Shown: positions 1 to 64,000 of the stretch, in pieces | Layout of the letters: each line of letters opens with the position of its first letter | Numbering within the stretch: position 1 is the first letter of the stretch | Assembly (NCBI RefSeq): GCF_014205055.1 | Contig: NZ_JACHMS010000001.1 | Coordinates: 6,572,001 to 6,636,000 of the forward strand | Source: Streptomyces luteogriseus | Lineage (GTDB): Bacteria > Actinomycetota > Actinomycetes > Streptomycetales > Streptomycetaceae | DNA: 64,000 bases | Reading direction: 5' to 3' | Notes under the pieces: model-generated | What the model was told of the DNA's origin: nothing | What the model saw: the letters and a program-made list of their open reading frames with translations, nothing else | The model's database searches: none | Translations under genes and position numbers: made by a program

Positions 1-273
1 ACCGGCAGCATCGCGCCCGGCCGGCGGGCCGACATCGTCCTGGTCGACCTGACCGGGCCGCACACCCGGCCCGTCCACGACCTCGCCGCCACCCTCGTGC
101 ACAGTGCCCGTTCCTCCGACGTCCGCACCACGATCGTCGACGGGCGGACCCTGATGCGCGACCGGGAGCTGCTGACGATCGACGTGCCGGAGGTGGCACG
201 GGAACTGGAGGATCGCCTGCCCGCGCTCGTCGACCGCAGCCACGGCCGCCGCATCCAGCGGTACGACACCTGA
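1..273 (+). CDS. Amidohydrolase family protein, C-terminal part (5' end outside window)
   Basis: The frame is open from the first base and closes at a TGA after 90 residues. It shows the C-terminal signature of metal-dependent amidohydrolases: a GSIAPGRRADIVLVD stretch (the returning beta-sandwich domain), then a motif where the family reads 'SDVxxVIVDGxxxMxDRxLLTxD' (here SDVRTTIVDGRTLMRDRELLTID). This form is typical of the TRZ/ATZ/MtaD branch (5'-methylthioadenosine/S-adenosylhomocysteine or related aminopurine and triazine deaminases). The metal ligands are upstream of the window, so the substrate cannot be judged. Family assignment is strong; the exact deaminase is inference. Confidence 0.85.
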   Translation, partial: TGSIAPGRRADIVLVDLTGPHTRPVHDLAATLVHSARSSDVRTTIVDGRTLMRDRELLTIDVPEVARELEDRLPALVDRSHGRRIQRYDT

Positions 274-371
274 GGCACGACGAGACATCGGAGAAATTCC
301 CCCGGGCAGCGATGAGTTGCGACCCTCCCGACGGTCACCACCCCGGACGGACCGTTGTCACAGGAGGGCCC

Positions 372-1061
372 ATGTCGCTTCCGGAGATCGTCTCGCGCGG
401 CGAATGGCGCGCGGCGCGCGCCGAACTGCTGCTCAAGGAGAAGGCCGTCACCCGCGCGCGGGACGCGCTCAACGCCGAGCGGCGCGGACTGCCCATGGTG
501 GAGGTCGACGAGGAGTACGTGTTCGAGGGCGGCAACGGCAAGGCCACGCTGCTCGACCTGTTCGAGGACCGGCGCCAGCTCGTCGTCTACCACTTCATGT
601 TCGCGCCCGAGTGGGACGCGGGCTGCCGCAGCTGCTCCGGATTCCTGGACCAAGTGGGGCATCTCGCCCATCTCCACGCCCGCGACACGTCGTTCGCGGC
701 CGTGTCCCGCGCGCCCTACCCGAAGATCCTGCCGTTCAAGGCGCGGATGGGCTGGACGCCGCCCTGGTATTCGTCGTACGGCAGCGGCTTCAACCGCGAC
801 TTCGAGGTGACCCTCGAGCAGGAGGGCGAGCTCGTCGAGCGGCCCGGCCTCAGCTGCTTCCTGCGGGACCGCGAGCGGGTCTTCCACACGTACACGACGT
901 ATGAGCGCGGCCTCGACGGCCTGGGCTCCACCACCAGCCTGCTGGACCTCACCGCACTCGGCCGGCAGGAGGAGTGGGAGGAACCCAAGGGGCGCGCGTC
1001 GGCCTTCGGGGCGCCTGCGGGAAGTGAGCGCATCCGGTATCACGACGAGTACGAAGGCTGA
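372..1061 (+). CDS. DUF899 family thioredoxin-fold protein
   Basis: 229 residues from the ATG that follows an AGGAGG at 362-367. An in-frame upstream ATG (312) has no comparable ribosome-binding site. The sequence carries the DUF899 hallmark 'FMFAPEWDAGCRSCSGFLD' at about residues 75-95, with two cysteines two residues apart, and a conserved W-PPWYSSYGSGFNRDF stretch. DUF899 proteins are predicted thioredoxin-like proteins of unknown substrate; a redox role is inference from the fold. The gene starts about 100 bp after the amidohydrolase, so co-transcription is possible but unproven. Confidence 0.88.
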   Translation: MSLPEIVSRGEWRAARAELLLKEKAVTRARDALNAERRGLPMVEVDEEYVFEGGNGKATLLDLFEDRRQLVVYHFMFAPEWDAGCRSCSGFLDQVGHLAHLHARDTSFAAVSRAPYPKILPFKARMGWTPPWYSSYGSGFNRDFEVTLEQEGELVERPGLSCFLRDRERVFHTYTTYERGLDGLGSTTSLLDLTALGRQEEWEEPKGRASAFGAPAGSERIRYHDEYEG

Positions 1062-1079
1062 TACGGAAAGTGAACATAT

Positions 1080-1166
1080 CCGCCAAGAGGCTGAGAGGTT
1101 GGTCACACTTGGCGGTGAACGCGTGTCAACTACGTCTCAGAACCGTCACTTCGTGAGCCGTTCACC
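1080..1166. promoter_or_regulatory. Nested inverted repeats upstream of the 60-aa gene
   Basis: CCGCCAAG at 1080-1087 is repeated inverted as CTTGGCGG at 1108-1115. GGTGAACG at 1114-1121 is repeated inverted as CGTTCACC at 1159-1166. The two pairs overlap by two bases. Both are perfect 8-bp arms, and the spacers (20 and 37 bp) are too long for a terminator. They may be operator half-sites or alternative RNA folds; the function is unknown. Confidence 0.4.
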
Positions 1167-1216
1167 CCATCGTTGGCGTTTAACTCTACGAGTACAGCGC
1201 TACATGGAGGTGCAGG

Positions 1217-1399
1217 GTGAACGGGCGAACGGTGCTCGAGCGCTTTCCCGCCGGTGGGCCGCGCGGCTCCTGGCCTGCGGAGGAGTTCGCGCAGGCGCGG
1301 CGCCGCGAAGGCCTGCCCGCCGAGGTCGTCATGGACCTCGCCACGGACATGTTCCTGGTGATCGTCCGCAGCGGGGACGTGGCCGACGCGACCGCCTGA
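1217..1399 (+). CDS. Small unknown protein, 60 aa
   Basis: A GTG start follows GGAGG (1206-1210) at normal spacing and gives a 60-residue protein with streptomycete third-position GC bias. I do not recognise a domain. The first half is basic and Pro/Gly-rich (ERFPAGGPRGSWPAEEFAQARR); the second is a hydrophobic-acidic segment (VVMDLATDMFLVIVRS). There is no signal peptide or clear membrane helix. The 155-bp upstream spacer is unusually AT-rich for this chromosome and holds two pairs of inverted arms, so the gene appears to be monocistronic with its own control region. It is convergent with the ABC exporter gene. Confidence 0.65.
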   Translation: MNGRTVLERFPAGGPRGSWPAEEFAQARRREGLPAEVVMDLATDMFLVIVRSGDVADATA

Positions 1400-1408
1400 G
1401 GTGTGCCG

Positions 1409-3364
1409 TCAGCCCGCCTTCGGCGCCGGCACCTTCCTGACCGGCGCGGGTGACGGGGCGAACTGCTCCGCCTGGAGCGCGTACAGCTCGGCGTAGAGCC
1501 CGCCGGTCGCCAGCAGCTCCTCCGGCGTTCCGGACTCCACGAGTCGGCCCTGGTCCAGGACGTGCACCAGATCCGCGTGCCGTACGGACGCCAGTCGGTG
1601 CGTGATCAGTACGACCGTCTGGCCGCTGTCGGCCAGGGCGCGGATCCGCTCGAAGACCTCCAGTTCGGCCCGGGCGTCCAGGGCCGCCGTCGGCTCGTCC
1701 ACGATCAGGATGCGGCCCCTGCGGTAGGCCGCCCGGGCGATGCCCAGCCGCTGCCACTGGCCACCCGACAGCTCGTGTCCGCCGCTGAAGTTGCGGGCGA
1801 GCAGCGTGTCCAGGCCGCGCGGCAGATCCGCGATCACCGCCTCCGCCCCGGCCTCCGCGACCGACGTGGCCAGCCGGTCCTCGCACAGGGGCACCGAGGT
1901 GCGTCCCAGGGCGACGTTCACCCGGGCCGTGAACGGCCACCGCTTGAAGTCCTGCGCCACCATCGCGATCCGCTCGGCCAGCCGGTGCCGGTCGGCGGTC
2001 GCCGCGTCCACGCCGTCCCACAGGATCCGCCCCCGCTCCGGCCGGTAGAGCCCGGCGAGCAACTTGACCAGGGTGGTCTTGCCGGAGCCGTTCTCACCGA
2101 CCAGCGCGACGATGCGGCCGAGCGGCAGGCTCAGCGTCACGTCGTCGAGCGCGGGCCGGGCCGAGTCGCCCGGGTAGCGGAACGTGACGTTCTCGAAGCG
2201 GATCTCGCGCGGGTCCTCCGGCAGCGGCGCGCCACCCGCCGGGATCGCCCACTGGTCCGCCTCGGTGTACAGCCGCTGCAGATCGCCGACGAAGAGCGCC
2301 TCCTCGTGCAGCGCGTTGACCTCCACCACGAGCGTGTCGAGGCTCTGCGAGCCGGTCCGGATCGCGATCACCGCCGTACCCGCCACCGACAGTGCCATCG
2401 CGCCCGCCAGCAGCAGCCCTCCCAGCGTCGCGTACGTCGCCACCGTCGCCAGGCCCGTCCACGCCGCCGCGATCAGGCCCGTGCGGGCGGCGAGCCCGGC
2501 CAGGCGCGCCTGCTCGGCCTCGGCCGTCTCGGACATCGCGCGAAAGTGCCGCAGCAGGAAGGAGCCCACCCCGTGCACCCGGATCTCGGGGGCCGCCTCG
2601 GGTTCGATCAGCAGGTTGCCGAGCAGCCGGCCCGCGCGGGCGTGCTGCACCCACGCGTGGAAGGACTCGTAGCGCCGCCGGGCGACGGTCAACGCGCTCC
2701 AGGCGCTCGGCAGGGTCATCGTGACCAGCAGCGGCAGCAGGGCCGGGTGCAGCACGGTCAGCACGCCCGCCGCGGCGACCAGGGAGATCATCGCGTTGAT
2801 CACGCGCGTGCCGTAGGAGATCATCCGGCGTGCGGAGGCGGCGCCGTACTGCGCGGTGTCGAGCAGTTTGTGGAAGGCGTGGTCCTCGATCGCGGCCAGT
2901 TCCACGGCCGCGGCCCGCTCCAGGTACCGCTCGGTCGCCACCCGCTCCACCTTGGGCTCCAGCCGGCCGGTGGCGTAGGTGCTCGCGGCCCGCAGCAGGG
3001 CGGCGAGGAACATCACGACGGCCACCGTGACCAGGGCGGGAACGGCTCCGCGCAGCCGGTCGTCGATCGGGCCGCCGCCCATCAGACCGGCCAGCACGCT
3101 GTTGACGGCGAGCAGGGCCACCGCCTGCGCCACACCCCGGCCCGCCTCGGCGGCCAGCACGATCCGCGCGGCGCCCCGGTCGGCCTGCCGGGCCAGCTCC
3201 AGGCTGGACGCGAGCAGGGACGGCAACCGGGTGATCATGGCGCGGAAGTTCAGCTCCAGGAACGCGTCGGCGTGCTGGTTCCAGCCCATGTCGTAGCGCA
3301 GCGGCCCGCCGAAGAGCAGCCGCTCCGACTCGGACACCTCCGGCGCGGTCCGCTTCTTCCCCAC
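1409..3364 (-). CDS. ABC exporter, fused permease and ATPase (half-transporter)
   Basis: 651 residues. The N-terminal half (about 50-330) is a type IV exporter transmembrane domain with hydrophobic blocks near 80-130, 180-220 and 285-320. The C-terminal nucleotide-binding domain has Walker A GENGSGKTT at 423-431, a Q-loop (MVAQDF), signature LSGGQ at 532-536, Walker B ILIVDEP at 552-558 and the H-loop ITH near 589. All catalytic elements are intact. Such half-transporters act as homo- or heterodimers in the cytoplasmic membrane and export lipids, peptides or drugs. No second half-transporter is adjacent, so a homodimer is the simplest inference. The substrate is unknown. Confidence 0.93.
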   Translation of the reverse strand: MGKKRTAPEVSESERLLFGGPLRYDMGWNQHADAFLELNFRAMITRLPSLLASSLELARQADRGAARIVLAAEAGRGVAQAVALLAVNSVLAGLMGGGPIDDRLRGAVPALVTVAVVMFLAALLRAASTYATGRLEPKVERVATERYLERAAAVELAAIEDHAFHKLLDTAQYGAASARRMISYGTRVINAMISLVAAAGVLTVLHPALLPLLVTMTLPSAWSALTVARRRYESFHAWVQHARAGRLLGNLLIEPEAAPEIRVHGVGSFLLRHFRAMSETAEAEQARLAGLAARTGLIAAAWTGLATVATYATLGGLLLAGAMALSVAGTAVIAIRTGSQSLDTLVVEVNALHEEALFVGDLQRLYTEADQWAIPAGGAPLPEDPREIRFENVTFRYPGDSARPALDDVTLSLPLGRIVALVGENGSGKTTLVKLLAGLYRPERGRILWDGVDAATADRHRLAERIAMVAQDFKRWPFTARVNVALGRTSVPLCEDRLATSVAEAGAEAVIADLPRGLDTLLARNFSGGHELSGGQWQRLGIARAAYRRGRILIVDEPTAALDARAELEVFERIRALADSGQTVVLITHRLASVRHADLVHVLDQGRLVESGTPEELLATGGLYAELYALQAEQFAPSPAPVRKVPAPKAG

Positions 3365-3483
3365 CGTCGACCGACCTCCCCGTCCGGGTCCGCACGTGAA
3401 CGAAGGGCCACTATCGCGGGGCGGGCGTCCGCCCGGGCAGGGCGCAGCCCGGGGCGCCGGATGCGCGCGGGCGCACGACCTGG

Positions 3484-3622
3484 CCGGGGGAGGCGCGGGG
3501 CGGCGCGGGGTGGTGCGGGGGTGTGGGGCCGCGCCGGGGGTGGATACGGGTTCCGTGGCGGTGGGGGGTGTGAGGCCGCCGGGTGCGGGGCCGGGTGCGG
3601 GGCCTGGGGGCGCGGGCGGGTG
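3484..3622 (+). other. G-run-rich spacer, possible G-quadruplex region
   Basis: The + strand between two minus-strand genes carries more than ten runs of three to six G with short loops, for example GGTGGGGGG and GGGGCCTGGGGG. The C-rich strand is the coding strand of the flanking genes. Four or more neighbouring G-tracts meet the usual pattern for intramolecular G-quadruplexes. In a chromosome this GC-rich this may be only compositional drift. Confidence 0.35.
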
Positions 3623-3625
3623 CCG

Positions 3626-4060
3626 TTATGCGCTGACCGGGCGCGACCAGGACGGGGCCGTTCCCGTCACGCGGCACAGCGCCAGGTAGAGGGGGATCGG
3701 CGGGGTGTACGGAAGCGTGCCGTCCGGGCGGTGGATCAGCTCGGGGATCTCCGGCAGGTCCGGGACGACCGCGCCGGTGACGTACCGCACCGGGGCCGGC
3801 CAATCCAGGGCGTGGTCGGAGTCGGACGGCACCAGCCACCACCAGTGCGCGTCGTCGGCGTAGACGCAGCCCACCCGGGGCAGCCGCGGCATGACCAGCG
3901 GGCCGACGCGGGCGGGGACGGCGACCGCGTCACAGCCGAGCGGGGCGGTCATGCCGTCCGGCACGGGCAGCCGCAGGGCAGGGCCCGGAGCGCGCAGTCC
4001 GCGCCGGACGCGCACCAGCGTGTCCAGGCTCAGCACGCGGCCTCCCTGCACCGGGCTCAT
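3626..4060 (-). CDS. Unknown 144-aa protein partnered with an anti-sigma-type ATPase
   Basis: The start codon overlaps the stop of the ATPase gene as ATGA (4057-4060), so the two are translationally coupled. The first residues are MSPVQGGRVLSLDTLVRV. The centre has CVYADDAHWWWLVPSDSD, typical of small streptomycete proteins of unknown function found beside HATPase and XRE/DUF397 genes. There is no signal peptide or membrane segment. The C-terminus has a PPIPLYLALCRVTG stretch. The likely role is in the same regulatory locus as the ATPase, but nothing in the sequence reveals a biochemical activity. Confidence 0.75.
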   Translation of the reverse strand: MSPVQGGRVLSLDTLVRVRRGLRAPGPALRLPVPDGMTAPLGCDAVAVPARVGPLVMPRLPRVGCVYADDAHWWWLVPSDSDHALDWPAPVRYVTGAVVPDLPEIPELIHRPDGTLPYTPPIPLYLALCRVTGTAPSWSRPVSA

Positions 4061-4746
4061 GCGTGCCTCCGTTCTCGGTGGTGCCCCTGCGGAGGGACCA
4101 CCGGGGCGCCGCGCGTATGGCGTGCCCGCGGGGTTCCGTCCCCGTCGTCCGGGTCGTCGGACGGACCCCGCTTGGGGCGGGCGCCCCAGCCCAGGTCGCC
4201 CCGCGGCCCGGCCGGATCGTCCGGGACGTCCGGACCGTTCGAGGCCTCCGGGGTGTCCGCCGTGCGGGGCAGCTCGGCCCAGACCAGCAGCCCGGGGCCG
4301 TTCTCGTGGGCACCCCAGGAATGACAGAGGGCGTCGACGAGAAGCAGTCCCCTCCCGTGCTCCTCCTCGGGCCGGGTCCGGCCGGCGGCGTGGGGCTGGC
4401 CGGGGGCGCAGCCCTCGTCGCACACGGCTATCCGCACCAGGTCGTCGCCGTCGAGCAGCTCGCACACTATGTGGGTGCTCGCCGTGTGCACGATGGCGTT
4501 GGTGACCAGCTCGGAAACCACCAGGGCCGCGCTGTCGCACGTGTCCTCGCACACCGACCAGCCCGTCAGCCGGGCCCGTGTCAGGCGTCTGGCCTGGGCG
4601 GGAGAACCCGGATGCGCGGCCAGCTCGAAACGGAACCGGCGCTCGGCAGCGGCCCCGAGGGGGGTCTCTTCCGGAGCGGCGCCAAGCCCGGGAAGGCTTG
4701 CGGCGGCATCTGTTCCTAAGGGCGCGGACGGAATCACGCTTGCCAC
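4057..4746 (-). CDS. ATP-binding protein, HATPase_c_2 / RsbW-like kinase
   Basis: A GTG start at 4746 is chosen because GGCGGGG precedes it; an in-frame TTG 27 bases upstream lacks one. This gives about 229 residues. The GHKL ATPase core is clear. The N-box is ALVVSELVTNAIVHT near residue 80, the G1 box is VCDEGCAPG, and the G2-like box is EEHGRGLLLVDAL. The family contains anti-sigma-factor serine kinases such as RsbW, and hundreds of paralogues occur in streptomycetes beside XRE/DUF397 pairs. The C-terminal 70 residues are a charged, disordered Asp/Pro/Arg-rich tail. It is divergent from the XRE gene across a 244-bp region with inverted repeats. Confidence 0.87.
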   Translation of the reverse strand: MASVIPSAPLGTDAAASLPGLGAAPEETPLGAAAERRFRFELAAHPGSPAQARRLTRARLTGWSVCEDTCDSAALVVSELVTNAIVHTASTHIVCELLDGDDLVRIAVCDEGCAPGQPHAAGRTRPEEEHGRGLLLVDALCHSWGAHENGPGLLVWAELPRTADTPEASNGPDVPDDPAGPRGDLGWGARPKRGPSDDPDDGDGTPRARHTRGAPVVPPQGHHRERRHA

Positions 4747-4762
4747 TATCGCCCCGCCGTGA

Positions 4763-4798
4763 ACACTTGGCAAGTGTCACTCTGAAAATTGCAGAGTG
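4763..4798. promoter_or_regulatory. Two adjacent perfect inverted repeats in the divergent promoter region
   Basis: ACACTTG-G-CAAGTGT (4763-4777, 7-bp arms with one central base) is followed immediately by CACTCTG-7 nt-CAGAGTG (4778-4798). They lie just upstream of the ATPase start and 190 bp before the XRE start. This is the position expected for operators of the XRE/DUF5753 regulator. The binding protein is an inference from position only. Confidence 0.5.
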
Positions 4799-4990
4799 CT
4801 GTGTGGCGGTCTGGAAGGCCGTGGCACACTGCTCGCAACAGCACCCCGCGCGGCGCCAGTTGAGATCATCGAAGATTCGTTCGAAATGTTTGTTCGGATC
4901 AGTTCTTCGAATGGGTCCTCGAATGGCGCCGCCGGGCTGTCAGCGTTTCTTTTCCGGCCGGCTCGTCAGAACTCTTCGTGGAGGTGGAGC

Positions 4991-5851
4991 GTGAGTGAAC
5001 CGCGGTCCGCGCCGACGGTCGGTCAGGTCGTTCTCGGCCGACGGCTGTTGGACCTGAGGGAACGCGCGGGGATGAAGCGCGAGGAGGCCGCGCGCATCCT
5101 CCGCGTCGCCCCCGCCACGGTCCGTCGTATGGAGATGGCCGAGGTCGCGCTCAAAATCCCCTATCTGCAACTGCTCCTCAAGGCCTACGGAATCTCCGAC
5201 GAGGAAGCCGAGGCCTTCGTCCAGCTGGCCGAGGACGCCAACAGGCCCGGCTGGTGGCAGCGTTTCCACGACATCCTGCCCGACTGGTTCTCGATGTACG
5301 TGAGCCTCGAGGGCGCGGCCAGCGTCATCCGCAGTTACGAGCCCCATTTCGTCCCCGGGCTGCTGCAGACCGAGGACTACGCGCGCGGAGTGCTCCGGTC
5401 GGGCGCCATCGGCCAGACCCGGCCCGAGGACATCGAGCGCCACGTCGCCCTGCGGATGCAGCGCCAGGACCTGCTCACCCGTGAGGACGCGCCCCGGCTC
5501 TGGGTCGTGATGGACGAGACCGCGCTACGGCGCCCGGCCGGTGGCCCGGAGGTGATGCGCGCCCAGATCGACAAACTGCTCGACGCCACGAAGCTGCCCA
5601 ACGTGACACTGCAGATCGCCCCGTTCGCGGGCGGGCCGCACCCGGGCACCTACGGGCCGTTCGTGCTGTTCCGATTCGCCATGGCCGAACTGCCGGACAT
5701 GGTCTACAGCGAGTACCTGACCGGCGCGGTCTATCTCGACGCGCGCACCGAGGTGGCGACCCACCTCGAGGTCATGGACCGCATGGCGGCGCAGGCCGCT
5801 ACGGCACATCGCACGAAGGAGATCCTCCGGGATCTCCGCAAGGAGCTGTGA
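4991..5851 (+). CDS. XRE-family regulator with DUF5753 (WhiJ/Scr1-like)
   Basis: A GTG start at 4991 follows GGAGGTGGAGC and gives 286 residues, the usual family length. The frame remains open upstream but lacks a ribosome-binding site. Residues about 13-70 form an HTH_31/XRE domain (VLGRRLLDLRERAGM, AARILRVAPATVRRMEMAEV). Residues about 100-280 are the DUF5753 effector domain with the conserved YEPHFVPGLLQTEDYARGV and 'YLTGAVYLDARTEVA' motifs. Characterised relatives are WhiJ and the Scr1 antitoxin-like regulator of S. coelicolor, which act with a DUF397 partner in development and antibiotic control. The stop codon is directly followed by the DUF397 start, so the two are coupled. Confidence 0.92.
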   Translation: MSEPRSAPTVGQVVLGRRLLDLRERAGMKREEAARILRVAPATVRRMEMAEVALKIPYLQLLLKAYGISDEEAEAFVQLAEDANRPGWWQRFHDILPDWFSMYVSLEGAASVIRSYEPHFVPGLLQTEDYARGVLRSGAIGQTRPEDIERHVALRMQRQDLLTREDAPRLWVVMDETALRRPAGGPEVMRAQIDKLLDATKLPNVTLQIAPFAGGPHPGTYGPFVLFRFAMAELPDMVYSEYLTGAVYLDARTEVATHLEVMDRMAAQAATAHRTKEILRDLRKEL

Positions 5852-6106
5852 ATGGATCGCATCAAGCCGCGCAAACACGTCTACAACGGCATGCCCGCGC
5901 GCGACTTGGGCAGCGAAGGCTGGCACAAGCCGTGGAGCGGTGGAAACGGAGGCAACTGCCTGGAGGCGATGAAACTCGCCGACGGCCGGATCGCCCTGCG
6001 GCAGTCCACCGACCCGGACGGGCCGGCACTGATCTACACCACCGACGAGATGACGGCCTTCATCGAAGGAGCCAAGGCGGGGGAGGCGGACTTCCTGCTG
6101 TCCTGA
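5852..6106 (+). CDS. DUF397 protein, partner of the XRE/DUF5753 regulator
   Basis: 84 residues. The ATG begins at the base after the upstream TGA, so it is translationally coupled. It has the DUF397 pattern: a W-K/W-S motif with a Gly/Asn/Cys segment (GGNGGNCLEAMKLADGRIALRQSTDPDGPALIYT) and a C-terminal helix (DEMTAFIEGAKAGEADFLL). Members work with the adjacent DUF5753 regulator. In S. coelicolor the Scr2 homologue is described as the toxin-like half of a pair. Whether this copy is toxic cannot be read from sequence. Confidence 0.9.
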   Translation: MDRIKPRKHVYNGMPARDLGSEGWHKPWSGGNGGNCLEAMKLADGRIALRQSTDPDGPALIYTTDEMTAFIEGAKAGEADFLLS

Positions 6107-6139
6107 CGTGACCGCCGTTGCCGTTTCCGGCGCTCGACT

Positions 6140-6193
6140 TCCTCACGTTGTCTGCGTTCCTCACGTTGCCTGCGTTCCTTACGTTGTCGCTGA
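6140..6193 (+). repeat. 18-bp tandem repeat, three copies
   Basis: Units begin at 6140, 6158 and 6176. Copies one and two differ by one base, and copy three diverges in its last few bases. The core is TCCTCACGTTGYCTGCGT. The array fills the spacer between the DUF397 gene and the methyltransferase gene and ends 47 bp before the latter's ATG, so it would lie in its promoter or leader. Confidence 0.75.
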
Positions 6194-6240
6194 ATCGCTG
6201 GTGCTGAATCGACCACCCTCTGTGCCTTACGGAGAGCCTC

Positions 6241-7053
6241 ATGACCGGGCAGGACCCCACCTCGGCCGTCCAGATCGACACGACCAGACCCCACCCCGCG
6301 CGGATGTACGACTGGTACCTCGGCGGAAAGGACAACTACCCCGTTGACGAGGAGATGGGCCGGCAGATGCTCACCCTCGACCCCCGGGTGCCGGTGATGG
6401 CGCGGGTCAACCGCGCCTTCATGCACCGGACCACGCGCTGGCTGGCCCGCTGCGGCGTACGGCAGTTCCTGGACATCGGCACCGGCATCCCGACCGAGCC
6501 CAACCTCCACCAGGTCGCCCAGGAGACCGCGCCCGGCGCCCGGGTCGTCTACTGCGACAACGACCCCATCGTCCTGGCACACGCGGCGGCGCTGCTGCGC
6601 GGCACGGACGAGGGCGCGACCGAGTACCTCCAGGCCGACGTGCGCGACCCGGACGCCATCCTGGAGGGCGCGCGCAGGGTCCTGGACTTCACCCGGCCCG
6701 TCGCGCTGTCGCTCATCGCGCTGCTGCACTTCGTCTCCGACGAGGACGGCGCCCACGACCTGGTCCGCCGGCTGCTCGCCGAACTGCCCTCCGGCAGCTA
6801 CCTGGTGATGACCCACGCGACCGCCGACTTCACCCCGGAGGAGTCGAAGGCGGCCACCGAGAAGCTGCGCGCCGCGGGTGTCACCCTGGCCCTGCGCTCC
6901 CGCGAGGAGTTCACCCGCTTCTTCGACGGACTCGACCTCGTCGAACCCGGCGTCGAGGTGCCGCACCAGTGGCACCCCGAGCTGGGCGAGCCCGTGCCAG
7001 GCCAGGACGACGGGGTGATCCCGGGCTACGGGGCGGTAGCGCGCAAGGCCTAG
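6241..7053 (+). CDS. SAM-dependent methyltransferase, DUF574 family
   Basis: 270 residues from an ATG after TACGGAGAGCCTC. The N-terminal signature ARMYDWYLGGKDNYPVD at about 20-37 defines the DUF574 actinobacterial family. SAM motif I is FLDIGTGIPT (about 77-86), and an acidic ribose-binding residue follows in VVYCDNDPIVL. The fold is class I methyltransferase. The substrate is unknown for the whole family. These genes recur beside XRE/DUF397 and HATPase genes, which fits the neighbours here and suggests a shared signalling locus. Confidence 0.92.
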   Translation: MTGQDPTSAVQIDTTRPHPARMYDWYLGGKDNYPVDEEMGRQMLTLDPRVPVMARVNRAFMHRTTRWLARCGVRQFLDIGTGIPTEPNLHQVAQETAPGARVVYCDNDPIVLAHAAALLRGTDEGATEYLQADVRDPDAILEGARRVLDFTRPVALSLIALLHFVSDEDGAHDLVRRLLAELPSGSYLVMTHATADFTPEESKAATEKLRAAGVTLALRSREEFTRFFDGLDLVEPGVEVPHQWHPELGEPVPGQDDGVIPGYGAVARKA

Positions 7054-7089
7054 GCGCCTCGGGGCCCTCCAGGTTCCGCTTCCGGCCGG

Positions 7090-8502
7090 TCACGGCGGCG
7101 GCAGTGCACCGCACAGCGCCTCCAGGGCCGGACCGTAGGCGTGCTCGGAGGGGGTCGCGTACCCGACCACGAGACCGTCGTCCGCCGGCATGTCCGTCTC
7201 CGGGTGCCGGAACGCGGCGAGACCGTCGAGGGCGATGCCCTGCCAGGCGGCGGCCTTGACCGCGGACGCCTCGGTGCCGGGCGGCAGCCGCAGCACCGCG
7301 TGCAGCCCTGCCGCCACACCGGTCGCCTCGATGTGCGGCGCGTGCACGGCCAGTGCCGCGACGAGCTGGTCCCGGCGGCCGCGGTACCGCTGCCGCATCC
7401 GGCGGACATGCCGGTCGTACGATCCCGAGACGATGAAGTCCGCCAGGCTCAGCTGGTCGAGGACGCTCGCCCACGCCTCGCGCTCGCCCTTGGCGGCCAG
7501 GACGGCGCCGACGTACCGCTCGGGAAGCACCATCCAGCCCAGCCGCACCGCCGGTGACAGACTCTTGCTGACCGAGCCGATGTGGATCACGCGCTCGGGG
7601 TCGAGCCCCTGGACGGCGCCGACCGGCTTGCGGTCGTAGCGGAACTCCCCGTCGTAGTCGTCCTCCAGGATCAGCCCGTCCCGCGCGCCCGCCCAGTCGA
7701 TCACCGCGGCCCGTCGCGCGGGATGCAGGGGGCCACCGGTCGGGAACTGGTGCGCCGGCGTGAGCAGCACCGCCCGCTCACGCCCCAACCGGTCGACGCG
7801 GGCCCCGTGTTCGTCGAGGGGGAGCGGCACGGTCCGTACCCCGGCGGCGGCCAGGACCTCCCGGTGGAACCCGAGCCCGTACGCCTCCACCGCCAGGGGC
7901 CCGCGCAGGACGCCGCCTGCGAACAGCAGCCGCAGCGCGTGCGCGAAACCGGAGCAGATCACGATCCGGTCCGGTGCGGTCCGCACGCCACGCGCGCGTG
8001 CCAGGTACTCCGTGAGCGCCTCCCGCAGTTCCGGCCGGCCGGCGGGGTCGCCCGGCCCGAACACCTCGTTGGGCGCCTGCTGGAGGGCCCGCCGGTAGGA
8101 GGCCAGCCAGGCGGTGCGCGGGAACGCCGAGACGTCCGGAGTTCCCTGCATCAGGTCGTGCCGGGGACCACGCGCGCGTGGGGGCGCCTTCTTGGGCACG
8201 CGGGCGGCGGGCCGCAGCGGCTCGGCCCGCGCCGCGACCCTGGTCCCCGAGCCCTGCCGGGCGGTGAGCCAGCCCTCGGCGACCAGCTCCGCGTACGCGT
8301 CCGCCACCGTGTTGCGGGCGACACCGAGGTCCGCCGCGAGCGAGCGGTACGGCGGCAGCCGGGTGCCCGGCGCGAGCCTCCCGCTGCGCACGGCCTCGCG
8401 CAGTGCCCGGATCAGTGCCGCCCGCCTGCCGCCCGGCCCGGTCAGCTCCAGATGCAGGTCGGACCCGATCCGCTCCGCTGAATTGACCCAGGAATCAGCC
8501 AT
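7090..8502 (-). CDS. MocR/PdxR-type regulator (GntR wHTH fused to aminotransferase-like domain)
   Basis: 470 residues. Residues about 20-85 are a GntR winged helix (LIRALREAVRSGRLAPGTRLPPYRSLAADLGVARNTVADAY). The remainder is a fold-type I PLP domain: the aldimine lysine lies in SVSKSLSPAVRLGW, and the conserved Asp/Tyr region is ILEDDYDGEFRYDRKP. MocR proteins sense PLP or amino-donor ligands and usually activate a divergent gene. Here that gene is the AhpD-like gene 47 bp away, so it is the likely target. A predicted -10 (TAGGGT, 8509-8514 on the minus strand) lies very close to the ATG. Confidence 0.93.
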   Translation of the reverse strand: MADSWVNSAERIGSDLHLELTGPGGRRAALIRALREAVRSGRLAPGTRLPPYRSLAADLGVARNTVADAYAELVAEGWLTARQGSGTRVAARAEPLRPAARVPKKAPPRARGPRHDLMQGTPDVSAFPRTAWLASYRRALQQAPNEVFGPGDPAGRPELREALTEYLARARGVRTAPDRIVICSGFAHALRLLFAGGVLRGPLAVEAYGLGFHREVLAAAGVRTVPLPLDEHGARVDRLGRERAVLLTPAHQFPTGGPLHPARRAAVIDWAGARDGLILEDDYDGEFRYDRKPVGAVQGLDPERVIHIGSVSKSLSPAVRLGWMVLPERYVGAVLAAKGEREAWASVLDQLSLADFIVSGSYDRHVRRMRQRYRGRRDQLVAALAVHAPHIEATGVAAGLHAVLRLPPGTEASAVKAAAWQGIALDGLAAFRHPETDMPADDGLVVGYATPSEHAYGPALEALCGALPPP

Positions 8503-8549
8503 GGGAATGCACCCTACAGTGGGTCTTTCCGGCTCGTAGGTTGAAGGGC
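8503..8549. promoter_or_regulatory. 47-bp divergent promoter region with overlapping -10 elements
   Basis: On the minus strand TAGGGT (8509-8514) precedes the MocR-type ATG by about six bases. On the plus strand TAGGTT (8539-8544, near the ATG at 8550) precedes the AhpD-like ATG by about five to seven bases. Both transcripts would be leaderless or nearly so. The segment ACCC-TACAGT-GGGT between them is a weak inverted repeat. No canonical -35 is visible for the plus promoter, which fits activator dependence. Confidence 0.45.
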
Positions 8550-9035
8550 ATGACGACGAACACGAGCACGAACAGCACCCATGTGACGGCGCCCCGGCTG
8601 GACTTCGGCACGTCGGCCCCGAAGGCCTTCCGGGCCCTCGTCGCCTTCGACGCCGCCGCCCGCGAGGGCGTCGACCCGGCCTTGGTCGAGCTGATCCAGA
8701 TCCGCTCCTCGCACCTCAACCACTGCGCGTACTGCCTCCACATGCACACAAACGACGCCCGCAGGGCCGGCGAGAGCGAGGACCGGCTGCACATGGTCGC
8801 GGTGTGGCGCGAGGCCCGCCACTTCTTCACCGAGCGGGAGCAGGCGGCCCTCGCCCTCACCGACGCCGTGACCCTCATCGCCGACGCCGGCGTCCCGGAC
8901 GACGTCTACGCGCGGGCCGCGGCACAGTTCGACGAGCGGGAACTGGCCCAGGTCCTCGCCCTCATCTGCACGATCAACACGTGGAACCGGGTGGCCCTGT
9001 CGACGGGGAAGGTGGCGGGGACGGACGAGCGGTGA
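8550..9035 (+). CDS. Carboxymuconolactone decarboxylase family protein (AhpD-like)
   Basis: 161 residues from the ATG at 8550. An in-frame TTG nine bases upstream is less likely. The CxxC pair lies at 59-62 within the AhpD-like motif HLNHCAYCLHMHTNDAR, with the downstream His of the proton relay (H66 region). AhpD-like proteins use this pair as a peroxidase or disulfide reductase; classic decarboxylases lack it. The gene is divergent from the MocR-type regulator, its probable controller. A role in redox defence is inference. Confidence 0.92.
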   Translation: MTTNTSTNSTHVTAPRLDFGTSAPKAFRALVAFDAAAREGVDPALVELIQIRSSHLNHCAYCLHMHTNDARRAGESEDRLHMVAVWREARHFFTEREQAALALTDAVTLIADAGVPDDVYARAAAQFDERELAQVLALICTINTWNRVALSTGKVAGTDER

Positions 9036-9078
9036 TCGCCCTTGTGGGCTGTCGTCGTCCTCCGGGCAGGGCGGGGCC

Positions 9079-10569
9079 CTACACCGCCATGGGCCGGTCG
9101 TGCGGCCCGATCGGTGCCGGGAGCCTCGAGCTGCCCGTCAGATGACGGTCGACGGCCGCCGCCACCGCCCGCCCCTCGGCGATCGCCCACACGATGAGCG
9201 ACTGCCCCCGGGCCGCGTCCCCCGCGGCGAACACCCCGGGCACGTTCGTGGCGAAACCGGAGTCCCGCGCGATCGTCCCGCGGGACTCCATCTCCAGCCC
9301 CAACTGGTCGACGAGCCCGTCCTCCCGGTCGGGTCCGGAGAAGCCGAGGGCGAGCAGCACGAGGTCGGCGGGGAGCGTCCGCCCGGTGCCCTCCACCGGG
9401 CTGCGCCGCGCGTCCACCTCGGTCAGGTGCAGCGACCGCACATGCCCCCGCGCGTCACCGTCGAAGCGCAGCGTGGAGGCCGCGAACAGCCGCGCGTCGG
9501 CGTCGGCGACCGGGGCGGTCCGCAGGTCACGGGCCTCTTCATGGGCGGCGGACAGCCGGTAGACCCGCATCGGGTACGTCGGCCAGGGCTCGGTGTCCTC
9601 GTCGCGCACCGCGTCCGGCAGCGCGTAGATGTCCAGCTGGGTCACGGACGCGGCGCCCTCCCGGACGGCCGTGCCCAGACAGTCCGCCCCGGTGTCGCCG
9701 CCGCCGACGATGACGACGTGTTTCCCGGCGGCCGACAGCGGGGAGGTCTCCAGATCACCCTCACGCACCCGGTTGGCCAGCGGGAGGTACTCCATCGCCT
9801 GGTGAATGCCCGTCAGCTCCCGTCCGGGCACCGGAAGGTCACGCCACGCCGTCGCCCCGGTGGCGAGCACCACGGCGTCGTAGCGGGTCCGCATCTCGTC
9901 GGCCCCGATGTCCCGCCCGACCGCCGTCGACGTCCGGAACTTCGTCCCCTCGGCCCGCATCTGCTCCAGCCGCCGCTCCAGGTGGCGCTTCTCCATCTTG
10001 AACGCGGGGATGCCGTACCGCATCAGCCCGCCTGGCCGGTCGTCCCGCTCGTACACGGCGACCGTGTGCCCGGCCCGCGTCAGCTGCTGGGCCGCGGCCA
10101 GCCCGGTGGGGCCCGAACCGATCACCGCCACCGTCTTGCCGGACAGCCGCTCCGGAGGCCTCGGCGGGGCGAAGCCCTCTTCCCAGGCCCGGTCGGCGAT
10201 CGCGCACTCGACGTTCTTGATGGTGACGGCCGGCTGGTTGATCGCCAGCACACACCCCGCCTCGCACGGCGCCGGGCACAACCGGCCCGTGAACTCCGGG
10301 AAGTTGTTCGTGGCGTGCAGCCGGTCGGCGGCCGCCCGCCAGTCCTCCCTGGACACCAGGTCGTTCCACTCGGGGATCAGGTTGCCCAGCGGGCAGGCGT
10401 CGTGGCAGAAGGGGATGCCGCAGTCCATGCAACGGTCGGCCTGCTTGCTGATGATCGGCAGCAGCGCCCCGGGGACATGGACCTCGTCCCAGTCCCGCGC
10501 CCGTTCCTCCACCGGCCGGCGCGGCCAGTCCTGGCGGGGCGTGGTCATGAAACCCTTGGGATCGGCCAT
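9079..10569 (-). CDS. gltD: Glutamate synthase small subunit (GltD-type oxidoreductase), no adjacent gltB
   Basis: 496 residues from the ATG at 10569 (MADPKGFMTTPRQDW, the family N-terminus). The N-terminal Fe-S region has C47, C50, C55 and C59 (CMDCGIPFCHDAC), with further cysteines in LCPAPCEAGC near 96-107. The FAD site is VIGSGPTGLAAAQ and the NADPH site is VIVGGGDTGADC. In GOGAT this subunit passes electrons from NADPH to the large subunit to form glutamate from glutamine and 2-oxoglutarate. The large subunit gene is not in the window, so this may be a paralogue serving another enzyme or a gltB elsewhere. Confidence 0.92.
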   Translation of the reverse strand: MADPKGFMTTPRQDWPRRPVEERARDWDEVHVPGALLPIISKQADRCMDCGIPFCHDACPLGNLIPEWNDLVSREDWRAAADRLHATNNFPEFTGRLCPAPCEAGCVLAINQPAVTIKNVECAIADRAWEEGFAPPRPPERLSGKTVAVIGSGPTGLAAAQQLTRAGHTVAVYERDDRPGGLMRYGIPAFKMEKRHLERRLEQMRAEGTKFRTSTAVGRDIGADEMRTRYDAVVLATGATAWRDLPVPGRELTGIHQAMEYLPLANRVREGDLETSPLSAAGKHVVIVGGGDTGADCLGTAVREGAASVTQLDIYALPDAVRDEDTEPWPTYPMRVYRLSAAHEEARDLRTAPVADADARLFAASTLRFDGDARGHVRSLHLTEVDARRSPVEGTGRTLPADLVLLALGFSGPDREDGLVDQLGLEMESRGTIARDSGFATNVPGVFAAGDAARGQSLIVWAIAEGRAVAAAVDRHLTGSSRLPAPIGPHDRPMAV

Positions 10570-10739
10570 GGCCGTCTTCCTTGCGTGCGCGTGTGACAGG
10601 CCGTGCGTCGTCGGGCGGCGCTCTTCTCGGTCGTGGTGCGGCACTCGTGCGGCCGCGTCTTCTTACTCGTGGTGCGGCGGTCTTTTCGCCACGATACGTC
10701 CGCCTCGGGGCTGGTGCCTGTCGCCGTGTGGCGCGGCCG

Positions 10740-11219
10740 TCAGGTGAGCGCCAGCACGTACGACAGCGCCGCCCCGGCCGAGGCCGCCGTGCGCACGTGG
10801 TTCCACAGCGTCCACTCGCGCACATACGCCGGCCAGTACGCCGCCGCCTCCGGAGTGCCCGGCTCCAGCTTCGCCAGCGCGTCGTTGCGCGGCACGTTCG
10901 CGACCATGGTCAGCCCGAACGACCCGAACAGATACAGCGCGCTTCCCACCAGCAGCTCCACGGTCCCCTCGTCCGGCCACAGCACGAACGTCACCACGGC
11001 GAGCACCGCGCACAGCACGGCCGACCCCAGGAACACGATCATGAACGGCAGGGTCACAGCGGCCACGTTGATCGCGTTCATCGCGGCCACTCCCTGCGCG
11101 GGCGGCAGCATGCCGAGACCCCGCATCACGAAGGTCGAGAACCCGCAGAACACCCCGGCCACCAGCCCGGTCCCGAGCACCCCCAGCACCGTCAGCACGA
11201 AGTACGGTCCGTCGATCAT
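10740..11219 (-). CDS. DUF1772 integral membrane protein
   Basis: 159 residues from the ATG at 11219, with GGAG upstream (MIDGPYFVLTVLGVLG). There are four predicted transmembrane segments near 7-30, 55-75, 80-100 and 135-155, and the loop motif NVPRNDAL typical of DUF1772/anthrone-oxygenase-like proteins. Some fungal and bacterial relatives oxidise polyketide anthrones, but most members are uncharacterised membrane proteins. No polyketide genes are nearby, so no oxygenase role is proposed. Confidence 0.85.
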   Translation of the reverse strand: MIDGPYFVLTVLGVLGTGLVAGVFCGFSTFVMRGLGMLPPAQGVAAMNAINVAAVTLPFMIVFLGSAVLCAVLAVVTFVLWPDEGTVELLVGSALYLFGSFGLTMVANVPRNDALAKLEPGTPEAAAYWPAYVREWTLWNHVRTAASAGAALSYVLALT

Positions 11220-11367
11220 GTCCCTCTCCTGCCCGTCGAGCCGGGATCCTGCCCGGCGCCCTTCCTCACCACAAGTGCATTCCCGTACGAGCACAGTGAC
11301 CATGGCCGAGGGACGCGGGGCCATAAGCAGACGTCCACGGTCCGCGAACGGCTTCTCGCTACGGCAG

Positions 11368-11413
11368 TCGAACGGCTCGCACCACGGTCTTCGAACGGCT
11401 CGCACCATGGTCC
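11368..11413 (+). repeat. 23-bp tandem repeat, two copies
   Basis: Unit TCGAACGGCTCGCACC-(A)YGGTCY occurs at 11368-11390 and 11391-11413 with two differences. A partial third copy (GCGAACGGCT) lies at 11343-11352. The array sits in the 244-bp spacer between the DUF2293 gene end and the DUF1772 start. Nothing else is recognisable there. Confidence 0.7.
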
Positions 11414-11463
11414 TTCGCGGGCCGGGCCGACGCCCGGCGGCTCCATGCGCCGGGCCCCTCACA

Positions 11464-12165
11464 TCACCCCGCCGCCGAACCGAGTCCCGCCTCGGTCCAG
11501 CCCCGCAGTACCGTCGCCACCGCCGCCGCGATCCGCCGCCGCGCCTCGTGTCTGGGCACGCCGCTCATCAGCAGCCGGTCGTACGGCGTGTCCAGATGCC
11601 GTACGGACGCCACGACCGCCGCGGTCACCGCGCTCTCGGTCAGCGCACGCCCCGCCGCGCTGCGGCCCACCCGCCCGCTGCCCCGCTCCGAGGCGTGCAG
11701 GGCGACGGCCCGCGCCCGGTCGGCCGGGCACCCGGGAAACAAACGGCGTATTTCCGTCGCGAACGTCTGGGCGAACAGGGCGTCCTGAGCCGCCCGTCGC
11801 CGCGCGTCGCGCACCCGGCGCCGCCGTCTCGCCTCGGCGTCCGCCAGACACCGCAGCTCGGCCCGCGCGAGCGCCTCCTCCTCGACCAGGACGCCCTGCC
11901 GCTCGTAGCGGCTCTTGCGCTGGTTGAACCGCACGACCACCGCCGACAGCGTGCTCTCCTCCCTGGCCCTGCGGGTCAGCGCGGTGTCCCCGCTCGGCAG
12001 GAACACCAGGTGCCCGAGGTCGGCGCAGTCGAGGCAGCGTGGGGCGCCGTCCTCGAGGACCAGCAGCGGCAGCGGCCCTCGCCGGCACTCGGCGCAGTAC
12101 CGCCGCTTGAGGGGCTGGAAGACGAGAAGTCCGGTGAGGGGCGGGAGCGTCACACGGGGGGCCAT
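11464..12165 (-). CDS. DUF2293 domain protein
   Basis: About 233 residues from ATG 12165; a GTG a few codons later is also possible. The N-terminal part has two Cys pairs (YCAECRRGP and CLDCADLGHLVFL), suggesting a small zinc-binding module. A basic segment (EARRRRRVRDARRRAAQ) follows. The C-terminal DUF2293 region has FPGCPADRARAVALHASERGSGRVGR and HLDTPYDRLLMSGVPRHEARRRI. The function of DUF2293 is unknown. The metal module and basic stretch hint at nucleic-acid contact, which is inference. It is divergent from the kinase-like gene. Confidence 0.85.
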   Translation of the reverse strand: MAPRVTLPPLTGLLVFQPLKRRYCAECRRGPLPLLVLEDGAPRCLDCADLGHLVFLPSGDTALTRRAREESTLSAVVVRFNQRKSRYERQGVLVEEEALARAELRCLADAEARRRRRVRDARRRAAQDALFAQTFATEIRRLFPGCPADRARAVALHASERGSGRVGRSAAGRALTESAVTAAVVASVRHLDTPYDRLLMSGVPRHEARRRIAAAVATVLRGWTEAGLGSAAG

Positions 12166-12288
12166 ACAGGGTTCATTCCCCCTGACAGTGGCGCGAACTA
12201 CGCACTTCACGACAGACCCCGGCGATCCTTCCGCTGCCCCTCGCAGGTGTCCGCGGCCGGGCCCCCTCCAACCCCGGCCTGACGCATC

Positions 12289-12930
12289 ATGGGCCGTGTG
12301 CGACTCGAAGCGATCACCTGGGAACGGCTCGGAGACCTGCTCGCCGAACGCCTGCTCGATCTGAAGCCCGCCGACGGCAGCCCCTGGCCGCGCATCGCTG
12401 TCGACGGGGCCCCGGCGGCCCGCCCGGGAGACCTCGCCCACCGGGTCTCGGAGGCGCTGCGCGTACGCGGCCGGTCCTCGCTCGTCGTCGGCACGGAGGG
12501 TTTCTGGCGCCCCGCCTCCGTACGGCTGGAGTACGGCCACCAGGACGTCGAGGCCTACTACAGCGGCTGGTACGACACCGGCGCCCTGTGGCGCGAGGTG
12601 TTCGGTCCGCTCGAAGCCGACGGCACCGGTCGCGTCCTGCCCGACCTGTGGGATCCGGCCGCCGACCGTGCCACCCGCAGCCCCTACGTCGAACTCCCGC
12701 CCGGTGGCGTGCTGTTGCTGCACGGTCCCTTCCTCCTCAAGCACTGGTTCCCTTTCGATCTGAGCGTCCACGTCCTCCTCTCCGAGGGCGCCCTGCGCCG
12801 CCGCACGCCCGAGGCCGAGCACTGGACCCTCCCGGCCTTCGAGCGCTACGCGCAGGAGTCGGACCCGGTGGCGGCGGCGGACGTCCTGGTGCGGGCCGAC
12901 GACCCGCGCCATCCGGCGTGGAGCGGATGA
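12289..12930 (+). CDS. Uridine-kinase-like protein with a degenerate P-loop
   Basis: 213 residues from an ATG; a later GTG (VRLEAITWERL) is also possible. It aligns in layout with actinobacterial uridine kinase family proteins: a beta strand and P-loop position at IAVDGAPAARPGDLA (about 36-50), TEGFWRPASVR, an acidic lid, and LPPGGVLLLHGPFLL before the C-terminal helix. The P-loop lacks the GKS/T lysine and serine, so normal NTP binding is doubtful. It may be a pseudoenzyme or use another phosphate-binding mode. The stop codon lies inside a 28-bp tandem repeat. Confidence 0.8.
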   Translation: MGRVRLEAITWERLGDLLAERLLDLKPADGSPWPRIAVDGAPAARPGDLAHRVSEALRVRGRSSLVVGTEGFWRPASVRLEYGHQDVEAYYSGWYDTGALWREVFGPLEADGTGRVLPDLWDPAADRATRSPYVELPPGGVLLLHGPFLLKHWFPFDLSVHVLLSEGALRRRTPEAEHWTLPAFERYAQESDPVAAADVLVRADDPRHPAWSG

Positions 12931-12982
12931 TCCGCGCGATCCGGCGTGGAGCGGATGATCCGCGCGATCCGGCGTGAGGTGG
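12911..12982 (+). repeat. 28-bp tandem repeat spanning the kinase-like stop codon
   Basis: Two exact 28-bp copies at 12911-12938 and 12939-12966 are followed by a partial third at 12967-12976. Each full copy contains ATCCGGCGTGGAGCGGATGA, which in copy one holds the last codons and stop of the kinase-like gene. Slippage here would change copy number without touching the reading frame, because the stop is in the first copy. Confidence 0.85.
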
Positions 12983-13157
12983 CCGCCGGCCGCGGCATCC
13001 GGCGTGCGGCGCCTCAGCCGGGGCCCGGAGCTCCGTCGGGACCGGCGGTCAGCCGGCTTCCATGTGCGGGCGTCCGGTGGCGCGGCGAGAATGAAAGGCG
13101 CCGGGACTCGCGGTGCGTCCCGCTCCGCGCCGGCCGTCCGGCACCGGGAGGTACTCC

Positions 13158-13586
13158 ATGACCACCGCCGGAGACATCATGCACCGCGGCGCTCAGTGGA
13201 TCCCCGCCCACGAAACCCTCGACCGCGCGGCCCAGCTCATGCGCGAACTGAACGTCGGCGCCCTGCCCATCAGCGACGAGAACGAGCGGCTCTGCGGCAT
13301 CCTCACCGACCGCGACATCGTCGTCGGCTGCGTCGCCATGGGTCACGACCCCGCACGGACCACCGCGGGCGAGATGGCCAAGGGCACGCCCCGCTGGATC
13401 GATGCGGATGCCGATGTCGGCCAAGTGCTCCACGAGATGCGGGAGCACCAGATCCGCCGGCTGCCCGTGATCAAGGACAAGCGTCTCGTCGGCATGATCA
13501 GTGAAGCCGACCTGGCCCGGCATCTCGCGAAGGACCAGATCGCCTCCTGGGCGGAGAGCGTCTACGCCACGACCACGATGCACTGA
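13158..13586 (+). CDS. CBS-pair domain protein
   Basis: 142 residues from the ATG at 13158 after GGGAGG. Two CBS motifs are evident: residues about 5-60 (TAGDIMHRGAQWIPAHETLDRAA, GALPISDENERLCGILTDRDIVV) and about 70-130 (AGEMAKGTPRWIDADADVGQVL, RRLPVIKDKRLVGMISEADLARHLA). Stand-alone CBS pairs bind adenosine nucleotides and regulate partners. No partner is fused here, and the convergent neighbour encodes CorA. A stress-associated role is common for such actinobacterial proteins but is only inferred here. Confidence 0.93.
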   Translation: MTTAGDIMHRGAQWIPAHETLDRAAQLMRELNVGALPISDENERLCGILTDRDIVVGCVAMGHDPARTTAGEMAKGTPRWIDADADVGQVLHEMREHQIRRLPVIKDKRLVGMISEADLARHLAKDQIASWAESVYATTTMH

Positions 13587-13641
13587 CCTCGCGGGTCAGT
13601 TGGCGCGTGCCCCACCGGCTCCGTGCGGGCCACCGCCCGCT

Positions 13642-14769
13642 TCAGAGCCAGCCGCTGCGCCGGAACCCCCGGTACAGCGCGAGACACGCGACGGATATCA
13701 CGCCGATGACCATGCCGTAGCCGTACCGCCAGTGCAGCTCCGGCATGTGGTCGAAGTTCATGCCGTAGACCCCGCAGACCATCGTCGGCACGGCGACGAT
13801 CGCGGCCCACGCCGTGATCTTCCGCATGTCCTCGTTCTGCGCGACCGTGACCTGCGCGAGGTGCGCCTGGAGGATGGAGTTGAGCAGTTCGTCGAAGGCG
13901 GCGATCTGCTCCTTCGCCCGCAGGAGATGGTCCGAGACGTCGCGGAAGTACGCCTGTATCTCCGGGTCGACCGCCCGGATCGGCCGGGTGGCGAGATCCT
14001 CCAGCGGCCGGCTGAGCGGCACCACCGCCCTCTTCAGCTCGAGCAGTTCGCGCTTGAGCTGGTAGATGCGCCCCGGGTCGGTCCGCGCGCCGGTCTCCGA
14101 GAACACGTCGGTCTCGACCTGGTCGATGTCCGCCTGCACCGCGTCCGTGACCGTCAGGTAGTCGTCGACCACGTGGTCCGCGAGCGCGTGCAGTACCGCC
14201 GACGGGCCCTTGGCGAGCTGGCCGGGATCGGACTCCAGCTCCTCGCGCAGCGGGCCCAGCGAGCCGTGCCGGCCGTGCCGCACCGTGATCACGAAGTCCG
14301 CGCCGACGAACACCATGATCTCGCCCGTGTTCACCACCTCGCTGGTGGCGGTCAGCTCCTCGTGCTCGACGTAGCAGACCGTCTTGAAGACCGCGAAGAG
14401 CGTCTCGCCGTAGCGCTCCAGCTTGGGGCGCTGATGGGCCTCGATCGCGTCCTCGACGGCCAGTGGGTGCAGGTCGAAGAGCTCGGCGATGCCGGCGAAC
14501 TCCTGGTCGGTGGGCTCGTGCAGACCGAGCCAGACGAAGCCCTCCCGGCTCTTGCGCACCCGCTCCACGGTGTCCACCAGATCGCCGCGCTCGGGGGTGC
14601 GGACACCCTCCCGGTAGGTCACGCAGTTGACCACCGAGGAGCCCAGCGGGGACCGGGCCGGGTGGCTCAGGTCGACGCGCGGGCGCCGCCGGGCCAGCCG
14701 AGCCACCTTGCGAAGACCGCCGACCCCGCCGAGGCTCGTGACCTTCCGCAGATTCCCTGCCATGGACAT
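13642..14769 (-). CDS. corA: CorA-type magnesium/cobalt channel
   Basis: 375 residues from the ATG at 14769, preceded by AAGGAG. A long cytoplasmic N-domain ends in a coiled stalk (LLRAKEQIAAFDELLNSILQAHLAQV). Two C-terminal membrane helices follow (KITAWAAIVAVPTMVCGVYGMNF and YGMVIGVISVACLALYRGF), with the signature YGMNF between them. CorA forms a homopentameric Mg2+ channel. The loop after GMN is DHMPELHW, matching the acidic E-L pattern of the family. It is divergent from the methyltransferase gene. Confidence 0.95.
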   Translation of the reverse strand: MSMAGNLRKVTSLGGVGGLRKVARLARRRPRVDLSHPARSPLGSSVVNCVTYREGVRTPERGDLVDTVERVRKSREGFVWLGLHEPTDQEFAGIAELFDLHPLAVEDAIEAHQRPKLERYGETLFAVFKTVCYVEHEELTATSEVVNTGEIMVFVGADFVITVRHGRHGSLGPLREELESDPGQLAKGPSAVLHALADHVVDDYLTVTDAVQADIDQVETDVFSETGARTDPGRIYQLKRELLELKRAVVPLSRPLEDLATRPIRAVDPEIQAYFRDVSDHLLRAKEQIAAFDELLNSILQAHLAQVTVAQNEDMRKITAWAAIVAVPTMVCGVYGMNFDHMPELHWRYGYGMVIGVISVACLALYRGFRRSGWL

Positions 14770-14895
14770 CCGGATCTCCTTGCGTGGAACCCATCGCGCC
14801 GTTCCCGTGCCTTGGCGCGTCAGTCTGCCAGGCCTGCGTGAGCTGCGGGTAAGCCTGTGGAAACGACGCATTCCGCTTGGTTCCGGGCTGTGGAC

Positions 14896-14919
14896 GACCT
14901 CGGCGCCGACGCCGAGGTC
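14896..14919. promoter_or_regulatory. 9-bp inverted repeat between corA and the methyltransferase gene
   Basis: GACCTCGGC (14896-14904), a six-base loop, then GCCGAGGTC (14911-14919). It lies between divergent genes, so a terminator is unlikely. It could be an operator or a leader structure for corA, whose start is 127 bp away. Confidence 0.35.
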
Positions 14920-14949
14920 CTGCCACATCGACGCATGCCCGCGCCGGAC

Positions 14950-14994
14950 GGTTCTCAGTACCGGCGCATCCGACGCGGTTCTCCGTGCCGGAGC
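14950..14994 (+). repeat. Imperfect direct repeat, 27-bp period
   Basis: GGTTCTCAGTACCGGCGC (14950-14967) recurs as GGTTCTCCGTGCCGGAGC (14977-14994), 15 of 18 identical. It sits 45-90 bp upstream of the methyltransferase start. Two evenly spaced sites could be regulator half-sites. Confidence 0.4.
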
Positions 14995-15037
14995 GTCGAC
15001 AGGTACGGATAAGTCGGACAACTGGGATGATCGTGGC

Positions 15038-15829
15038 ATGATGCGAACCGACGGGTACCTCCTGGACAACCGGCAGACCGAGGCGGCAGAGCACTTCAGC
15101 GCCTTCGCCGCTCTCTTCGACCCCACGACGTTCCGGCACCTCGAAGAGCTCGGCATCGGATCCGGCTGGCGGTGCTGGGAGGTCGGCGCCGGCACCACCG
15201 TGGTGTCCTGGCTGGCCAAGAAGGTCGGCCCGACCGGCCGCGTCGTCGCGACCGACACCGACACCGCACGGCTCGCCTCCGCCGCCCGGCCGCCCGTCGA
15301 GGTGCGGGTCCACGACCTCGGCGCGCAGGAGCCCCCGGGGGAGGGTTTCGACCTGGTGCACGCCCGCCTCGCCCTGGTCCACGTCACCGACCGCGAACGG
15401 GCGTTGCGGTCCATGGTCAAGGCTCTGCGTCCCGGCGGGCGTCTGCTGGTCGAGGACGCCGACCCCGCGCTTCAGCCGCTTCTCTGCCCAGACGAGCACG
15501 GCCCCGAGCAGCAGCTCGCGAACCGGCTGCGGCACGGCTTCCGCGGACTGCTCGCCGACCGCGGGACCGACCTCCCGTGCGGCCGCACCCTGCCGCGGCA
15601 GCTCCGGGACGCCGGGCTGACCCGGGTCCAGGCCGACGCCTACTTCCCCCTCACCTCGCCGGCCTGCGCGGCCCTGGAGTCGGTCACGATCCGCCAGATC
15701 CGCGACCAGCTCGTCACCGCGGGCCTGGCTACGGACCAGGACATCGACCGGCACCTCGAGAACGTCATGTCCGGCGCGCTCGATCTCACGACGGCACCGA
15801 TGATCTCGGCGTGGGGGCGCAAGCAGTAG
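15038..15829 (+). CDS. Class I SAM-dependent methyltransferase
   Basis: 263 residues from the first of two consecutive ATG codons at 15038. SAM-binding motif I reads CWEVGAGTTVVSWLAKKVGPTGRVVATDTD, with the acidic ribose contact in TDTD. Motif II/III is FDLVHARLALVHVTDRERALRSMVKALRPGGRLLVEDAD. The substrate is not evident; the arrangement resembles small-molecule or ubiquinone-type methyltransferases. It is divergent from corA and convergent with psuK, and I see no operon partner. Confidence 0.9.
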   Translation: MMRTDGYLLDNRQTEAAEHFSAFAALFDPTTFRHLEELGIGSGWRCWEVGAGTTVVSWLAKKVGPTGRVVATDTDTARLASAARPPVEVRVHDLGAQEPPGEGFDLVHARLALVHVTDRERALRSMVKALRPGGRLLVEDADPALQPLLCPDEHGPEQQLANRLRHGFRGLLADRGTDLPCGRTLPRQLRDAGLTRVQADAYFPLTSPACAALESVTIRQIRDQLVTAGLATDQDIDRHLENVMSGALDLTTAPMISAWGRKQ

Positions 15830-15857
15830 CTGGTTGGTGGCTTTGGCCCGTAGCCGG

Positions 15858-15881
15858 TGCCGGGTGCCGGGTGCCGGGTGT
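15858..15881 (+). repeat. Short 7-bp tandem repeat (TGCCGGG, about three copies)
   Basis: Three consecutive TGCCGGG units lie in the 95-bp convergent spacer between the methyltransferase gene and psuK. This is a simple-sequence tract with no visible terminator hairpin. Confidence 0.6.
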
Positions 15882-15924
15882 CAGTGCGGGTGGCCGGTGG
15901 CTTCGGGCATCCGGGTCCGGGTGC

Positions 15925-16920
15925 TCAGCCCGGCGCGGGCGGTCTGCCGCCCACTCGTTCCACCGCTCGCGCACCTGCCCGGCAACCCTCCGCCGCGGCG
16001 TCCTCCGGCCCGGCACCCGCCAGCAGTGCGGCGAGGAACGCGCCGGTGAAGGCGTCACCGGCGCCGGTGGTGTCCCGCGCAGTGGCCGGCACGGCCGGGA
16101 CACGGGCGCGCACCTTCCCCGAGCGGGCCACCAGCGCCCCCTCGCGTCCCTGCTTGACGACGACCAACGGCACCCGCCGGCTCAGCTCGGCCGCCGCCTC
16201 GGCCGCGTCCCCCAGTCCCGTCAGCAGGCCCGCCTCGTCCTGGCTGGGCAGCAGGACGTCCACATCCTCGATGAGCGTCAGGAACCGCTCCGCACCCAGC
16301 TCCGCGAGGAATCCGGCCGATGCCGGGTCCAGACTCACCGGCACTCCACGCGCGCGTGCGGTTTCCAGTGCCACGGCCACCAGGCCCCGGGTCGGCTCGG
16401 AGAACAGGAGATAGCCCGACAGGTGCAGCCGGGCCACGCCGTCGAGCAGCGCGTCCGACCAGTCGGCGGGCCCGAGCCGCTGGGACGCGCCGCTGTCGGT
16501 GAGGAACGTCCGCTCCGCCGAAGCACCCCCGTCGACCATGCAGATCACCGTGCCGGTCGGGGCGAGCGGGTCGACGACGAGCTGTGGACGCACTCCCTGG
16601 GCGACCAGCTCCCGCTCGTGCCAGGCTGCCGCGTCCGCCCCGACGCGCCCGAGCAGCCGGACGTCCGCCGCGCCCCGGTGCACGGCCCAGCACGCCACAT
16701 TGGCGCCCGCCCCGCCCGCCACCGTCCGGATCGAGGCCGCCGTGTCCGTACCGGCCGCGAGCGGCCCCCGGTGCCGCGCGACGACGTCGGTGATGACGTC
16801 CCCGACGACCAGCAGCCCTCCGCCCACCGCCGATCCCGTATCCCGGGAGCCGGTTCCCCCTCCCGGCCCCGTGCCGCCGGCCGCCGTCATCCCCGGCCCC
16901 GCGTCGTCGGCCGCCGTCAT
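15925..16920 (-). CDS. psuK: PfkB-family sugar kinase, probable pseudouridine kinase
   Basis: 331 residues. ATG 16920 overlaps the psuG stop (ATGA); a second in-frame ATG lies at 16890. The first 33 residues are Gly/Thr/Asp-rich and partly duplicated, so the domain proper starts near LLVVGDVITDVV. PfkB signatures are GGAGANVACW (about 68-77) and the C-terminal DTTGAGDAFTGAFLAAL with the catalytic Asp. The adjacent pseudouridine-5'-phosphate glycosidase makes pseudouridine kinase (pseudouridine to its 5'-phosphate) the best inference. Together they would salvage pseudouridine to uracil and ribose 5-phosphate. Confidence 0.85.
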   Translation of the reverse strand: MTAADDAGPGMTAAGGTGPGGGTGSRDTGSAVGGGLLVVGDVITDVVARHRGPLAAGTDTAASIRTVAGGAGANVACWAVHRGAADVRLLGRVGADAAAWHERELVAQGVRPQLVVDPLAPTGTVICMVDGGASAERTFLTDSGASQRLGPADWSDALLDGVARLHLSGYLLFSEPTRGLVAVALETARARGVPVSLDPASAGFLAELGAERFLTLIEDVDVLLPSQDEAGLLTGLGDAAEAAAELSRRVPLVVVKQGREGALVARSGKVRARVPAVPATARDTTGAGDAFTGAFLAALLAGAGPEDAAAEGCRAGARAVERVGGRPPAPG

Positions 16921-16940
16921 CCCCGGGCCCGGGCCGCCGC
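16881..16940 (-). repeat. 30-bp direct repeat duplicating the psuK start region
   Basis: CCGCCGTCATCCCCGG recurs at 16881 and 16911, and the 30-bp units are almost identical over their first 20 bases. Each copy holds an ATG on the minus strand (16890 and 16920). The result is a duplicated MTAA-type N-terminus and two possible starts. Confidence 0.6.
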
Positions 16941-17825
16941 GATCCGGGCCGCGAGGCGTACGTTGCCGCGGACCGCCGCCAGATTGGCGCTCAGGGAGGC
17001 GCCGTCCGTGTGCCGCACCAGATAGTCGAGCAGGAAGGGCGTGACCGCCTGCCCGGTGACGCCTTCCTCCTCGCACGCGCGCAGAGCGTCCGCCAGCACG
17101 CGCGCGTGCAGCTCCGGATCGAGCTGCTCCTCCTCGGGGACGGGGTTGGCGACGATCAGCGCCGACTCCGGCCCGCCGAGTGCGTCCTGGGCCCGCATGA
17201 CGCCTGCCACCTGCTCCGGCGTTTCCAGCGTCCAGTCCACCGGATGCCCCGAGTCGGAGAGATAGAAGCCGGGGAACCGGCCGGTGCCGTACCCCGCCAC
17301 GGCGACACCCAGCGTCTCCAGCCGCTGCAGGGTCGCCGGCACGTCCAGGATCGACTTCACCCCGGCACACACCACCGTGATGCGCGTGCGCGCCAGCAGA
17401 CCCAGGTCGGCCGACTCGTCCTGCGTCACCGTCCACTCCCGGTGCACCCCGCCGAGCCCGCCCGTCGCGAAGACCCGCACGCCCGCCAGCGCCGCCAGCA
17501 GCGCGGTCGCCGACACCGTGGTCGCCCCGCTCGCCCCGGACGCCACCGCGAGCGGCAGGTCACGGTGGCCCAGCTTGCGGATCCCGTCCTCGTTCGCGAC
17601 CCGCTCCAGCTGCTTCTTGTCCAGGCCGACGTGAGGACGCCCGTCCAGTACGGCGATCGTGGCCGGTACCGCGCCCTCCTGCCGCACGGCCGTCTCCAGC
17701 TCCAGCGCCACCTGGAGGTTGCGCGGCCGAGGCAGCCCGTGGGCGATGATCGTGGACTCCAGGGCCACGACGGGCCGGCCCGCGTCGATCGCCTCCCGCA
17801 CTTCTTCGGACACCACCAGCACCAC
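16917..17825 (-). CDS. psuG: Pseudouridine-5'-phosphate glycosidase
   Basis: 302 residues from a GTG preceded by AGGAGG. Family signatures are VVALESTIIAHGLPRPRN (about 19-36), GHRDLPLAVASGASGATTVSAT, VFATGGLGGVHR and VCAGVKSILDVPATLQRLET, plus the late GYGTGRFPGFYL. The enzyme cleaves the C-glycosidic bond of pseudouridine 5'-phosphate to uracil and ribose 5-phosphate, using a lysine Schiff base and Mn2+. Length and motifs are complete. It is translationally coupled to the downstream kinase. Confidence 0.95.
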   Translation of the reverse strand: MVLVVSEEVREAIDAGRPVVALESTIIAHGLPRPRNLQVALELETAVRQEGAVPATIAVLDGRPHVGLDKKQLERVANEDGIRKLGHRDLPLAVASGASGATTVSATALLAALAGVRVFATGGLGGVHREWTVTQDESADLGLLARTRITVVCAGVKSILDVPATLQRLETLGVAVAGYGTGRFPGFYLSDSGHPVDWTLETPEQVAGVMRAQDALGGPESALIVANPVPEEEQLDPELHARVLADALRACEEEGVTGQAVTPFLLDYLVRHTDGASLSANLAAVRGNVRLAARIAAARARG

Positions 17826-17931
17826 GCGCCTGCCTCCTGTCAGTCGGTCAGTCGTCTTCCCTCATCTCTGGCGAGGGGCGGGCCGGGCCAAACCCTTGCG
17901 GGCCGCCGGAGTCGTCACGAGCCTGGGGTGC

Positions 17932-18360
17932 ATGACGGACCACACACCACGCCTCGACCACGTCGTCCTCTGGGTGCGCGACCCACTCGCCGCCGCCGAC
18001 TTCTACGAGAAGGCCGTCGGCTTGGAGGCGGTACGGCTCGCGGAGTTCGCGGCGGGTGAGGCGCCGTTCCCCTCCGTGCGCGTCAACGACGAGACCATCC
18101 TCGACCTCATGCCGCTGAGCTTCGTGGAGCGCATGACGATGCTGCCCGGCTCCGCCGAGAGCGCGGGGCATCCGGTCAACCACGTCTGCCTGTCGCTGCC
18201 ACGCGGCGACTTCGACGCCCTCCTCAGCCGCCTCGAGGAGCGCTCCGTACCGATGTCCGACCTCGCGCACGACTCCTTCGGAGCCCGCGGCAAGGCCACC
18301 CGCAGCTTCTACTTCCGCGACCCCGACGGCAACGTCTTCGAGGCCCGGCACTACGACTGA
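17932..18360 (+). CDS. VOC superfamily protein (glyoxalase/dioxygenase fold)
   Basis: 142 residues from ATG 17932. Two beta-alpha-beta-beta-beta modules are visible: LDHVVLWVRDPLAAADFYEKAVGLE (about 8-32) and NHVCLSLPRGDFDALLSRLEE, ending in RSFYFRDPDGNVFEARHYD. His9, His75-region and the late Glu could form the usual metal triad. The specific reaction is unknown. It is divergent from psuG and convergent with ogt, with only 12 bp between stops. Confidence 0.9.
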   Translation: MTDHTPRLDHVVLWVRDPLAAADFYEKAVGLEAVRLAEFAAGEAPFPSVRVNDETILDLMPLSFVERMTMLPGSAESAGHPVNHVCLSLPRGDFDALLSRLEERSVPMSDLAHDSFGARGKATRSFYFRDPDGNVFEARHYD

Positions 18361-18372
18361 CCAGGCTCCTTC

Positions 18373-18927
18373 CTAGAAGAGCGGCTCCGGCAGCACGCCT
18401 TCCAGGGCGAGCAGCCTCCGCTTGGTCTCCAGTCCGCCCCCGAAGCCGCCGATGCCGCCGCCGCTCTCGACGACCCGGTGACAGGGCACCACAACCGGGA
18501 GCGGATTGGCGCCCATCGCCATGCCCACGGCCTGGGCGGCGCCCGGCTGACCGACCCGCCCGGCCAGGTCGCCGTATCCGACCACCTGGCCGTACGGCAC
18601 GCCCGAGGCCAGCTCACGCAGGACCTCACGGTTGAAGCCGGAGATCAGCGACCAGTCCAGCGGCAGGTCGAAGTCGCGCCGCTCACCCGCGAAGTACGCC
18701 TCGACCTGGCGTATCGCCTCGGCCAGCAGCGGGGAGCCGGGCGCCTCGACGGGCTCGGTGCCCAGCCGCGACGCCAGCCGCTCGACGGCTTGGTCCCGCA
18801 CCGCGTCCGTGGCGTGGAACACGACGTTGACCAGGCCGTCCCGGCTCGCGGCCAGCAGCAACGGCCCGATCCCGCTCTCGACGACCGCCCAAACGACCCG
18901 CGGCTCGACCTGCTCTCGGCTGTCCAT
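18373..18927 (-). CDS. ogt: Methylated-DNA-protein-cysteine methyltransferase
   Basis: 184 residues. The active-site PCHR motif lies at 148-151 with acceptor Cys149, in VVVPCHRVVESGGGIGGFGGGLETKRRLL. It is preceded by the helix-turn-helix segment QVVGYGDLAGRVGQPGAAQAVG, here with GAAQAVG, where the arginine finger is replaced. The protein transfers alkyl groups from O6-alkylguanine to itself, a suicide reaction. A RecA-NDp/PafBC-type promoter ends six bases before the ATG, predicting DNA-damage induction and a leaderless mRNA. Confidence 0.95.
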   Translation of the reverse strand: MDSREQVEPRVVWAVVESGIGPLLLAASRDGLVNVVFHATDAVRDQAVERLASRLGTEPVEAPGSPLLAEAIRQVEAYFAGERRDFDLPLDWSLISGFNREVLRELASGVPYGQVVGYGDLAGRVGQPGAAQAVGMAMGANPLPVVVPCHRVVESGGGIGGFGGGLETKRRLLALEGVLPEPLF

Positions 18928-18933
18928 GCGTCC

Positions 18934-18956
18934 ACAGTAGGACCCGCCACTGACAA
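18934..18956 (-). promoter_or_regulatory. RecA-NDp/PafBC-type promoter of ogt
   Basis: On the minus strand TTGTCAGTG (18956-18948), eight bases, then TACTGT (18939-18934). This is an exact match to TTGTCRGTG-N8-TANNNT. The -10 ends six bases before the ATG (18927), so the transcript should start at or next to the start codon. Confidence 0.8.
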
Positions 18957-18979
18957 CGCCGCCCGGGCGGGACGCCGGA

Positions 18980-19852
18980 TCAGCCGCCCACGGCCTTCCG
19001 CACCACGTCCGGCTTGTTCGTGATGATCCCGTCGACCCCGTACCCGGCGACCCGCCGGGCCGTCCGCGCGTCGTCGACCGTCCAGGCGAAGACCTCCATC
19101 GGCCTGCCGTGCGGCCCGTCGAACGCCTGCACGGAGGACACGTACGCCGGGGAGAGCGAGCCGTACGAGGGGTTGATCTGGTCGGCGAACTCGGCGCAGT
19201 CGAGCAGGTCCGACACCCGCGGCGTCCCCAGGAGGCCCGTCTTCACACCGGGCTTCAGCTCGTGCACCGTCCGCACGCTGTCCGCGCTGAAGCTCTGCAC
19301 GATCAGCCGGCCCGCCAGGTGCGGCCGGTCGAGCCAGCCCTCGTTGCTGAGGGCCTTCAGCGTCTGCCGCTCGATGCCGGGGTACAGCTCGGGGTTCTTG
19401 ATCTCCAGGAGCAGCTTCTGGCGATGGCGCTCCAAGCGGTGCACGAACTGCTCCAGCGTCGGCACGCGCGCGCCCGCGTACGCGGGTCCGAACCAGCTGC
19501 CCGCGTCCAGCCGGGCGATCTCCGCAGCGGTGAAGTCCTTCACCTTCCAGGGGGCCCGGCCGGGGAAGACCTCCTCGGCGTCGGTGGTGCGGCGCAGGTT
19601 GTCGTCGTGGATGACGACCAGCTCGCCGTCCCTCGTGCGCTGCACGTCGTTCTCCACCCAGCGGATGCCCAGCTCCGCCGCTCTGTCCACGGAGGTCAGG
19701 GTGTTCTCGGGCGCGTACGCGGAGGCACCCCGGTGCGCGATGACCAGCGGCGGCGTGCCGCCTTGCGCGGCACGGGCGGGGGAGACGGGGAACAGCAGGG
19801 CGGCGGTCCCCAGGAGTGCGGTGGTCGAGGCGGCAACAGCGCGCGCGTGCAT
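18980..19852 (-). CDS. Secreted glycerophosphodiester phosphodiesterase
   Basis: 290 residues from ATG 19852 after GAGGAG. There is a Sec signal peptide at residues 1 to about 29 (hydrophobic core TTALLGTAALLFPV, cleavage near ARA-AQ). The GDPD TIM barrel starts with HRGASAYAPENTLTS and contains ENDVQRTRDGELVVIHDDNLRRTT, with the catalytic His pair and metal-binding Glu/Asp, and ends with WTVDDARTARRVAGYGVDGIITNKPD. It hydrolyses glycerophosphodiesters to glycerol 3-phosphate and an alcohol outside the cell, commonly for phosphate or carbon scavenging. I did not identify a PHO box. Confidence 0.94.
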   Translation of the reverse strand: MHARAVAASTTALLGTAALLFPVSPARAAQGGTPPLVIAHRGASAYAPENTLTSVDRAAELGIRWVENDVQRTRDGELVVIHDDNLRRTTDAEEVFPGRAPWKVKDFTAAEIARLDAGSWFGPAYAGARVPTLEQFVHRLERHRQKLLLEIKNPELYPGIERQTLKALSNEGWLDRPHLAGRLIVQSFSADSVRTVHELKPGVKTGLLGTPRVSDLLDCAEFADQINPSYGSLSPAYVSSVQAFDGPHGRPMEVFAWTVDDARTARRVAGYGVDGIITNKPDVVRKAVGG

Positions 19853-20141
19853 GCGTACTCCTCGCGACGAGCGAACGGCGACATCACGGACAGCACAACT
19901 GTGACAGCAGAGGGTCAACGCGAGGGGGGTGCGGGATGGCCACACGTTGAACGGAGATGACCCAACTCCGCTCACTGGTACCGCACAACTGCGGCAAGGC
20001 CGTGTTTCTTTGCCGGAAAGTCGTTCGACCATTCCGGTGGGGGTCATACTCTCTGCGTCAACCCTGACCGCTCGTGCGGTCCTGGGAGGGGGCGCACATC
20101 GGGAATTCCGGGATGTACAAGGGCGGAAAGGGCAGCCGCGC

Positions 20142-21008
20142 ATGCAGGGCACGATCGACGGATTCAGCTATGGCCTGGTCACACCCCTGGTGGCCTACTT
20201 CATGGCCTGCCTCGGCGGCGCGCTGGGCCTGCGCTGCACCACGAGATCCATGCTCGTCGCCCAGTCCTGGCGCCCCGGCTGGCTCGCCCTCGGCTCCGCC
20301 GCCATCGGCTCCGGCATATGGACCATGCACTTCGTCGCGATGATGGGGTTCACCGTCCGGGGGACCCCGATCTACTACGACAAGACGATGACCTTCGCGA
20401 GCCTGGCCGTCGCCATCGTCATGGTGGGCGTCGGGATCTTCATCGTCGGCTACCGGGGAGCCCGCGGTACGGCCCTGTTCACCGGCGGCACCATCACCGG
20501 CCTGGGCATCGCGTCGATGCACTACCTCGGCATGGCCAGCATGAGCCTGGACGGAAAGCTGCAGTACAACACCGTGACCGTTGCCATCTCCGTGGCCATC
20601 GCCATGGGCGCCGCGACCGCCGCCCTGTGGGCGGCCGGCCAGGTCAGGGGCTTCCTGTGGAGCGTGGGTGCCAGCCTCGTCATGGGGCTGGCCGTGAGCG
20701 GCATGCACTACACCGGCATGGCCGCCCTCAGCGTCCACCTGCACGGCACGGGCGAACCCACCACGGGAGACTCGCCCGCGAGCCTGCTCGCGCCCATGCT
20801 GATCGGGCCCCTCGCCTTCCTCCTCCTCGCGGGCGTCGTGGTGATGTTCGACCCGCTGATGGTCATGGGGAAACCCACCGTCGTCCCCGTCGAGCACAAG
20901 CCCGGCATCCCCGCCCACACCCACGTCCGGCACTCCGCCCACCGTCTGCGGTTCCGCCCCCGCCGCACCGTGGAGCACCGGGGGTCCCGCACTCCGCAGA
21001 ACCACTGA
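20142..21008 (+). CDS. MHYT-domain seven-helix membrane protein
   Basis: 288 residues from ATG 20142 ([20 protein letters not shown]). Three MHYT-type repeats are visible: [20 protein letters not shown] and [10 protein letters not shown]. Each contributes Met/His residues to a predicted copper-binding or gas-sensing site at the outer membrane face. About seven transmembrane helices are expected. Unlike many MHYT proteins it lacks a GGDEF/EAL or kinase domain; a basic cytoplasmic tail of about 40 residues follows the last helix. A sensor of O2, CO or NO is the family proposal. Confidence 0.9.
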
Positions 21009-21018
21009 TCAGAGCCCG

Positions 21019-21041
21019 TTGTCAGTGCGGGGTCGTACGGT
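21019..21041 (+). promoter_or_regulatory. RecA-NDp/PafBC-type promoter of uvrB
   Basis: TTGTCAGTG (21019-21027), eight bases, TACGGT (21036-21041): an exact match to TTGTCRGTG-N8-TANNNT. The -10 ends seven bases before the uvrB ATG, predicting a leaderless transcript. No separate -35 hexamer is needed in this promoter class. Confidence 0.82.
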
Positions 21042-21048
21042 GGATCCC

Positions 21049-23199
21049 ATGCGGCCCGTTTCAAAGATCGAACGCACGGTGGCGCCCTTCGAGGTCGTCA
21101 GCCCCTACCAGCCGAACGGCGACCAGCCGACGGCCATCGCCGACCTCGCCCGGCGTATCGAGGCGGGTGAGAAGGACGTCGTGCTGCTCGGCGCGACCGG
21201 CACCGGCAAGTCCGCCACCACCGCGTGGATGATCGAGAAGCTCCAGCGCCCCACGCTCGTGATGGCGCCGAACAAGACGCTGGCCGCCCAGCTGGCCAAC
21301 GAGTTCCGCGAGCTGCTCCCGAACAACGCCGTCGAGTACTTCGTCTCGTACTACGACTACTACCAGCCCGAGGCGTACGTCCCGCAGTCGGACACCTACA
21401 TCGAGAAGGACTCCTCGATCAACGAGGAGGTCGAGCGCCTGCGCCACTCCGCGACCAACTCGCTGCTCACCCGCCGCGACGTCGTCGTGGTCGCCTCGGT
21501 CTCCTGCATCTACGGCCTCGGCACCCCGCAGGAGTACGTGGACCGCATGGTCCCCCTCCGCGTCGGCGAGGAGATCGACCGCGACGAGCTGCTGCGCCGC
21601 TTCGTGGACATCCAGTACACGCGCAACGACCTGGCGTTCACCCGCGGCACCTTCCGCGTGCGCGGCGACACCATCGAGATCTTCCCGGTCTACGAGGAGC
21701 TGGCCGTCCGCATCGAGATGTTCGGCGACGAGATCGAGGCGCTGTCCACCCTGCACCCGCTCACCGGCGAGATCATCAGCGACGACGAGCACCTCTACGT
21801 CTTCCCGGCCTCCCACTACGTCGCCGGCCCCGAGCGACTGGAGCGGGCCGTCAACGACATCGAGAAGGAGCTGGCCGAGCGCCTCACGGAGCTGGAGAAG
21901 CAGGGCAAGCTGCTGGAGGCCCAGCGCCTGCGCATGCGCACCACGTACGACATCGAGATGCTGCGCCAGATCGGCAGCTGCTCCGGTGTCGAGAACTACT
22001 CGATGCACTTCGACGGCCGCTCGCCCGGCTCCCCGCCGAACACCCTCCTGGACTACTTCCCGGACGACTTCCTCCTCGTCATCGACGAGTCGCACGTCAC
22101 CGTCCCGCAGATCGGCGCCATGTACGAGGGCGACGCCTCCCGCAAGCGCACCCTCGTCGACCACGGCTTCCGGCTGCCCTCCGCCCTGGACAACCGCCCC
22201 CTGAAGTGGGAGGAGTTCCAGGAGCGCATCGGCCAGACGGTCTACCTGTCGGCCACCCCCGGGAAGTACGAGATGTCCCGCTCGGACGGCTACGTCGAGC
22301 AGATCATCCGCCCCACCGGCCTGGTCGACCCGGAAGTCGTCGTCAAGCCCACCGAGGGGCAGATCGACGACCTGGTGCACGAGATCCGGCAGCGCACCGA
22401 GAAGGACGAGCGTGTCCTCGTCACCACGCTCACCAAGAAGATGGCGGAGGACCTCACGGACTACTTCCTGGAGCTGGGCATCCAGGTCCGCTATCTGCAC
22501 AGCGACGTCGACACGCTGCGTCGTGTCGAACTGCTGCGTGAACTGCGCGCCGGCGAGTACGACGTGCTGGTCGGCATCAACCTCCTGCGCGAGGGCCTCG
22601 ACCTGCCCGAGGTGTCCCTGGTGGCGATCCTGGACGCCGACAAGGAGGGCTTCCTGCGCTCCGGCACGTCCCTGATCCAGACCATCGGCCGCGCCGCGCG
22701 CAACGTGTCCGGACAGGTCCACATGTACGCCGACAAGATCACCCCGGCGATGGAGAAGGCCATCGATGAGACCAACCGGCGCCGGGAGAAGCAGATCGCC
22801 TACAACACGGAACGGGGCATCGACCCCCAGCCGCTGCGCAAGAAGATCAACGACATCGTCGCCCAGATCGCCCGCGAGGACATCGACACCGAGCAACTGC
22901 TCGGCTCGGGCTACCGCAAGGCGAAGAAGGACGGCGGGGGCACCAAGGCGCCCGTACCCTCTCTCGGCAAGGCGGCCGGCGCGGCCAAGTCCGCCAAGGG
23001 CAAGGGTAAGGGCAAGGCCGAGGAGACGGTGCCGACCGACCGCCCCGCGGCCGAACTGGCCGGGCAGATCGAGGAGCTCACCGCCCGGATGCGGGCGGCC
23101 GCCGCGGAGCTCCAGTTCGAGATCGCGGCCCGGCTGCGCGACGAGGTCTCCGAGATGAAGAAGGAACTGCGCCAGATGAAGGAGGCGGGCCTGGCCTGA
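21049..23199 (+). CDS. uvrB: Excinuclease ABC subunit B
   Basis: 716 residues from ATG 21049 ([21 protein letters not shown], the conserved actinobacterial start). Helicase motif I is [10 protein letters not shown] (about 41-50). The beta-hairpin that grips damaged DNA is [21 protein letters not shown]. The DESH box is IDESHVT, and motif VI is [10 protein letters not shown] Lys/Ala/Gly-rich linker at about 625-665 separates the helicase core from the C-terminal UVR domain that recruits UvrC ([26 protein letters not shown]). UvrB verifies lesions delivered by UvrA in nucleotide excision repair. Confidence 0.98.
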
Positions 23200-23260
23200 C
23201 AGCGTGCCGCGTACGCGCAGTGTTGCAAGACCGACACAAAGTGCGGACCGGGGTACGTCG

Positions 23261-23283
23261 CTGTCAGTCCCCCTGCGTAGGGT
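23261..23283 (+). promoter_or_regulatory. Near-match RecA-NDp/PafBC-type promoter before the TerD gene
   Basis: CTGTCAGTC (23261-23269), eight bases, TAGGGT (23278-23283). Seven of nine conserved bases match with exact spacing and a good -10. The predicted start lies about 50 bp before the GTG. Weaker than the uvrA, uvrB and ogt elements, and it could be a coincidence. Confidence 0.4.
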
Positions 23284-23338
23284 TCTGGTCAACCGCGACC
23301 ACGCGGCAACAGGGGACGTTCGAGAGGGGAATCAGCGC

Positions 23339-23917
23339 GTGACCGTCAACATGACCAAGGGTCAGGCCATCAGTCTGCAGAAGAACGACGGTGGCAGTCT
23401 GACCGCGGTTCGCATGGGTCTCGGCTGGCAGGCGGCTCCCCGGCGCGGCCTGTTCGGCTCGCGCACGCGAGAGATCGACCTCGACGCCTCCGCCGTCCTG
23501 TTCGCGGACAAGCAGCCGGTCGACGTCGTCTTCTTCCGCCACCTGGTGAGCGACGACGGCTCGGTGCGCCACACCGGTGACAACCTCGTCGGCGGTGTCG
23601 GCCAGGGCGGCGACGACGAAGCGATCCTCGTCGACCTCGCGCGGGTCCCGGTCCACATCGACCAGATCGTCTTCACCGTGAACTCCTTCACGGGCCAGAC
23701 CTTCCAGGAGGTGCAGAACGCGTTCTGCCGCCTGGTCGACGAGACCAACGGCCAGGAGCTCGCCCGCTACACGCTCGCAGGCGGCGGCCAGTACACGGCC
23801 CAGATCATGGCCAAGGTCCACCGCGCGGGCCAGGGCTGGTCGATGACCGCCCTGGGCAACCCGGCCAACGGCCGCACCTTCCAGGACCTGATGCCGACGA
23901 TCCTGCCGGTGCTCTGA
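23339..23917 (+). CDS. TerD-family calcium-binding stress protein
   Basis: 192 residues from GTG 23339 (MTVNMTKGQAISL), preceded by GAGAGGGGA. The TerD fold is clear: the opening TKGQAISLQKNDG, IDLDASAVLFADKQPVDVVFFRHLVSDDGSVRHTGDN with paired Asp clusters for Ca2+, and DEAILVDLARVPVHIDQIVFTVNSF. TerD proteins are associated with tellurite and general chemical-stress resistance in membrane-linked Ter complexes. The neighbours, a longer TerD-family protein and TerC, fit this. A near-match DNA-damage promoter lies upstream. Confidence 0.94.
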   Translation: MTVNMTKGQAISLQKNDGGSLTAVRMGLGWQAAPRRGLFGSRTREIDLDASAVLFADKQPVDVVFFRHLVSDDGSVRHTGDNLVGGVGQGGDDEAILVDLARVPVHIDQIVFTVNSFTGQTFQEVQNAFCRLVDETNGQELARYTLAGGGQYTAQIMAKVHRAGQGWSMTALGNPANGRTFQDLMPTILPVL

Positions 23918-23993
23918 CGCACCCCGGGCCCCGGACCGGCGGGCCCGGCGAGCAGCACACGACTACACACAACGACACAGGGGGACGAAGGCG

Positions 23994-26009
23994 ATGACGG
24001 CCGAGCTGGTGCGGGGGCAGAATCACCCGCTCTCCCAGGCCCGCCTCGAGATCCGGATCTCGGCCGGTACACCGATCGTGGCCGTGGCCGCGCTCGGCGA
24101 CGAGAACGGCCGGATCCACGGCGTGGAGTGGGTGGCCCACCCGGGCGCACCCACCCAGCCGGGTCTCGAGGTCTCCCGGCAGGCCGCCGCCGACCATCGC
24201 CTCGCGGTGGACCTGGACGCCGTGCCGGAGGCCGTCCACCGTGTCAGCGTGCTGCTGGCCCTGCCCGTCGGCGGGACGGGCCCGGTCCGATTCGGCGCCG
24301 TGGCGGCCCCCTTCGTCGCCGTCACCGGCCTCGACGGCGACGAGGTCGCCAGCTACACCATCACCGGCCTGGAGGCCGAGTCGGCCGTCGTCGCCCTGGA
24401 GCTCTACCGCCGACAGGACGCCTGGAAGGTGCGCGCCGTCGGTCAGGGCTACGCGGGCGGCCTCGCCGAACTCCTCACCGACCAGGGCCTGCCGCAGGCC
24501 CACCAGCTCGCCGGCACCATCGACGACGCGGTGGCCCAGGGACTCTCCCGCTCGGTGCAGGCGCCCCCGCCGCGCACGGCGGACGGCGACCGCTCCCGGC
24601 AGACGGCGGCTCCCGCCCTCGGCCCGGACCAGGGCGGCACCGCGCCCCAGCCCGGTCCCGTACCACCGGTGTCCCCGTACGGAGGTCAGACGCCCGGCGG
24701 TCCCGGACAGCCCGCGCCGCAGCAGCCGTATCCAGGCGCCGCGCCGGATTCCAACGCCGCCACCCAGCCGTCCGCCCCCACGGCGGGCGGTTCGATCGAC
24801 TACAGCCACCCGCGCCGTCAGAACGCCGCCCCGCCCCCGCCTCCGCCCACCGCGCCCCCGGCCGCACCCGGGCAGCCCGCCCAGCCCGTCGCGGGCGACG
24901 CGACCGGCTGGTCGATGGAGGAGCGGCTCTACAACCAGGTGTGGGGCATGTTCGAGGACCTGGCCCGCACCACCGCGGCCTACCGCAGCGCCGTCGACTT
25001 CGCCGAGTCGCGGATGGACAAGGAGCTGGAGCAGGTCCTCTCCGACCCGCGCAGCCGGATCGGCGGACAGGGCGACGCCGCCCGCGAAGCGGCCCGGGCC
25101 CGGCACACCCAGCTCGTCGCCCAGGCGCGAGAGGCACTCGACCGGGACCTCACCCAGCTCGCGGCCGAGGCCGATGTCGTCGAACCGGCCCTGCCGCCGG
25201 CATACGCCCGCTGGGACAACCCGGCGTGGCACGCCTACCGGGTGCCGATGGAGATCCCCATGGCCCTGCGCCTGGGCGACCTCCATCTCCCCGAGGCCGA
25301 TCGGATCCGCATCCCGATGCTGGTCCGGCTGCCGCTGGAGCGCGGCCTGTGGATCGACAGCGGAGCGGCGGGATCATCCGACGGGTCGTTCACCGACTCT
25401 CCCACCATGAGCCGTCTCGCCATGGAGACGGCGGTCGCGCACGCGGCCCGGCTGCTGGCCGTCTACCCGGCGGGGGAGTTCACCGTCCACGTCATCGACC
25501 CGGCCGGCTCCGGGGCCCAGCCCTTGGCGCCCCTCGTGCAGACCGGGGTGCTCGCGGCCCCGCCGGCACTCGGCGCCGCGGGGGTGGCGGACGTGCTGGG
25601 CCGGCTCACCCAGCGGGTCGACCTGGTGCAGATGGCCATCCGGGGCGGCGCCGCCGACTCCCTCCCGCCCGGCTTCGACACCTCCCAGCAGCTCCTGATC
25701 GTCAACGACTTCCCGCACGGTTTCGACGACCGGGCCGTGAACCAGCTGCGCTACCTGGCCGACGAGGGCCCCGCCTTCGGCGTCCACCTGATGATGGTGG
25801 CCGACCGGGAGGAGTCCTCCGGCTACGGGCCGCTGCTCGACCCGCTGTGGCGTTCGCTGCTGCGACTGACCCCGGTGGCCGACGACCACCTCGCCGACCC
25901 GTGGGTCGGTCATGCCTGGACGTACGAGCCGTCGCTCGTGCCGCCCGGCAGCCAGGTCCTCCAGCAGGTGCTCGCCCAAGTCGCTGCCGCCCGCACCACG
26001 TTCATGTAA
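23994..26009 (+). CDS. TerD-domain protein with C-terminal FtsK-like ATPase-fold region
   Basis: 671 residues from an ATG after GGGGGACGAAGGCG. Residues 1 to about 175 are TerD-like (LSQARLEIRISAGTPIVAVAALGDENG, YTITGLEAESAVVALELYRR). About 185-300 is a Pro/Gln/Ala-rich disordered linker with a run of prolines. From about 305 comes a coiled region (MEERLYNQVWGMFEDLARTTAAY), then an alpha/beta domain with FTVHVIDPAG, LLIVNDFPHGFDDRAVNQLRYLADEGPAFGVHLMMVAD. The latter resembles the FtsK/SpoIIIE motor core as found in Ter-system proteins. I see no Walker A in this polypeptide, so it may be a non-hydrolysing scaffold. Confidence 0.85.
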   Translation: MTAELVRGQNHPLSQARLEIRISAGTPIVAVAALGDENGRIHGVEWVAHPGAPTQPGLEVSRQAAADHRLAVDLDAVPEAVHRVSVLLALPVGGTGPVRFGAVAAPFVAVTGLDGDEVASYTITGLEAESAVVALELYRRQDAWKVRAVGQGYAGGLAELLTDQGLPQAHQLAGTIDDAVAQGLSRSVQAPPPRTADGDRSRQTAAPALGPDQGGTAPQPGPVPPVSPYGGQTPGGPGQPAPQQPYPGAAPDSNAATQPSAPTAGGSIDYSHPRRQNAAPPPPPPTAPPAAPGQPAQPVAGDATGWSMEERLYNQVWGMFEDLARTTAAYRSAVDFAESRMDKELEQVLSDPRSRIGGQGDAAREAARARHTQLVAQAREALDRDLTQLAAEADVVEPALPPAYARWDNPAWHAYRVPMEIPMALRLGDLHLPEADRIRIPMLVRLPLERGLWIDSGAAGSSDGSFTDSPTMSRLAMETAVAHAARLLAVYPAGEFTVHVIDPAGSGAQPLAPLVQTGVLAAPPALGAAGVADVLGRLTQRVDLVQMAIRGGAADSLPPGFDTSQQLLIVNDFPHGFDDRAVNQLRYLADEGPAFGVHLMMVADREESSGYGPLLDPLWRSLLRLTPVADDHLADPWVGHAWTYEPSLVPPGSQVLQQVLAQVAAARTTFM

Positions 26010-26084
26010 AGCTCCTGACCAGGGGTTTTGGTCTTTCTTTTGCCAAGCGCTTTACCTGTTCTTGGTAATTGGGTACTGTTGACG

Positions 26085-26186
26085 GCACGGAGGGGAGTAC
26101 TCCCTGTCTGCTGCGGCGTACCCGTCAATACGGATCAGGCCAGATCCCGGGGCGTCGGCCCATCTTGGGTGGAAGAGACCTCCGGC
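26085..26186 (+). ncRNA. Probable yybP-ykoY (Mn2+) riboswitch upstream of TerC gene
   Basis: The 5' conserved motif GGGGAGTA is at 26092-26099. The conserved CCGTCAATACGG element is at 26122-26133. The 3' GAGACC element is at 26175-26180, with GGAGG (26089-26093) able to pair with CCTCC (26179-26183) to close the P1 helix. These are the hallmark sequences of the manganese-sensing yybP-ykoY class, which typically precedes TerC/MntP-type transporter genes. The order and spacing fit, but I could not fold it computationally. Confidence 0.75.
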
Positions 26187-26229
26187 AGCGACGACGCTGA
26201 CATTTGCCGTTACGACTGCCGGAGGCGCA

Positions 26230-27231
26230 GTGGATGTTTCCGTGACCCTATGGGTCCTGACGATCGTGGGCCTCGCCGCCCTTATCGCGGTCGACTTCTT
26301 CATCGGCCGCAAGCCGCACGACGTGTCGATCAAGGAAGCCGGGATCTGGACGGTCGTCTGGATCGTGCTGGCCGCGCTCTTCGGGCTCGGTCTGCTCCTG
26401 TTCGCCGGTGGCCAGCCCGCCGGTGAGTTCTTCGCGGGCTTCATCACCGAGAAGTCACTCAGCGTCGACAACCTCTTCGTCTTCGTCCTGATCATGGCGA
26501 AGTTCGCGGTGCCGTCGCAGTACCAGCAGCGTGTGCTGCTGATCGGTGTCCTCATCGCCCTGGTCCTGCGAGCGATCTTCATCGCCGCCGGCGCGGCGAT
26601 CCTCGCCAGCTTCGCCTGGGTCTTCTACATCTTCGGCGCCTTCCTCATCTACACCGCCTGGAAGCTCATCCAGGAGGCTCGGGCCGACGAGGAAGACGAG
26701 GAGTTCGAGGAGAACAAGCTGCTCAAGGCCGCCGAGCGCCGCTTCGGCGTGGCGGACCGGTACCACGGCACGAAGCTGTGGATCGAGGAGAACGGCAAGC
26801 GGGTCATGACCCCGATGCTGGTCGTGATGCTGGCCATCGGCACCACCGATGTGCTCTTTGCCCTCGACTCCATCCCCGCGATCTTCGGCCTGACGCAGGA
26901 CCCGTACATCGTCTTCACGGCCAACGCATTCGCCCTGATGGGTCTGCGCCAGCTGTACTTCCTCATCGGCGGCCTGCTGAAGAAGCTGGTCCACCTCTCC
27001 TACGGCCTGTCGATCATCCTGGGCTTCATCGGCGTGAAGCTGGTGCTGCACGCGCTGCACGAGTCCGGGGTACATGTCCCCGAGATCAGCATTCCGGTCT
27101 CGCTCGGCGTGATCTGCTCCGTGCTGATCGTCACCACGATCACCAGCCTGCGGGCTTCCAAGAAGCAGGCGGCGGCCGAGGCGGCGCAGGACAAGAGCGG
27201 AGGCGCTCCGAAGGACAGCGTCGACGTCTGA
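26230..27231 (+). CDS. TerC-family membrane protein (probable metal exporter)
   Basis: 333 residues from GTG 26230, directly after GGAGGCGCA. TerC signatures include AVDFFIG, FFAGFITEKSLSVDNLFVF (about 66-84), VLLIGVLIALVLRAIFIAAG, and the acidic DxxFALDSIPAIF motif (DVLFALDSIPAIFGLT). There are eight or so transmembrane helices and an acidic cytoplasmic loop (RADEEDEEFEENK). Bacterial relatives with the yybP-ykoY leader (MeeF/MeeY type) supply or export Mn2+. The riboswitch here argues for Mn2+ rather than tellurite as the physiological substrate. A strong terminator follows. Confidence 0.92.
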   Translation: MDVSVTLWVLTIVGLAALIAVDFFIGRKPHDVSIKEAGIWTVVWIVLAALFGLGLLLFAGGQPAGEFFAGFITEKSLSVDNLFVFVLIMAKFAVPSQYQQRVLLIGVLIALVLRAIFIAAGAAILASFAWVFYIFGAFLIYTAWKLIQEARADEEDEEFEENKLLKAAERRFGVADRYHGTKLWIEENGKRVMTPMLVVMLAIGTTDVLFALDSIPAIFGLTQDPYIVFTANAFALMGLRQLYFLIGGLLKKLVHLSYGLSIILGFIGVKLVLHALHESGVHVPEISIPVSLGVICSVLIVTTITSLRASKKQAAAEAAQDKSGGAPKDSVDV

Positions 27232-27256
27232 CGGCGTCGGGCGTAGCAACAACCAT

Positions 27257-27301
27257 CACCGGGACCGGGGGTCGGCGAATTGCCGACCACCGGTCCCGGT
27301 G
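27257..27301 (+). terminator. Terminator after TerC gene
   Basis: CACCGGGACCGG (27257-27268) pairs with CCGGTCCCGGTG (27290-27301). An inner stem GTCGGC/GCCGAC (27271-27276, 27282-27287) extends the hairpin. It begins 26 bp after the TGA and is followed by a T-containing stretch (CTTGCTTGTTT). Confidence 0.85.
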
Positions 27302-27361
27302 CTTGCTTGTTTCCTGAGCGCGTTTCCCGGCCCGGGGGCGCCGCGGCCGGCTGGAGGTGCC

Positions 27362-27664
27362 ATGAAGTTCGTGCAGATCATCGAGTTCGAGACCGAGCGT
27401 CTGGAAGAGATGCAGCAGGTGCTCGACGAGGCGGGGCAGCGCAATGCCGACCGCGCGGGCGGGCCCACCCACAGCACGCTGCTGAAGGACCGGGACAAGC
27501 CCAACCGCTATCTGGCACTCATCGAGTTCGAGTCGTTCGAAGAGGCCATGCGCAACAGCGACGACCCCGAGACGACCAGGATGGCGGAGCGGCTCAACGC
27601 ACTCAGCATCGGCGAGCGGGTCTACACCAACTGCGATGTCCTGGACATGCGTGACCTCAAATAG
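27362..27664 (+). CDS. Unknown 100-aa protein, probable dimeric alpha-beta barrel
   Basis: ATG 27362 follows GGAGGTGCC and gives exactly 100 residues. The pattern MKFVQIIEFETERLEEMQQVLDEAG then RYLALIEFESFEEAMRNSDDPET suggests a ferredoxin-like alpha+beta fold as in ABM/Dabb-type proteins, with a strand, helix, strand and helix. I do not recognise an active site. It sits alone between the TerC terminator and chaA. It could be a small monooxygenase-fold protein; no substrate is proposed. Confidence 0.8.
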   Translation: MKFVQIIEFETERLEEMQQVLDEAGQRNADRAGGPTHSTLLKDRDKPNRYLALIEFESFEEAMRNSDDPETTRMAERLNALSIGERVYTNCDVLDMRDLK

Positions 27665-27736
27665 CCCGGAAGGGCGCCCCGGGGGGCCCGGCACAACCGG
27701 AGTGCGGGGCCCCTGCGGGTCTGCGACCATCTCCGC

Positions 27737-28837
27737 ATGATCGCTCGGCGCAGGCGGATCGCGGCACAGTGGACGACCCTGGTGCCCCTGCTGGCGGTCC
27801 TACTGCTGGTCCTGACGTGGGGACGGGATCTTCCGGTCGCTGTCGTCGCCCTGGTGACCCTGGTCCTCGCGGGAGCCGTCCTGGCCGCTGTGCACCACGC
27901 CGAAGTGGTGGCCCATCGGGTAGGGGAACCGTTCGGCTCCCTCGTGCTCGCCATCGCCGTCACGATCATCGAGGTCGCCCTCATCGTCACCCTGATGGTG
28001 GACGGCGGGGACAAGAGCGCGACCCTGGCCCGGGACACGGTCTTCGCGGCGGTGATGATCACCTGTAACGGCATCGTCGGCCTGTGCCTCCTGGTCGCCT
28101 CACTGCGGCACGGCACGGCCGTCTTCAACCCGGAGGGCACCGGCGCCGCACTCGCCACCGTCGCGACCCTGGCCACACTCAGCCTTGTCCTGCCGACGTT
28201 CACCACGAGCAAGCCGGGACCGGAGTTCTCCACCGTCCAGCTGACCTTCGCGGCGCTGTCCTCGCTGATTCTGTACGGCTTGTTCGTCGCCACGCAGACC
28301 GTGCGGCACCGGGACTACTTCCTGCCGCTCACCCGCCACGGCGAGGTGATCACCGCAGAGGAACACGCCGAGGCGCCGACCGCCCTCACCGCCCGGACGA
28401 GTCTGGCTCTGCTGGGTCTGGCCCTGGTGGGCGTCGTGGGCCTGGCCAAGGGCGTCTCGCCCACCATCGAGTCCGGGGTGGAGGCCGCCGGGCTCCCACA
28501 CGCCGTCGTCGGTGTGATCATCGCGCTGCTGGTGCTGCTCCCGGAGACCATCGCCGCGCTGCGCTCCGCGCGCCGCGACCGTGTACAGACCAGTCTGAAT
28601 CTCGCCCTCGGCTCGGCGATGGCCAGCATCGGCCTGACGATCCCCGCCGTCGCGCTCGCCTCCCTGTGGCTCTCCGGCCCGCTCGTCCTCGGCCTCGGTT
28701 CCACGCACATGGTGCTGCTCGCCCTGACCGTGGTGGTCGCCTCGCTGACCGTGGTGCCGGGCCGGGCCACGCCGCTCCAGGGCGGGGTCCACCTGGTGCT
28801 GTTCGCGGCGTACCTGGAGCTGGCGATCAACCCGTAG
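27737..28837 (+). CDS. chaA: Calcium:proton (or Na+/K+:proton) antiporter, ChaA/CaCA type
   Basis: 366 residues from ATG 27737. Two copies of the CaCA alpha repeat are visible: GEPFGSLVLAIAVTIIEVALIVTLM (about 60-85) and the inverted LLPETIAALRSARRDRVQTSLNLALGSAMASIGLTIPAVAL (about 275-315). Both hold the ion-binding Glu. About eleven helices span the membrane, with a central His/Glu-containing loop (TRHGEVITAEEHAEA). Homologues export Ca2+, Na+ or K+ against protons; the ion here is not determined. It ends at a strong hairpin shared with the convergent gene. Confidence 0.92.
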   Translation: MIARRRRIAAQWTTLVPLLAVLLLVLTWGRDLPVAVVALVTLVLAGAVLAAVHHAEVVAHRVGEPFGSLVLAIAVTIIEVALIVTLMVDGGDKSATLARDTVFAAVMITCNGIVGLCLLVASLRHGTAVFNPEGTGAALATVATLATLSLVLPTFTTSKPGPEFSTVQLTFAALSSLILYGLFVATQTVRHRDYFLPLTRHGEVITAEEHAEAPTALTARTSLALLGLALVGVVGLAKGVSPTIESGVEAAGLPHAVVGVIIALLVLLPETIAALRSARRDRVQTSLNLALGSAMASIGLTIPAVALASLWLSGPLVLGLGSTHMVLLALTVVVASLTVVPGRATPLQGGVHLVLFAAYLELAINP

Positions 28838-28839
28838 GC

Positions 28840-28871
28840 GCGCGTAAACGCTCACGCAAGCGTTTACGCGC
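28840..28871. terminator. Bidirectional terminator with a LacI-operator-like core
   Basis: A perfect 13-bp stem: GCGCGTAAACGCT (28840-28852), loop CACGCA, AGCGTTTACGCGC (28859-28871). It lies directly between the convergent chaA and MHS transporter genes. Its right half shares CGCAAGCGTTTACG with the two operators upstream of lacI (17 of 20 bases), so it may also bind that regulator. Confidence 0.7.
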
Positions 28872-28959
28872 CCCCGGCGCGACGGCAACGGCACGACGGT
28901 CGACGGCACGCGGCACGACAGGCCGACGGCACGGCAGACCGATGGCACCAGGTCCCAGC

Positions 28960-30267
28960 TCACCCCGCGGCGGCCTCCGCGGCCGCACTCACCCGCACCG
29001 GACGCGTCTCCGGCAGCAATGCGAAGCACCCCAGGCTGAACAGCGCGATCGCCGTGAGATAGGCGGCCACAGCCCACGGCACCCGTCCGCCCTGCTCGGC
29101 CAGGGCGGTCGCCACGATCGGTGTGAGCGCGCCTCCGACGACCCCGCCGAGGTTGTAGCCGACGGCGGCGCCGGTGCAGCGCACCCGCGGCTCGTACAGC
29201 TCCGGCAGATAGGCGGCGATCACGGCGAACATCGTGATGAACGCGAGCATCGCCCCGAGGAAGCCGAGGAACATCGGCATCGGCGCCCCGGTGGCGAGGA
29301 GCGCGACCATCGGGAACATCCACAGGGCGGCGGCCGCACACCCGGCCAGGCACAGCGGCCGCCGGCCGTAGCGGTCACCGAGCAGCGCCACCAGCGGGGT
29401 GAGAGCGCCCTTCACGAGCACCGCGCCCATGATGCAGGTGAGCATGACGCTGCGGCTCACCCCGAGCCGCTCCGTCCCGTAGGCGAGGGACCAGGTCGTC
29501 ACGGCGTAGAAGATCGCGTAGCCGATCGAGAGTCCCCCGCCGGTCAGCAGCAGGAGCCGCCAGTGGTCGCGGACGACCTCGGCGAGCGGCACGCGCGCGT
29601 GGTCGTCGATCTGGAGGAAGCTGGGGCTCTCGGTGAGCGACGACCGCAGCCACAGCCCCGCGACGGCCAGCACCCCCGCGGCCCAGAACGGCACCCGCCA
29701 CCCCCACGCGGCGAACTGCGCCTCCGTCAGCGTCGAGGACAGCCCCAGCACCACACCGTTGGCGAGCAGGAACCCCACCGCGGGCCCGACCTGCGGGAAG
29801 CTCGACCACAGCACGCGCCGTTCGGCCGGCGCGTGCTCCACGGCCAGCAGCACCGCCCCGCCCCACTCCCCGCCGAGCCCCAGCCCCTGGAGGAAACGCA
29901 GCACCAAGAGCAGCAAAGGGGCGGCCACGCCGATCGACCCGTACGTCGGCACGCAGCCGACCGCGACCGTGGACGCCCCTGTCAGCAGCAGGGAGGCGAC
30001 GAGGACCGGTCGCCGCCCGCGCCGGTCCCCGATGTGCCCGAACAGCACCGACCCGAGCGGCCGGGCCACGAACCCCACACCGAAGGTGGCGAAGGCGGCC
30101 AGTGTCCCGGCCACCGGGGAGAAGGTCGGGAAGAACAGCGGCCCCAGGATCAGGGCCGCCGCGGTGCCGTAGACGAAGAAGTCGTAGAACTCGATGGCCG
30201 TGCCGGCGAGTGAGGCGGCCGCGAGGCGCGGCATGGAGGGTGCCCTTACGGTGCGTACGTCGTGCAT
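28960..30267 (-). CDS. MFS transporter, metabolite:H+ symporter (MHS) family
   Basis: 435 residues from ATG 30267; a second ATG eleven codons in ([11 protein letters not shown]) has a better ribosome-binding site. MHS features are [31 protein letters not shown] in helix 1, [26 protein letters not shown] (MFS signature near 75-100) and the second-half [10 protein letters not shown] loop. Twelve helices are expected. Relatives take up carboxylates, shikimate, betaine or proline. There is no catabolic neighbour, so the substrate is open. Confidence 0.92.
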
Positions 30268-30328
30268 GCCGCGTCAACTACCCACCGTGATCGCCGGTTA
30301 CGGGGGCGCGCGGAGGGCTCGGGGGCCT

Positions 30329-31384
30329 TCAATAGGTGACCGTGATACGCCGGGCGGGTCCGTCCACGCGCACGGTGCCGCCGTACGGGATCACCAGTTG
30401 CGGATCGGTGTGCCCGAAGTCCACGTCGAAGACGATCGTGGCGTCGGGGGCGTAGGTCCGCATGGCACGCAGCACGGCCTCGCGCTGGTCCGCGGCGTAA
30501 CGGGCAGCCTGTTCGGGGGTGTTGGGCTGCTCGAAGGACCATGTCTTCGGCCGCCCCATCAGCAGGGCCGGGAAACGCCCCAGCAGCCCCCGCTCGCCCA
30601 TGTTCCGCAGGGTGTGGAAGACCTCCGTGGCGCTCGGCATGTCCTCGGAGGTCTCCAGGAGCAGGACACCGCCGTCGTACTCGGACAGGTCGCGCGCGAT
30701 CTCCCGGTCGGCCATCAGCAGCCAGGCGAGGATCTCCAGGCAGCCGCCCCAACTGCGGCCCTCGATCACCCGGCCGGGGTTCACCCAGGTCCAGCCGGAC
30801 CCGGGCCGGGTCTCCGGCTCCGCGTCGAAGGTCGCCGGGTCCGCCCAGTCCCGGTCGATGTCACGCCACCGCTCGGCGGGCCTCAACTCGTACGGTCCCG
30901 GGGTGAACAGGGCCGCGCGCAGGGACTCGGCAGTCTGCGGGTGCATGGCGCCGGGGCGGCCCAGTTCGCTCATCACGCTCCCGCCGTGGAAGCCGACGAT
31001 GCCGCAGGTGCGCAGGAAAGCGAGCAGGTTCGTGTTGTCGCTCATTCCGAAGAACGGCTTCGGGTTGGTCCGGATCAACTCCCGGTCCAGGTAAGGCAGC
31101 ACGGTGATCTGGTCGTCCCCGCCGATCGACGCGATGACGGCCTTGATCTCCGGGTCGGCGAAGGCGGCGTGGATGTCGGCCGCCCGCTCCCGGGGCGTGG
31201 AACCCATCGTGCGGGTCGCCGGATACTCGACCGGCTCCAGCCCGAACCCCTTCCGCAGCCGCTCCAGGCCCAGCTTGTAGGGGAGCGGGAAGAGCCCCGG
31301 CAGACCGGAGGAGGGCGAGATGACGGCGATGCGGTCACCGGGGGACGGCTTCGGCGGACAGGCCGGGCTGGTCAGGCTCGTCAT
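30329..31384 (-). CDS. S66 peptidase (LD-carboxypeptidase / MccF-like)
   Basis: 351 residues. The nucleophile Ser is in the elbow [11 protein letters not shown] (about 111-121). The catalytic Glu is in [11 protein letters not shown], and the His is in [16 protein letters not shown] near the C-terminus. The N-terminal fold starts with [12 protein letters not shown]. Family members cleave L,D bonds of murein tetrapeptides during recycling or hydrolyse microcin C7-type peptide nucleotides (MccF). The sequence pattern is closer to the MccF/self-immunity branch, but substrate choice is inference. It is divergent from aroQ. Confidence 0.9.
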
Positions 31385-31495
31385 GCCGGGAGGTTACGGC
31401 CCGGCGGGCCGCAGGCGCACCGTGATAAACCGGCAGGGAGCGGCGGCCCGCCTCGGGCCGTCACGCCGCCCGACCCTGACCGGACCGGAGGAACC

Positions 31496-31969
31496 GTGCC
31501 CCGCACCCTGGCCCACGCCCCGATCATGATCCTCAACGGCCCCAACCTGAACCTGCTCGGCCAGCGTCAGCCGGAGATCTACGGCTCCGACACCCTCGCC
31601 GACGTCGAGGCCCTGTGCGTCAAGGCGGCGGCCGCGCACGGGGGCACGGTCGACTTCCGCCAGTCCAACCACGAGGGCGAGCTGGTCGACTGGATCCACG
31701 AGGCGCGGCTGAACCACTGCGGCATCGTGATCAACCCTGGTGCCTACTCGCACACCTCCGTCGCCATCCTGGACGCCCTCAACACGTGTGACGGCCTGCC
31801 GGTGCTGGAGGTCCACATCTCCAACATCCACCAGCGCGAGTCGTTCCGGCACCACTCCTATGTCTCGCTGCGCGCCGACGGGGTCATCGCGGGCTGCGGG
31901 GTGCAGGGGTACGTGTTCGGCGTGGAGCGCGTCGCGGCGCTGGCGGGGGCGGGCAAGGCGGACGCGTGA
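31496..31969 (+). CDS. aroQ: Type II 3-dehydroquinate dehydratase
   Basis: 157 residues from GTG 31496 after GGAGGAACC. Type II signatures are [21 protein letters not shown] (Asn14, catalytic Tyr29), [30 protein letters not shown] and [17 protein letters not shown] (His and Arg substrate ligands). It dehydrates 3-dehydroquinate to 3-dehydroshikimate by trans elimination as a dodecamer. Streptomycetes use type II both in the shikimate pathway and in quinate catabolism. No other aro or quinate genes are adjacent here. Confidence 0.96.
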
Positions 31970-32379
31970 GCCGCTGCCGGTAAGCCCCGCCGGCCATGGC
32001 CGACGCCCCTTACCGCCCGGCCTCCTGCAGCCGCCCCGCCTCCACCTTGACGGTGGCCCGAGGTGGGAACGGGCGTCGCCGTTCTGTGAACAGGCCCCGG
32101 TCCCGGTCGGGTTGGCGTGTGCCGGGGCCGCCGGCCGAGGGCGGGGATCGACAGGCCGGCGGCCCATCCGCTCAGGAGCCGTCATCCTGCGCGGGGCTGG
32201 TACCAGTTGACTGCGCAACTACGTACGAGGGGAGCGCGCGTGCGGCACCGGCGTGTGTGAAGGATTCACACGGGACGCGTGCGCGGCGCACTCTTCGGCA
32301 CGACCGCGTCCCGCGCAGCCATCAGCCCCGCCCGCGCGTGCCTCACCACCCGCGGGCGTCCCTCACCCCGGGCGATGCC
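31970..32379. other. 410-bp spacer without a complete gene
   Basis: Between the convergent aroQ and MBL genes I find no reading frame with a ribosome-binding site and coding bias of useful length. The segment holds an isolated MarR-like operator and promoter with an aborted six-codon frame (32205-32260). The rest has no recognisable element. Confidence 0.6.
32205..32260 (+). pseudogene. Orphan regulatory region with a six-codon truncated frame
   Basis: AGTTG-6 nt-CAACT (32205-32220, full core AGTTGACTGCGCAACT) resembles MarR-type operators. It is followed by GAGGGGAGC and a GTG at 32240 that runs only six codons to TGA (32258-32260). The normal layout of operator, ribosome-binding site and start is present, but the gene body is missing. 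This suggests a deletion remnant. Confidence 0.4.
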
Positions 32380-33036
32380 TCACCACCCGCGCGCGTGCCA
32401 CTCCGGCAGGTGCGGGCGCTCCGCGCCCAGGGACGTGTCGTTGCCGTGCCCGGGGTAGACCCACGTCTCGTCCGGGAGGGCGCCGAAGATCTTGGTCTCG
32501 ACGTCGTGGATGAGGCGGGCGAACGCCTTCGGGTCCTTGTGGGTGTTGCCCACACCGCCGGGGAACAGGCAGTCCCCGGTGAACACATGGGGGTGCCCGT
32601 GCGGGTCGTCGTAGACGAGGGCGATCGAACCGGGCGTGTGCCCGACCAGGTGGCGCGCGGTGAGTTCCACGTGCCCCACCCGGATGGTGTCGCCGTCGTC
32701 GACCGGCACATCGGTCCGCACGGGGATGCCCTCGGCGTCCTCCCGGCCCGCGTAGGTGCGGGCGCCGGTGGCCGCCACGACCTCGGCGAGCGCCTGCCAG
32801 TGATCGCCGTGCCGGTGGGTGGTGACGACGGACGCGATACCGTCGCCACCGATCATGCCGAGCAGCGTGTCCGCCTCGTTCGCGGCGTCGATCAGCAACT
32901 GCTCGTCCGTGGCCCGGCAGCGCAGCAGATAGGCGTTGTTGTTCATCGGACCCACCGCGATCTTCGTGATCATCAGGTCCTTGAGCTCGTGCACATCGGC
33001 CGGTCCGCCGACCGTCACCTCTCCGCTGTACGTCAT
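32380..33036 (-). CDS. MBL-fold metallo-hydrolase (glyoxalase II-like)
   Basis: 218 residues. The metal-binding motif THRHGDH is at 73-79. Further ligands are HLVGHTPGS (His), FTGDCLFPGGVG (Asp) and YPGHGNDTS (His). Start residues MTYSGEVTVGGPADV precede a core opening with NNNAYLLRC. Close family members are annotated as hydroxyacylglutathione hydrolase-like; in actinobacteria the thiol would be mycothiol. The next gene upstream on the same strand is a mycothiol-type DinB-fold enzyme 54 bp away, so the two may form an operon. Confidence 0.92.
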   Translation of the reverse strand: MTYSGEVTVGGPADVHELKDLMITKIAVGPMNNNAYLLRCRATDEQLLIDAANEADTLLGMIGGDGIASVVTTHRHGDHWQALAEVVAATGARTYAGREDAEGIPVRTDVPVDDGDTIRVGHVELTARHLVGHTPGSIALVYDDPHGHPHVFTGDCLFPGGVGNTHKDPKAFARLIHDVETKIFGALPDETWVYPGHGNDTSLGAERPHLPEWHARGW

Positions 33037-33090
33037 GCTCGCCAGCCTATAGCGGGGGAGCGGCCACGGTCCCGCACCCGGGTGGCGGCC

Positions 33091-33780
33091 CTACAGCGGG
33101 GGCAACGCCGGGAGCGGGCCCCCGTCCACCTTCAGCGCGGCCCCGGTCCGGCGGCCGGCGAGCCAGCCCAGCAGGTCCGCCGGGGAGCCCGTGACGGTCA
33201 CCTCCGGTCCGCCCTCCGCGTCCCGTCCGGTGCGCCACGCGCGCGTGCCGTCGGTGAGGCGCGCGGGCGGTACGTCCGGGTGCCCGGCGAACCGGTCGGC
33301 CAGGAAGTCGATCTCGCGCTCGGTGAACTCCGCCGGAAGGTCCTCCAGCTCGTATCCGATGCCCAGGTCCACGTGATGCAGCTCCACCTCGACCCATCGC
33401 CGGAACGGCACCCGGGACGCGGAGTCCGTGACCCCGTTGCGCAGTTCCACCGTGCGCGCCCAGTCCGCCGGGGCGTCCCCGGCCTTCTGGAAGCGGGCCG
33501 CGCTCTCGCGCAGATCGGCGAGCTGGACGTCGAGGCCGCGCGGGGCGTCCCGCTCGATGTCGGCGTCCCGGGCCTCGCCGGAGACGTACATGGGTCGCCC
33601 CTCGAGTACGTTCACGAGGGCGTCCGCGTTGCGGGCGAGGTGGGCGAGGACATGGCCGCGGCTCCAGCCGGGCAGCCGTGACGGGTGGGTCACAGACGCG
33701 TTGTCCAGTGTGCCGACTGCGGTCAGCAGCCGTTCCGTCGCGTCACGTACAGACGCCAGGTCATGAGCGTGATCAATCAT
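33091..33780 (-). CDS. Maleylpyruvate isomerase-family, mycothiol-dependent enzyme
   Basis: 229 residues from ATG 33780 (MIDHAHDLASVRDATERLL). The DinB-like metal site is suggested by LPGWSRGHVLAHLARNADAL (His54 and His58 region) and VEVELHHVDLGIGYE. A C-terminal MDMPI domain follows with VTVTGSPADLLGWLAGRRTG. Family members use mycothiol as cofactor for isomerisation or transfer, as in mycothiol-dependent maleylpyruvate isomerase. No gentisate pathway genes are near, so detoxification is the likelier general role. Confidence 0.9.
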   Translation of the reverse strand: MIDHAHDLASVRDATERLLTAVGTLDNASVTHPSRLPGWSRGHVLAHLARNADALVNVLEGRPMYVSGEARDADIERDAPRGLDVQLADLRESAARFQKAGDAPADWARTVELRNGVTDSASRVPFRRWVEVELHHVDLGIGYELEDLPAEFTEREIDFLADRFAGHPDVPPARLTDGTRAWRTGRDAEGGPEVTVTGSPADLLGWLAGRRTGAALKVDGGPLPALPPL

Positions 33781-33843
33781 GGTGCTGACCCTAGCTCCGC
33801 CACTCCTTCGGGTGAAGGTGGTGAAGCAGTGCCGTAATTCGAA

Positions 33844-33853
33844 AGCACGTGCT
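33844..33853. promoter_or_regulatory. 10-bp palindrome AGCACGTGCT in the uvrA divergent region
   Basis: A perfect palindrome AGCACGTGCT lies 64 bp upstream of the mycothiol-type gene and 70 bp upstream of the uvrA promoter element. It could be an operator for either gene. There is no other support. Confidence 0.25.
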
Positions 33854-33924
33854 ATATGGTCGGACGTGGCGTCGGGCATGCTGGAGAGCCGGGGTTTGTT
33901 GTCAACCCGTGAACCCGACCGGCG

Positions 33925-33947
33925 TTGTCAGTGGCTCCCCCTAGTCT
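33925..33947 (+). promoter_or_regulatory. RecA-NDp/PafBC-type promoter of uvrA
   Basis: TTGTCAGTG (33925-33933), eight bases GCTCCCCC, TAGTCT (33942-33947): an exact match to TTGTCRGTG-N8-TANNNT. Transcription would start near 33954 and leave a leader of about 50 bases before the GTG. Confidence 0.85.
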
Positions 33948-34002
33948 GAGAAAGACGGGGGCCCCGCCCCTGTCACTTCTCTCAAGAAAGGTGCGGACCG
34001 GC

Positions 34003-37044
<3,042 letters not shown>

Positions 37045-37058
37045 GGCCCCCTCCGCCG

Positions 37059-37104
37059 AACGCGCCGTGCCCCACAGGCCACGACCTGTGGGGCACGGCG
37101 CGTT
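37059..37104. terminator. Bidirectional terminator between uvrA and YceI gene
   Basis: A perfect 20-bp stem: AACGCGCCGTGCCCCACAGG (37059-37078), six-base loop, and its complement (37085-37104). It lies between the convergent uvrA (stop 37044) and yceI (stop 37115) and can serve both. Confidence 0.92.
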
Positions 37105-37114
37105 CCGGGCGAGG

Positions 37115-37666
37115 TCAGGCCTTCTTCGGCTCCACGAACTGCATGTCGAGCTGGATCTTGACCACGTCGCCGAGCAGACCCGGGGCGAAGTCCAGCCCGA
37201 AGTCGCTCCGCCGGATCTCGCCCGTCGCCTCGAACCCGGCATGTCGGCTGCCGTCCATGGGCACGTCGACCAGCCCACCGAACTCCACGGCGAACGTCAC
37301 CGGGCGGGTCACGTCGCCGATCGTCAGCTCGCCCTCCATGGCCCAGTCCTCGCCCTCGCCCGACACCCGCGTCGAGCGGTACGTCATCGTCGGGCGCTTC
37401 TCCACATCGAGCAGATCGGAGGCACGGACGTGCGCGTCCCGGTCGGGGTTGCCGGTGTCGATCGAGGCCAGGTCGACCGTTGCGGAGACCCGCACGTCCT
37501 CGACCTGCTCCCCGACGAACAGTTCGGCCTCCAGCCGCTCGAAACGCCCCCGCACCTTGGCGATGCCCAGATGCCGGACGGTGAAGTTGACGGACGAGTG
37601 GAACGGATCGAGGGCCCACTGACCGGGAGCCAGAGGCAGGACGGTGGTGGCGGTGTCATTCGTCAT
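37115..37666 (-). CDS. YceI family lipid-binding protein
   Basis: 183 residues from ATG 37666 with GGAGG seven bases upstream; a GTG three codons earlier is less likely. YceI hallmarks are GQWALDPFHSSVNFTVRHLGIAKVRGRFERLEAEL near the start, ASIDTGNPDRDAHVRASDLLDVEKRPTMTYRS, and a C-terminal GLDFAPGLLGDVVKIQLDMQFV. The fold is a lipocalin-like barrel binding isoprenoids. There is no signal peptide, so it should be cytoplasmic. It is divergent from the MmyB-type regulator across about 100 bp. Confidence 0.94.
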   Translation of the reverse strand: MTNDTATTVLPLAPGQWALDPFHSSVNFTVRHLGIAKVRGRFERLEAELFVGEQVEDVRVSATVDLASIDTGNPDRDAHVRASDLLDVEKRPTMTYRSTRVSGEGEDWAMEGELTIGDVTRPVTFAVEFGGLVDVPMDGSRHAGFEATGEIRRSDFGLDFAPGLLGDVVKIQLDMQFVEPKKA

Positions 37667-37767
37667 GCCCTCCACCCTGAGGGCCGCGCCGCCCGGCAGG
37701 GAGACCGGCCGGAGCCTGGTAGTGACGGGGCCACCCTCCGGGCCCGGAGGCGCTGTACGTTCGGCGG

Positions 37768-38637
37768 GTGAGCGACAACGAGTTGGGCACGTACCTGCGC
37801 ACCTGGCGTGAAGCCGTCACCCCGGCCGAAGCGGGTCTGCCCGCAGGCCCCCGGCGCCGCACCCCGGGCCTGAGGCGCGCCGAGCTGGCCACGCTCGCCG
37901 GCGTCAGCGTCGAGTACCTCACCCGGCTGGAACAGGGCCGCGACCGCAACCCCTCCGCCCAGGTGCTGGGCGCCCTCGCCGACGCCCTGAACCTCTCCCT
38001 CAACGACCGGATACTGCTGCGCCGCCTCACCAAGGAAGCGGACGGCGGCGATCCGCTGGTCTGCGCCGCGGCCCCGTCACTCAGCAGCGCGGCGCGCCCC
38101 ACCGTACGGGCCGTGCTGGACCACCTGGAGCCGGCTCCCGCACTGGTGGTCAACTGGATCGGCGACGTCCTCGCCCACACGGCCGGGTACGAGCGGCTCG
38201 TCCGCCCCCTCGGCCTGCTCGACGACGAGCGGCCCAACCTGCTCCGGTACCTGTTCACCGACGAACGGGCCCGCAGCGCCTACCGCGACTGGGACAGGGT
38301 GGCCGACGACCTCGTCGCCCGGCTCCGGCACGGGGTCCCGCTGCGGGACCCCTACCTCGCCGCGCTGGCCGACGAACTGACGGTGACGGCGGGCGCGGAC
38401 TTCACCGACCGGTTCGCCGACCTGGCCATGGCACCCCGGCGGACGGGCTCCCAGCACATCGACCACCCGGAGGCCGGTTCCCTGCGGCTGCTGCACGAGA
38501 CGCTCGCGCTCCCCGACGAGGGGCAGCGGCTCATCATCCACCTGCCCGCGGACGACGCCACGGCCGCCGCCCTGGACCGCCTCAACGGCCGCCGCCCGGG
38601 TGCCCTGCGGGCGGTCGCGATGGGGGAGACCGGCTGA
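37768..38637 (+). CDS. XRE-family regulator with MmyB ligand-binding domain
   Basis: 289 residues from GTG 37768. The N-terminal HTH has the MmyB-group motif RRRTPGLRRAELATLAGVSVEYLTRLEQGRDRNPS (about 29-63). The C-terminal domain has LVVNWIGDVLAHT, RYLFTDERARSAYRDW and a final RRTGSQHIDHPEAGSLRLLHETLALPDEGQRLIIHLP, as in MmyB proteins, where the pocket binds a fatty acid. Such regulators commonly control a neighbouring short-chain dehydrogenase or oxidoreductase gene; here the divergent YceI gene is the nearest candidate. Confidence 0.93.
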   Translation: MSDNELGTYLRTWREAVTPAEAGLPAGPRRRTPGLRRAELATLAGVSVEYLTRLEQGRDRNPSAQVLGALADALNLSLNDRILLRRLTKEADGGDPLVCAAAPSLSSAARPTVRAVLDHLEPAPALVVNWIGDVLAHTAGYERLVRPLGLLDDERPNLLRYLFTDERARSAYRDWDRVADDLVARLRHGVPLRDPYLAALADELTVTAGADFTDRFADLAMAPRRTGSQHIDHPEAGSLRLLHETLALPDEGQRLIIHLPADDATAAALDRLNGRRPGALRAVAMGETG

Positions 38638-38662
38638 AGCACCCTCGGCCCGCGAGCCCGTG

Positions 38663-39571
38663 TCACCCCGCCAGCTCGTGCGCGTACGGCGGTTCCGCCC
38701 CGGCCCGCGAGCAGGTTACCGCCGCCGCACGGGCCGCGAAGCCCAGCAGGTCCGTCCAGCCCCCGGGGCCCAGTTCGCCGAGCGCGCGGGCGCTGAGGGC
38801 GTCGCGTACCGCGAGCCCGTGCAGCAGCGCCGCGTTGACCGTGTCGCCCGCGCCGATCGTGTCCACGACCTCCACGTGTTCGCCCGGCACCGCGTACTCG
38901 CCGCCGTCGGCGGTGAAGGCGGTCAGCCCGTCGCCGCCCCGGGTGATCACGACCGCCGCCGGACCGGCCGCCAGCCACTCCCGGGGCGTGCCGCCCAGCC
39001 ACGCGGCGTCCTCCTCGGACAACTTCAGCAGTGACACCGACGGCAGCCAGCTCTTGAACCGAACCCGGTAGGCGTCCGCGTCCGGGATCAGACCGGCCCT
39101 GATGTTCGGGTCCAGCGCGGTGAACACGCCCTGCCCGGCCGCCCGGCGCATCAGCTCCTCGTACGCGCTCGCCCCCGGCTCCAGCACCAGCGAGCACGTG
39201 CCGAAGGAGATCGCCCGGGCGCCGGACGGCAGCGCGGAGGGCGCCGCGAACAGCCGGTCCGCCGTCCCGTCGACGTAGAAGGAGTACGCCGCCGAACCGT
39301 CCGCGCCGACCGTGGCGACGGCGAGGGTCGTGGGCTCGGGGCCGCGCTGGACCGAGGACACGTCGACGCCGGTCTCACGCAGCCGGTCCAGCAGGGCCTC
39401 CCCGAAGGCGTCCTCCGAAACCCGGGAGCAGAAGGCGGCGTCGGAGCCGAGGCGGCCCAGCGCCACGGCCGTGTTGAACGGGCCGCCGCCGAGCGCCGGC
39501 TGCAGCGCCGCCAGGGCACCCGTGCCCTGCGGTACCAGGTCGATCAGTGCCTCACCGGCGACGACGATCAC
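38663..39571 (-). CDS. PfkB-family carbohydrate kinase, probable fructokinase
   Basis: 302 residues. The GTG start overlaps the lacI stop as GTGA (39568-39571), so it is translationally coupled. Signatures are VAGEALIDLVPQ and GGGPFNTAVALGRLG (about 29-43), and VDTIGAGDTVNAALLHG with the catalytic Asp (about 250-266). Co-transcription with a LacI regulator suggests a sugar kinase, probably for fructose or a related ketose. No transporter is adjacent. Confidence 0.9.
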   Translation of the reverse strand: MIVVAGEALIDLVPQGTGALAALQPALGGGPFNTAVALGRLGSDAAFCSRVSEDAFGEALLDRLRETGVDVSSVQRGPEPTTLAVATVGADGSAAYSFYVDGTADRLFAAPSALPSGARAISFGTCSLVLEPGASAYEELMRRAAGQGVFTALDPNIRAGLIPDADAYRVRFKSWLPSVSLLKLSEEDAAWLGGTPREWLAAGPAAVVITRGGDGLTAFTADGGEYAVPGEHVEVVDTIGAGDTVNAALLHGLAVRDALSARALGELGPGGWTDLLGFAARAAAVTCSRAGAEPPYAHELAG

Positions 39572-40611
39572 GACGGGATTCCTTCCTCGGACGGGCTGGG
39601 GCAGCCGCACGACGTGCGGTGGACGAAGGTGCAGGGCAGGCGCACGGTCCGGGCGGGCCGGCCCGGCTCGGCGAGACGCTCCAGGAGCACACGGACGGCC
39701 CGTGCGCCGATGTCCTTGCCGGGCTGCGCGATCGCGGTGAGCCGGGGCGAGAACAGATCCGCCCAGGCGAAATCGTCGAAGCAGCACAGCGCGATGTCGC
39801 CCGGCACGGACAGGCCGCGTGCGCTCAGGGCGCGCAGCGCCCCGATGGTCATGGCGTTGTTGCCGGTGACGAGGGCGGTGGGAGGCACTCCGAGGGACAG
39901 CAGGGCCTCGGTGGCCTGCCCGGCGCCGGCCGACTCCGAGTCGCCGTGCACCAGCAGCCGCTCGTCGCACGCCAGCCCCGCGAAGGCCAGGCCGCTGCGG
40001 TAACCGGTGATCCGCTCGCTCGTGGTGCTGAGCCCCGGCCGCCCCGCCACCAGCCCGATCCGCCGGTGACCGAGCCCGGCGAGATGGGTGACCAGCCGGG
40101 ACATCGGCTCGGCGTTGTCGGCGCACACCTGGTCGAAACGCGGACCGCCGTCCGTGCCCGGCGCGTCCACCAGCCGGTCCAGGAACACGGCAGGCACGTC
40201 GTGCCGCTCCAGGTAGGCGAGCAGCCCGCGCGGATCGGCCGAGGGCGCCACGATCATGCCGTCCACCCGGCGCTCGTGCAGCAGCTGGACGACCTTGCGC
40301 TCGTGCTCCGGGTCGTCGTGCGGATCGGCGATCAGCAGGCTGTAGCCGGCCTCCAGCGCGGCGGCCTCGACGCCCTGGAGGATCTCCGTGAAGTACGGGT
40401 TGCTGATCGCCGACACCGCCAGCCCGATGGAACGGGTGCGGGCCGTCACCAGGGAACGGGCCAGCGTGTTCGTGGTGTAGCCGAGCTCCTCCACGGCGTC
40501 CAGAACCGCCTGGCGGGTGTGCGGCAGCACCGGCCGGGTGCCGTTCAGCACATGCGAGACCGTCGCCACGGAGACACCCGCGCTCCGCGCGACGTCGGCC
40601 ATGGTCGCCAT
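39568..40611 (-). CDS. LacI-family transcriptional regulator
   Basis: 347 residues from ATG 40611 (MATMADVARSAGVS), preceded by GGGAGGAGG. HTH residues 4-25 read MADVARSAGVSVATVSHVLNGT. The periplasmic-binding-protein-like core has IGLAVSAISNPYFTEILQGVE, DGMIVAPSADPRG and PGDIALCCFDDFAWADLFSPRLTAIAQP. The effector is presumably a sugar or sugar phosphate used by the coupled kinase. Two related 20-bp operator sites lie upstream at 40677 and 40726, consistent with autoregulation. Confidence 0.94.
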   Translation of the reverse strand: MATMADVARSAGVSVATVSHVLNGTRPVLPHTRQAVLDAVEELGYTTNTLARSLVTARTRSIGLAVSAISNPYFTEILQGVEAAALEAGYSLLIADPHDDPEHERKVVQLLHERRVDGMIVAPSADPRGLLAYLERHDVPAVFLDRLVDAPGTDGGPRFDQVCADNAEPMSRLVTHLAGLGHRRIGLVAGRPGLSTTSERITGYRSGLAFAGLACDERLLVHGDSESAGAGQATEALLSLGVPPTALVTGNNAMTIGALRALSARGLSVPGDIALCCFDDFAWADLFSPRLTAIAQPGKDIGARAVRVLLERLAEPGRPARTVRLPCTFVHRTSCGCPSPSEEGIPS

Positions 40612-40668
40612 GCCGCCCCCGCCTCCTCCCTCAAGGTCCAGGCGGTGAACGTATCGCATCCCGCGGCC

Positions 40669-40698
40669 GACGTAAACGTTTGCGCAAGCGTTTACGTC
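40669..40698. promoter_or_regulatory. LacI-type operator 1 upstream of lacI
   Basis: GACGTAAACG (40669-40678) and CGTTTACGTC (40689-40698) are perfect arms around TTTGCGCAAG. The inner TTGCGCAA is also palindromic. The site is 58 bp upstream of the lacI start. Confidence 0.7.
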
Positions 40699-40725
40699 CC
40701 ACCGGCGAACCGCCGGGCAGCAGCA

Positions 40726-40745
40726 CGTCTGCACAAGCGTTTACG
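40726..40745. promoter_or_regulatory. LacI-type operator 2 upstream of lacI
   Basis: CGTCTGCACAAGCGTTTACG (40726-40745) matches operator 1 (40677-40696) at 18 of 20 bases. The two are 49 bp apart, close to five helical turns, which would allow looping between bound dimers. Confidence 0.6.
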
Positions 40746-40754
40746 CCCTACCGT

Positions 40755-40831
40755 CGGACCGCCCGGCAGCACGGACAGCGGACCGCCCGGCATCACCACG
40801 GACAGCGGACCGCCGGCAGCAGCACGGACAG
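40755..40831 (+). repeat. Imperfect 24-27-bp tandem repeat, three copies
   Basis: Units start CGGACCGCC and end ACGGACAG at 40755-40778, 40779-40805 and 40806-40831, with length differences from one to three inserted bases. A degenerate fourth follows. They lie between the lacI operators and the end of the next regulator gene (40854). Confidence 0.65.
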
Positions 40832-40853
40832 CGCGCCGCCGCCCGGTGAGCCC

Positions 40854-41801
40854 CTACTCCCAGTCCCAGCCGATCCCCAGGAACCCCGCCCGCAGCCGCG
40901 GCTCGACCAGATGCACCGACCGGTGCCGCCCGCTCAGCGCCAGGTCCTGGCAACCGCTGCGCGGCGCCGCCGCCGAGTGCTGGGCGAAGCGGTGGCAGCG
41001 CACCGGCACGGCCGCGGCGTCGAAGCACACCTGGAGGGCGTACTGGCCGCCGGGGGAGTCGAAGCCGCGCACGTACTCGCGCGACACACCCGCCGTGCCG
41101 TCCTCGACTCCGTAGCGGAACAGGAAGGTGTCCCCGGCGCGCAGCCGGGTGTCGAAGAGGAGCTCGGCCGCGAGCACTCCCGTGTCGCGGTGCCAACGGA
41201 CGCGGCCGGTACGGCAGTTCTCCAGGGCGTGCACCCGCATGAGCTCCGGCGTGGCTCCCCGGTCGCCGTGGTGGACGGCCACGAAGCGGTCGATGCCGTC
41301 CCGGTGGGCGCGCACGATGTGGTGTGACTCGCGCTCGGCCAGCTCGCGCCGCGCACCGATCCGCAGCCGTTCGTGGTGGCCGAGGGTGTGCAGGCCTCCG
41401 TCCGGCGGGCAGTCCAGCTCGGCCAGCAACTGGTCCAGGACCCCGGAGGCCTCGACGAGGGAGCGGTAGGAGCGGGCCGCGGACCGCAGCCCGGACGGGC
41501 TCTCCCCGGAGTCGGCGAGCAGCCGGATCAGCGACTCCTCGGGAAGCTCCAGGATCTCCTCCAGCGCGCGCACCGCCCGCAGCGACTCGGGGCGCTGCGG
41601 ACGCCGGGCGCCCTGCTGCCAGTAACTCAGGCTGGTGACGCCGACCTTCACGCCGTGGCGGGACAGATGGTGCTGCACGCGCTGGAGGGGCAGTCCGCGG
41701 GCGGCGATCGCGGCCCGCAGGGCGATGTGGAAGGGGCCGCCTCGCAGGGCCGATTCCAGTTCCGCGGTGGCGACGTCCGCGTGCTGTGTGGCGTGCGGCA
41801 T
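40854..41801 (-). CDS. Helix-turn-helix (XRE-type) regulator of unknown target
   Basis: 315 residues. The N-terminal third has an HTH-like stretch (LQRVQHHLSRHGVKVGVTSLSYWQQGARRPQRPESLRAVRALEEIL, about 39-85), with a Ser/Trp recognition helix typical of XRE proteins that read peptide-like cues. The remainder is an uncharacterised alpha/beta region with repeated His/Arg clusters (RAHRDGIDRFVAVHHGDRG, CRTGRVRWHRDTG). I recognise no effector domain by name. The C-terminus reads LGIGWDWE. It occupies the streptomycete regulator position near uvrC; the target is unknown. Confidence 0.85.
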   Translation of the reverse strand: MPHATQHADVATAELESALRGGPFHIALRAAIAARGLPLQRVQHHLSRHGVKVGVTSLSYWQQGARRPQRPESLRAVRALEEILELPEESLIRLLADSGESPSGLRSAARSYRSLVEASGVLDQLLAELDCPPDGGLHTLGHHERLRIGARRELAERESHHIVRAHRDGIDRFVAVHHGDRGATPELMRVHALENCRTGRVRWHRDTGVLAAELLFDTRLRAGDTFLFRYGVEDGTAGVSREYVRGFDSPGGQYALQVCFDAAAVPVRCHRFAQHSAAAPRSGCQDLALSGRHRSVHLVEPRLRAGFLGIGWDWE

Positions 41802-42004
41802 GCAGGGGCCTCTCTCTGAGTCGGCAACGGCTGGTCAGACCGTTCGCGCGGAGCCGTCCCAGCGGCGCAGGGCAGGTCTTCACATCCGTACGCCGTCGTT
41901 CAGGGCCCCGAGTTCCCCCGCATTGAAGCGTGTTGACCTGGTCCCGACAACACCTGATGCCGGACAGTGACGTACGTGCTCCCGGCCGGATCCGTCCGGA
42001 CGTG

Positions 42005-42036
42005 CGAACGCCCGGGGCGTGCGCCCCGGGCGTTCG
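42005..42036 (-). terminator. Terminator after the 53-aa gene
   Basis: CGAACGCCCGGGGC (42005-42018), four-base loop, GCCCCGGGCGTTCG (42023-42036): a perfect 14-bp stem. It starts 17 bases beyond the stop (42053) of the minus-strand gene. Confidence 0.85.
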
Positions 42037-42052
42037 CGGTGGACGTGTGCTT

Positions 42053-42214
42053 CTAGGAGCGGTCGCTTCCGCCCCGTTCCCTGAGGGCCAGGCGCTTGGC
42101 CCGCGCGATGTCGGGATCGCGCGGGTCCAGGGCGTCGCGCAGCGCCAACGGCTCGTCCGTGTACCTGCGGGCACGGACCGCCCGCCGGGTTTTCTCGATC
42201 CGCATCTGCCTCAT
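42053..42214 (-). CDS. Small basic protein of unknown function, 53 aa
   Basis: ATG 42214 follows GGAGGG at good spacing and runs 53 codons to a TAG, directly followed by a strong terminator. The product is very basic (MRQMRIEKTRRAVRARRYTD), with an acidic patch in the middle (DALDPRDPDIARAKRLALRE). There is no membrane segment or cysteine. The own ribosome-binding site and terminator argue that it is real. It could bind nucleic acid, but only the charge supports that. It is divergent from uvrC. Confidence 0.7.
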   Translation of the reverse strand: MRQMRIEKTRRAVRARRYTDEPLALRDALDPRDPDIARAKRLALRERGGSDRS

Positions 42215-42438
42215 GTGCGCAGCCCTCCGACCCGTGGCCCGCCCGCTCCGCACCGGAAACGACGGTCCGCACCGACAATCTGTGCCTGCACCCGGGACGG
42301 GCGCCGTCCGCCGGACGTCGCCGTGTCCCGTGGGTGAGCCACATTCCCGCTCCCGGGGTGCCGTAACCCCGGGGCGGGACATGCCGTTGGAAACTGCCTC
42401 CCGGCCGGGTCGTGATCGTGGCCCGCGGCCGCGCCGGA

Positions 42439-42461
42439 GTGTCGGGGCTCGCCAGTAGGGT
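42439..42461 (+). promoter_or_regulatory. Near-match RecA-NDp/PafBC-type promoter of uvrC
   Basis: GTGTCGGGG (42439-42447), eight bases, TAGGGT (42456-42461). Seven of nine positions of TTGTCRGTG match, spacing is exact, and the -10 ends seven bases before the uvrC ATG, as at uvrB. The mismatches are at positions one and eight. Confidence 0.55.
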
Positions 42462-42468
42462 GTGAGAC

Positions 42469-44544
42469 ATGGCCGACCCCTCCAGCTACCGCCCCAAACC
42501 GGGTGAGATCCCCGACTCGCCGGGGGTCTACAGGTTCCGTGACGAGCACCGCCGGGTGATCTACGTCGGAAAGGCGAAAAGTCTGCGCCAGCGCCTGGCG
42601 AACTACTTCCAGGACCTGGCGGGCCTGCACCCGCGCACCCGCTCCATGGTCACCACGGCGGCGTCCGTGGAGTGGACGGTGGTGTCCACGGAGGTCGAGG
42701 CGCTCCAGCTGGAGTACTCGTGGATCAAGGAGTACGACCCCCGGTTCAACGTCAAGTACCGCGACGACAAGAGCTACCCGTACCTCGCGGTCACGATGAA
42801 CGAGGAGTACCCGCGCGTGCAGGTGATGCGCGGTCACAAGAAGAAGGGCGTCCGCTACTTCGGTCCGTACGCGCACGCCTGGGCGATCCGCGACACCGTG
42901 GACCTGCTGCTGCGCGTCTTCCCCGTACGCACCTGCTCGGCCGGCGTGTTCAAGAACGCCGCCCGCACCGGACGCCCCTGCCTCCTCGGCTACATCGGCA
43001 AGTGCTCGGCCCCCTGCGTGGACCGGGTCTCCGCCGAGGAGCATCGCGAACTGGCCGACGAGTTCTGCGACTTCATGACCGGCCGGACGAACACCTACAT
43101 CCGCCGGCTGGAGAAGCAGATGGCGGAAGCGGCCGACGACATGGAGTACGAGCGGGCGGCCCGGCTGCGCGACGACATCGGGGCCCTGAAGAAGGCCATG
43201 GAGAAGAACGCGGTCGTGCTCGCCGACGCGACCGACGCCGATCTGATCGCGGTCGCCGAGGACGAGCTGGAGGCGGCCGTCCAGATCTTCCACGTACGCG
43301 GCGGACGCGTGCGCGGCCAGCGCGGCTGGGTCACCGACAAGGTGGAGGAGATCACCACCGGCGCCCTCGTCGAGCACGCCCTGCAGCAGCTGTACGGGGA
43401 GGAGACGGGCGACGCCGTCCCCAAGGAGGTCCTGGTCCCGGCCCTGCCCGACCCCGTCGAGCCGGTCCAGGAGTGGCTCGCCGGGCGGCGCGGCTCCGGC
43501 GTCTCCCTGCGCATCCCGCAGCGCGGCGACAAGAAGGCCCTCATGGAGACCGTGGAGCGCAACGCCCAGCAGGCGCTCGTGCTGCACAAGACCAAGCGCG
43601 CCTCCGACCTGACCACGCGCTCGCGCGCCCTGGAGGAGATCGCCGACGCCCTCGACCTGGACAGCGCCCCGCTCAGGGTCGAGTGCTACGACATCTCCCA
43701 CCTCCAAGGTGACGACGTCGTGGCCTCCATGGTCGTCTTCGAGGACGGGCTCGCCCGCAAGAGCGAGTACCGCCGCTTCCAGATCAAGGGCTTCGCCGGA
43801 CAGGACGACGTCCGCTCCATGCACGAGGTGATCACGCGCCGCTTCCGTCGCTACCTCGCCGAGAAGGAGAAGACGGGGGAGTGGACCGACGGGGAGAACG
43901 CCGAGACCCCTGAGATCGACAGGAACGGCGAGATCGTCGGGACCGGCCCCACCGAGGACGACGGTCGCCCCAAGAAGTTCGCCTACCCGCCCCAGCTCGT
44001 GGTCGTCGACGGCGGTGCCCCGCAGGTCGCCGCCGCCCGGCGCGCGCTGGACGAGCTCGGCATCGACGACATCGCCGTGTGCGGCCTCGCCAAGCGCCTG
44101 GAGGAGGTCTGGCTGCCCGGCGACGACGACCCGGTGGTCCTGCCCCGCACCAGCGAGGGCCTGTACCTGCTCCAGCGCGTCCGTGACGAGGCCCACAGGT
44201 TCGCGATCACCTACCAGCGCGCGAAGCGGTCCAAGCGCTTCCGCTCCAGCCCCCTGGACGACGTCCCCGGTCTCGGGGACACCCGCAAGCAGGCACTTCT
44301 GAAGCACTTCGGTTCGTTGAAGAAACTGCGAGCCGCCACGATCGACCAGATCTGCGAGGTCCCCGGCATAGGCCGCAAGACGGCCGAGACGATCGCCGTG
44401 GCCCTCGCCCGCTCGGCCCCGGCCGCACCCGCCGTCAACACGGCGACTGGAGAGATCATGGAAGAGGAACCGGGCACCATGGGTTCCGGTGGGGAGCCCG
44501 TGGCAGCGGGCGCCCCGGACGAACGACGGGGGCAGGAGACATGA
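42469..44544 (+). CDS. uvrC: Excinuclease ABC subunit C
   Basis: 691 residues from ATG 42469. The GIY-YIG nuclease is [27 protein letters not shown] (about 19-45). The UVR domain [11 protein letters not shown] near 225 binds UvrB. The RNase H-like endonuclease core is [23 protein letters not shown] (about 405-427). Two helix-hairpin-helix motifs end the domain ([34 protein letters not shown]). A 40-residue Glu/Gly-rich tail follows. UvrC makes both incisions around a lesion. The stop overlaps the rapZ start (ATGA), linking repair to the rapZ-yvcK-whiA operon. Confidence 0.98.
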
Positions 44545-45500
44545 ATGTGAACGAGCACCACGGGCAACACGAGCAAGCCGGAGACGGAGCACAGGTGAGT
44601 ACGGGCACGCCCAACGACAAGGCACAGGCCCCGGACGCGGCCATCCCCGAGCTGGTGATCATCTCCGGCATGTCCGGGGCCGGCCGTTCGACGGCCGCGA
44701 AGTGCCTGGAGGACCTCGGCTGGTTCGTCGTCGACAACCTGCCGCCCGCGCTGATCCCCACCATGGTGGAGCTCGGCGCCCGCTCCCAGGGCAACGTGGC
44801 GAGGATCGCCGTCGTCGTCGACGTCCGCGGCCGCCGCTTCTTCGACAACCTCCGCGAGTCCCTCGCCGACCTGGAGGCGAAGAACGTCACCCGGCGGATC
44901 GTCTTCCTGGAGTCCTCCGACGAGGCCCTGGTCCGCCGCTTCGAGTCGGTGCGCCGCCCGCACCCCCTCCAGGGCGACGGCCGCATCGTCGACGGCATCG
45001 CCGCCGAGCGCGAGCTGCTGCGCGAGCTGCGCGGCGACGCCGACCTGGTGATCGACACCTCCAGCCTGAATGTGCACGAGCTGCGCGCCAAGATGGACGC
45101 CCAGTTCGCCGGCGAGGAGGAGCCGGAGCTGCGGGCCACGGTCATGTCGTTCGGCTACAAGTACGGCCTGCCGGTCGACGCCGACCTCGTCGTCGACTGC
45201 CGCTTCCTGCCGAACCCGCACTGGGTCCCGGAGCTGCGCCCGTACACCGGCCTCAACGACGAGGTCTCCGGGTACGTCTTCAACCAGCCCGGCGCCAAGG
45301 AGTTCCTGGACCGCTACACGGAGCTCCTCCAGCTCGTCGCCACGGGCTACCGCCGTGAGGGCAAGCGCTATGTGACCATCGCCGTGGGCTGCACGGGCGG
45401 CAAGCACCGCTCGGTCGCCATGTCGGAGAAGCTCGCCGCCCGGCTCGCCGCCGAGAGCGTGGAGACGGTGGTCGTGCACCGGGACATGGGACGCGAATGA
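44541..45500 (+). CDS. rapZ: RapZ family nucleotide-binding protein
   Basis: 319 residues from ATG 44541, with a likely alternative GTG downstream ([11 protein letters not shown]). The P-loop is [20 protein letters not shown] (about 42-61), where Arg replaces the canonical Lys. Family stretches are [55 protein letters not shown] and [13 protein letters not shown] at the C-terminus. In E. coli RapZ is an RNA-binding adaptor for GlmZ decay. Streptomycetes keep it next to yvcK and whiA, and its task there is not settled. Confidence 0.96.
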
Positions 45501-46591
45501 CACCGCGTACACCGCGGCTGAGCCGGCTGCGCCGGGTGGTGCCCGAAGGCAACGGCGGGAAGGGCGCCCCCGGCGGTAAGGGCGGCCGGCCCGCCGAGGC
45601 CCGGGGCGGCAGACCGCGCCGCCGGGGCACCCAGCCCAAGGTCGTCGCCCTCGGCGGCGGCATGGGCCTGTCTGCCTCGCTCGCCGCGCTGCGCCGGATC
45701 ACCGGCGACCTCACCGCCGTCGTCACCGTGGCCGACGACGGCGGCTCCAGCGGCCGGCTCCGCGACGAGCTGGGCGTGCTGCCGCCCGGCGACCTGCGCA
45801 AGGCGCTGGCCGCCCTGTGCGGCGACGACGACTGGGGCCAGACCTGGGCCCGGGTCATCCAGCACCGCTTCCAGTCCCAGGGCGACCTGCACGAACACGC
45901 GGTCGGCAATCTGCTGATCGTCGCCCTCTGGGAGCAGCTCGGCGACCACGTCCAGGCCCTCGATCTGGTCGGACGCCTGCTCGGCGCCCAGGGGCGCGTG
46001 CTGCCCATGTCCGCCGTGCCGCTGGAGCTCCAGGCCCTGGTCAAGGGGCACGACCCGGAGCGCCCGGAGGAGGTCGACACGGTCCGCGGCCAGGCGACCG
46101 TCGCCCTCACCCCGGGCGAGGTGCAGTCCGTACACCTCGTGCCGAACGACCCGCCGGCCGTGCCCGAGGCGGTCGAGGCCGTCCTGGACGCGGACTGGGT
46201 GGTGCTCGGCCCCGGTTCCTGGTTCTCCTCGGTCATCCCGCACCTGCTGGTGCCCGACCTGCTGGACGCGCTCACGCAGACGAAGGCCCGCCGGGTGCTC
46301 TCCCTGAACCTCGCACCGCAACCCGGAGAAACCGAGGGCTTCTCCCCGCAGCGTCATTTGGAGGTTTTGGGACGACACGCCCCTAAACTCGCCCTGGACG
46401 TGGTGCTGGCCGACGAAGCCGCCGTGCCCGACCGTGACTCCCTGACCGATGCCGCCAAGCGGTTCGGGGCCGCGGTCGAGCTGGCGCCGGTGGCCAGACC
46501 CGACGGAACCCCGAGGCACGACCCGGAGCTGTTGGCCGCCGCGTACGACCGTATTTTTCGGATGCATGGAAGGATCGGCCCATGGCGATGA
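45497..46591 (+). CDS. yvcK: YvcK/CofD-like UDP-sugar-binding protein
   Basis: 364 residues. The ATG overlaps the rapZ stop. A basic N-terminal extension of about 50 residues precedes the core [58 protein letters not shown]. Also present are [17 protein letters not shown] and the late [12 protein letters not shown]. Homologues bind UDP-GlcNAc and support cell envelope shape and growth on gluconeogenic carbon. It overlaps whiA by ten bases. Confidence 0.95.
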
Positions 46592-47571
46592 CGGCAGCGG
46601 TGAAGGACGAGATCTCCCGGCTCCCCGTCACCCGGACCTGCTGCAGAAAGGCGGAGGTCTCCGCCATTCTGCGGTTCGCCGGCGGCCTTCACCTGGTGAG
46701 CGGTCGGATCGTGATCGAGGCGGAGCTGGACACGGCGATGGCGGCCCGCCGGCTCAAACGGGACATCCTCGAGATCTTCGGGCACGGCTCCGAACTGATC
46801 GTGATGGCTCCGGGCGGGCTGCGCCGCGGTTCGCGCTACGTGGTGCGTGTGGTGGCGGGCGGCGACCAGCTCGCTCGCCAGACCGGCCTGGTCGACGGGC
46901 GGGGCCGCCCGATCCGCGGCCTGCCCCCGCAGGTGGTCTCGGGGGCCACCTGCGACGCCGAGGCCGCCTGGCGTGGCGCCTTCCTGGCGCACGGCTCGCT
47001 CACCGAACCCGGCCGCTCCTGCTCCCTGGAGGTGACCTGCCCGGGCCCCGAGGCCGCGCTCGCCCTCGTCGGCGCCGCCCGCCGCCTGTCGATCCCCGCG
47101 AAGGCCCGCGAGGTGCGCGGCGTGGACCGGGTGGTCGTCCGGGACGGTGACGCGATCGGCGCGCTGCTGACCCGCCTAGGCGCGCACGAGTCGGTGCTGG
47201 CCTGGGAGGAGCGCCGGATGCGCCGCGAGGTGCGCGCCACGGCGAACCGGCTCGCCAACTTCGACGACGCCAACCTGCGCCGCTCGGCCCGCGCGGCCGT
47301 CGCCGCCGGTGCCCGGGTGCAGCGCGCCCTGGAGATCCTCGCCGACGACGTGCCCGAGCATCTCGCCGCCGCCGGCCGGCTGCGCATGGAGCACAAGCAG
47401 GCCTCCCTGGAGGAGCTGGGCGCGCTCGCCGACCCGCCGCTCACCAAGGACGCGGTCGCCGGCCGGATCCGTCGCCTGCTGGCCATGGCCGACAAGCGCG
47501 CCTCCGACCTCGGCATCCCGGGCACGGAGGCCAACCTCAGCGACGAGCTGGCCGACAACCTGGTGGGCTGA
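46582..47571 (+). CDS. whiA: Sporulation transcription factor WhiA
   Basis: 329 residues from ATG 46582, overlapping yvcK. The N-terminal LAGLIDADG-like domain includes [43 protein letters not shown], and [27 protein letters not shown] in the centre. The C-terminal helix-turn-helix is [38 protein letters not shown] (about 275-312). WhiA works with WhiB at GACAC motifs to arrest aerial growth and start septation in Streptomyces. A terminator follows. Confidence 0.97.
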
Positions 47572-47590
47572 CCCCCACACGACGTCACAT

Positions 47591-47629
47591 AGCCGGTGCC
47601 GGCGCCCGCGTGGGTGACCGGCACCGGCT
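47591..47629 (+). terminator. Terminator after whiA
   Basis: AGCCGGTGCCGG (47591-47602) and CCGGCACCGGCT (47618-47629) form a perfect 12-bp stem with a 15-base loop, starting 20 bp after the whiA stop. Confidence 0.85.
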
Positions 47630-47810
47630 GTTGCGTGTCGCTGAGGCACCCTGGACTCGATCCCGCTTCTGTCGTGAGCGACTTCAGCTCTGTTCCGGAC
47701 GTTTGGCGCGGTCACCACGGACGACACGTCGACGGCTGACGTCCCAGGTCAACGGGACACGCCATGGGTAGCCAGTTCGAGTGGTCCTGCTCTCGGCGGT
47801 GGGCGGTCCG

Positions 47811-47830
47811 TACCCCTACTGGCGGGTACA
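47811..47830. promoter_or_regulatory. Palindrome upstream of the gap promoter region
   Basis: GTACCC (47811-47816) and GGGTAC (47825-47830) flank an eight-base spacer. The site is about 75 bp upstream of the candidate -10, a plausible position for a glycolytic regulator. No binding protein is known from the sequence. Confidence 0.35.
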
Positions 47831-47888
47831 GGCCGCCCTGCCGTGTATGAGGCATCTGGATGTCACCACCGGAGCTCCAGGGAGGTAG

Positions 47889-48974
<1,086 letters not shown>

Positions 48975-49004
48975 TCAACCCAGCAGGCACGTCCATGTGA
49001 GAGC

Positions 49005-49042
49005 AGGGCTCGGGCGGCGCGAGGACGCGCCGTCCGAGCCCT
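49005..49042 (+). terminator. Hairpin between gap and pgk (terminator or processing site)
   Basis: AGGGCTCGGGCGGCGC (49005-49020) pairs with 49027-49042 over 16 bp with one G-T pair. There is no U tract. As pgk follows only 74 bp later, partial termination or stabilisation of gap mRNA is more likely than full termination. Confidence 0.65.
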
Positions 49043-49116
49043 GACTCACGTACAGATCAGAGCTGTTCGATCACGAGCGCTTACGAGCGATCACGAGCTC
49101 TTTCAGGAGTCCCTTC

Positions 49117-50328
49117 ATGAAGACGATCGACGAACTCCTCACCGAAGGGGTCGCGGGCAAGCGGGTCTTCGTCCGCGCCGATCTGAACGTGCCGCTGGAC
49201 GGCACGCGCATCACCGACGACGGCCGCATCCGCGCCGTGCTGCCCACGGTCAAGGCCCTCGCCGACGCGGGCGGACGGGTCGTCGTCGCCTCCCACCTGG
49301 GCCGCCCCAAGGGCACCCCGGACCCGGCCTTCTCCCTCGCTCCGGCCGCCGCGCGCCTCGGTGAACTCCTCGGGTCGGACGTGGCCTTCGCGACCGACAC
49401 GGTCGGCGAGTCCGCCCGGACCACCGTCGCCGGCCTCGCCGACGGCCAGGTCGCGGTCGTCGAGAACCTGCGCTTCAACGCCGGTGAGACGAGCAAGGAC
49501 GACGCCGAGCGCGGCGCCTTCGCCGACGAGCTCGCCGCCCTCGCGGACGTCTACGTGGGCGACGGCTTCGGCGCCGTGCACCGGGGGCACGCCTCGGTCT
49601 TCGACCTTCCGGCCCGCCTGCCGCACTACGCCGGCTACCTCATCGCCACCGAGGTCGGCGTCCTGAGGAAGCTCACCGACGACGTCAAGCGGCCCTACGC
49701 CGTCGTCCTGGGCGGCGCCAAGGTGTCCGACAAGCTCGCCGTCATCGACCAGCTGCTCGGCAAGGCCGACCGCCTGCTCATCGGCGGCGGCATGGTCTTC
49801 ACCTTCCTCAAGGCCAAGGGCCACGAGATCGGATCCTCCCTGGTCCAGGAAGACCAGCTCCCGGTCGTCCTGGAGTACATCGAGCGCGCCGAGAAGAACG
49901 GCGTCGAACTGGTCCTGCCGGTGGACGTCGTGGTCGCGCCGGAGTTCCCGGACCTCAAGACCAAGGCCCCGGGCCGGCCCAGCACCGTCGCCGCGGACGC
50001 CATGCCGGCCGGCCAGATGGGCCTGGACATCGGCCCCGAGTCCCGCAAGCTGTACGCCTCGAAGATCGCCGACGCCGCCACCGTCTTCTGGAACGGCCCC
50101 ATGGGCGTCTTCGAGCACCCCGATTTCGCCGAGGGCACCAAGGCGGTCGCCCAGGCCCTCCTCGACTCCCAGGCCTTCACGGTGGTCGGTGGTGGCGACT
50201 CCGCCGCCGCCGTCCGCATCCTGGGCTTCGACGAGAACGCATTCGGCCACATCTCGACCGGTGGCGGCGCCTCCCTCGAATACCTCGAGGGCAAGACGCT
50301 CCCCGGCCTCGCCGCACTGGAGGACTGA
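49117..50328 (+). CDS. pgk: Phosphoglycerate kinase
   Basis: 403 residues from ATG 49117 after AGGAGTCCC. N-domain signatures are VFVRADLNVPLDG (about 18-30) and VVASHLGRPKG. The hinge and nucleotide domain contain YAVVLGGAKVSDKLAVI, TVFWNGPMGVFE and the Gly-rich VVGGGDSAAAV. It transfers phosphate from 1,3-bisphosphoglycerate to ADP. The tpiA start follows six bases after the stop, so the two are coupled. Confidence 0.98.
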   Translation: MKTIDELLTEGVAGKRVFVRADLNVPLDGTRITDDGRIRAVLPTVKALADAGGRVVVASHLGRPKGTPDPAFSLAPAAARLGELLGSDVAFATDTVGESARTTVAGLADGQVAVVENLRFNAGETSKDDAERGAFADELAALADVYVGDGFGAVHRGHASVFDLPARLPHYAGYLIATEVGVLRKLTDDVKRPYAVVLGGAKVSDKLAVIDQLLGKADRLLIGGGMVFTFLKAKGHEIGSSLVQEDQLPVVLEYIERAEKNGVELVLPVDVVVAPEFPDLKTKAPGRPSTVAADAMPAGQMGLDIGPESRKLYASKIADAATVFWNGPMGVFEHPDFAEGTKAVAQALLDSQAFTVVGGGDSAAAVRILGFDENAFGHISTGGGASLEYLEGKTLPGLAALED

Positions 50329-50334
50329 CCCCTT

Positions 50335-51111
50335 ATGAGCACGCGCACGCCGCTGATGGCGGGCAACTGGAAGATGAACCTCAACCACCTCGAGGCCATC
50401 GCGCACGTCCAGAAGCTCGCCTTCGCCCTGGCCGACAAGGACTACGAGGCCGTCGAGGTCGCCGTCCTGCCGCCCTTCACCGACCTGCGCTCCGTGCAGA
50501 CCCTGGTCGACGGCGACAAGCTCAAGATCAAGTACGGCGCCCAGGACATCTCGGCCCACGACAGCGGTGCCTTCACCGGCGAGATCTCCGGCCCCATGCT
50601 GGCCAAGCTGAAGTGCACGTACGTCGCCATCGGCCACAGCGAGCGCCGGCAGTACCACGCCGAGACCGACGAGCTGGTGAACGCCAAGGTCAAGGCCGCC
50701 TACAAGCACGGCCTGACCCCGATCCTGTGCGTCGGCGAGGAGCTGGAGGTCCGCGAGGCGGGCAACCACGTCTCCCACACCCTCGCCCAGGTCGAGGGCG
50801 GTCTGAAGGACCTCCCGGCCGAGCAGGCCGAGACCGTCGTGATCGCCTACGAGCCCGTCTGGGCCATCGGCACCGGCAAGGTCTGCGGCGCCGAGGACGC
50901 CCAGGAGGTCTGCGCTGCGATCCGCGGCAAGATCGCCGAGCTGTACTCGCAGGACCTCGCCGACAAGATCCGCATCCAGTACGGCGGCTCGGTCAAGGCG
51001 GGCAACGTCGCGGAGATCATGGCCCAGGCCGACATCGACGGCGCCCTGGTCGGCGGCGCCTCGCTGGACGCGGACGAGTTCGTCAAGATCGTGCGCTTCC
51101 GCGACCAGTGA
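50335..51111 (+). CDS. tpiA: Triosephosphate isomerase
   Basis: 258 residues from ATG 50335, with GGAGG inside the pgk end. Key residues are in MAGNWKMN (Asn/Lys near 10-14), the catalytic His in IGHSERR (about 101-107), the catalytic Glu in [12 protein letters not shown] (about 176-187), and the phosphate-binding YGGSVKAGN. It interconverts dihydroxyacetone phosphate and glyceraldehyde 3-phosphate. Complete TIM barrel length. Confidence 0.98.
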
Positions 51112-51205
51112 GTATGCGGTAGCGGCGATCCGTCGTACCCTTGCGGGGTCCAGCGCTGTGCTGGGCCCCGCGTCGTCATCCGAATCCGAGGAAGTTGGTC
51201 CAGCC

Positions 51206-51442
51206 GTGGTTTTGGGGTTCTCGATCGCCCTGATCGTCTTCAGCCTGCTGCTGATGCTGCTGGTGCTGATGCACAAGGGGAAGGGCGGCGGCCTCTCCGA
51301 CATGTTCGGCGGCGGCATGCAGTCCTCCGTCGGCGGCTCCTCGGTCGCCGAGCGCAACCTCGACCGGATCACCGTCGTGGTCGGTCTGGGATGGTTCGCG
51401 TGCATTGTCGTGCTCGGCATCCTGATGAAGGTGAACAACTGA
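51206..51442 (+). CDS. secG: Preprotein translocase subunit SecG
   Basis: 78 residues from GTG 51206 (MVLGFSIALIVFSLLLML). Two membrane helices (about 3-22 and 52-73) flank a Gly-rich loop HKGKGGGLSDMFGGGMQSSVGGSS, as in actinobacterial SecG. It is the accessory subunit of the SecYEG channel. It is located 94 bp after tpiA, the standard streptomycete order. Confidence 0.95.
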   Translation: MVLGFSIALIVFSLLLMLLVLMHKGKGGGLSDMFGGGMQSSVGGSSVAERNLDRITVVVGLGWFACIVVLGILMKVNN

Positions 51443-51460
51443 CCGAGCCGCAATCCGCAC

Positions 51461-51486
51461 GGAACTTGTACGTAAGGCCCCATGTT
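51461..51486 (+). promoter_or_regulatory. SigR-type promoter before the RbpA paralogue
   Basis: GGAAC (51461-51465), exactly 18 bases, GTT (51484-51486). This matches the SigR (thiol-oxidative stress) pattern GGGAAY-N18-GTT, and RbpA itself is a known SigR target in S. coelicolor. The leader to the GTG would be about 160 bases. Confidence 0.55.
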
Positions 51487-51650
51487 CGGTACGCGCAGCT
51501 GAGCGCGGCCTATCATGGGGCTTGCGTCTAGGTGTGAGGGTTGTAACTCCAATCACTGGACGCGCGTTGGGCCTTACGTAGACTGAGGCGCTCGCAGCGA
51601 AGCGGAACGCCGACTCGCTTCGCGGCACCATCACGCAGGGAGTTACGACC

Positions 51651-51986
51651 GTGGCAAGTGGCAACGCGATCCGGGGAAGCCGGGTCGGGGCGGGGCCGAT
51701 GGGCGAGGCCGAGCGCGGCGAGTCCGCGCCGCGGCTGCGCATCTCCTTCTGGTGCTCCAACGGACACGAGACCCAGCCGAGCTTCGCCAGCGACGCGCAG
51801 GTGCCCGATACCTGGGACTGTCCCCGCTGTGGCTTTCCGGCAGGCCAGGACCGGGACAACCCCCCGGACCCGCCGCGGACCGAGCCCTACAAGACGCACC
51901 TGGCGTATGTGCGGGAGCGGCGCAGTGACGCGGACGGCGAGGCGATCCTCGCCGAGGCGCTCGCCAAACTGCGGGGCGAGATCTAG
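51651..51986 (+). CDS. RbpA-family RNA polymerase-binding protein (paralogue)
   Basis: 111 residues from GTG 51651 after GGGAGTTACGACC. The zinc-binding core is FWCSNGHETQPSF-VPDTWDCPRCG (C35, H39, C57, C60). The C-terminal sigma-interaction helices (KTHLAYVRERRSDADGEAILAEALAKLR) follow an RbpA-like basic linker. RbpA binds RNA polymerase and group 1/2 sigma factors and stimulates transcription and rifampicin tolerance. The N-terminus (ASGNAIRGSRVGAG) differs from the main RbpA form, so this is likely the second paralogue found in streptomycetes. Confidence 0.88.
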   Translation: MASGNAIRGSRVGAGPMGEAERGESAPRLRISFWCSNGHETQPSFASDAQVPDTWDCPRCGFPAGQDRDNPPDPPRTEPYKTHLAYVRERRSDADGEAILAEALAKLRGEI

Positions 51987-52055
51987 AAGTCGAGACCGGC
52001 CGGGCATCAGCAGGTGCCCGGCCGGAGCTGTCTGTCCGCCTTCGCCGCCGACTGA

Positions 52056-52078
52056 TTGTCAGTGGTGCCCTCTACGGT
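52056..52078 (+). promoter_or_regulatory. RecA-NDp/PafBC-type promoter of the MFS exporter gene
   Basis: TTGTCAGTG (52056-52064), eight bases GTGCCCTC, TACGGT (52073-52078): an exact match to TTGTCRGTG-N8-TANNNT. Transcription would begin near 52085, 25 bases before the GTG of the MFS gene, with GGGGGAG in between. Confidence 0.78.
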
Positions 52079-52109
52079 TTGTGCATCGGACGAACCATGA
52101 GGGGGAGCG

Positions 52110-53378
52110 GTGGCGGCGGTCGAGGTGGGGAGTCTCCGCGCGCCCGCGTGGCGTGGGGGGTTCGGGCGGCTGTGGAGTGCCGCCGTGCTGTCCAGCTTCG
52201 GCGACGCACTGCGGACGGCGGCGCTGCCCCTGCTGGCTGTCACCCTGACCGACGATCCGCTGCTCATCGCCTCCGTCACGGCCTGTGGTCATCTCCCCTG
52301 GATCGTCTTCGGCCTGCTCGGCGGGGCCGTCGCCGACCGGGTGGACCAGCGGCGGGCCATGTGGACGGTGGACGCGGTGCGCGGGCTGCTGGTCGCCGCC
52401 TTCGCGGTGGCCGTCGCCCTCGGCCATGCCTCGATCGCCCTGCTGATCGTGCTGGCCTTCGCGCTGACGACCCTGCAGACCCTCTTCGACAACGCCGCCA
52501 CCGCACTGCTGCCCGCCCTGGTCGACCGGGACGCGCTGGGCAGCGCCAACGCCCGGCTGCTGACCGGCCAGCGCATCGCGGGCGGTCTGCTGGGCGGACC
52601 GATCGTGCCGCTGCTGCTGGCCGCCGGGGTGGCGGTGCCGTTCGCGGCGGACGCGGTGACCTTCCTGGTGGCGGCCGCGCTCATCGCCACGCTCCCGGCC
52701 GCCGAGCCGGACCGAGAGCCGAGGCCGGCGGGGAGCACACTGCGACGGGAGATCGCCGAGGGACTGCGCGTCCTCACCCGCGACAAGGCGTTGCGCGGAC
52801 TGTGCACGGCCACCGCCCTGTGCAACGTCGGCATGGGCGCCCTCGTCGCCACCCTCGTGATCCTGGTGACCGGCTGGCTCGACGCGGGCAACGCCGGATA
52901 CGCGGTGGCGATGACCGCGTACACGGTCGGCAGTCTGGCCGGGGGAGGGGTGGGCGGTCGGCTCGTCGCCCGCTTCGGACGGATGCGCCTGGTGCTGGTC
53001 GCCGGGACGGCGCAGACCGCCGCCCTCCTCGTCATGGGCTCGGTGCGCAGCATGGTCGCGCTGGTGGCCGCCCTGGCCGTCTTCGGGTTCATGGGGATGG
53101 TGTGGAACGTCAACACCACGACGCTGATGCAACAGCGCAGCCCCGCCGAGCTGCTGGGCCGTGTGAGCTCCGCCTTCCGTACGCTCGCGGTCGCGGGCGC
53201 ACCCCTGGGCGCGCTGCTGGGCGGAGCCGTCGCCGGCGCCTGGGGGGAGAACACCCCCGCGCTGCTCGCGGCCGCCTTCTTCGTCCTGTCCGTCACCGCG
53301 CTGATACCCGCCCGCCGTTCGGACGTACCTGTTGTTGCGCCGGACGACGGCGCGACGACAGGCCACGGCAACCGCTGA
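52110..53378 (+). CDS. MFS transporter (EntS/MFS_3-like exporter), predicted DNA-damage inducible
   Basis: 422 residues from GTG 52110 after GGGGGAGCG. Twelve transmembrane segments are expected. MFS features are LWSAAVLSSFGDALRTAALPLLAVTLTDDPLLIASV, GLLGGAVADRVDQRR (loop 2-3, about 70-84) and GGGVGGRLVARFGRMRLVL in the second half. The pattern fits the MFS_3/EntS group, which exports siderophores, macrolides and other drugs. The exact DNA-damage promoter element upstream separates it from its neighbours secG-rbpA and pgi. This suggests export of a genotoxic compound or of a damage-related metabolite. Confidence 0.9.
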   Translation: MAAVEVGSLRAPAWRGGFGRLWSAAVLSSFGDALRTAALPLLAVTLTDDPLLIASVTACGHLPWIVFGLLGGAVADRVDQRRAMWTVDAVRGLLVAAFAVAVALGHASIALLIVLAFALTTLQTLFDNAATALLPALVDRDALGSANARLLTGQRIAGGLLGGPIVPLLLAAGVAVPFAADAVTFLVAAALIATLPAAEPDREPRPAGSTLRREIAEGLRVLTRDKALRGLCTATALCNVGMGALVATLVILVTGWLDAGNAGYAVAMTAYTVGSLAGGGVGGRLVARFGRMRLVLVAGTAQTAALLVMGSVRSMVALVAALAVFGFMGMVWNVNTTTLMQQRSPAELLGRVSSAFRTLAVAGAPLGALLGGAVAGAWGENTPALLAAAFFVLSVTALIPARRSDVPVVAPDDGATTGHGNR

Positions 53379-53452
53379 TCAATTAGGTTGGACCGGCAGC
53401 GGGGCAGCTACGCAGCAGCACAGGCAGGCAAGGAAGAAGGCTGAAGTCCCAG

Positions 53453-55105
53453 ATGAACGCAGACGGCCGTACCAGGCTCAACCAGACGCCCGAGTGGACG
53501 GCACTGGCCAAGCACCGCGAGGAGCTGGGCGAAGTCCGGCTGCGCGAGCTGTTCGCCGCCGACCCCGGCCGCGGCGCCGCGTACACCCTCCGGGTCGGCG
53601 ACCTGTACGTCGACTACTCCAAGCACCTGGTCACCGACGACACCCTGCGGCTGCTGCGCGAACTGGCCGCCGCCACCGACGTCTTCGGGCTCCGGGACGC
53701 GATGTTCCGCGGCGAGAGGATCAACACCACCGAGGACCGGGCCGTGCTGCACACCGCGCTGCGCGCCCCGCGGGACGCCGTCATCGAGGTCGACGGCGAG
53801 AACGTCGTCCCGGGTGTGCACGCCGTGCTCGACAAGATGGCCGCATTCGCCGACCGGGTGCGGTCGGGGGAGTGGACCGGCCACACCGGCAAGCGGATCC
53901 GGAACATCGTCAACGTCGGCATCGGCGGCTCCGACCTCGGCCCCGCGATGGCGTACGAGGTGCTGCGGGCCTTCACCGACCGCTCGCTGACGGTGCGTTT
54001 CGTGTCGAACGTGGACGGCGCCGACCTGCACGAGGCGGTTCGGGACCTGGACCCGGCGGAGACCCTGTTCATCGTCGCGTCCAAGACCTTCACCACGATC
54101 GAGACGATCACGAACGCCACCTCGGCGCGCTCCTGGCTGCTCAAGGGGCTGGGCGGCGACGAGAAGGCGGTGGCGAAGCACTTCGTCGCGCTGTCGACCA
54201 ACGCGGAGAAGGTCGCCGGCTTCGGTATCGACGTCGACAACATGTTCGAGTTCTGGGACTGGGTCGGCGGCCGCTACTCGTACGACTCCGCGATCGGCCT
54301 GTCCCTGATGATCGCGATCGGCCCGGACCGCTTCCGGGAGATGCTCGACGGCTTCCGCATCGTCGACGAGCACTTCCGCAACGCCCCGGCCGAGGCCAAC
54401 GCCCCCCTGCTGCTGGGCCTGCTGGGCATCTGGTACGGCAACTTCCACGACGCCCAGTCGCACGCCGTCCTGCCCTACAGCCACTACCTGTCCAAGTTCA
54501 CCGCCTACCTCCAGCAGCTCGACATGGAGTCCAACGGCAAGTCGGTGGACCGCGACGGAAAGCCGGTGGAGTGGCAGACCGGGCCGGTGGTGTGGGGCAC
54601 GCCCGGCACCAACGGGCAGCACGCCTACTACCAGTTGATCCACCAGGGCACCAAGCTCATCCCCGCGGACTTCATCGGCTTCGCCCGGCCCGTCGCCGAG
54701 CTGAGCGAGCCGCTCAAGGCCCAGCACGACCTGCTGATGGCCAACTTCTTCGCGCAGACGCAGGCTCTCGCGTTCGGCAAGACGCCCGAGGAGGTCCGGG
54801 CCGAGGGTGCGCCCGAGGAGCTGGTGCCGCACAAGACGTTCCAGGGCAACCACCCGACGACCACGATCCTCGCGCCCGAGCTGACGCCGTCCGTCCTCGG
54901 TCAGCTGGTCGCCCTCTACGAGCACAAGGTGTTCGTGCAGGGCGCCGTCTGGAACATCGACTCCTTCGACCAGTGGGGCGTCGAGCTCGGCAAGGTCCTC
55001 GCCAAGCGCGTCGAGCCCGCGCTGACCGAGGGCGCCGAGGTCGAGGGCCTGGACGCCTCCACCAAGGCGCTGGTCGCCACGTACCGGGAGCTGCGCGGCC
55101 GGTAG
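53453..55105 (+). CDS. pgi: Glucose-6-phosphate isomerase
   Basis: 550 residues from ATG 53453. Conserved stretches include [19 protein letters not shown] (about 154-172), [21 protein letters not shown] (about 204-224), [15 protein letters not shown] and [23 protein letters not shown], which hold the catalytic Glu, His and Lys regions. It interconverts glucose 6-phosphate and fructose 6-phosphate, linking glycolysis to the pentose phosphate path. The start follows an AAGGAAGAAGG ribosome-binding region. Confidence 0.98.
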
Positions 55106-55200
55106 CCCCCGGCGCCGGACGGGAGGCGGGCGGCAGCGCGCCGTCCGCTTCCCGTAGACTCCCGGGCGATCATCACGGCGAGTGCTCGGGGGAGCGCGAA

Positions 55201-56103
55201 GTGGCACGCACACGCGGAAGTTGGACCGGTGGCACGCTGACGGCCCGGTCCCTGCTCAAACCTCAGGACGTGGCGCGGGCGGTGTTCCACCCCGCCTGGA
55301 TCCCGCAGCCGCTCGACCCGTCCGTGGAGCGCCTGAAGCGGGTCCGTGTCATCGCCGGGGCGGTCACCTCGCTCGGTGTCTACACCTTCGTCGAGGGTGG
55401 CTTCGACGTCACGGAGCTGCTGGAGAACGCGATGACGGCCTCGGTCGTCCTGCTCTTCCTCACCCCGCTCACCGTCGGGGCGATGCTCTGGGTGTGGCGG
55501 CGTGGCGGCACGGTGCGGCAGGTGCGGACGCCGCTGCTCAGGTCCCTCGCGCTGCTGGTGCTGTTCGTCGGCTGCGTGGCCGCCGTGCTGCGGCTGGTGC
55601 GGACGGTGAACGCGTCCGCGAACGTCGCCGTGATCATCGGGTTCGGCATGACGATGCTGTGGCTGCTCGCCTTCACAGCCTCCGGAGCCGTGCGGGTCTC
55701 GGGCAACTTCTTCGGCACGGCCGCCGTCCACCGCTGTCTGCCGCCGCTGCTCGCCATGGTGACCAGCTGGCTGGTGGCCGTCCCGGACCTGGTGACCGGT
55801 GATCTGCACGGACTCAGCCTCACCCTCGGCATCGTCTTCATCCTGGGCGCGCCGCTGACGGTCACCGCCATCGCGCTGCTGGAGATGCGGCGGCTGAAGC
55901 GGCGCTACGGAATCCGGCTGAACGCCCATCCCGCGACTCACCCTGCCGTGCCCGGGCCGGTCCCGCCGATGCCTTCGGCGGGATCGCCGTACCTCCCGCC
56001 GCAGGGGAACCCGTACGGTCATCCCTACGCGCCGAGTGGGCAGCACCCCTACGCCCCGCACCCGCAGCCGCCGTACGACCCGCGGTACCCGTACGGAGGC
56101 TGA
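55201..56103 (+). CDS. Polytopic membrane protein with Pro/Tyr-rich tail
   Basis: 300 residues from GTG 55201 after GGGGGAGCGC. An N-terminal soluble stretch (ARTRGSWTGGTLTARSLLKPQDVARAVFHPAWIP) precedes about six hydrophobic helices (about 58-80, 92-110, 122-140, 150-168, 180-200, 215-235). A cytoplasmic tail rich in Pro, Tyr and Gly (PYGHPYAPSGQHPYAPHPQPPY) follows. No family is recognised. Its position after pgi and convergent with the ABC genes gives no functional hint. Confidence 0.8.
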   Translation: MARTRGSWTGGTLTARSLLKPQDVARAVFHPAWIPQPLDPSVERLKRVRVIAGAVTSLGVYTFVEGGFDVTELLENAMTASVVLLFLTPLTVGAMLWVWRRGGTVRQVRTPLLRSLALLVLFVGCVAAVLRLVRTVNASANVAVIIGFGMTMLWLLAFTASGAVRVSGNFFGTAAVHRCLPPLLAMVTSWLVAVPDLVTGDLHGLSLTLGIVFILGAPLTVTAIALLEMRRLKRRYGIRLNAHPATHPAVPGPVPPMPSAGSPYLPPQGNPYGHPYAPSGQHPYAPHPQPPYDPRYPYGG

Positions 56104-56122
56104 CTCCCGGGCCGTACCGGCG

Positions 56123-58408
56123 TCAGGCCACCGCGCTCAGCGTGTCCGCGAGGCGCCGCCGGGCCGCCCGGGCCGCGGGGACGGCGGCAAGCGCGGCCGC
56201 GCAGAGCACCGCTGCCATCCCGAGCAGCACCATCAACGCCGCGGAGGGCCCCTGCGCGATGCCCGCGCCGATGCCGCTGGACCGGCCCTGGGCGTCGATC
56301 AGCCACCGGGCGAGCGGCAAGCCCAGGGCGGTGGCGGTGAGGACGGCCGCCAGCGCCGTGAGGCCGGTGGCCGTGACGGTGATCGCCGTGATCTGCCGGG
56401 GGGACAGGCCGATGGCCTTCAGGGCCAGCAGGTCCCGTTCGCTCTCGCGGACGGTGCCGCCGATCGCGGTCAGCAGCTCGATGAGCCCGATGAGGGCCAG
56501 CACGGCGATCAGCCCGGCGACGACCGCGCGCAGCGGCGAGAGCCCGTCGGCCGGGTTGGTCACCGTGTGCACGTCCAGGTGGCCGCCCCCGGCCTTCGCG
56601 AGCCGGTCGGCGACCTCGCGCGGGTCGGCGTCGGCGGCCAGCCGGAGTTCGTAGACGGTCGGGCGGAGATCCGGGTCGTTCTCGCGGAGGGTGTCGAGGG
56701 ACGTGGAGATGACCCGGCCGGCGTTCTCCGGCTCGATGCTGCGGCCCACGATGTGCAGGATCTGCGGCTGGTCGCCGACGGTCATCCGGACCCAGTCGCC
56801 GACGCGCACGTCCAGCAGGTCGAGGAACCCCTGACCGGCCACGGCCTCGTCGGCACCGCGGGCGGGGCGGCCCTCGGCGAGGGTGTACGGGTAGGGGTCC
56901 TGGTGGGTGCCGAGGCCGCGCAGCGCGATGGTAGCCGTCTGGCTCGCGCCCAGGGCCGCCGTCTCGACGCCCGGGTAGGCGGCGGCGACGTCCGGGTCGC
57001 GTTCCAGGAGGGAGCGGGTCTGCTGCTCGCTCAGGCCGGAGTCGTCGGCGCGGACGCTGAGGGTGGTGGGCAGGCCGATCCGCTCGGGCTCGCTGTGGAA
57101 GCGGTCCAGGGTGGTCCAGGCGCTCATCGCCACGACGATCAGCAGCAGCGGCAGCGTGAGGCGGGCGACGGTGGCCAGGGACCGGGGGCGGCGGGTGAAC
57201 GCCTTGTGCCAGCCCAGCACCAGCGCGGGCGGGATCCGCACGCCGAGGGCCCGGCGCGCCACGCCCGACAGCCGTCCGCCCGACGGTGCGGCGGGACGCG
57301 GCACCGGCACCGGCGGCACGCGTCCGGCCCGCCAGGCGGCCAGCCCGGTGGTCGCGCCGATGAACAGCACCGCGCCGACCGGGACCACGAGCAGCGCCAC
57401 GGTGTGCCCGGGCAGCCCCTGCCACACCCCCACCGCGTCCCCGAGCCGCCCCGGGATCCGGCTGCCCAGGGCCTCGGCGAGACCGGCGGCGGCCACGGCA
57501 CCCAGCAGGGCGTAGGCGAGGTGCTGGAGAAGGAAGATCCGGACCACCTGGCCCGGGGTGAAGCCGATGGCCTTCAGGACGGAGAGGTCCCGCAGATGAC
57601 CGCGGATACGAGTGCCGATCGCCCCGTGCACCGCGAACCCGGCCGCGACCAGGGCGCCGAGCCCGAACAGTCCCAGTACCTGGCCGAGCAGCCGGTTGTC
57701 GCCCTGCGCCTCGGCCCGCGCCTGCTGCCAGGTGGAGACCTCGCCGATCGCCCCGGAGCCCAGCACGGTCACCGCGCGCTGGACGACGTAGGACGTGTCG
57801 CCCGGATCCGTCAGCCGCAGCCCGATCACCTGGCCACCGGGATCCGGCACCGCCGACGGCAGGGCCCAGACCAGGCCCGGCTGCTCACCGGGCCGGTAGC
57901 GCGGCTCGGCGCTGTCGGCGAGGCCCACGACGGTCAGCTCACGGGCGGTGCCGGGCACGGTGAGGGTGTCGCCGGGCTCGGCCAGCAGGGCGCGGGCGAG
58001 ACGGCTCTCCAGCACCACGCCGTTCGGGGTCGAGGGGTCCAGCCAGTGACCGGAGACGATCGGGGGACGGCCGGCGGAGGGCCGTTCCGCAGTGGCGCGC
58101 AGCTCGACGGCGGCGCGGCTGCCGCGCGAGGCGACGGTGGCGGCGGCGGTCGGGTAGGGGCCGCTGACGGAGTCCACGCCGGTCAGCTGGGCCAGCTTCC
58201 CGGTGTCGGCCGCCTTGTCGGTGTGCAGCCACACATGGGCGCCGTGCGACTGCGTGAACACACGCTGCCAGGGGTTGGTCGCGTAACCGAACAGGGCCGT
58301 GGCCAGCAACAGGGAGGCGACGATGCCCGCGGTGGCGAGGACGAGGAACAGCGCCTCGCCGCGGTGCGTGCGCAGATCGGAGTGCGCCCAGCGCAGGGTG
58401 GCTCGCAC
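56123..58408 (-). CDS. FtsX-like ABC transporter permease
   Basis: 761 residues from GTG 58408 (MRATLRWAHSDLRTHRG). There is one N-terminal helix, a large extracellular MacB-type periplasmic-core-like region, and two FtsX cores: a central cluster (LLGQVLGLFGLGALVAAGFAVHGAI, LRDLSVLKAIGFTPGQVVRIF) and a C-terminal cluster (RAVVAGLIAVLALIGLIELLTAI, RDLLALKAIGLSPRQITAI). The LKAIG motif repeats in both. It pairs with the ATPase encoded 60 bp upstream. Members export lipopeptides or antimicrobials or drive mechanotransmission; the cargo is unknown. Confidence 0.93.
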   Translation of the reverse strand: MRATLRWAHSDLRTHRGEALFLVLATAGIVASLLLATALFGYATNPWQRVFTQSHGAHVWLHTDKAADTGKLAQLTGVDSVSGPYPTAAATVASRGSRAAVELRATAERPSAGRPPIVSGHWLDPSTPNGVVLESRLARALLAEPGDTLTVPGTARELTVVGLADSAEPRYRPGEQPGLVWALPSAVPDPGGQVIGLRLTDPGDTSYVVQRAVTVLGSGAIGEVSTWQQARAEAQGDNRLLGQVLGLFGLGALVAAGFAVHGAIGTRIRGHLRDLSVLKAIGFTPGQVVRIFLLQHLAYALLGAVAAAGLAEALGSRIPGRLGDAVGVWQGLPGHTVALLVVPVGAVLFIGATTGLAAWRAGRVPPVPVPRPAAPSGGRLSGVARRALGVRIPPALVLGWHKAFTRRPRSLATVARLTLPLLLIVVAMSAWTTLDRFHSEPERIGLPTTLSVRADDSGLSEQQTRSLLERDPDVAAAYPGVETAALGASQTATIALRGLGTHQDPYPYTLAEGRPARGADEAVAGQGFLDLLDVRVGDWVRMTVGDQPQILHIVGRSIEPENAGRVISTSLDTLRENDPDLRPTVYELRLAADADPREVADRLAKAGGGHLDVHTVTNPADGLSPLRAVVAGLIAVLALIGLIELLTAIGGTVRESERDLLALKAIGLSPRQITAITVTATGLTALAAVLTATALGLPLARWLIDAQGRSSGIGAGIAQGPSAALMVLLGMAAVLCAAALAAVPAARAARRRLADTLSAVA

Positions 58409-58468
58409 GGGCCTCAGCCCCTCGGCCCGTGCGCCGCGCGCTTGTCGGTGCGGTCGTGGACGCGCATG

Positions 58469-59227
58469 TCAGTCCTTGAGTTCCAGCACACCGGATATGC
58501 CGGAGCGGCGCGGCGGGGTGGAGCCGCCGTCGAGTTCCGCGTCGTCGGCGATCCGGCCGTCGAAGAAGCTGATCACCCGGTCCGCGGCGCTCGCCAGCCG
58601 GGCGTCGTGCGTGACCAGCACGATCGTCTGGCCGCGCTGGTGGAAGCGGGACAGCAGCCGCATCACCTCGCGGGTGCCCTTGGAGTCGAGGCTGCCCGCG
58701 GGCTCGTCGGCCAGCAGCAGCGGCGGGTGGTTGACCAGGGCCCGGGCCAGCGCGACGCGCTGCTGCTCACCGCCGGACAGCTCGCCCGGCATGCTGCGCT
58801 CCTTGCCCGTCAGGCCCAGCTCGGCCAGCAGCGCCTCGCGCTCGGTGCGCGCCTGCTTCGGCGGGGTGCCGGCGAGCAGGGCGGGCAGCTCCACGTTGTC
58901 GGCGACGGACAGGTTCGAGACGAGGTTGAAGAACTGGAAGACGATCCCGATCCGTTTCCTGCGCTCCACCGCCCAGCGGGCCTCGCCGTAGGTGTCGGTC
59001 GACTCGCCGTCGAGCCACAGGCGCCCCGCGTCCGGCCGCTGGAGCCCGCCGAGCAGATGCAGCAGCGTCGACTTGCCGGCGCCGGACGGGCCGGTGATCG
59101 CCACGAACTCGCCCTGGCGTACGCACAGGTCGACCCCGCGCACGGCGTGCGCCGGGGCACCCTCGCCGTGGTGGGTCTTCACCAGCCCCTCGGCGCGCAG
59201 CACAGGAGCGGGACGGTCGTCGCTCAC
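58469..59227 (-). CDS. ABC transporter ATP-binding protein (LolD/MacB type)
   Basis: 252 residues. GTG 59227 overlaps the padR stop as GTGA. Walker A GPSGAGKST (about 41-49), Q-loop VFQFFNLV, signature LSGGEQQRVALARALV, Walker B LLLADEPAGSLD and the H-loop THD are intact. The short spacing to padR and the FtsX-like permease makes a padR-ATPase-permease operon, a common antimicrobial-response arrangement. It energises the permease by ATP hydrolysis. Confidence 0.95.
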   Translation of the reverse strand: MSDDRPAPVLRAEGLVKTHHGEGAPAHAVRGVDLCVRQGEFVAITGPSGAGKSTLLHLLGGLQRPDAGRLWLDGESTDTYGEARWAVERRKRIGIVFQFFNLVSNLSVADNVELPALLAGTPPKQARTEREALLAELGLTGKERSMPGELSGGEQQRVALARALVNHPPLLLADEPAGSLDSKGTREVMRLLSRFHQRGQTIVLVTHDARLASAADRVISFFDGRIADDAELDGGSTPPRRSGISGVLELKD

Positions 59228-59739
59228 TCCAGCTCCTCCAGCTCTTCCTGGCACCGTTCCAACCAGTCGAGGTCGGCCTGCAGGTGCAGCATCGCGCCCT
59301 CGATCAGCAGATGGGCGATGCGGTTGTCGCGGTTCTCGGCGGCGGCCAGCTTCGACATCTGCCGCATGGTGTTCAGGTACTGGCGCCGCTGCTGGTTGAT
59401 CAGGGTGATCTGCTCGGCGAGGCCGGTCTGCGGAGCGAGCGCCAGCTTCATGAAGAACTCGTCCCGCACCCGCGGCTCGTCCTCGGGCTCCTCGAACCAG
59501 GCGCGCAGCGCCTCCCGCCCGGCGTCGGTGAGGTGGTAGACCTTTTTGTTGGGTCGGCTGGACTGCGCCACGTCCTCGCCCTCGATCAGTCCCGACTTCT
59601 CGAGGCGGCCGAGGGTCACATAGATCTGGCCGACGTTCGGCTGAGGGTACGCGGAGCCCAGCAGTTGCTCAAGGTCCTGCTTGAGCTCGTAGCCATGGGC
59701 TGGTCCGCGGGCGAGGAGGGCCAGGAGGGGCAGGCGCAC
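59224..59739 (-). CDS. PadR-family transcriptional regulator
   Basis: 171 residues from GTG 59739 after AGGAGG. The N-terminal winged helix has LALLARGPAHGYELKQDLEQLLG, VGQIYVTLGRLEKSGLIEGED and RPNKKVYHLTDAGREALRAWF. The C-terminal dimerisation helices are Vir_act_alpha_C-like (LINQQRRQYLNTMRQMSKLAAAENRDNR). As the first gene of the ABC exporter operon it is expected to repress that operon. A palindromic motif (59791-59805) lies in the divergent region, and a related copy is found at 61167. Confidence 0.94.
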   Translation of the reverse strand: MRLPLLALLARGPAHGYELKQDLEQLLGSAYPQPNVGQIYVTLGRLEKSGLIEGEDVAQSSRPNKKVYHLTDAGREALRAWFEEPEDEPRVRDEFFMKLALAPQTGLAEQITLINQQRRQYLNTMRQMSKLAAAENRDNRIAHLLIEGAMLHLQADLDWLERCQEELEELE

Positions 59740-59790
59740 GCGTGCAGTCCTCCTGTCCGGTCCAATGTGCTCCAGGCCCTAGTATCGCCC

Positions 59791-59805
59791 ATACCTAACA
59801 GGTAT
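59791..59805. promoter_or_regulatory. Palindromic motif ATACCT-AAC-AGGTAT between padR and the SBP gene
   Basis: Perfect 6-bp arms (59791-59796, 59800-59805) around AAC. It is 52 bp upstream of padR and 56 bp upstream of the divergent solute-binding protein gene. A second copy at 61167-61181 shares TACCTAACARGTA, suggesting one regulator acts at both. Confidence 0.6.
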
Positions 59806-59860
59806 ACATGGCCTCTGTTCCGGGCAAGGGTGCCCAGCGCCGGTGTACAGGGAGGAACCT

Positions 59861-61132
59861 ATGCGGTGGATCCATGCCGCGGGTAGGGGCCTCCTCGTTC
59901 TCGTCGTGGTCCTGACAGGCTACGTTGCCGCCGGAGCGCAGGCGGGCGAACCCCCGCAGGCCGGTCGCGGCCCCCTCACCCTGGCCACCGCCGGAGACCT
60001 CACCGGCTACCTCGGCCCCCTGCTCGAAGGCTGGAATCGTACCCATCCCGGCGAGAAGGTCACCCTCGTCGAGCTGCCGGACTCCGCCGACGAGACCCAG
60101 GCCCAGATGGTCACCGACCTGCGCGACGGCGACCGCAGCCGGTTCGACGTGCTCAACATCGACGTCAACTGGACCTCGGAGTTCGCCGCGGCGGGCTGGA
60201 TCAGACCGCTGCCCCGGGACCGCTTCCCCCTGAAGACCTTCCTCCAGCCGGTCGTGGACACGGCGACCTACGACGGGCAGCTCTACGCCGTCCCGTACGT
60301 GACCAACGCCGGACTGCTGCTGTACCGCAAGGACGTCCTGGCCGAGGAGGGCGTCGCGCCGCCGCGCACCTGGGCGGAGCTGGAGCGGTACGCGAAGGCC
60401 ATCGCCCCGAAACACGGCCTCGACGGCTACGCCGGACAGTTCCTGCCCTACGAGGGCCTCACCGTGAACGCCGCCGAGGCCGTCTACTCGGCGGGCGGCT
60501 CGATCCTCGGCGACGAGGGCGAGCGCGTCACCGTCGACTCGGCGGCGGCCCGCGAGGGCATCGGGTTCCTGGCGCGCGGAGTGCGCGAGGGCTGGATCCC
60601 CAGGGAAGCGCTGACCTACAAGGAAGAAGAGTCCAAACAGGCCTTCCAGGACGGCCGGCTGCTCTTCCTGCGGAACTGGCCGTACGCCTACGTCGGCGCC
60701 TCCGCCCCCGGCTCGAAGATCGCCGGGAAGGTCGGCGCGGTCCCCCTGCCGGGGCCCGACGGCCCGGGGACCAGCGTCCTCGGCGGCTCCAACCTGGCCG
60801 TCAGCGCGCACGCGCGGCACCCCGACTCGGCGGCCCGTCTGATCGCGTACCTCACCAGTGAGCGCGTCCAGCGCCAGGTCCTCACCCGCGGTGCGCTGCC
60901 GCCCGTGCGGGCCGATCTCTACCAGGACCCCGCGCTCATCCGCAGGTTCCCGTACCTGCCGACGCTGCGGACGAGCGTCCTCGCGGCCGAGCCCCGCCCC
61001 AAGAGCCCGCGCTACGACCAGGTCAGCCTGGTCGTGCAGGCGGTCGTGCACGACGCGATGGCCGGGCATCAGGCGCCCGCCGCCGCGATGCGCCGCCTGG
61101 CGCGCGAGCTCGCCGCCATCTCGCGCCGCTAG
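59861..61132 (+). CDS. Extracellular solute-binding protein, sugar ABC type, without a lipobox
   Basis: 423 residues from ATG 59861 after GGGAGGAACCT. The N-terminus MRWIHAAGRGLLVLVVVLTGYVAAGAQA is a signal-like segment, but no Cys follows, so it is not a normal lipoprotein. The body shows the MalE/CUT1 pattern: LTLATAGDLTGYLGPLLEGWNRTHPGEKVTLVELPD, FDVLNIDVNWTSEFAAAGWIRPL, YDGQLYAVPYVTNAGLLLYRKDVL and RLLFLRNWPYAYV. No permease genes are beside it. It may be secreted, N-terminally anchored, or serve a remote permease. Confidence 0.9.
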   Translation: MRWIHAAGRGLLVLVVVLTGYVAAGAQAGEPPQAGRGPLTLATAGDLTGYLGPLLEGWNRTHPGEKVTLVELPDSADETQAQMVTDLRDGDRSRFDVLNIDVNWTSEFAAAGWIRPLPRDRFPLKTFLQPVVDTATYDGQLYAVPYVTNAGLLLYRKDVLAEEGVAPPRTWAELERYAKAIAPKHGLDGYAGQFLPYEGLTVNAAEAVYSAGGSILGDEGERVTVDSAAAREGIGFLARGVREGWIPREALTYKEEESKQAFQDGRLLFLRNWPYAYVGASAPGSKIAGKVGAVPLPGPDGPGTSVLGGSNLAVSAHARHPDSAARLIAYLTSERVQRQVLTRGALPPVRADLYQDPALIRRFPYLPTLRTSVLAAEPRPKSPRYDQVSLVVQAVVHDAMAGHQAPAAAMRRLARELAAISRR

Positions 61133-61166
61133 CCGATCCTGAGTCGCTCACCCGTCACCTCTCTAC

Positions 61167-61181
61167 TTACTTGTTAGGTAA
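61167..61181. promoter_or_regulatory. Second copy of the TACCTAACA-type motif, before the GH13 gene
   Basis: On the plus strand TTACTTGTTAGGTAA (61167-61181). Its complement TTACCTAACAAGTAA matches the padR-region motif at 12 of 15 bases. It lies 170 bp before the GH13 start and about 85 bp before a TTGACA hexamer (61265-61270). Confidence 0.5.
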
Positions 61182-61264
61182 CGCGGACGTCTCGAATCGC
61201 TGAATATTGCACCGGTATGTCCGGGTTCAGTCACCTCAACCGCTCGGTAGCTTCTGCCTTTTCA

Positions 61265-61306
61265 TTGACACCCTCTCGACACGCCTACTTAACATGCATG
61301 CATAAC
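61265..61306 (+). promoter_or_regulatory. Promoter and palindrome region of the GH13 gene
   Basis: TTGACA at 61265-61270 is a consensus -35; the -10 is less clear (CTTAAC or TACTTA near 61286-61293). It is followed by the palindrome ATGCATGCAT (61294-61303). The palindrome may be an operator for a sugar regulator. The arrangement favours the downstream TTG (61337) as start over ATG 61298. Confidence 0.45.
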
Positions 61307-61336
61307 CGCTGCCCTCCTCAGAGACAGGTCGATGGG

Positions 61337-62953
61337 TTGAACAGGCACCACTGGTGGCGTGACGCAGTGATCTATCAGGTGTACGTCCGCAGCTTCCTCG
61401 ACAGCACCGGCGACGGCATCGGCGACCTCGCCGGCGTCCGCGCCGGACTGCCGTACCTCAAGAAGCTCGGCGTCGACGGGATCTGGCTGAGCCCCTTCTA
61501 TCCCTCGCCGCAGCACGACCACGGCTACGACGTGGCCGACTACTGCGGCGTCGACCCGCTCTTCGGCGACCTCGACGAGTTCGACCAGCTCGTGGGTGCC
61601 GCCCGGCGGCTCGGCGTCAAGGTGCTGCTCGACATCGTCCCGAACCACTGCTCCAGCGAGCACCCCTGGTTCCGCGAGGCGCTCGCGGCGGCTCCCGGCA
61701 GCCCGGCCCGGGCCCGCTTCCACTTCGCCGACGGCCGCGGCCCGGACGGCGCCGAGCCGCCCAACAACTGGCACTCCATGTTCGGCGGCCCCGCCTGGAG
61801 CCGGGTCACCGAGCCGGACGGCACGCCCGGCCAGTGGTACCTGCACATGTTCGCGCCCGAACAGCCCGACTGGAACTGGCGCAACCCCGAGATCGGCGCC
61901 GAGTTCGACCGGATCCTGCGGTTCTGGCTGGACCGTGGCATCGACGGCTTCCGCATCGACGTCGCCGCCGGCCTCTACAAGCACCCCGAGCTGCCCGACT
62001 CCGACGACCCGGAGGCCGACGCCCGCACCCGCGACTCGGTCAACCCGCTCGCCTGGAACCAGCCCGAGGTGCACGACGTGTGGCGCCGCTGGCGCTCCAT
62101 ATGCGAGGAGTACACCGAGCGCGACGGCTGCGAACGCCTCCTCGTCGGCGAGGTGTCCGTGCCGACCGCCCGCGAGCACGCGCAGTACGTCCGCTCCGAC
62201 GAACTCCACCAGGCCTTCTTCTTCGACCTGCTGAGCGCCTCCTGGGACGCCGACGCCTTCCGGAAGGTCATCTCGGAGGCCATGCAGGACATCGCCGGGA
62301 CCGGCTCGACCGTCACCTGGGTCCTCAACAACCACGACCAGGTCCGCACCGTCACCCGCTACGGCGAACCCGCCACCGAGGGCAGCGGCCTCGGCGCCGC
62401 CCGTGCCCGCGCCGCCGCGCTGCTGATGCTGGCCCTGCCCGGCGCCGCCTACATCTACCAGGGCGAGGAGCTCGGTCTGCCGGAGGTCGTGGACCTGCCC
62501 GACGACGTGCTCACCGACCCGATCTTCCGCCGCACCGGCAGCCGGGCCCGCATCCGCGACGGCTGCCGGGTCCCGCTGCCCTGGTCGGGCCAGGCCTCGC
62601 CGTTCGGCTTCACCCCGGGCGTGGAGAGCGCCAAGCCCTGGCTGCCGCAGCCGGAGTACTTCGCCGAGTACGCCACCGACCGCGCCCTCGCCGACACCCG
62701 CTCCTTCTGGCACCTGTACCGCGACGGCCTTCAACTGCGAGGCACCCTGCCCCAGCTGGGCGAGGGAACCCTGCGCTGGCTGGACGCCTCGCCCGGCGTT
62801 CTGGCCTTCGAACGCGGCGACCTGGTGTGCGCCGTCAACTTCGGCACGGCCCCCACTCCCGCGCCGGTCCCCGGCACCCCCCTGCTCGCCAGCGGCCCCT
62901 GCCCGCCCGGAGTGCTCTCCGGGTCGACGGCCGCCTGGTGGATCCGTTCCTGA
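61337..62953 (+). CDS. GH13 alpha-glucosidase / oligo-1,6-glucosidase type enzyme
   Basis: 538 residues from TTG 61337; ATG 61298 is an alternative. The GH13 regions are DAVIYQVYVRSFLDSTGDGIGDLAG, then DIVPNHCSSEHPWF, GFRIDVAAGL (nucleophile Asp208), LLVGEVSV (acid/base Glu272) and NNHDQV (Asp334). The motif QPDWNWRNPEI matches the GH13_30/AglA-like group. It is cytoplasmic (no signal peptide) and hydrolyses alpha-glucosides taken up by ABC transporters. A lipoprotein solute-binding gene follows 37 bp downstream, so the two form an operon. Confidence 0.95.
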   Translation: MNRHHWWRDAVIYQVYVRSFLDSTGDGIGDLAGVRAGLPYLKKLGVDGIWLSPFYPSPQHDHGYDVADYCGVDPLFGDLDEFDQLVGAARRLGVKVLLDIVPNHCSSEHPWFREALAAAPGSPARARFHFADGRGPDGAEPPNNWHSMFGGPAWSRVTEPDGTPGQWYLHMFAPEQPDWNWRNPEIGAEFDRILRFWLDRGIDGFRIDVAAGLYKHPELPDSDDPEADARTRDSVNPLAWNQPEVHDVWRRWRSICEEYTERDGCERLLVGEVSVPTAREHAQYVRSDELHQAFFFDLLSASWDADAFRKVISEAMQDIAGTGSTVTWVLNNHDQVRTVTRYGEPATEGSGLGAARARAAALLMLALPGAAYIYQGEELGLPEVVDLPDDVLTDPIFRRTGSRARIRDGCRVPLPWSGQASPFGFTPGVESAKPWLPQPEYFAEYATDRALADTRSFWHLYRDGLQLRGTLPQLGEGTLRWLDASPGVLAFERGDLVCAVNFGTAPTPAPVPGTPLLASGPCPPGVLSGSTAAWWIRS

Positions 62954-62990
62954 ACTCCCCGCAAGTCAACTCCCCGAAGGGACATCAACG

Positions 62991-64000
62991 ATGATGCGAC
63001 GACGTACCACCCTGCTCACCGGCTGCACCGCCCTCGTCCTGGCACTCGGCGCGACCGCCTGCGGCGGCGGCCCCGTCTCGGCCGGCGGCGGTGACAAGGC
63101 GCTCAACGGCCAGTCGGTCACCGTGGCCGGCGTCTGGTCCGGCACCGAGCAGAAGAACTTCCAGAAGGTGCTCGACGCCTTCACCGAGAAGACCGGCGCC
63201 AAGACGCAGTTCACGTCCACCGGCGACAACGTCTCCACCGTCGTCGGCAGCAAGATCGAGGGCGGCAACGCCCCCGACGTCGTGATGGTCCCGCAGGTCG
63301 GCGTCCTCAAGCAGTTCGCCCAGAAGGGCTGGCTCAAGCCGCTGTCGAAGAAGACCGAGCAGGCCGTGGACGCCGGGTACGCCCCCGTGTGGAAGAAGTA
63401 CGGCAGCGTCGACGGCACCCTCTACGGCCTGTACTTCAAGGCCGCCCACAAGTCGACCGTCTGGTACAGCCCCGACGCCCTCCAGCAGGCCGGTGTGAAG
63501 CCCCCGAAGAGCTACGACGACATGCTCAAGGCCGGGCAGACCGTGTCCGACTCCGGCCTCGCCGCGTTCTCCGTCGCCGGGCAGGACGGCTGGACCCTCA
63601 CCGACTGGTTCGAGAACGTCTACCTCTCCCAGGCCGGACCCGAGAAGTACGACGCCCTCGCCGCCCACAAGCTGAAGTGGACCGACGCCTCCGTCGTCGA
63701 CGCCCTCACCACCCTCGGCAAGCTCTTCAAGGACAAGCAGCTCATCGCGGGCGGCCAGAAGGGCGCCCTGAACACCGACTTCCCCGGCTCGGTGGAGAAG
63801 GTGTTCGGCCCGGAGCCCGAGGCCGGCATGGTCTACGAGGGCGACTTCGTCGCCGGTGTCGCCAAGGACCAGTTCGGCAAGAAGGTCGGCGAGGACGCCA
63901 ACTTCTTCCCGTTCCCGGCGGTCGGCGGCGGCGAGGCGCCGGTCGTCAGCGGCGGTGACGCCGCCGTCGTCCTCAAGGACGGCAAGAACCAGAAGGCCGC
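62991..64000 (+). CDS. Solute-binding lipoprotein of a sugar ABC transporter (3' end outside window)
   Basis: An open frame from ATG 62991, after AAGGGACATCAACG, runs off the window (336 codons). The lipoprotein signal is MMRRRTTLLTGC with a hydrophobic core and a lipobox ending at Cys24 (ALGATAC). The CUT1 pattern is visible: QSVTVAGVWSGTEQKNFQKVLDAFTEKTG, GNAPDVVMVPQVGVLKQFAQKGWLKPL, YGLYFKAAHKSTVWYSPDAL and GEAPVVSGGDAAVVLKD. With the GH13 gene upstream it should bind an alpha-glucoside such as maltose, trehalose or isomaltose. The permease genes are expected just beyond the window. Confidence 0.95.
   Translation, partial: MMRRRTTLLTGCTALVLALGATACGGGPVSAGGGDKALNGQSVTVAGVWSGTEQKNFQKVLDAFTEKTGAKTQFTSTGDNVSTVVGSKIEGGNAPDVVMVPQVGVLKQFAQKGWLKPLSKKTEQAVDAGYAPVWKKYGSVDGTLYGLYFKAAHKSTVWYSPDALQQAGVKPPKSYDDMLKAGQTVSDSGLAAFSVAGQDGWTLTDWFENVYLSQAGPEKYDALAAHKLKWTDASVVDALTTLGKLFKDKQLIAGGQKGALNTDFPGSVEKVFGPEPEAGMVYEGDFVAGVAKDQFGKKVGEDANFFPFPAVGGGEAPVVSGGDAAVVLKDGKNQKA

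Follow-up and report, generated by a model that had tools for sequence, protein, structure and literature searches.

The window, the whole 64,000-nucleotide stretch of Streptomyces luteogriseus DNA analyzed here, contains a gene for an Alx-like TerC membrane protein (Table 1), separated by a 220-base gap from a TerD-domain gene (23994–26009). The TerD-domain gene lies immediately upstream of the terC leader, and a gene of the Na/Ca-exchanger family (PF01699; 27737–28837) lies downstream of terC. Nearby are genes that, recognized by eye, we take to be uvrA, uvrC and gap-pgk-tpi. Over 311 aa, the TerC protein shares 36.7% identity with E. coli Alx; its likeness to YoaE is weak.

A terminator-like hairpin comes after the TerD-domain gene, consistent with separate transcription of terC. 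A probable promoter emerged from comparison of related leaders (see below): when the 53 leaders with an aptamer are reduced to a consensus, CTTTACC and GTACtnT are prominent, with a few leaders shifted by some bases. A scan with an E. coli-type sigma-70 consensus gave no promoter at this site. The –10 element fits the Streptomyces consensus TAnnnT, as given in the accessible parts of two papers (PMC8079986, PMC8780764). We infer that the transcript starts at about 26085–26087, the 5' edge of the aptamer.

Table 1. Features of the terC leader, in window coordinates. R1, A2 and the sets of leaders are defined in the text.
Feature	Position	Strand	Remarks
Terminator-like hairpin	26007–26033	+	3' of TerD-domain gene; terminator scan, 2 overlapping matches versus 0.4 expected
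Probable promoter	26051–26079	+	–35 TTTACC 26051–26056, 17-nt spacer, –10 TACTGT 26074–26079
yybP-ykoY-type aptamer	26088–26184	+	R1 101.6 bits, E 6e-21 (this aptamer is itself part of the R1 training set); kept in 53/58 leaders
P1.1 5' strand CGGAGG	26088–26093	+	Pairs with CCTCCG 26179–26184; invariant in Streptomyces
L1 5' strand GGAGUA	26094–26099	+	Invariant in 50 distinct Streptomyces rows; same strand in E. coli alx
P1.2 5' strand	26100–26103	+	Pairs with 26171–26174; two-sided change in 4/4 pairs (A2)
P3 5' strand	26114–26124	+	Pairs with 26148–26157; 10 pairs, 8 with two-sided change (A2)
L3 bulge UCAAUAC	26125–26131	+	7 nt; UCA invariant in 50 distinct Streptomyces rows
P3.1 hairpin	26132–26147	+	26132–26136 with 26143–26147; 4/5 pairs with two-sided change (A2)
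P4 hairpin	26158–26170	+	5/5 pairs with two-sided change (A2)
L1 3' strand GAGA	26175–26178	+	Invariant in 50 distinct Streptomyces rows; GAGACCT also in E. coli alx
Switching strand CCTCCGGCAG	26179–26188	+	Bases 1–6 form the P1.1 3' strand; whole is the anti-Shine–Dalgarno
CTGCCGGAGG	26216–26225	+	Holds Shine–Dalgarno GGAGG 26221–26225, 4 nt 5' of GTG
terC	26230–27231	+	333 aa, Alx-like TerC membrane protein; PF03741 E 5e-53

An earlier note on this DNA had proposed a yybP-ykoY-type Mn2+ riboswitch here, from three motifs in order and a closing GGAGG/CCTCC pair. The three motifs do occur in that order on the + strand. The string GGGGAGTA...CCGTCA...GAGACC was found once in the window and in none of 100 window shuffles, in keeping with the note's view that chance was an unlikely cause. 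The closing pair is real, in that the two strands of P1.1 face each other across the element. An aptamer does lie at the proposed site, but its bounds are 26088–26184 rather than 26085–26186, and the distance from aptamer to GTG, put at 47 bases, is 45 (26185–26229).

Within P1 sits the L1 motif, GGGGAGUA opposite GAGACC; it is present in 53 of 58 Streptomyces leaders and invariant in their 50 distinct rows. The first pair of P1.2 is non-standard, C with A here, and it is also non-standard in 37 of the 50 Streptomyces rows. A 10-nt linker (26104–26113) follows instead of P2, and there is no four-way junction; both are features of RF00080, the Rfam yybP-ykoY model, and of the solved structures, and we treat them as optional. 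The absence of P2 was dropped as a novelty because the E. coli alx leader seems to lack P2 too and the three-way form is already in print. As for CCGTCAATACGG, a reading as a closed hairpin was replaced by P3 plus the L3 bulge in the supported fold: CCG (26122–26124) pairs with CGG (26148–26150) in P3, UCAAUAC forms L3, and the final GG opens the next helix. Shuffled versions of the 166-nt leader rarely fold as well (2 of 200; z –2.74 for the leader).

A 7-nt L3 with an invariant A is a class feature, according to the accessible text of a structural paper (PMC6754395). There, L3 reads UCA41AUUC in L. lactis and ACA48UACU in X. oryzae, the numbered adenosine coordinates Mn2+ through its N7, and an A-minor contact from L1 lies above that adenosine. 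By sequence, A26127 corresponds to A41 and A48, which contact Mn2+. Both L1 and the 7-nt L3 bulge with this adenosine agree with the solved structures.

To see how widely the leader is kept, we compared Streptomyces genomes. A similar leader is found in 58 of 61, the window's genome included; these leaders were placed by the conserved TerC start, and the position of that start (GTG, 26230 in the window) is kept across all 58. Fifty-three carry the three motifs in order, and all 53 fit one architecture: P1.1 CGGAGG/CCTCCG, L1 GGAGUA/GAGA, P1.2, a short linker, P3, a UCANNNC bulge, P3.1 and P4. Such retention, too, bears out the earlier judgement that the motifs are beyond chance. The other five leaders (L052, L057, L060, L061 and L062) lack the core, and no leader was matched in three of the 61 genomes, which makes the element dispensable. 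In L057, CCTCCGG and CCGGAGG are kept, and GGAGTA, GTCA and the GAGACC strand are lost together. With its P1-like stem and the arms of the Shine–Dalgarno hairpin retained, the L057 leader may be constitutively ON.

Covariation was assessed in two alignments. The first, A1, is an unfitted Streptomyces alignment of 50 of the 53 aptamers, the other three being identical to one of these. It has 34 cells with a two-sided pair change, versus 14.3 in shuffles (0 of 500 shuffles as high), while the count of further pair types was not beyond chance (47 of 500). P1.1 is invariant in Streptomyces, so Streptomyces alone neither supports nor opposes it. The second alignment, A2, comprises 32 sequences: 24 from outside Streptomyces, seven from Streptomyces and E. 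coli alx. Because A2 was fitted to the structure of the model, it is biased towards that structure; in this alignment, two-sided change is seen in 24 of 30 pairs, with 182 such cells versus 55.0 in shuffles (0 of 500). Likewise, 96.4% of cells are paired versus 76.7% when shuffled, and the covariation score is 0.598 versus 0.218, with slid partners at 0.131 or below. P1, P3 and P4 around the junction are thereby supported by covariation in A2, and P1.1 itself shows two-sided change at three of its six pairs. From Streptomyces sequences alone, RNAalifold predicts pairing between GGA and UCC inside the 5' strand. These pairs never vary, so an alternative apo hairpin is neither supported nor excluded.

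As a check, the earlier note had named a covariance search with the Rfam model, and here the outcome was a score below threshold, one half of what the note would have taken as a refutation. RF00080 matches nothing in the window at its gathering score and nothing at E ≤ 10 over 500 bases around the site, and a whole-genome scan returned nothing near the terC leader. The leader does not reach the 45-bit cut-off, which is a detection criterion and not a defining feature. In control searches, the E. coli alx leader was missed at E ≤ 10, and E. coli mntP scored 41.6 bits against the cut-off of 45. Because the same model misses alx and leaves mntP below the cut-off, its miss of the terC leader says little, and we set RF00080 aside as an arbiter. 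In a further control with 14 genomes, nine had a match at E ≤ 10, E. coli and C. glutamicum among them, and two exceeded the cut-off; E. coli may hold a better, over-cut-off match elsewhere than in the sequences scanned. Of 296 genomes of the class Actinomycetes, none reached the cut-off and 11 had a match at E ≤ 0.01. The structure line of RF00080 leaves the GGGGAGUA strand unpaired, and its printed consensus is without the GAGACC strand. Thus P1, the switching helix, seems to be absent from the model. That RF00080 misses actinobacterial members at large scale implies that annotation based on it under-reports Mn2+ regulation in these organisms.

We therefore relied on R1, a covariance model made from the 50 distinct Streptomyces aptamers only. 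R1 finds the E. coli alx leader at 39.8 bits, with an E value of 1.5e-7 in 15 kb and 1.3e-6 in 129 kb. It matches at least 66 of 114 genera and at least 173 of 296 class genomes, the latter a lower bound because scoring was confined to the 12 best first-look candidates of each genome. Nine of the 11 class loci with an RF00080 match at E ≤ 0.01 were also matched by R1 (all except L072 and L074). The searches used no gene context, and a TerC gene follows 22 of the 24 non-Streptomyces matches examined. Twenty of these loci were taken one per family from the matches listed, before their genes were known, and 19 of them have TerC downstream, as do three of four further loci (L102–L105). In the exceptions, the R1 match precedes a gene for a PGPGW-domain membrane protein, not TerC (L239, 101–196), or no TerC was found after it (L104). 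With a wider covariance model, R2, matches were obtained in 36 of 149 genomes sampled from the phylum. R2 had aimed to join mntP, and neither model finds E. coli mntP; nor does either have a match at E ≤ 10 in the five coreless leaders. Overall, the finding of alx by R1, the TerC genes after 22 of 24 matches, the covariation in A2 and the shared architecture support the family assignment made in the earlier note. The terC leader is a conserved and genuine member of the yybP-ykoY (Mn2+) riboswitch class, and very probably senses Mn2+.

The 8.7 Mb genome that holds the window gives a single R1 match at E ≤ 0.01, the terC leader. It also holds a second, divergent yybP-ykoY-like element (L227:1253–1355; contig ~6113587–6113689), which R2 scores at 43.8 bits and R1 at 27.2 bits, too weak for that threshold. 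This second element precedes a GDT1 (MneA-type) gene at contig 6113835–6114356. A TerC paralogue (L001, contig 721606–722226) is 82% identical to the window's TerC; alongside it and another paralogue, L003, neither R1 nor R2 has a match at E ≤ 10. Elsewhere in actinobacteria, sub-threshold RF00080 matches precede GDT1-family genes at seven loci (L066–L071 and L073). These genes were assigned by Pfam (L067, L068), by blastp (L069, L070, L073) or by sequence likeness (L066, L071). At another locus, a class element (L065:1487–1588) lies before a gene of the Na/Ca-exchanger family (PF01699).

How might the aptamer act on terC? The strand that closes P1 also has a partner at the ribosome binding site: CCUCCGGCAG (26179–26188) is perfectly complementary to CUGCCGGAGG (26216–26225), and the two are paired in the predicted fold. 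The fit of arm to leader was analyzed in 26 leaders (one from Streptomyces, 24 others and alx), the target being the 64 nt that begin 6 nt past the aptamer, with individual Shine–Dalgarnos not located. The P1 3' arm pairs with its own downstream stretch at –14.4 kcal/mol on average, versus –11.1 when arms are permuted between leaders (sd 0.48; 0 of 5000), although this permutation figure is not a strict probability because the leaders share ancestry. For the 6-nt P1 strand alone, the values are –7.89 and –6.62 (again 0 of 5000). Examples of arm and partner are CCTCGAACAT with GTGTTCGAGG (L241), CCTTCGGCAG with CTGCCGAAGG (L240) and CCTTGTG with CACAAGG (L239). The pairing is weak or does without the P1 strand in L103, L104, L243, L245 and L247. 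The own-leader fit supports the earlier proposal of translational control as opposed to a terminator switch.

Predicted ensembles of the 53 leaders give a similar picture. In the free ensemble, the Shine–Dalgarno is predicted to be shut in all 53 (probability of being unpaired 0.01 on average, at most 0.07). With P1 forced, it is more open in 52 of the 53 (unpaired 0.29 on average and 0.36 in the window's leader). In an energy model that excludes tertiary contacts, the predicted OFF (free) ensemble is favored over the P1 ensemble by ~15 kcal/mol here (mean 9.0, range 1.2–18.4). Metal binding could not by itself overcome such a preference at equilibrium, and the mechanism has to assume a kinetic switch. 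On the model's energies, the switch would be decided during RNA synthesis.

Sequence and comparison show the conserved aptamer, its helices, the L1/L3 core and the complementarity between the P1 3' strand and the Shine–Dalgarno. By analogy with the class, the leader would bind Mn2+ and be turned ON by it. In the mechanism we propose, transcription would begin at the 5' edge of the aptamer. With ample Mn2+, the ion would join L1 to L3 on the emerging RNA and lock CCUCCG into P1; the Shine–Dalgarno would then be free and TerC made. When Mn2+ is scarce, CCUCCGGCAG would pair with CUGCCGGAGG and hide the Shine–Dalgarno. TerC, once made, might export Mn2+ or load it onto exported proteins. We consider it highly likely that the terC leader is a yybP-ykoY Mn2+ riboswitch controlling translation of the Alx-like TerC gene.

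An aptamer of the same class could instead work mainly by early transcription termination, Rho-dependent or at a terminator without a U-tract, with occlusion of the Shine–Dalgarno secondary. The S. coelicolor yybP element at SCO2347 is indeed given as 'active ribo-switching (attenuation)' in the accessible text of one paper (PMC4681348). In the window's leader, however, no U-tract follows the hairpin and the terminator scan found no terminator-like site after the aptamer, which rules out a U-tract terminator. Moreover, the competing hairpin ends in the Shine–Dalgarno, 4 nt 5' of the start codon, and the fit of arm to leader is lineage-specific, so we regard termination as an unlikely main mode. 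It is also improbable, in our view, that the RNA, its fold retained, responds in Streptomyces mainly to a different cation (Ca2+) or to pH. Such a signal would suit the neighbors, a TerD-domain gene just upstream and the Na/Ca-exchanger-family gene downstream of terC, and several reports can be read in its favor: a title cited in PMC5069765 links the TerD gene SCO2368 to calcium homeostasis, a Streptococcus mgtA element is reported in the available text of PMC9495176 as Ca2+-binding, and a yybP element is termed pH responsive in that of PMC4681348. Yet the adenosine and the bulge behind Mn2+ selectivity are conserved, the gene downstream is Alx-like, and the second element of the genome precedes a GDT1/MneA-type gene.

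A conserved leader might also resemble a riboswitch by convergence and serve a different purpose, for instance in mRNA stability or protein binding. The silence of RF00080 on the terC leader would be expected in that case, but R1, trained on Streptomyces alone, finds E. coli alx as well as the leaders of TerC genes across many actinobacterial families, and the core formed by L1 and L3 agrees with the solved structures. These observations make convergence highly improbable.

The riboswitch class itself is well known; what is new is its scope: of 296 class genomes, RF00080 exceeds its cut-off in none and R1 matches at least 173. In the accessible portion of the open-licence literature, we found no description of the terC leader as a Mn2+ riboswitch, and older Rfam listings may well include it. 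A broader interpretation, on which we are evenly divided, is that the leader belongs to a P2-less, three-way-junction subclass of Mn2+ riboswitches (terC/alx type). In this interpretation, the subclass would be the principal Mn2+ switch of many Actinomycetes, largely invisible to RF00080, with a conserved kinetic exchange between P1 and the anti-Shine–Dalgarno pairing. In Streptomyces, it would govern a two-gene Mn2+ defence made up of terC and a GDT1/MneA-type exporter. For this genus, the terC leader would represent a Mn2+-responsive control point. It would also link Mn2+ to a gene from the TerC ('tellurite resistance') family, and it offers a GC-rich ON switch.

Comparable elements have been described in other actinobacteria. 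In C. glutamicum, the terC gene cg2157 has a yybP-ykoY leader, scored at 49 bits by RF00080 in the paper's Rfam data, and a transcription start was observed there, according to the text available (PMC3890552). This too is an actinobacterial terC leader; with the present RF00080 model, C. glutamicum has a match at E ≤ 10 only and none at E ≤ 0.01. An article on ANTAR RNAs mentions briefly that known RNAs, yybP-ykoY included, were found by RNA-seq in Corynebacterium and Streptomyces (PMC8164766). The accessible parts of an S. lividans paper report 22 Rfam cis-elements and do not mention manganese, yybP or terC (PMC8079986), and those of an S. avermitilis paper mention none of the three (PMC8780764). 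The SCO2347 element of S. coelicolor (PMC4681348) is of the same class and from the same genus as the terC leader. SCO2347 is listed, in the portion available, with SCO2348, a secreted protein (PMC5069765). At the GDT1 locus of the window's genome there is a divergent protein with, by eye, a signal-like start, which fits a secreted SCO2348. We rejected SCO2347 as the window's terC from its neighbors, SCO2348 versus the presumed uvrA, uvrC and gap-pgk-tpi, and SCO2347 is more likely to be the GDT1 gene.

Known systems outside the phylum are similarly instructive. In V. parahaemolyticus, mneA and terC both lie behind yybP-ykoY elements and are both Mn-induced, and losing either gene raises cell Mn, as stated in the accessible text (PMC13274385). 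Given the second, GDT1/MneA-type element, this suggests a like pair in the window's genome. The terC leader precedes a gene of a family of Mn2+ homeostasis, and this TerC would probably share that role: handling of Mn2+ by the window's TerC fits both its similarity to Alx and the Vibrio TerC work (PMC13274385). The E. coli mntP leader has in common with the terC leader GGGGAGUA, GUCA with a 7-nt bulge, and GAGACC, but unlike the terC leader it has P2 (as aligned by RF00080 at 41.6 bits) and is found by neither R1 nor R2. The E. coli alx leader is Mn2+ responsive. Like the terC leader, it has an Alx-like TerC gene downstream, the same L1 strands, an L3 starting with UCA and, in the R1 alignment, the order P1/P3/P4 with a short linker in the place of P2. 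It differs in its lower G+C, its longer P4 side and the sequence of P1. Moreover, the complement of the P1 arm comes directly after the aptamer in alx, whereas in the terC leader it lies at the start codon.
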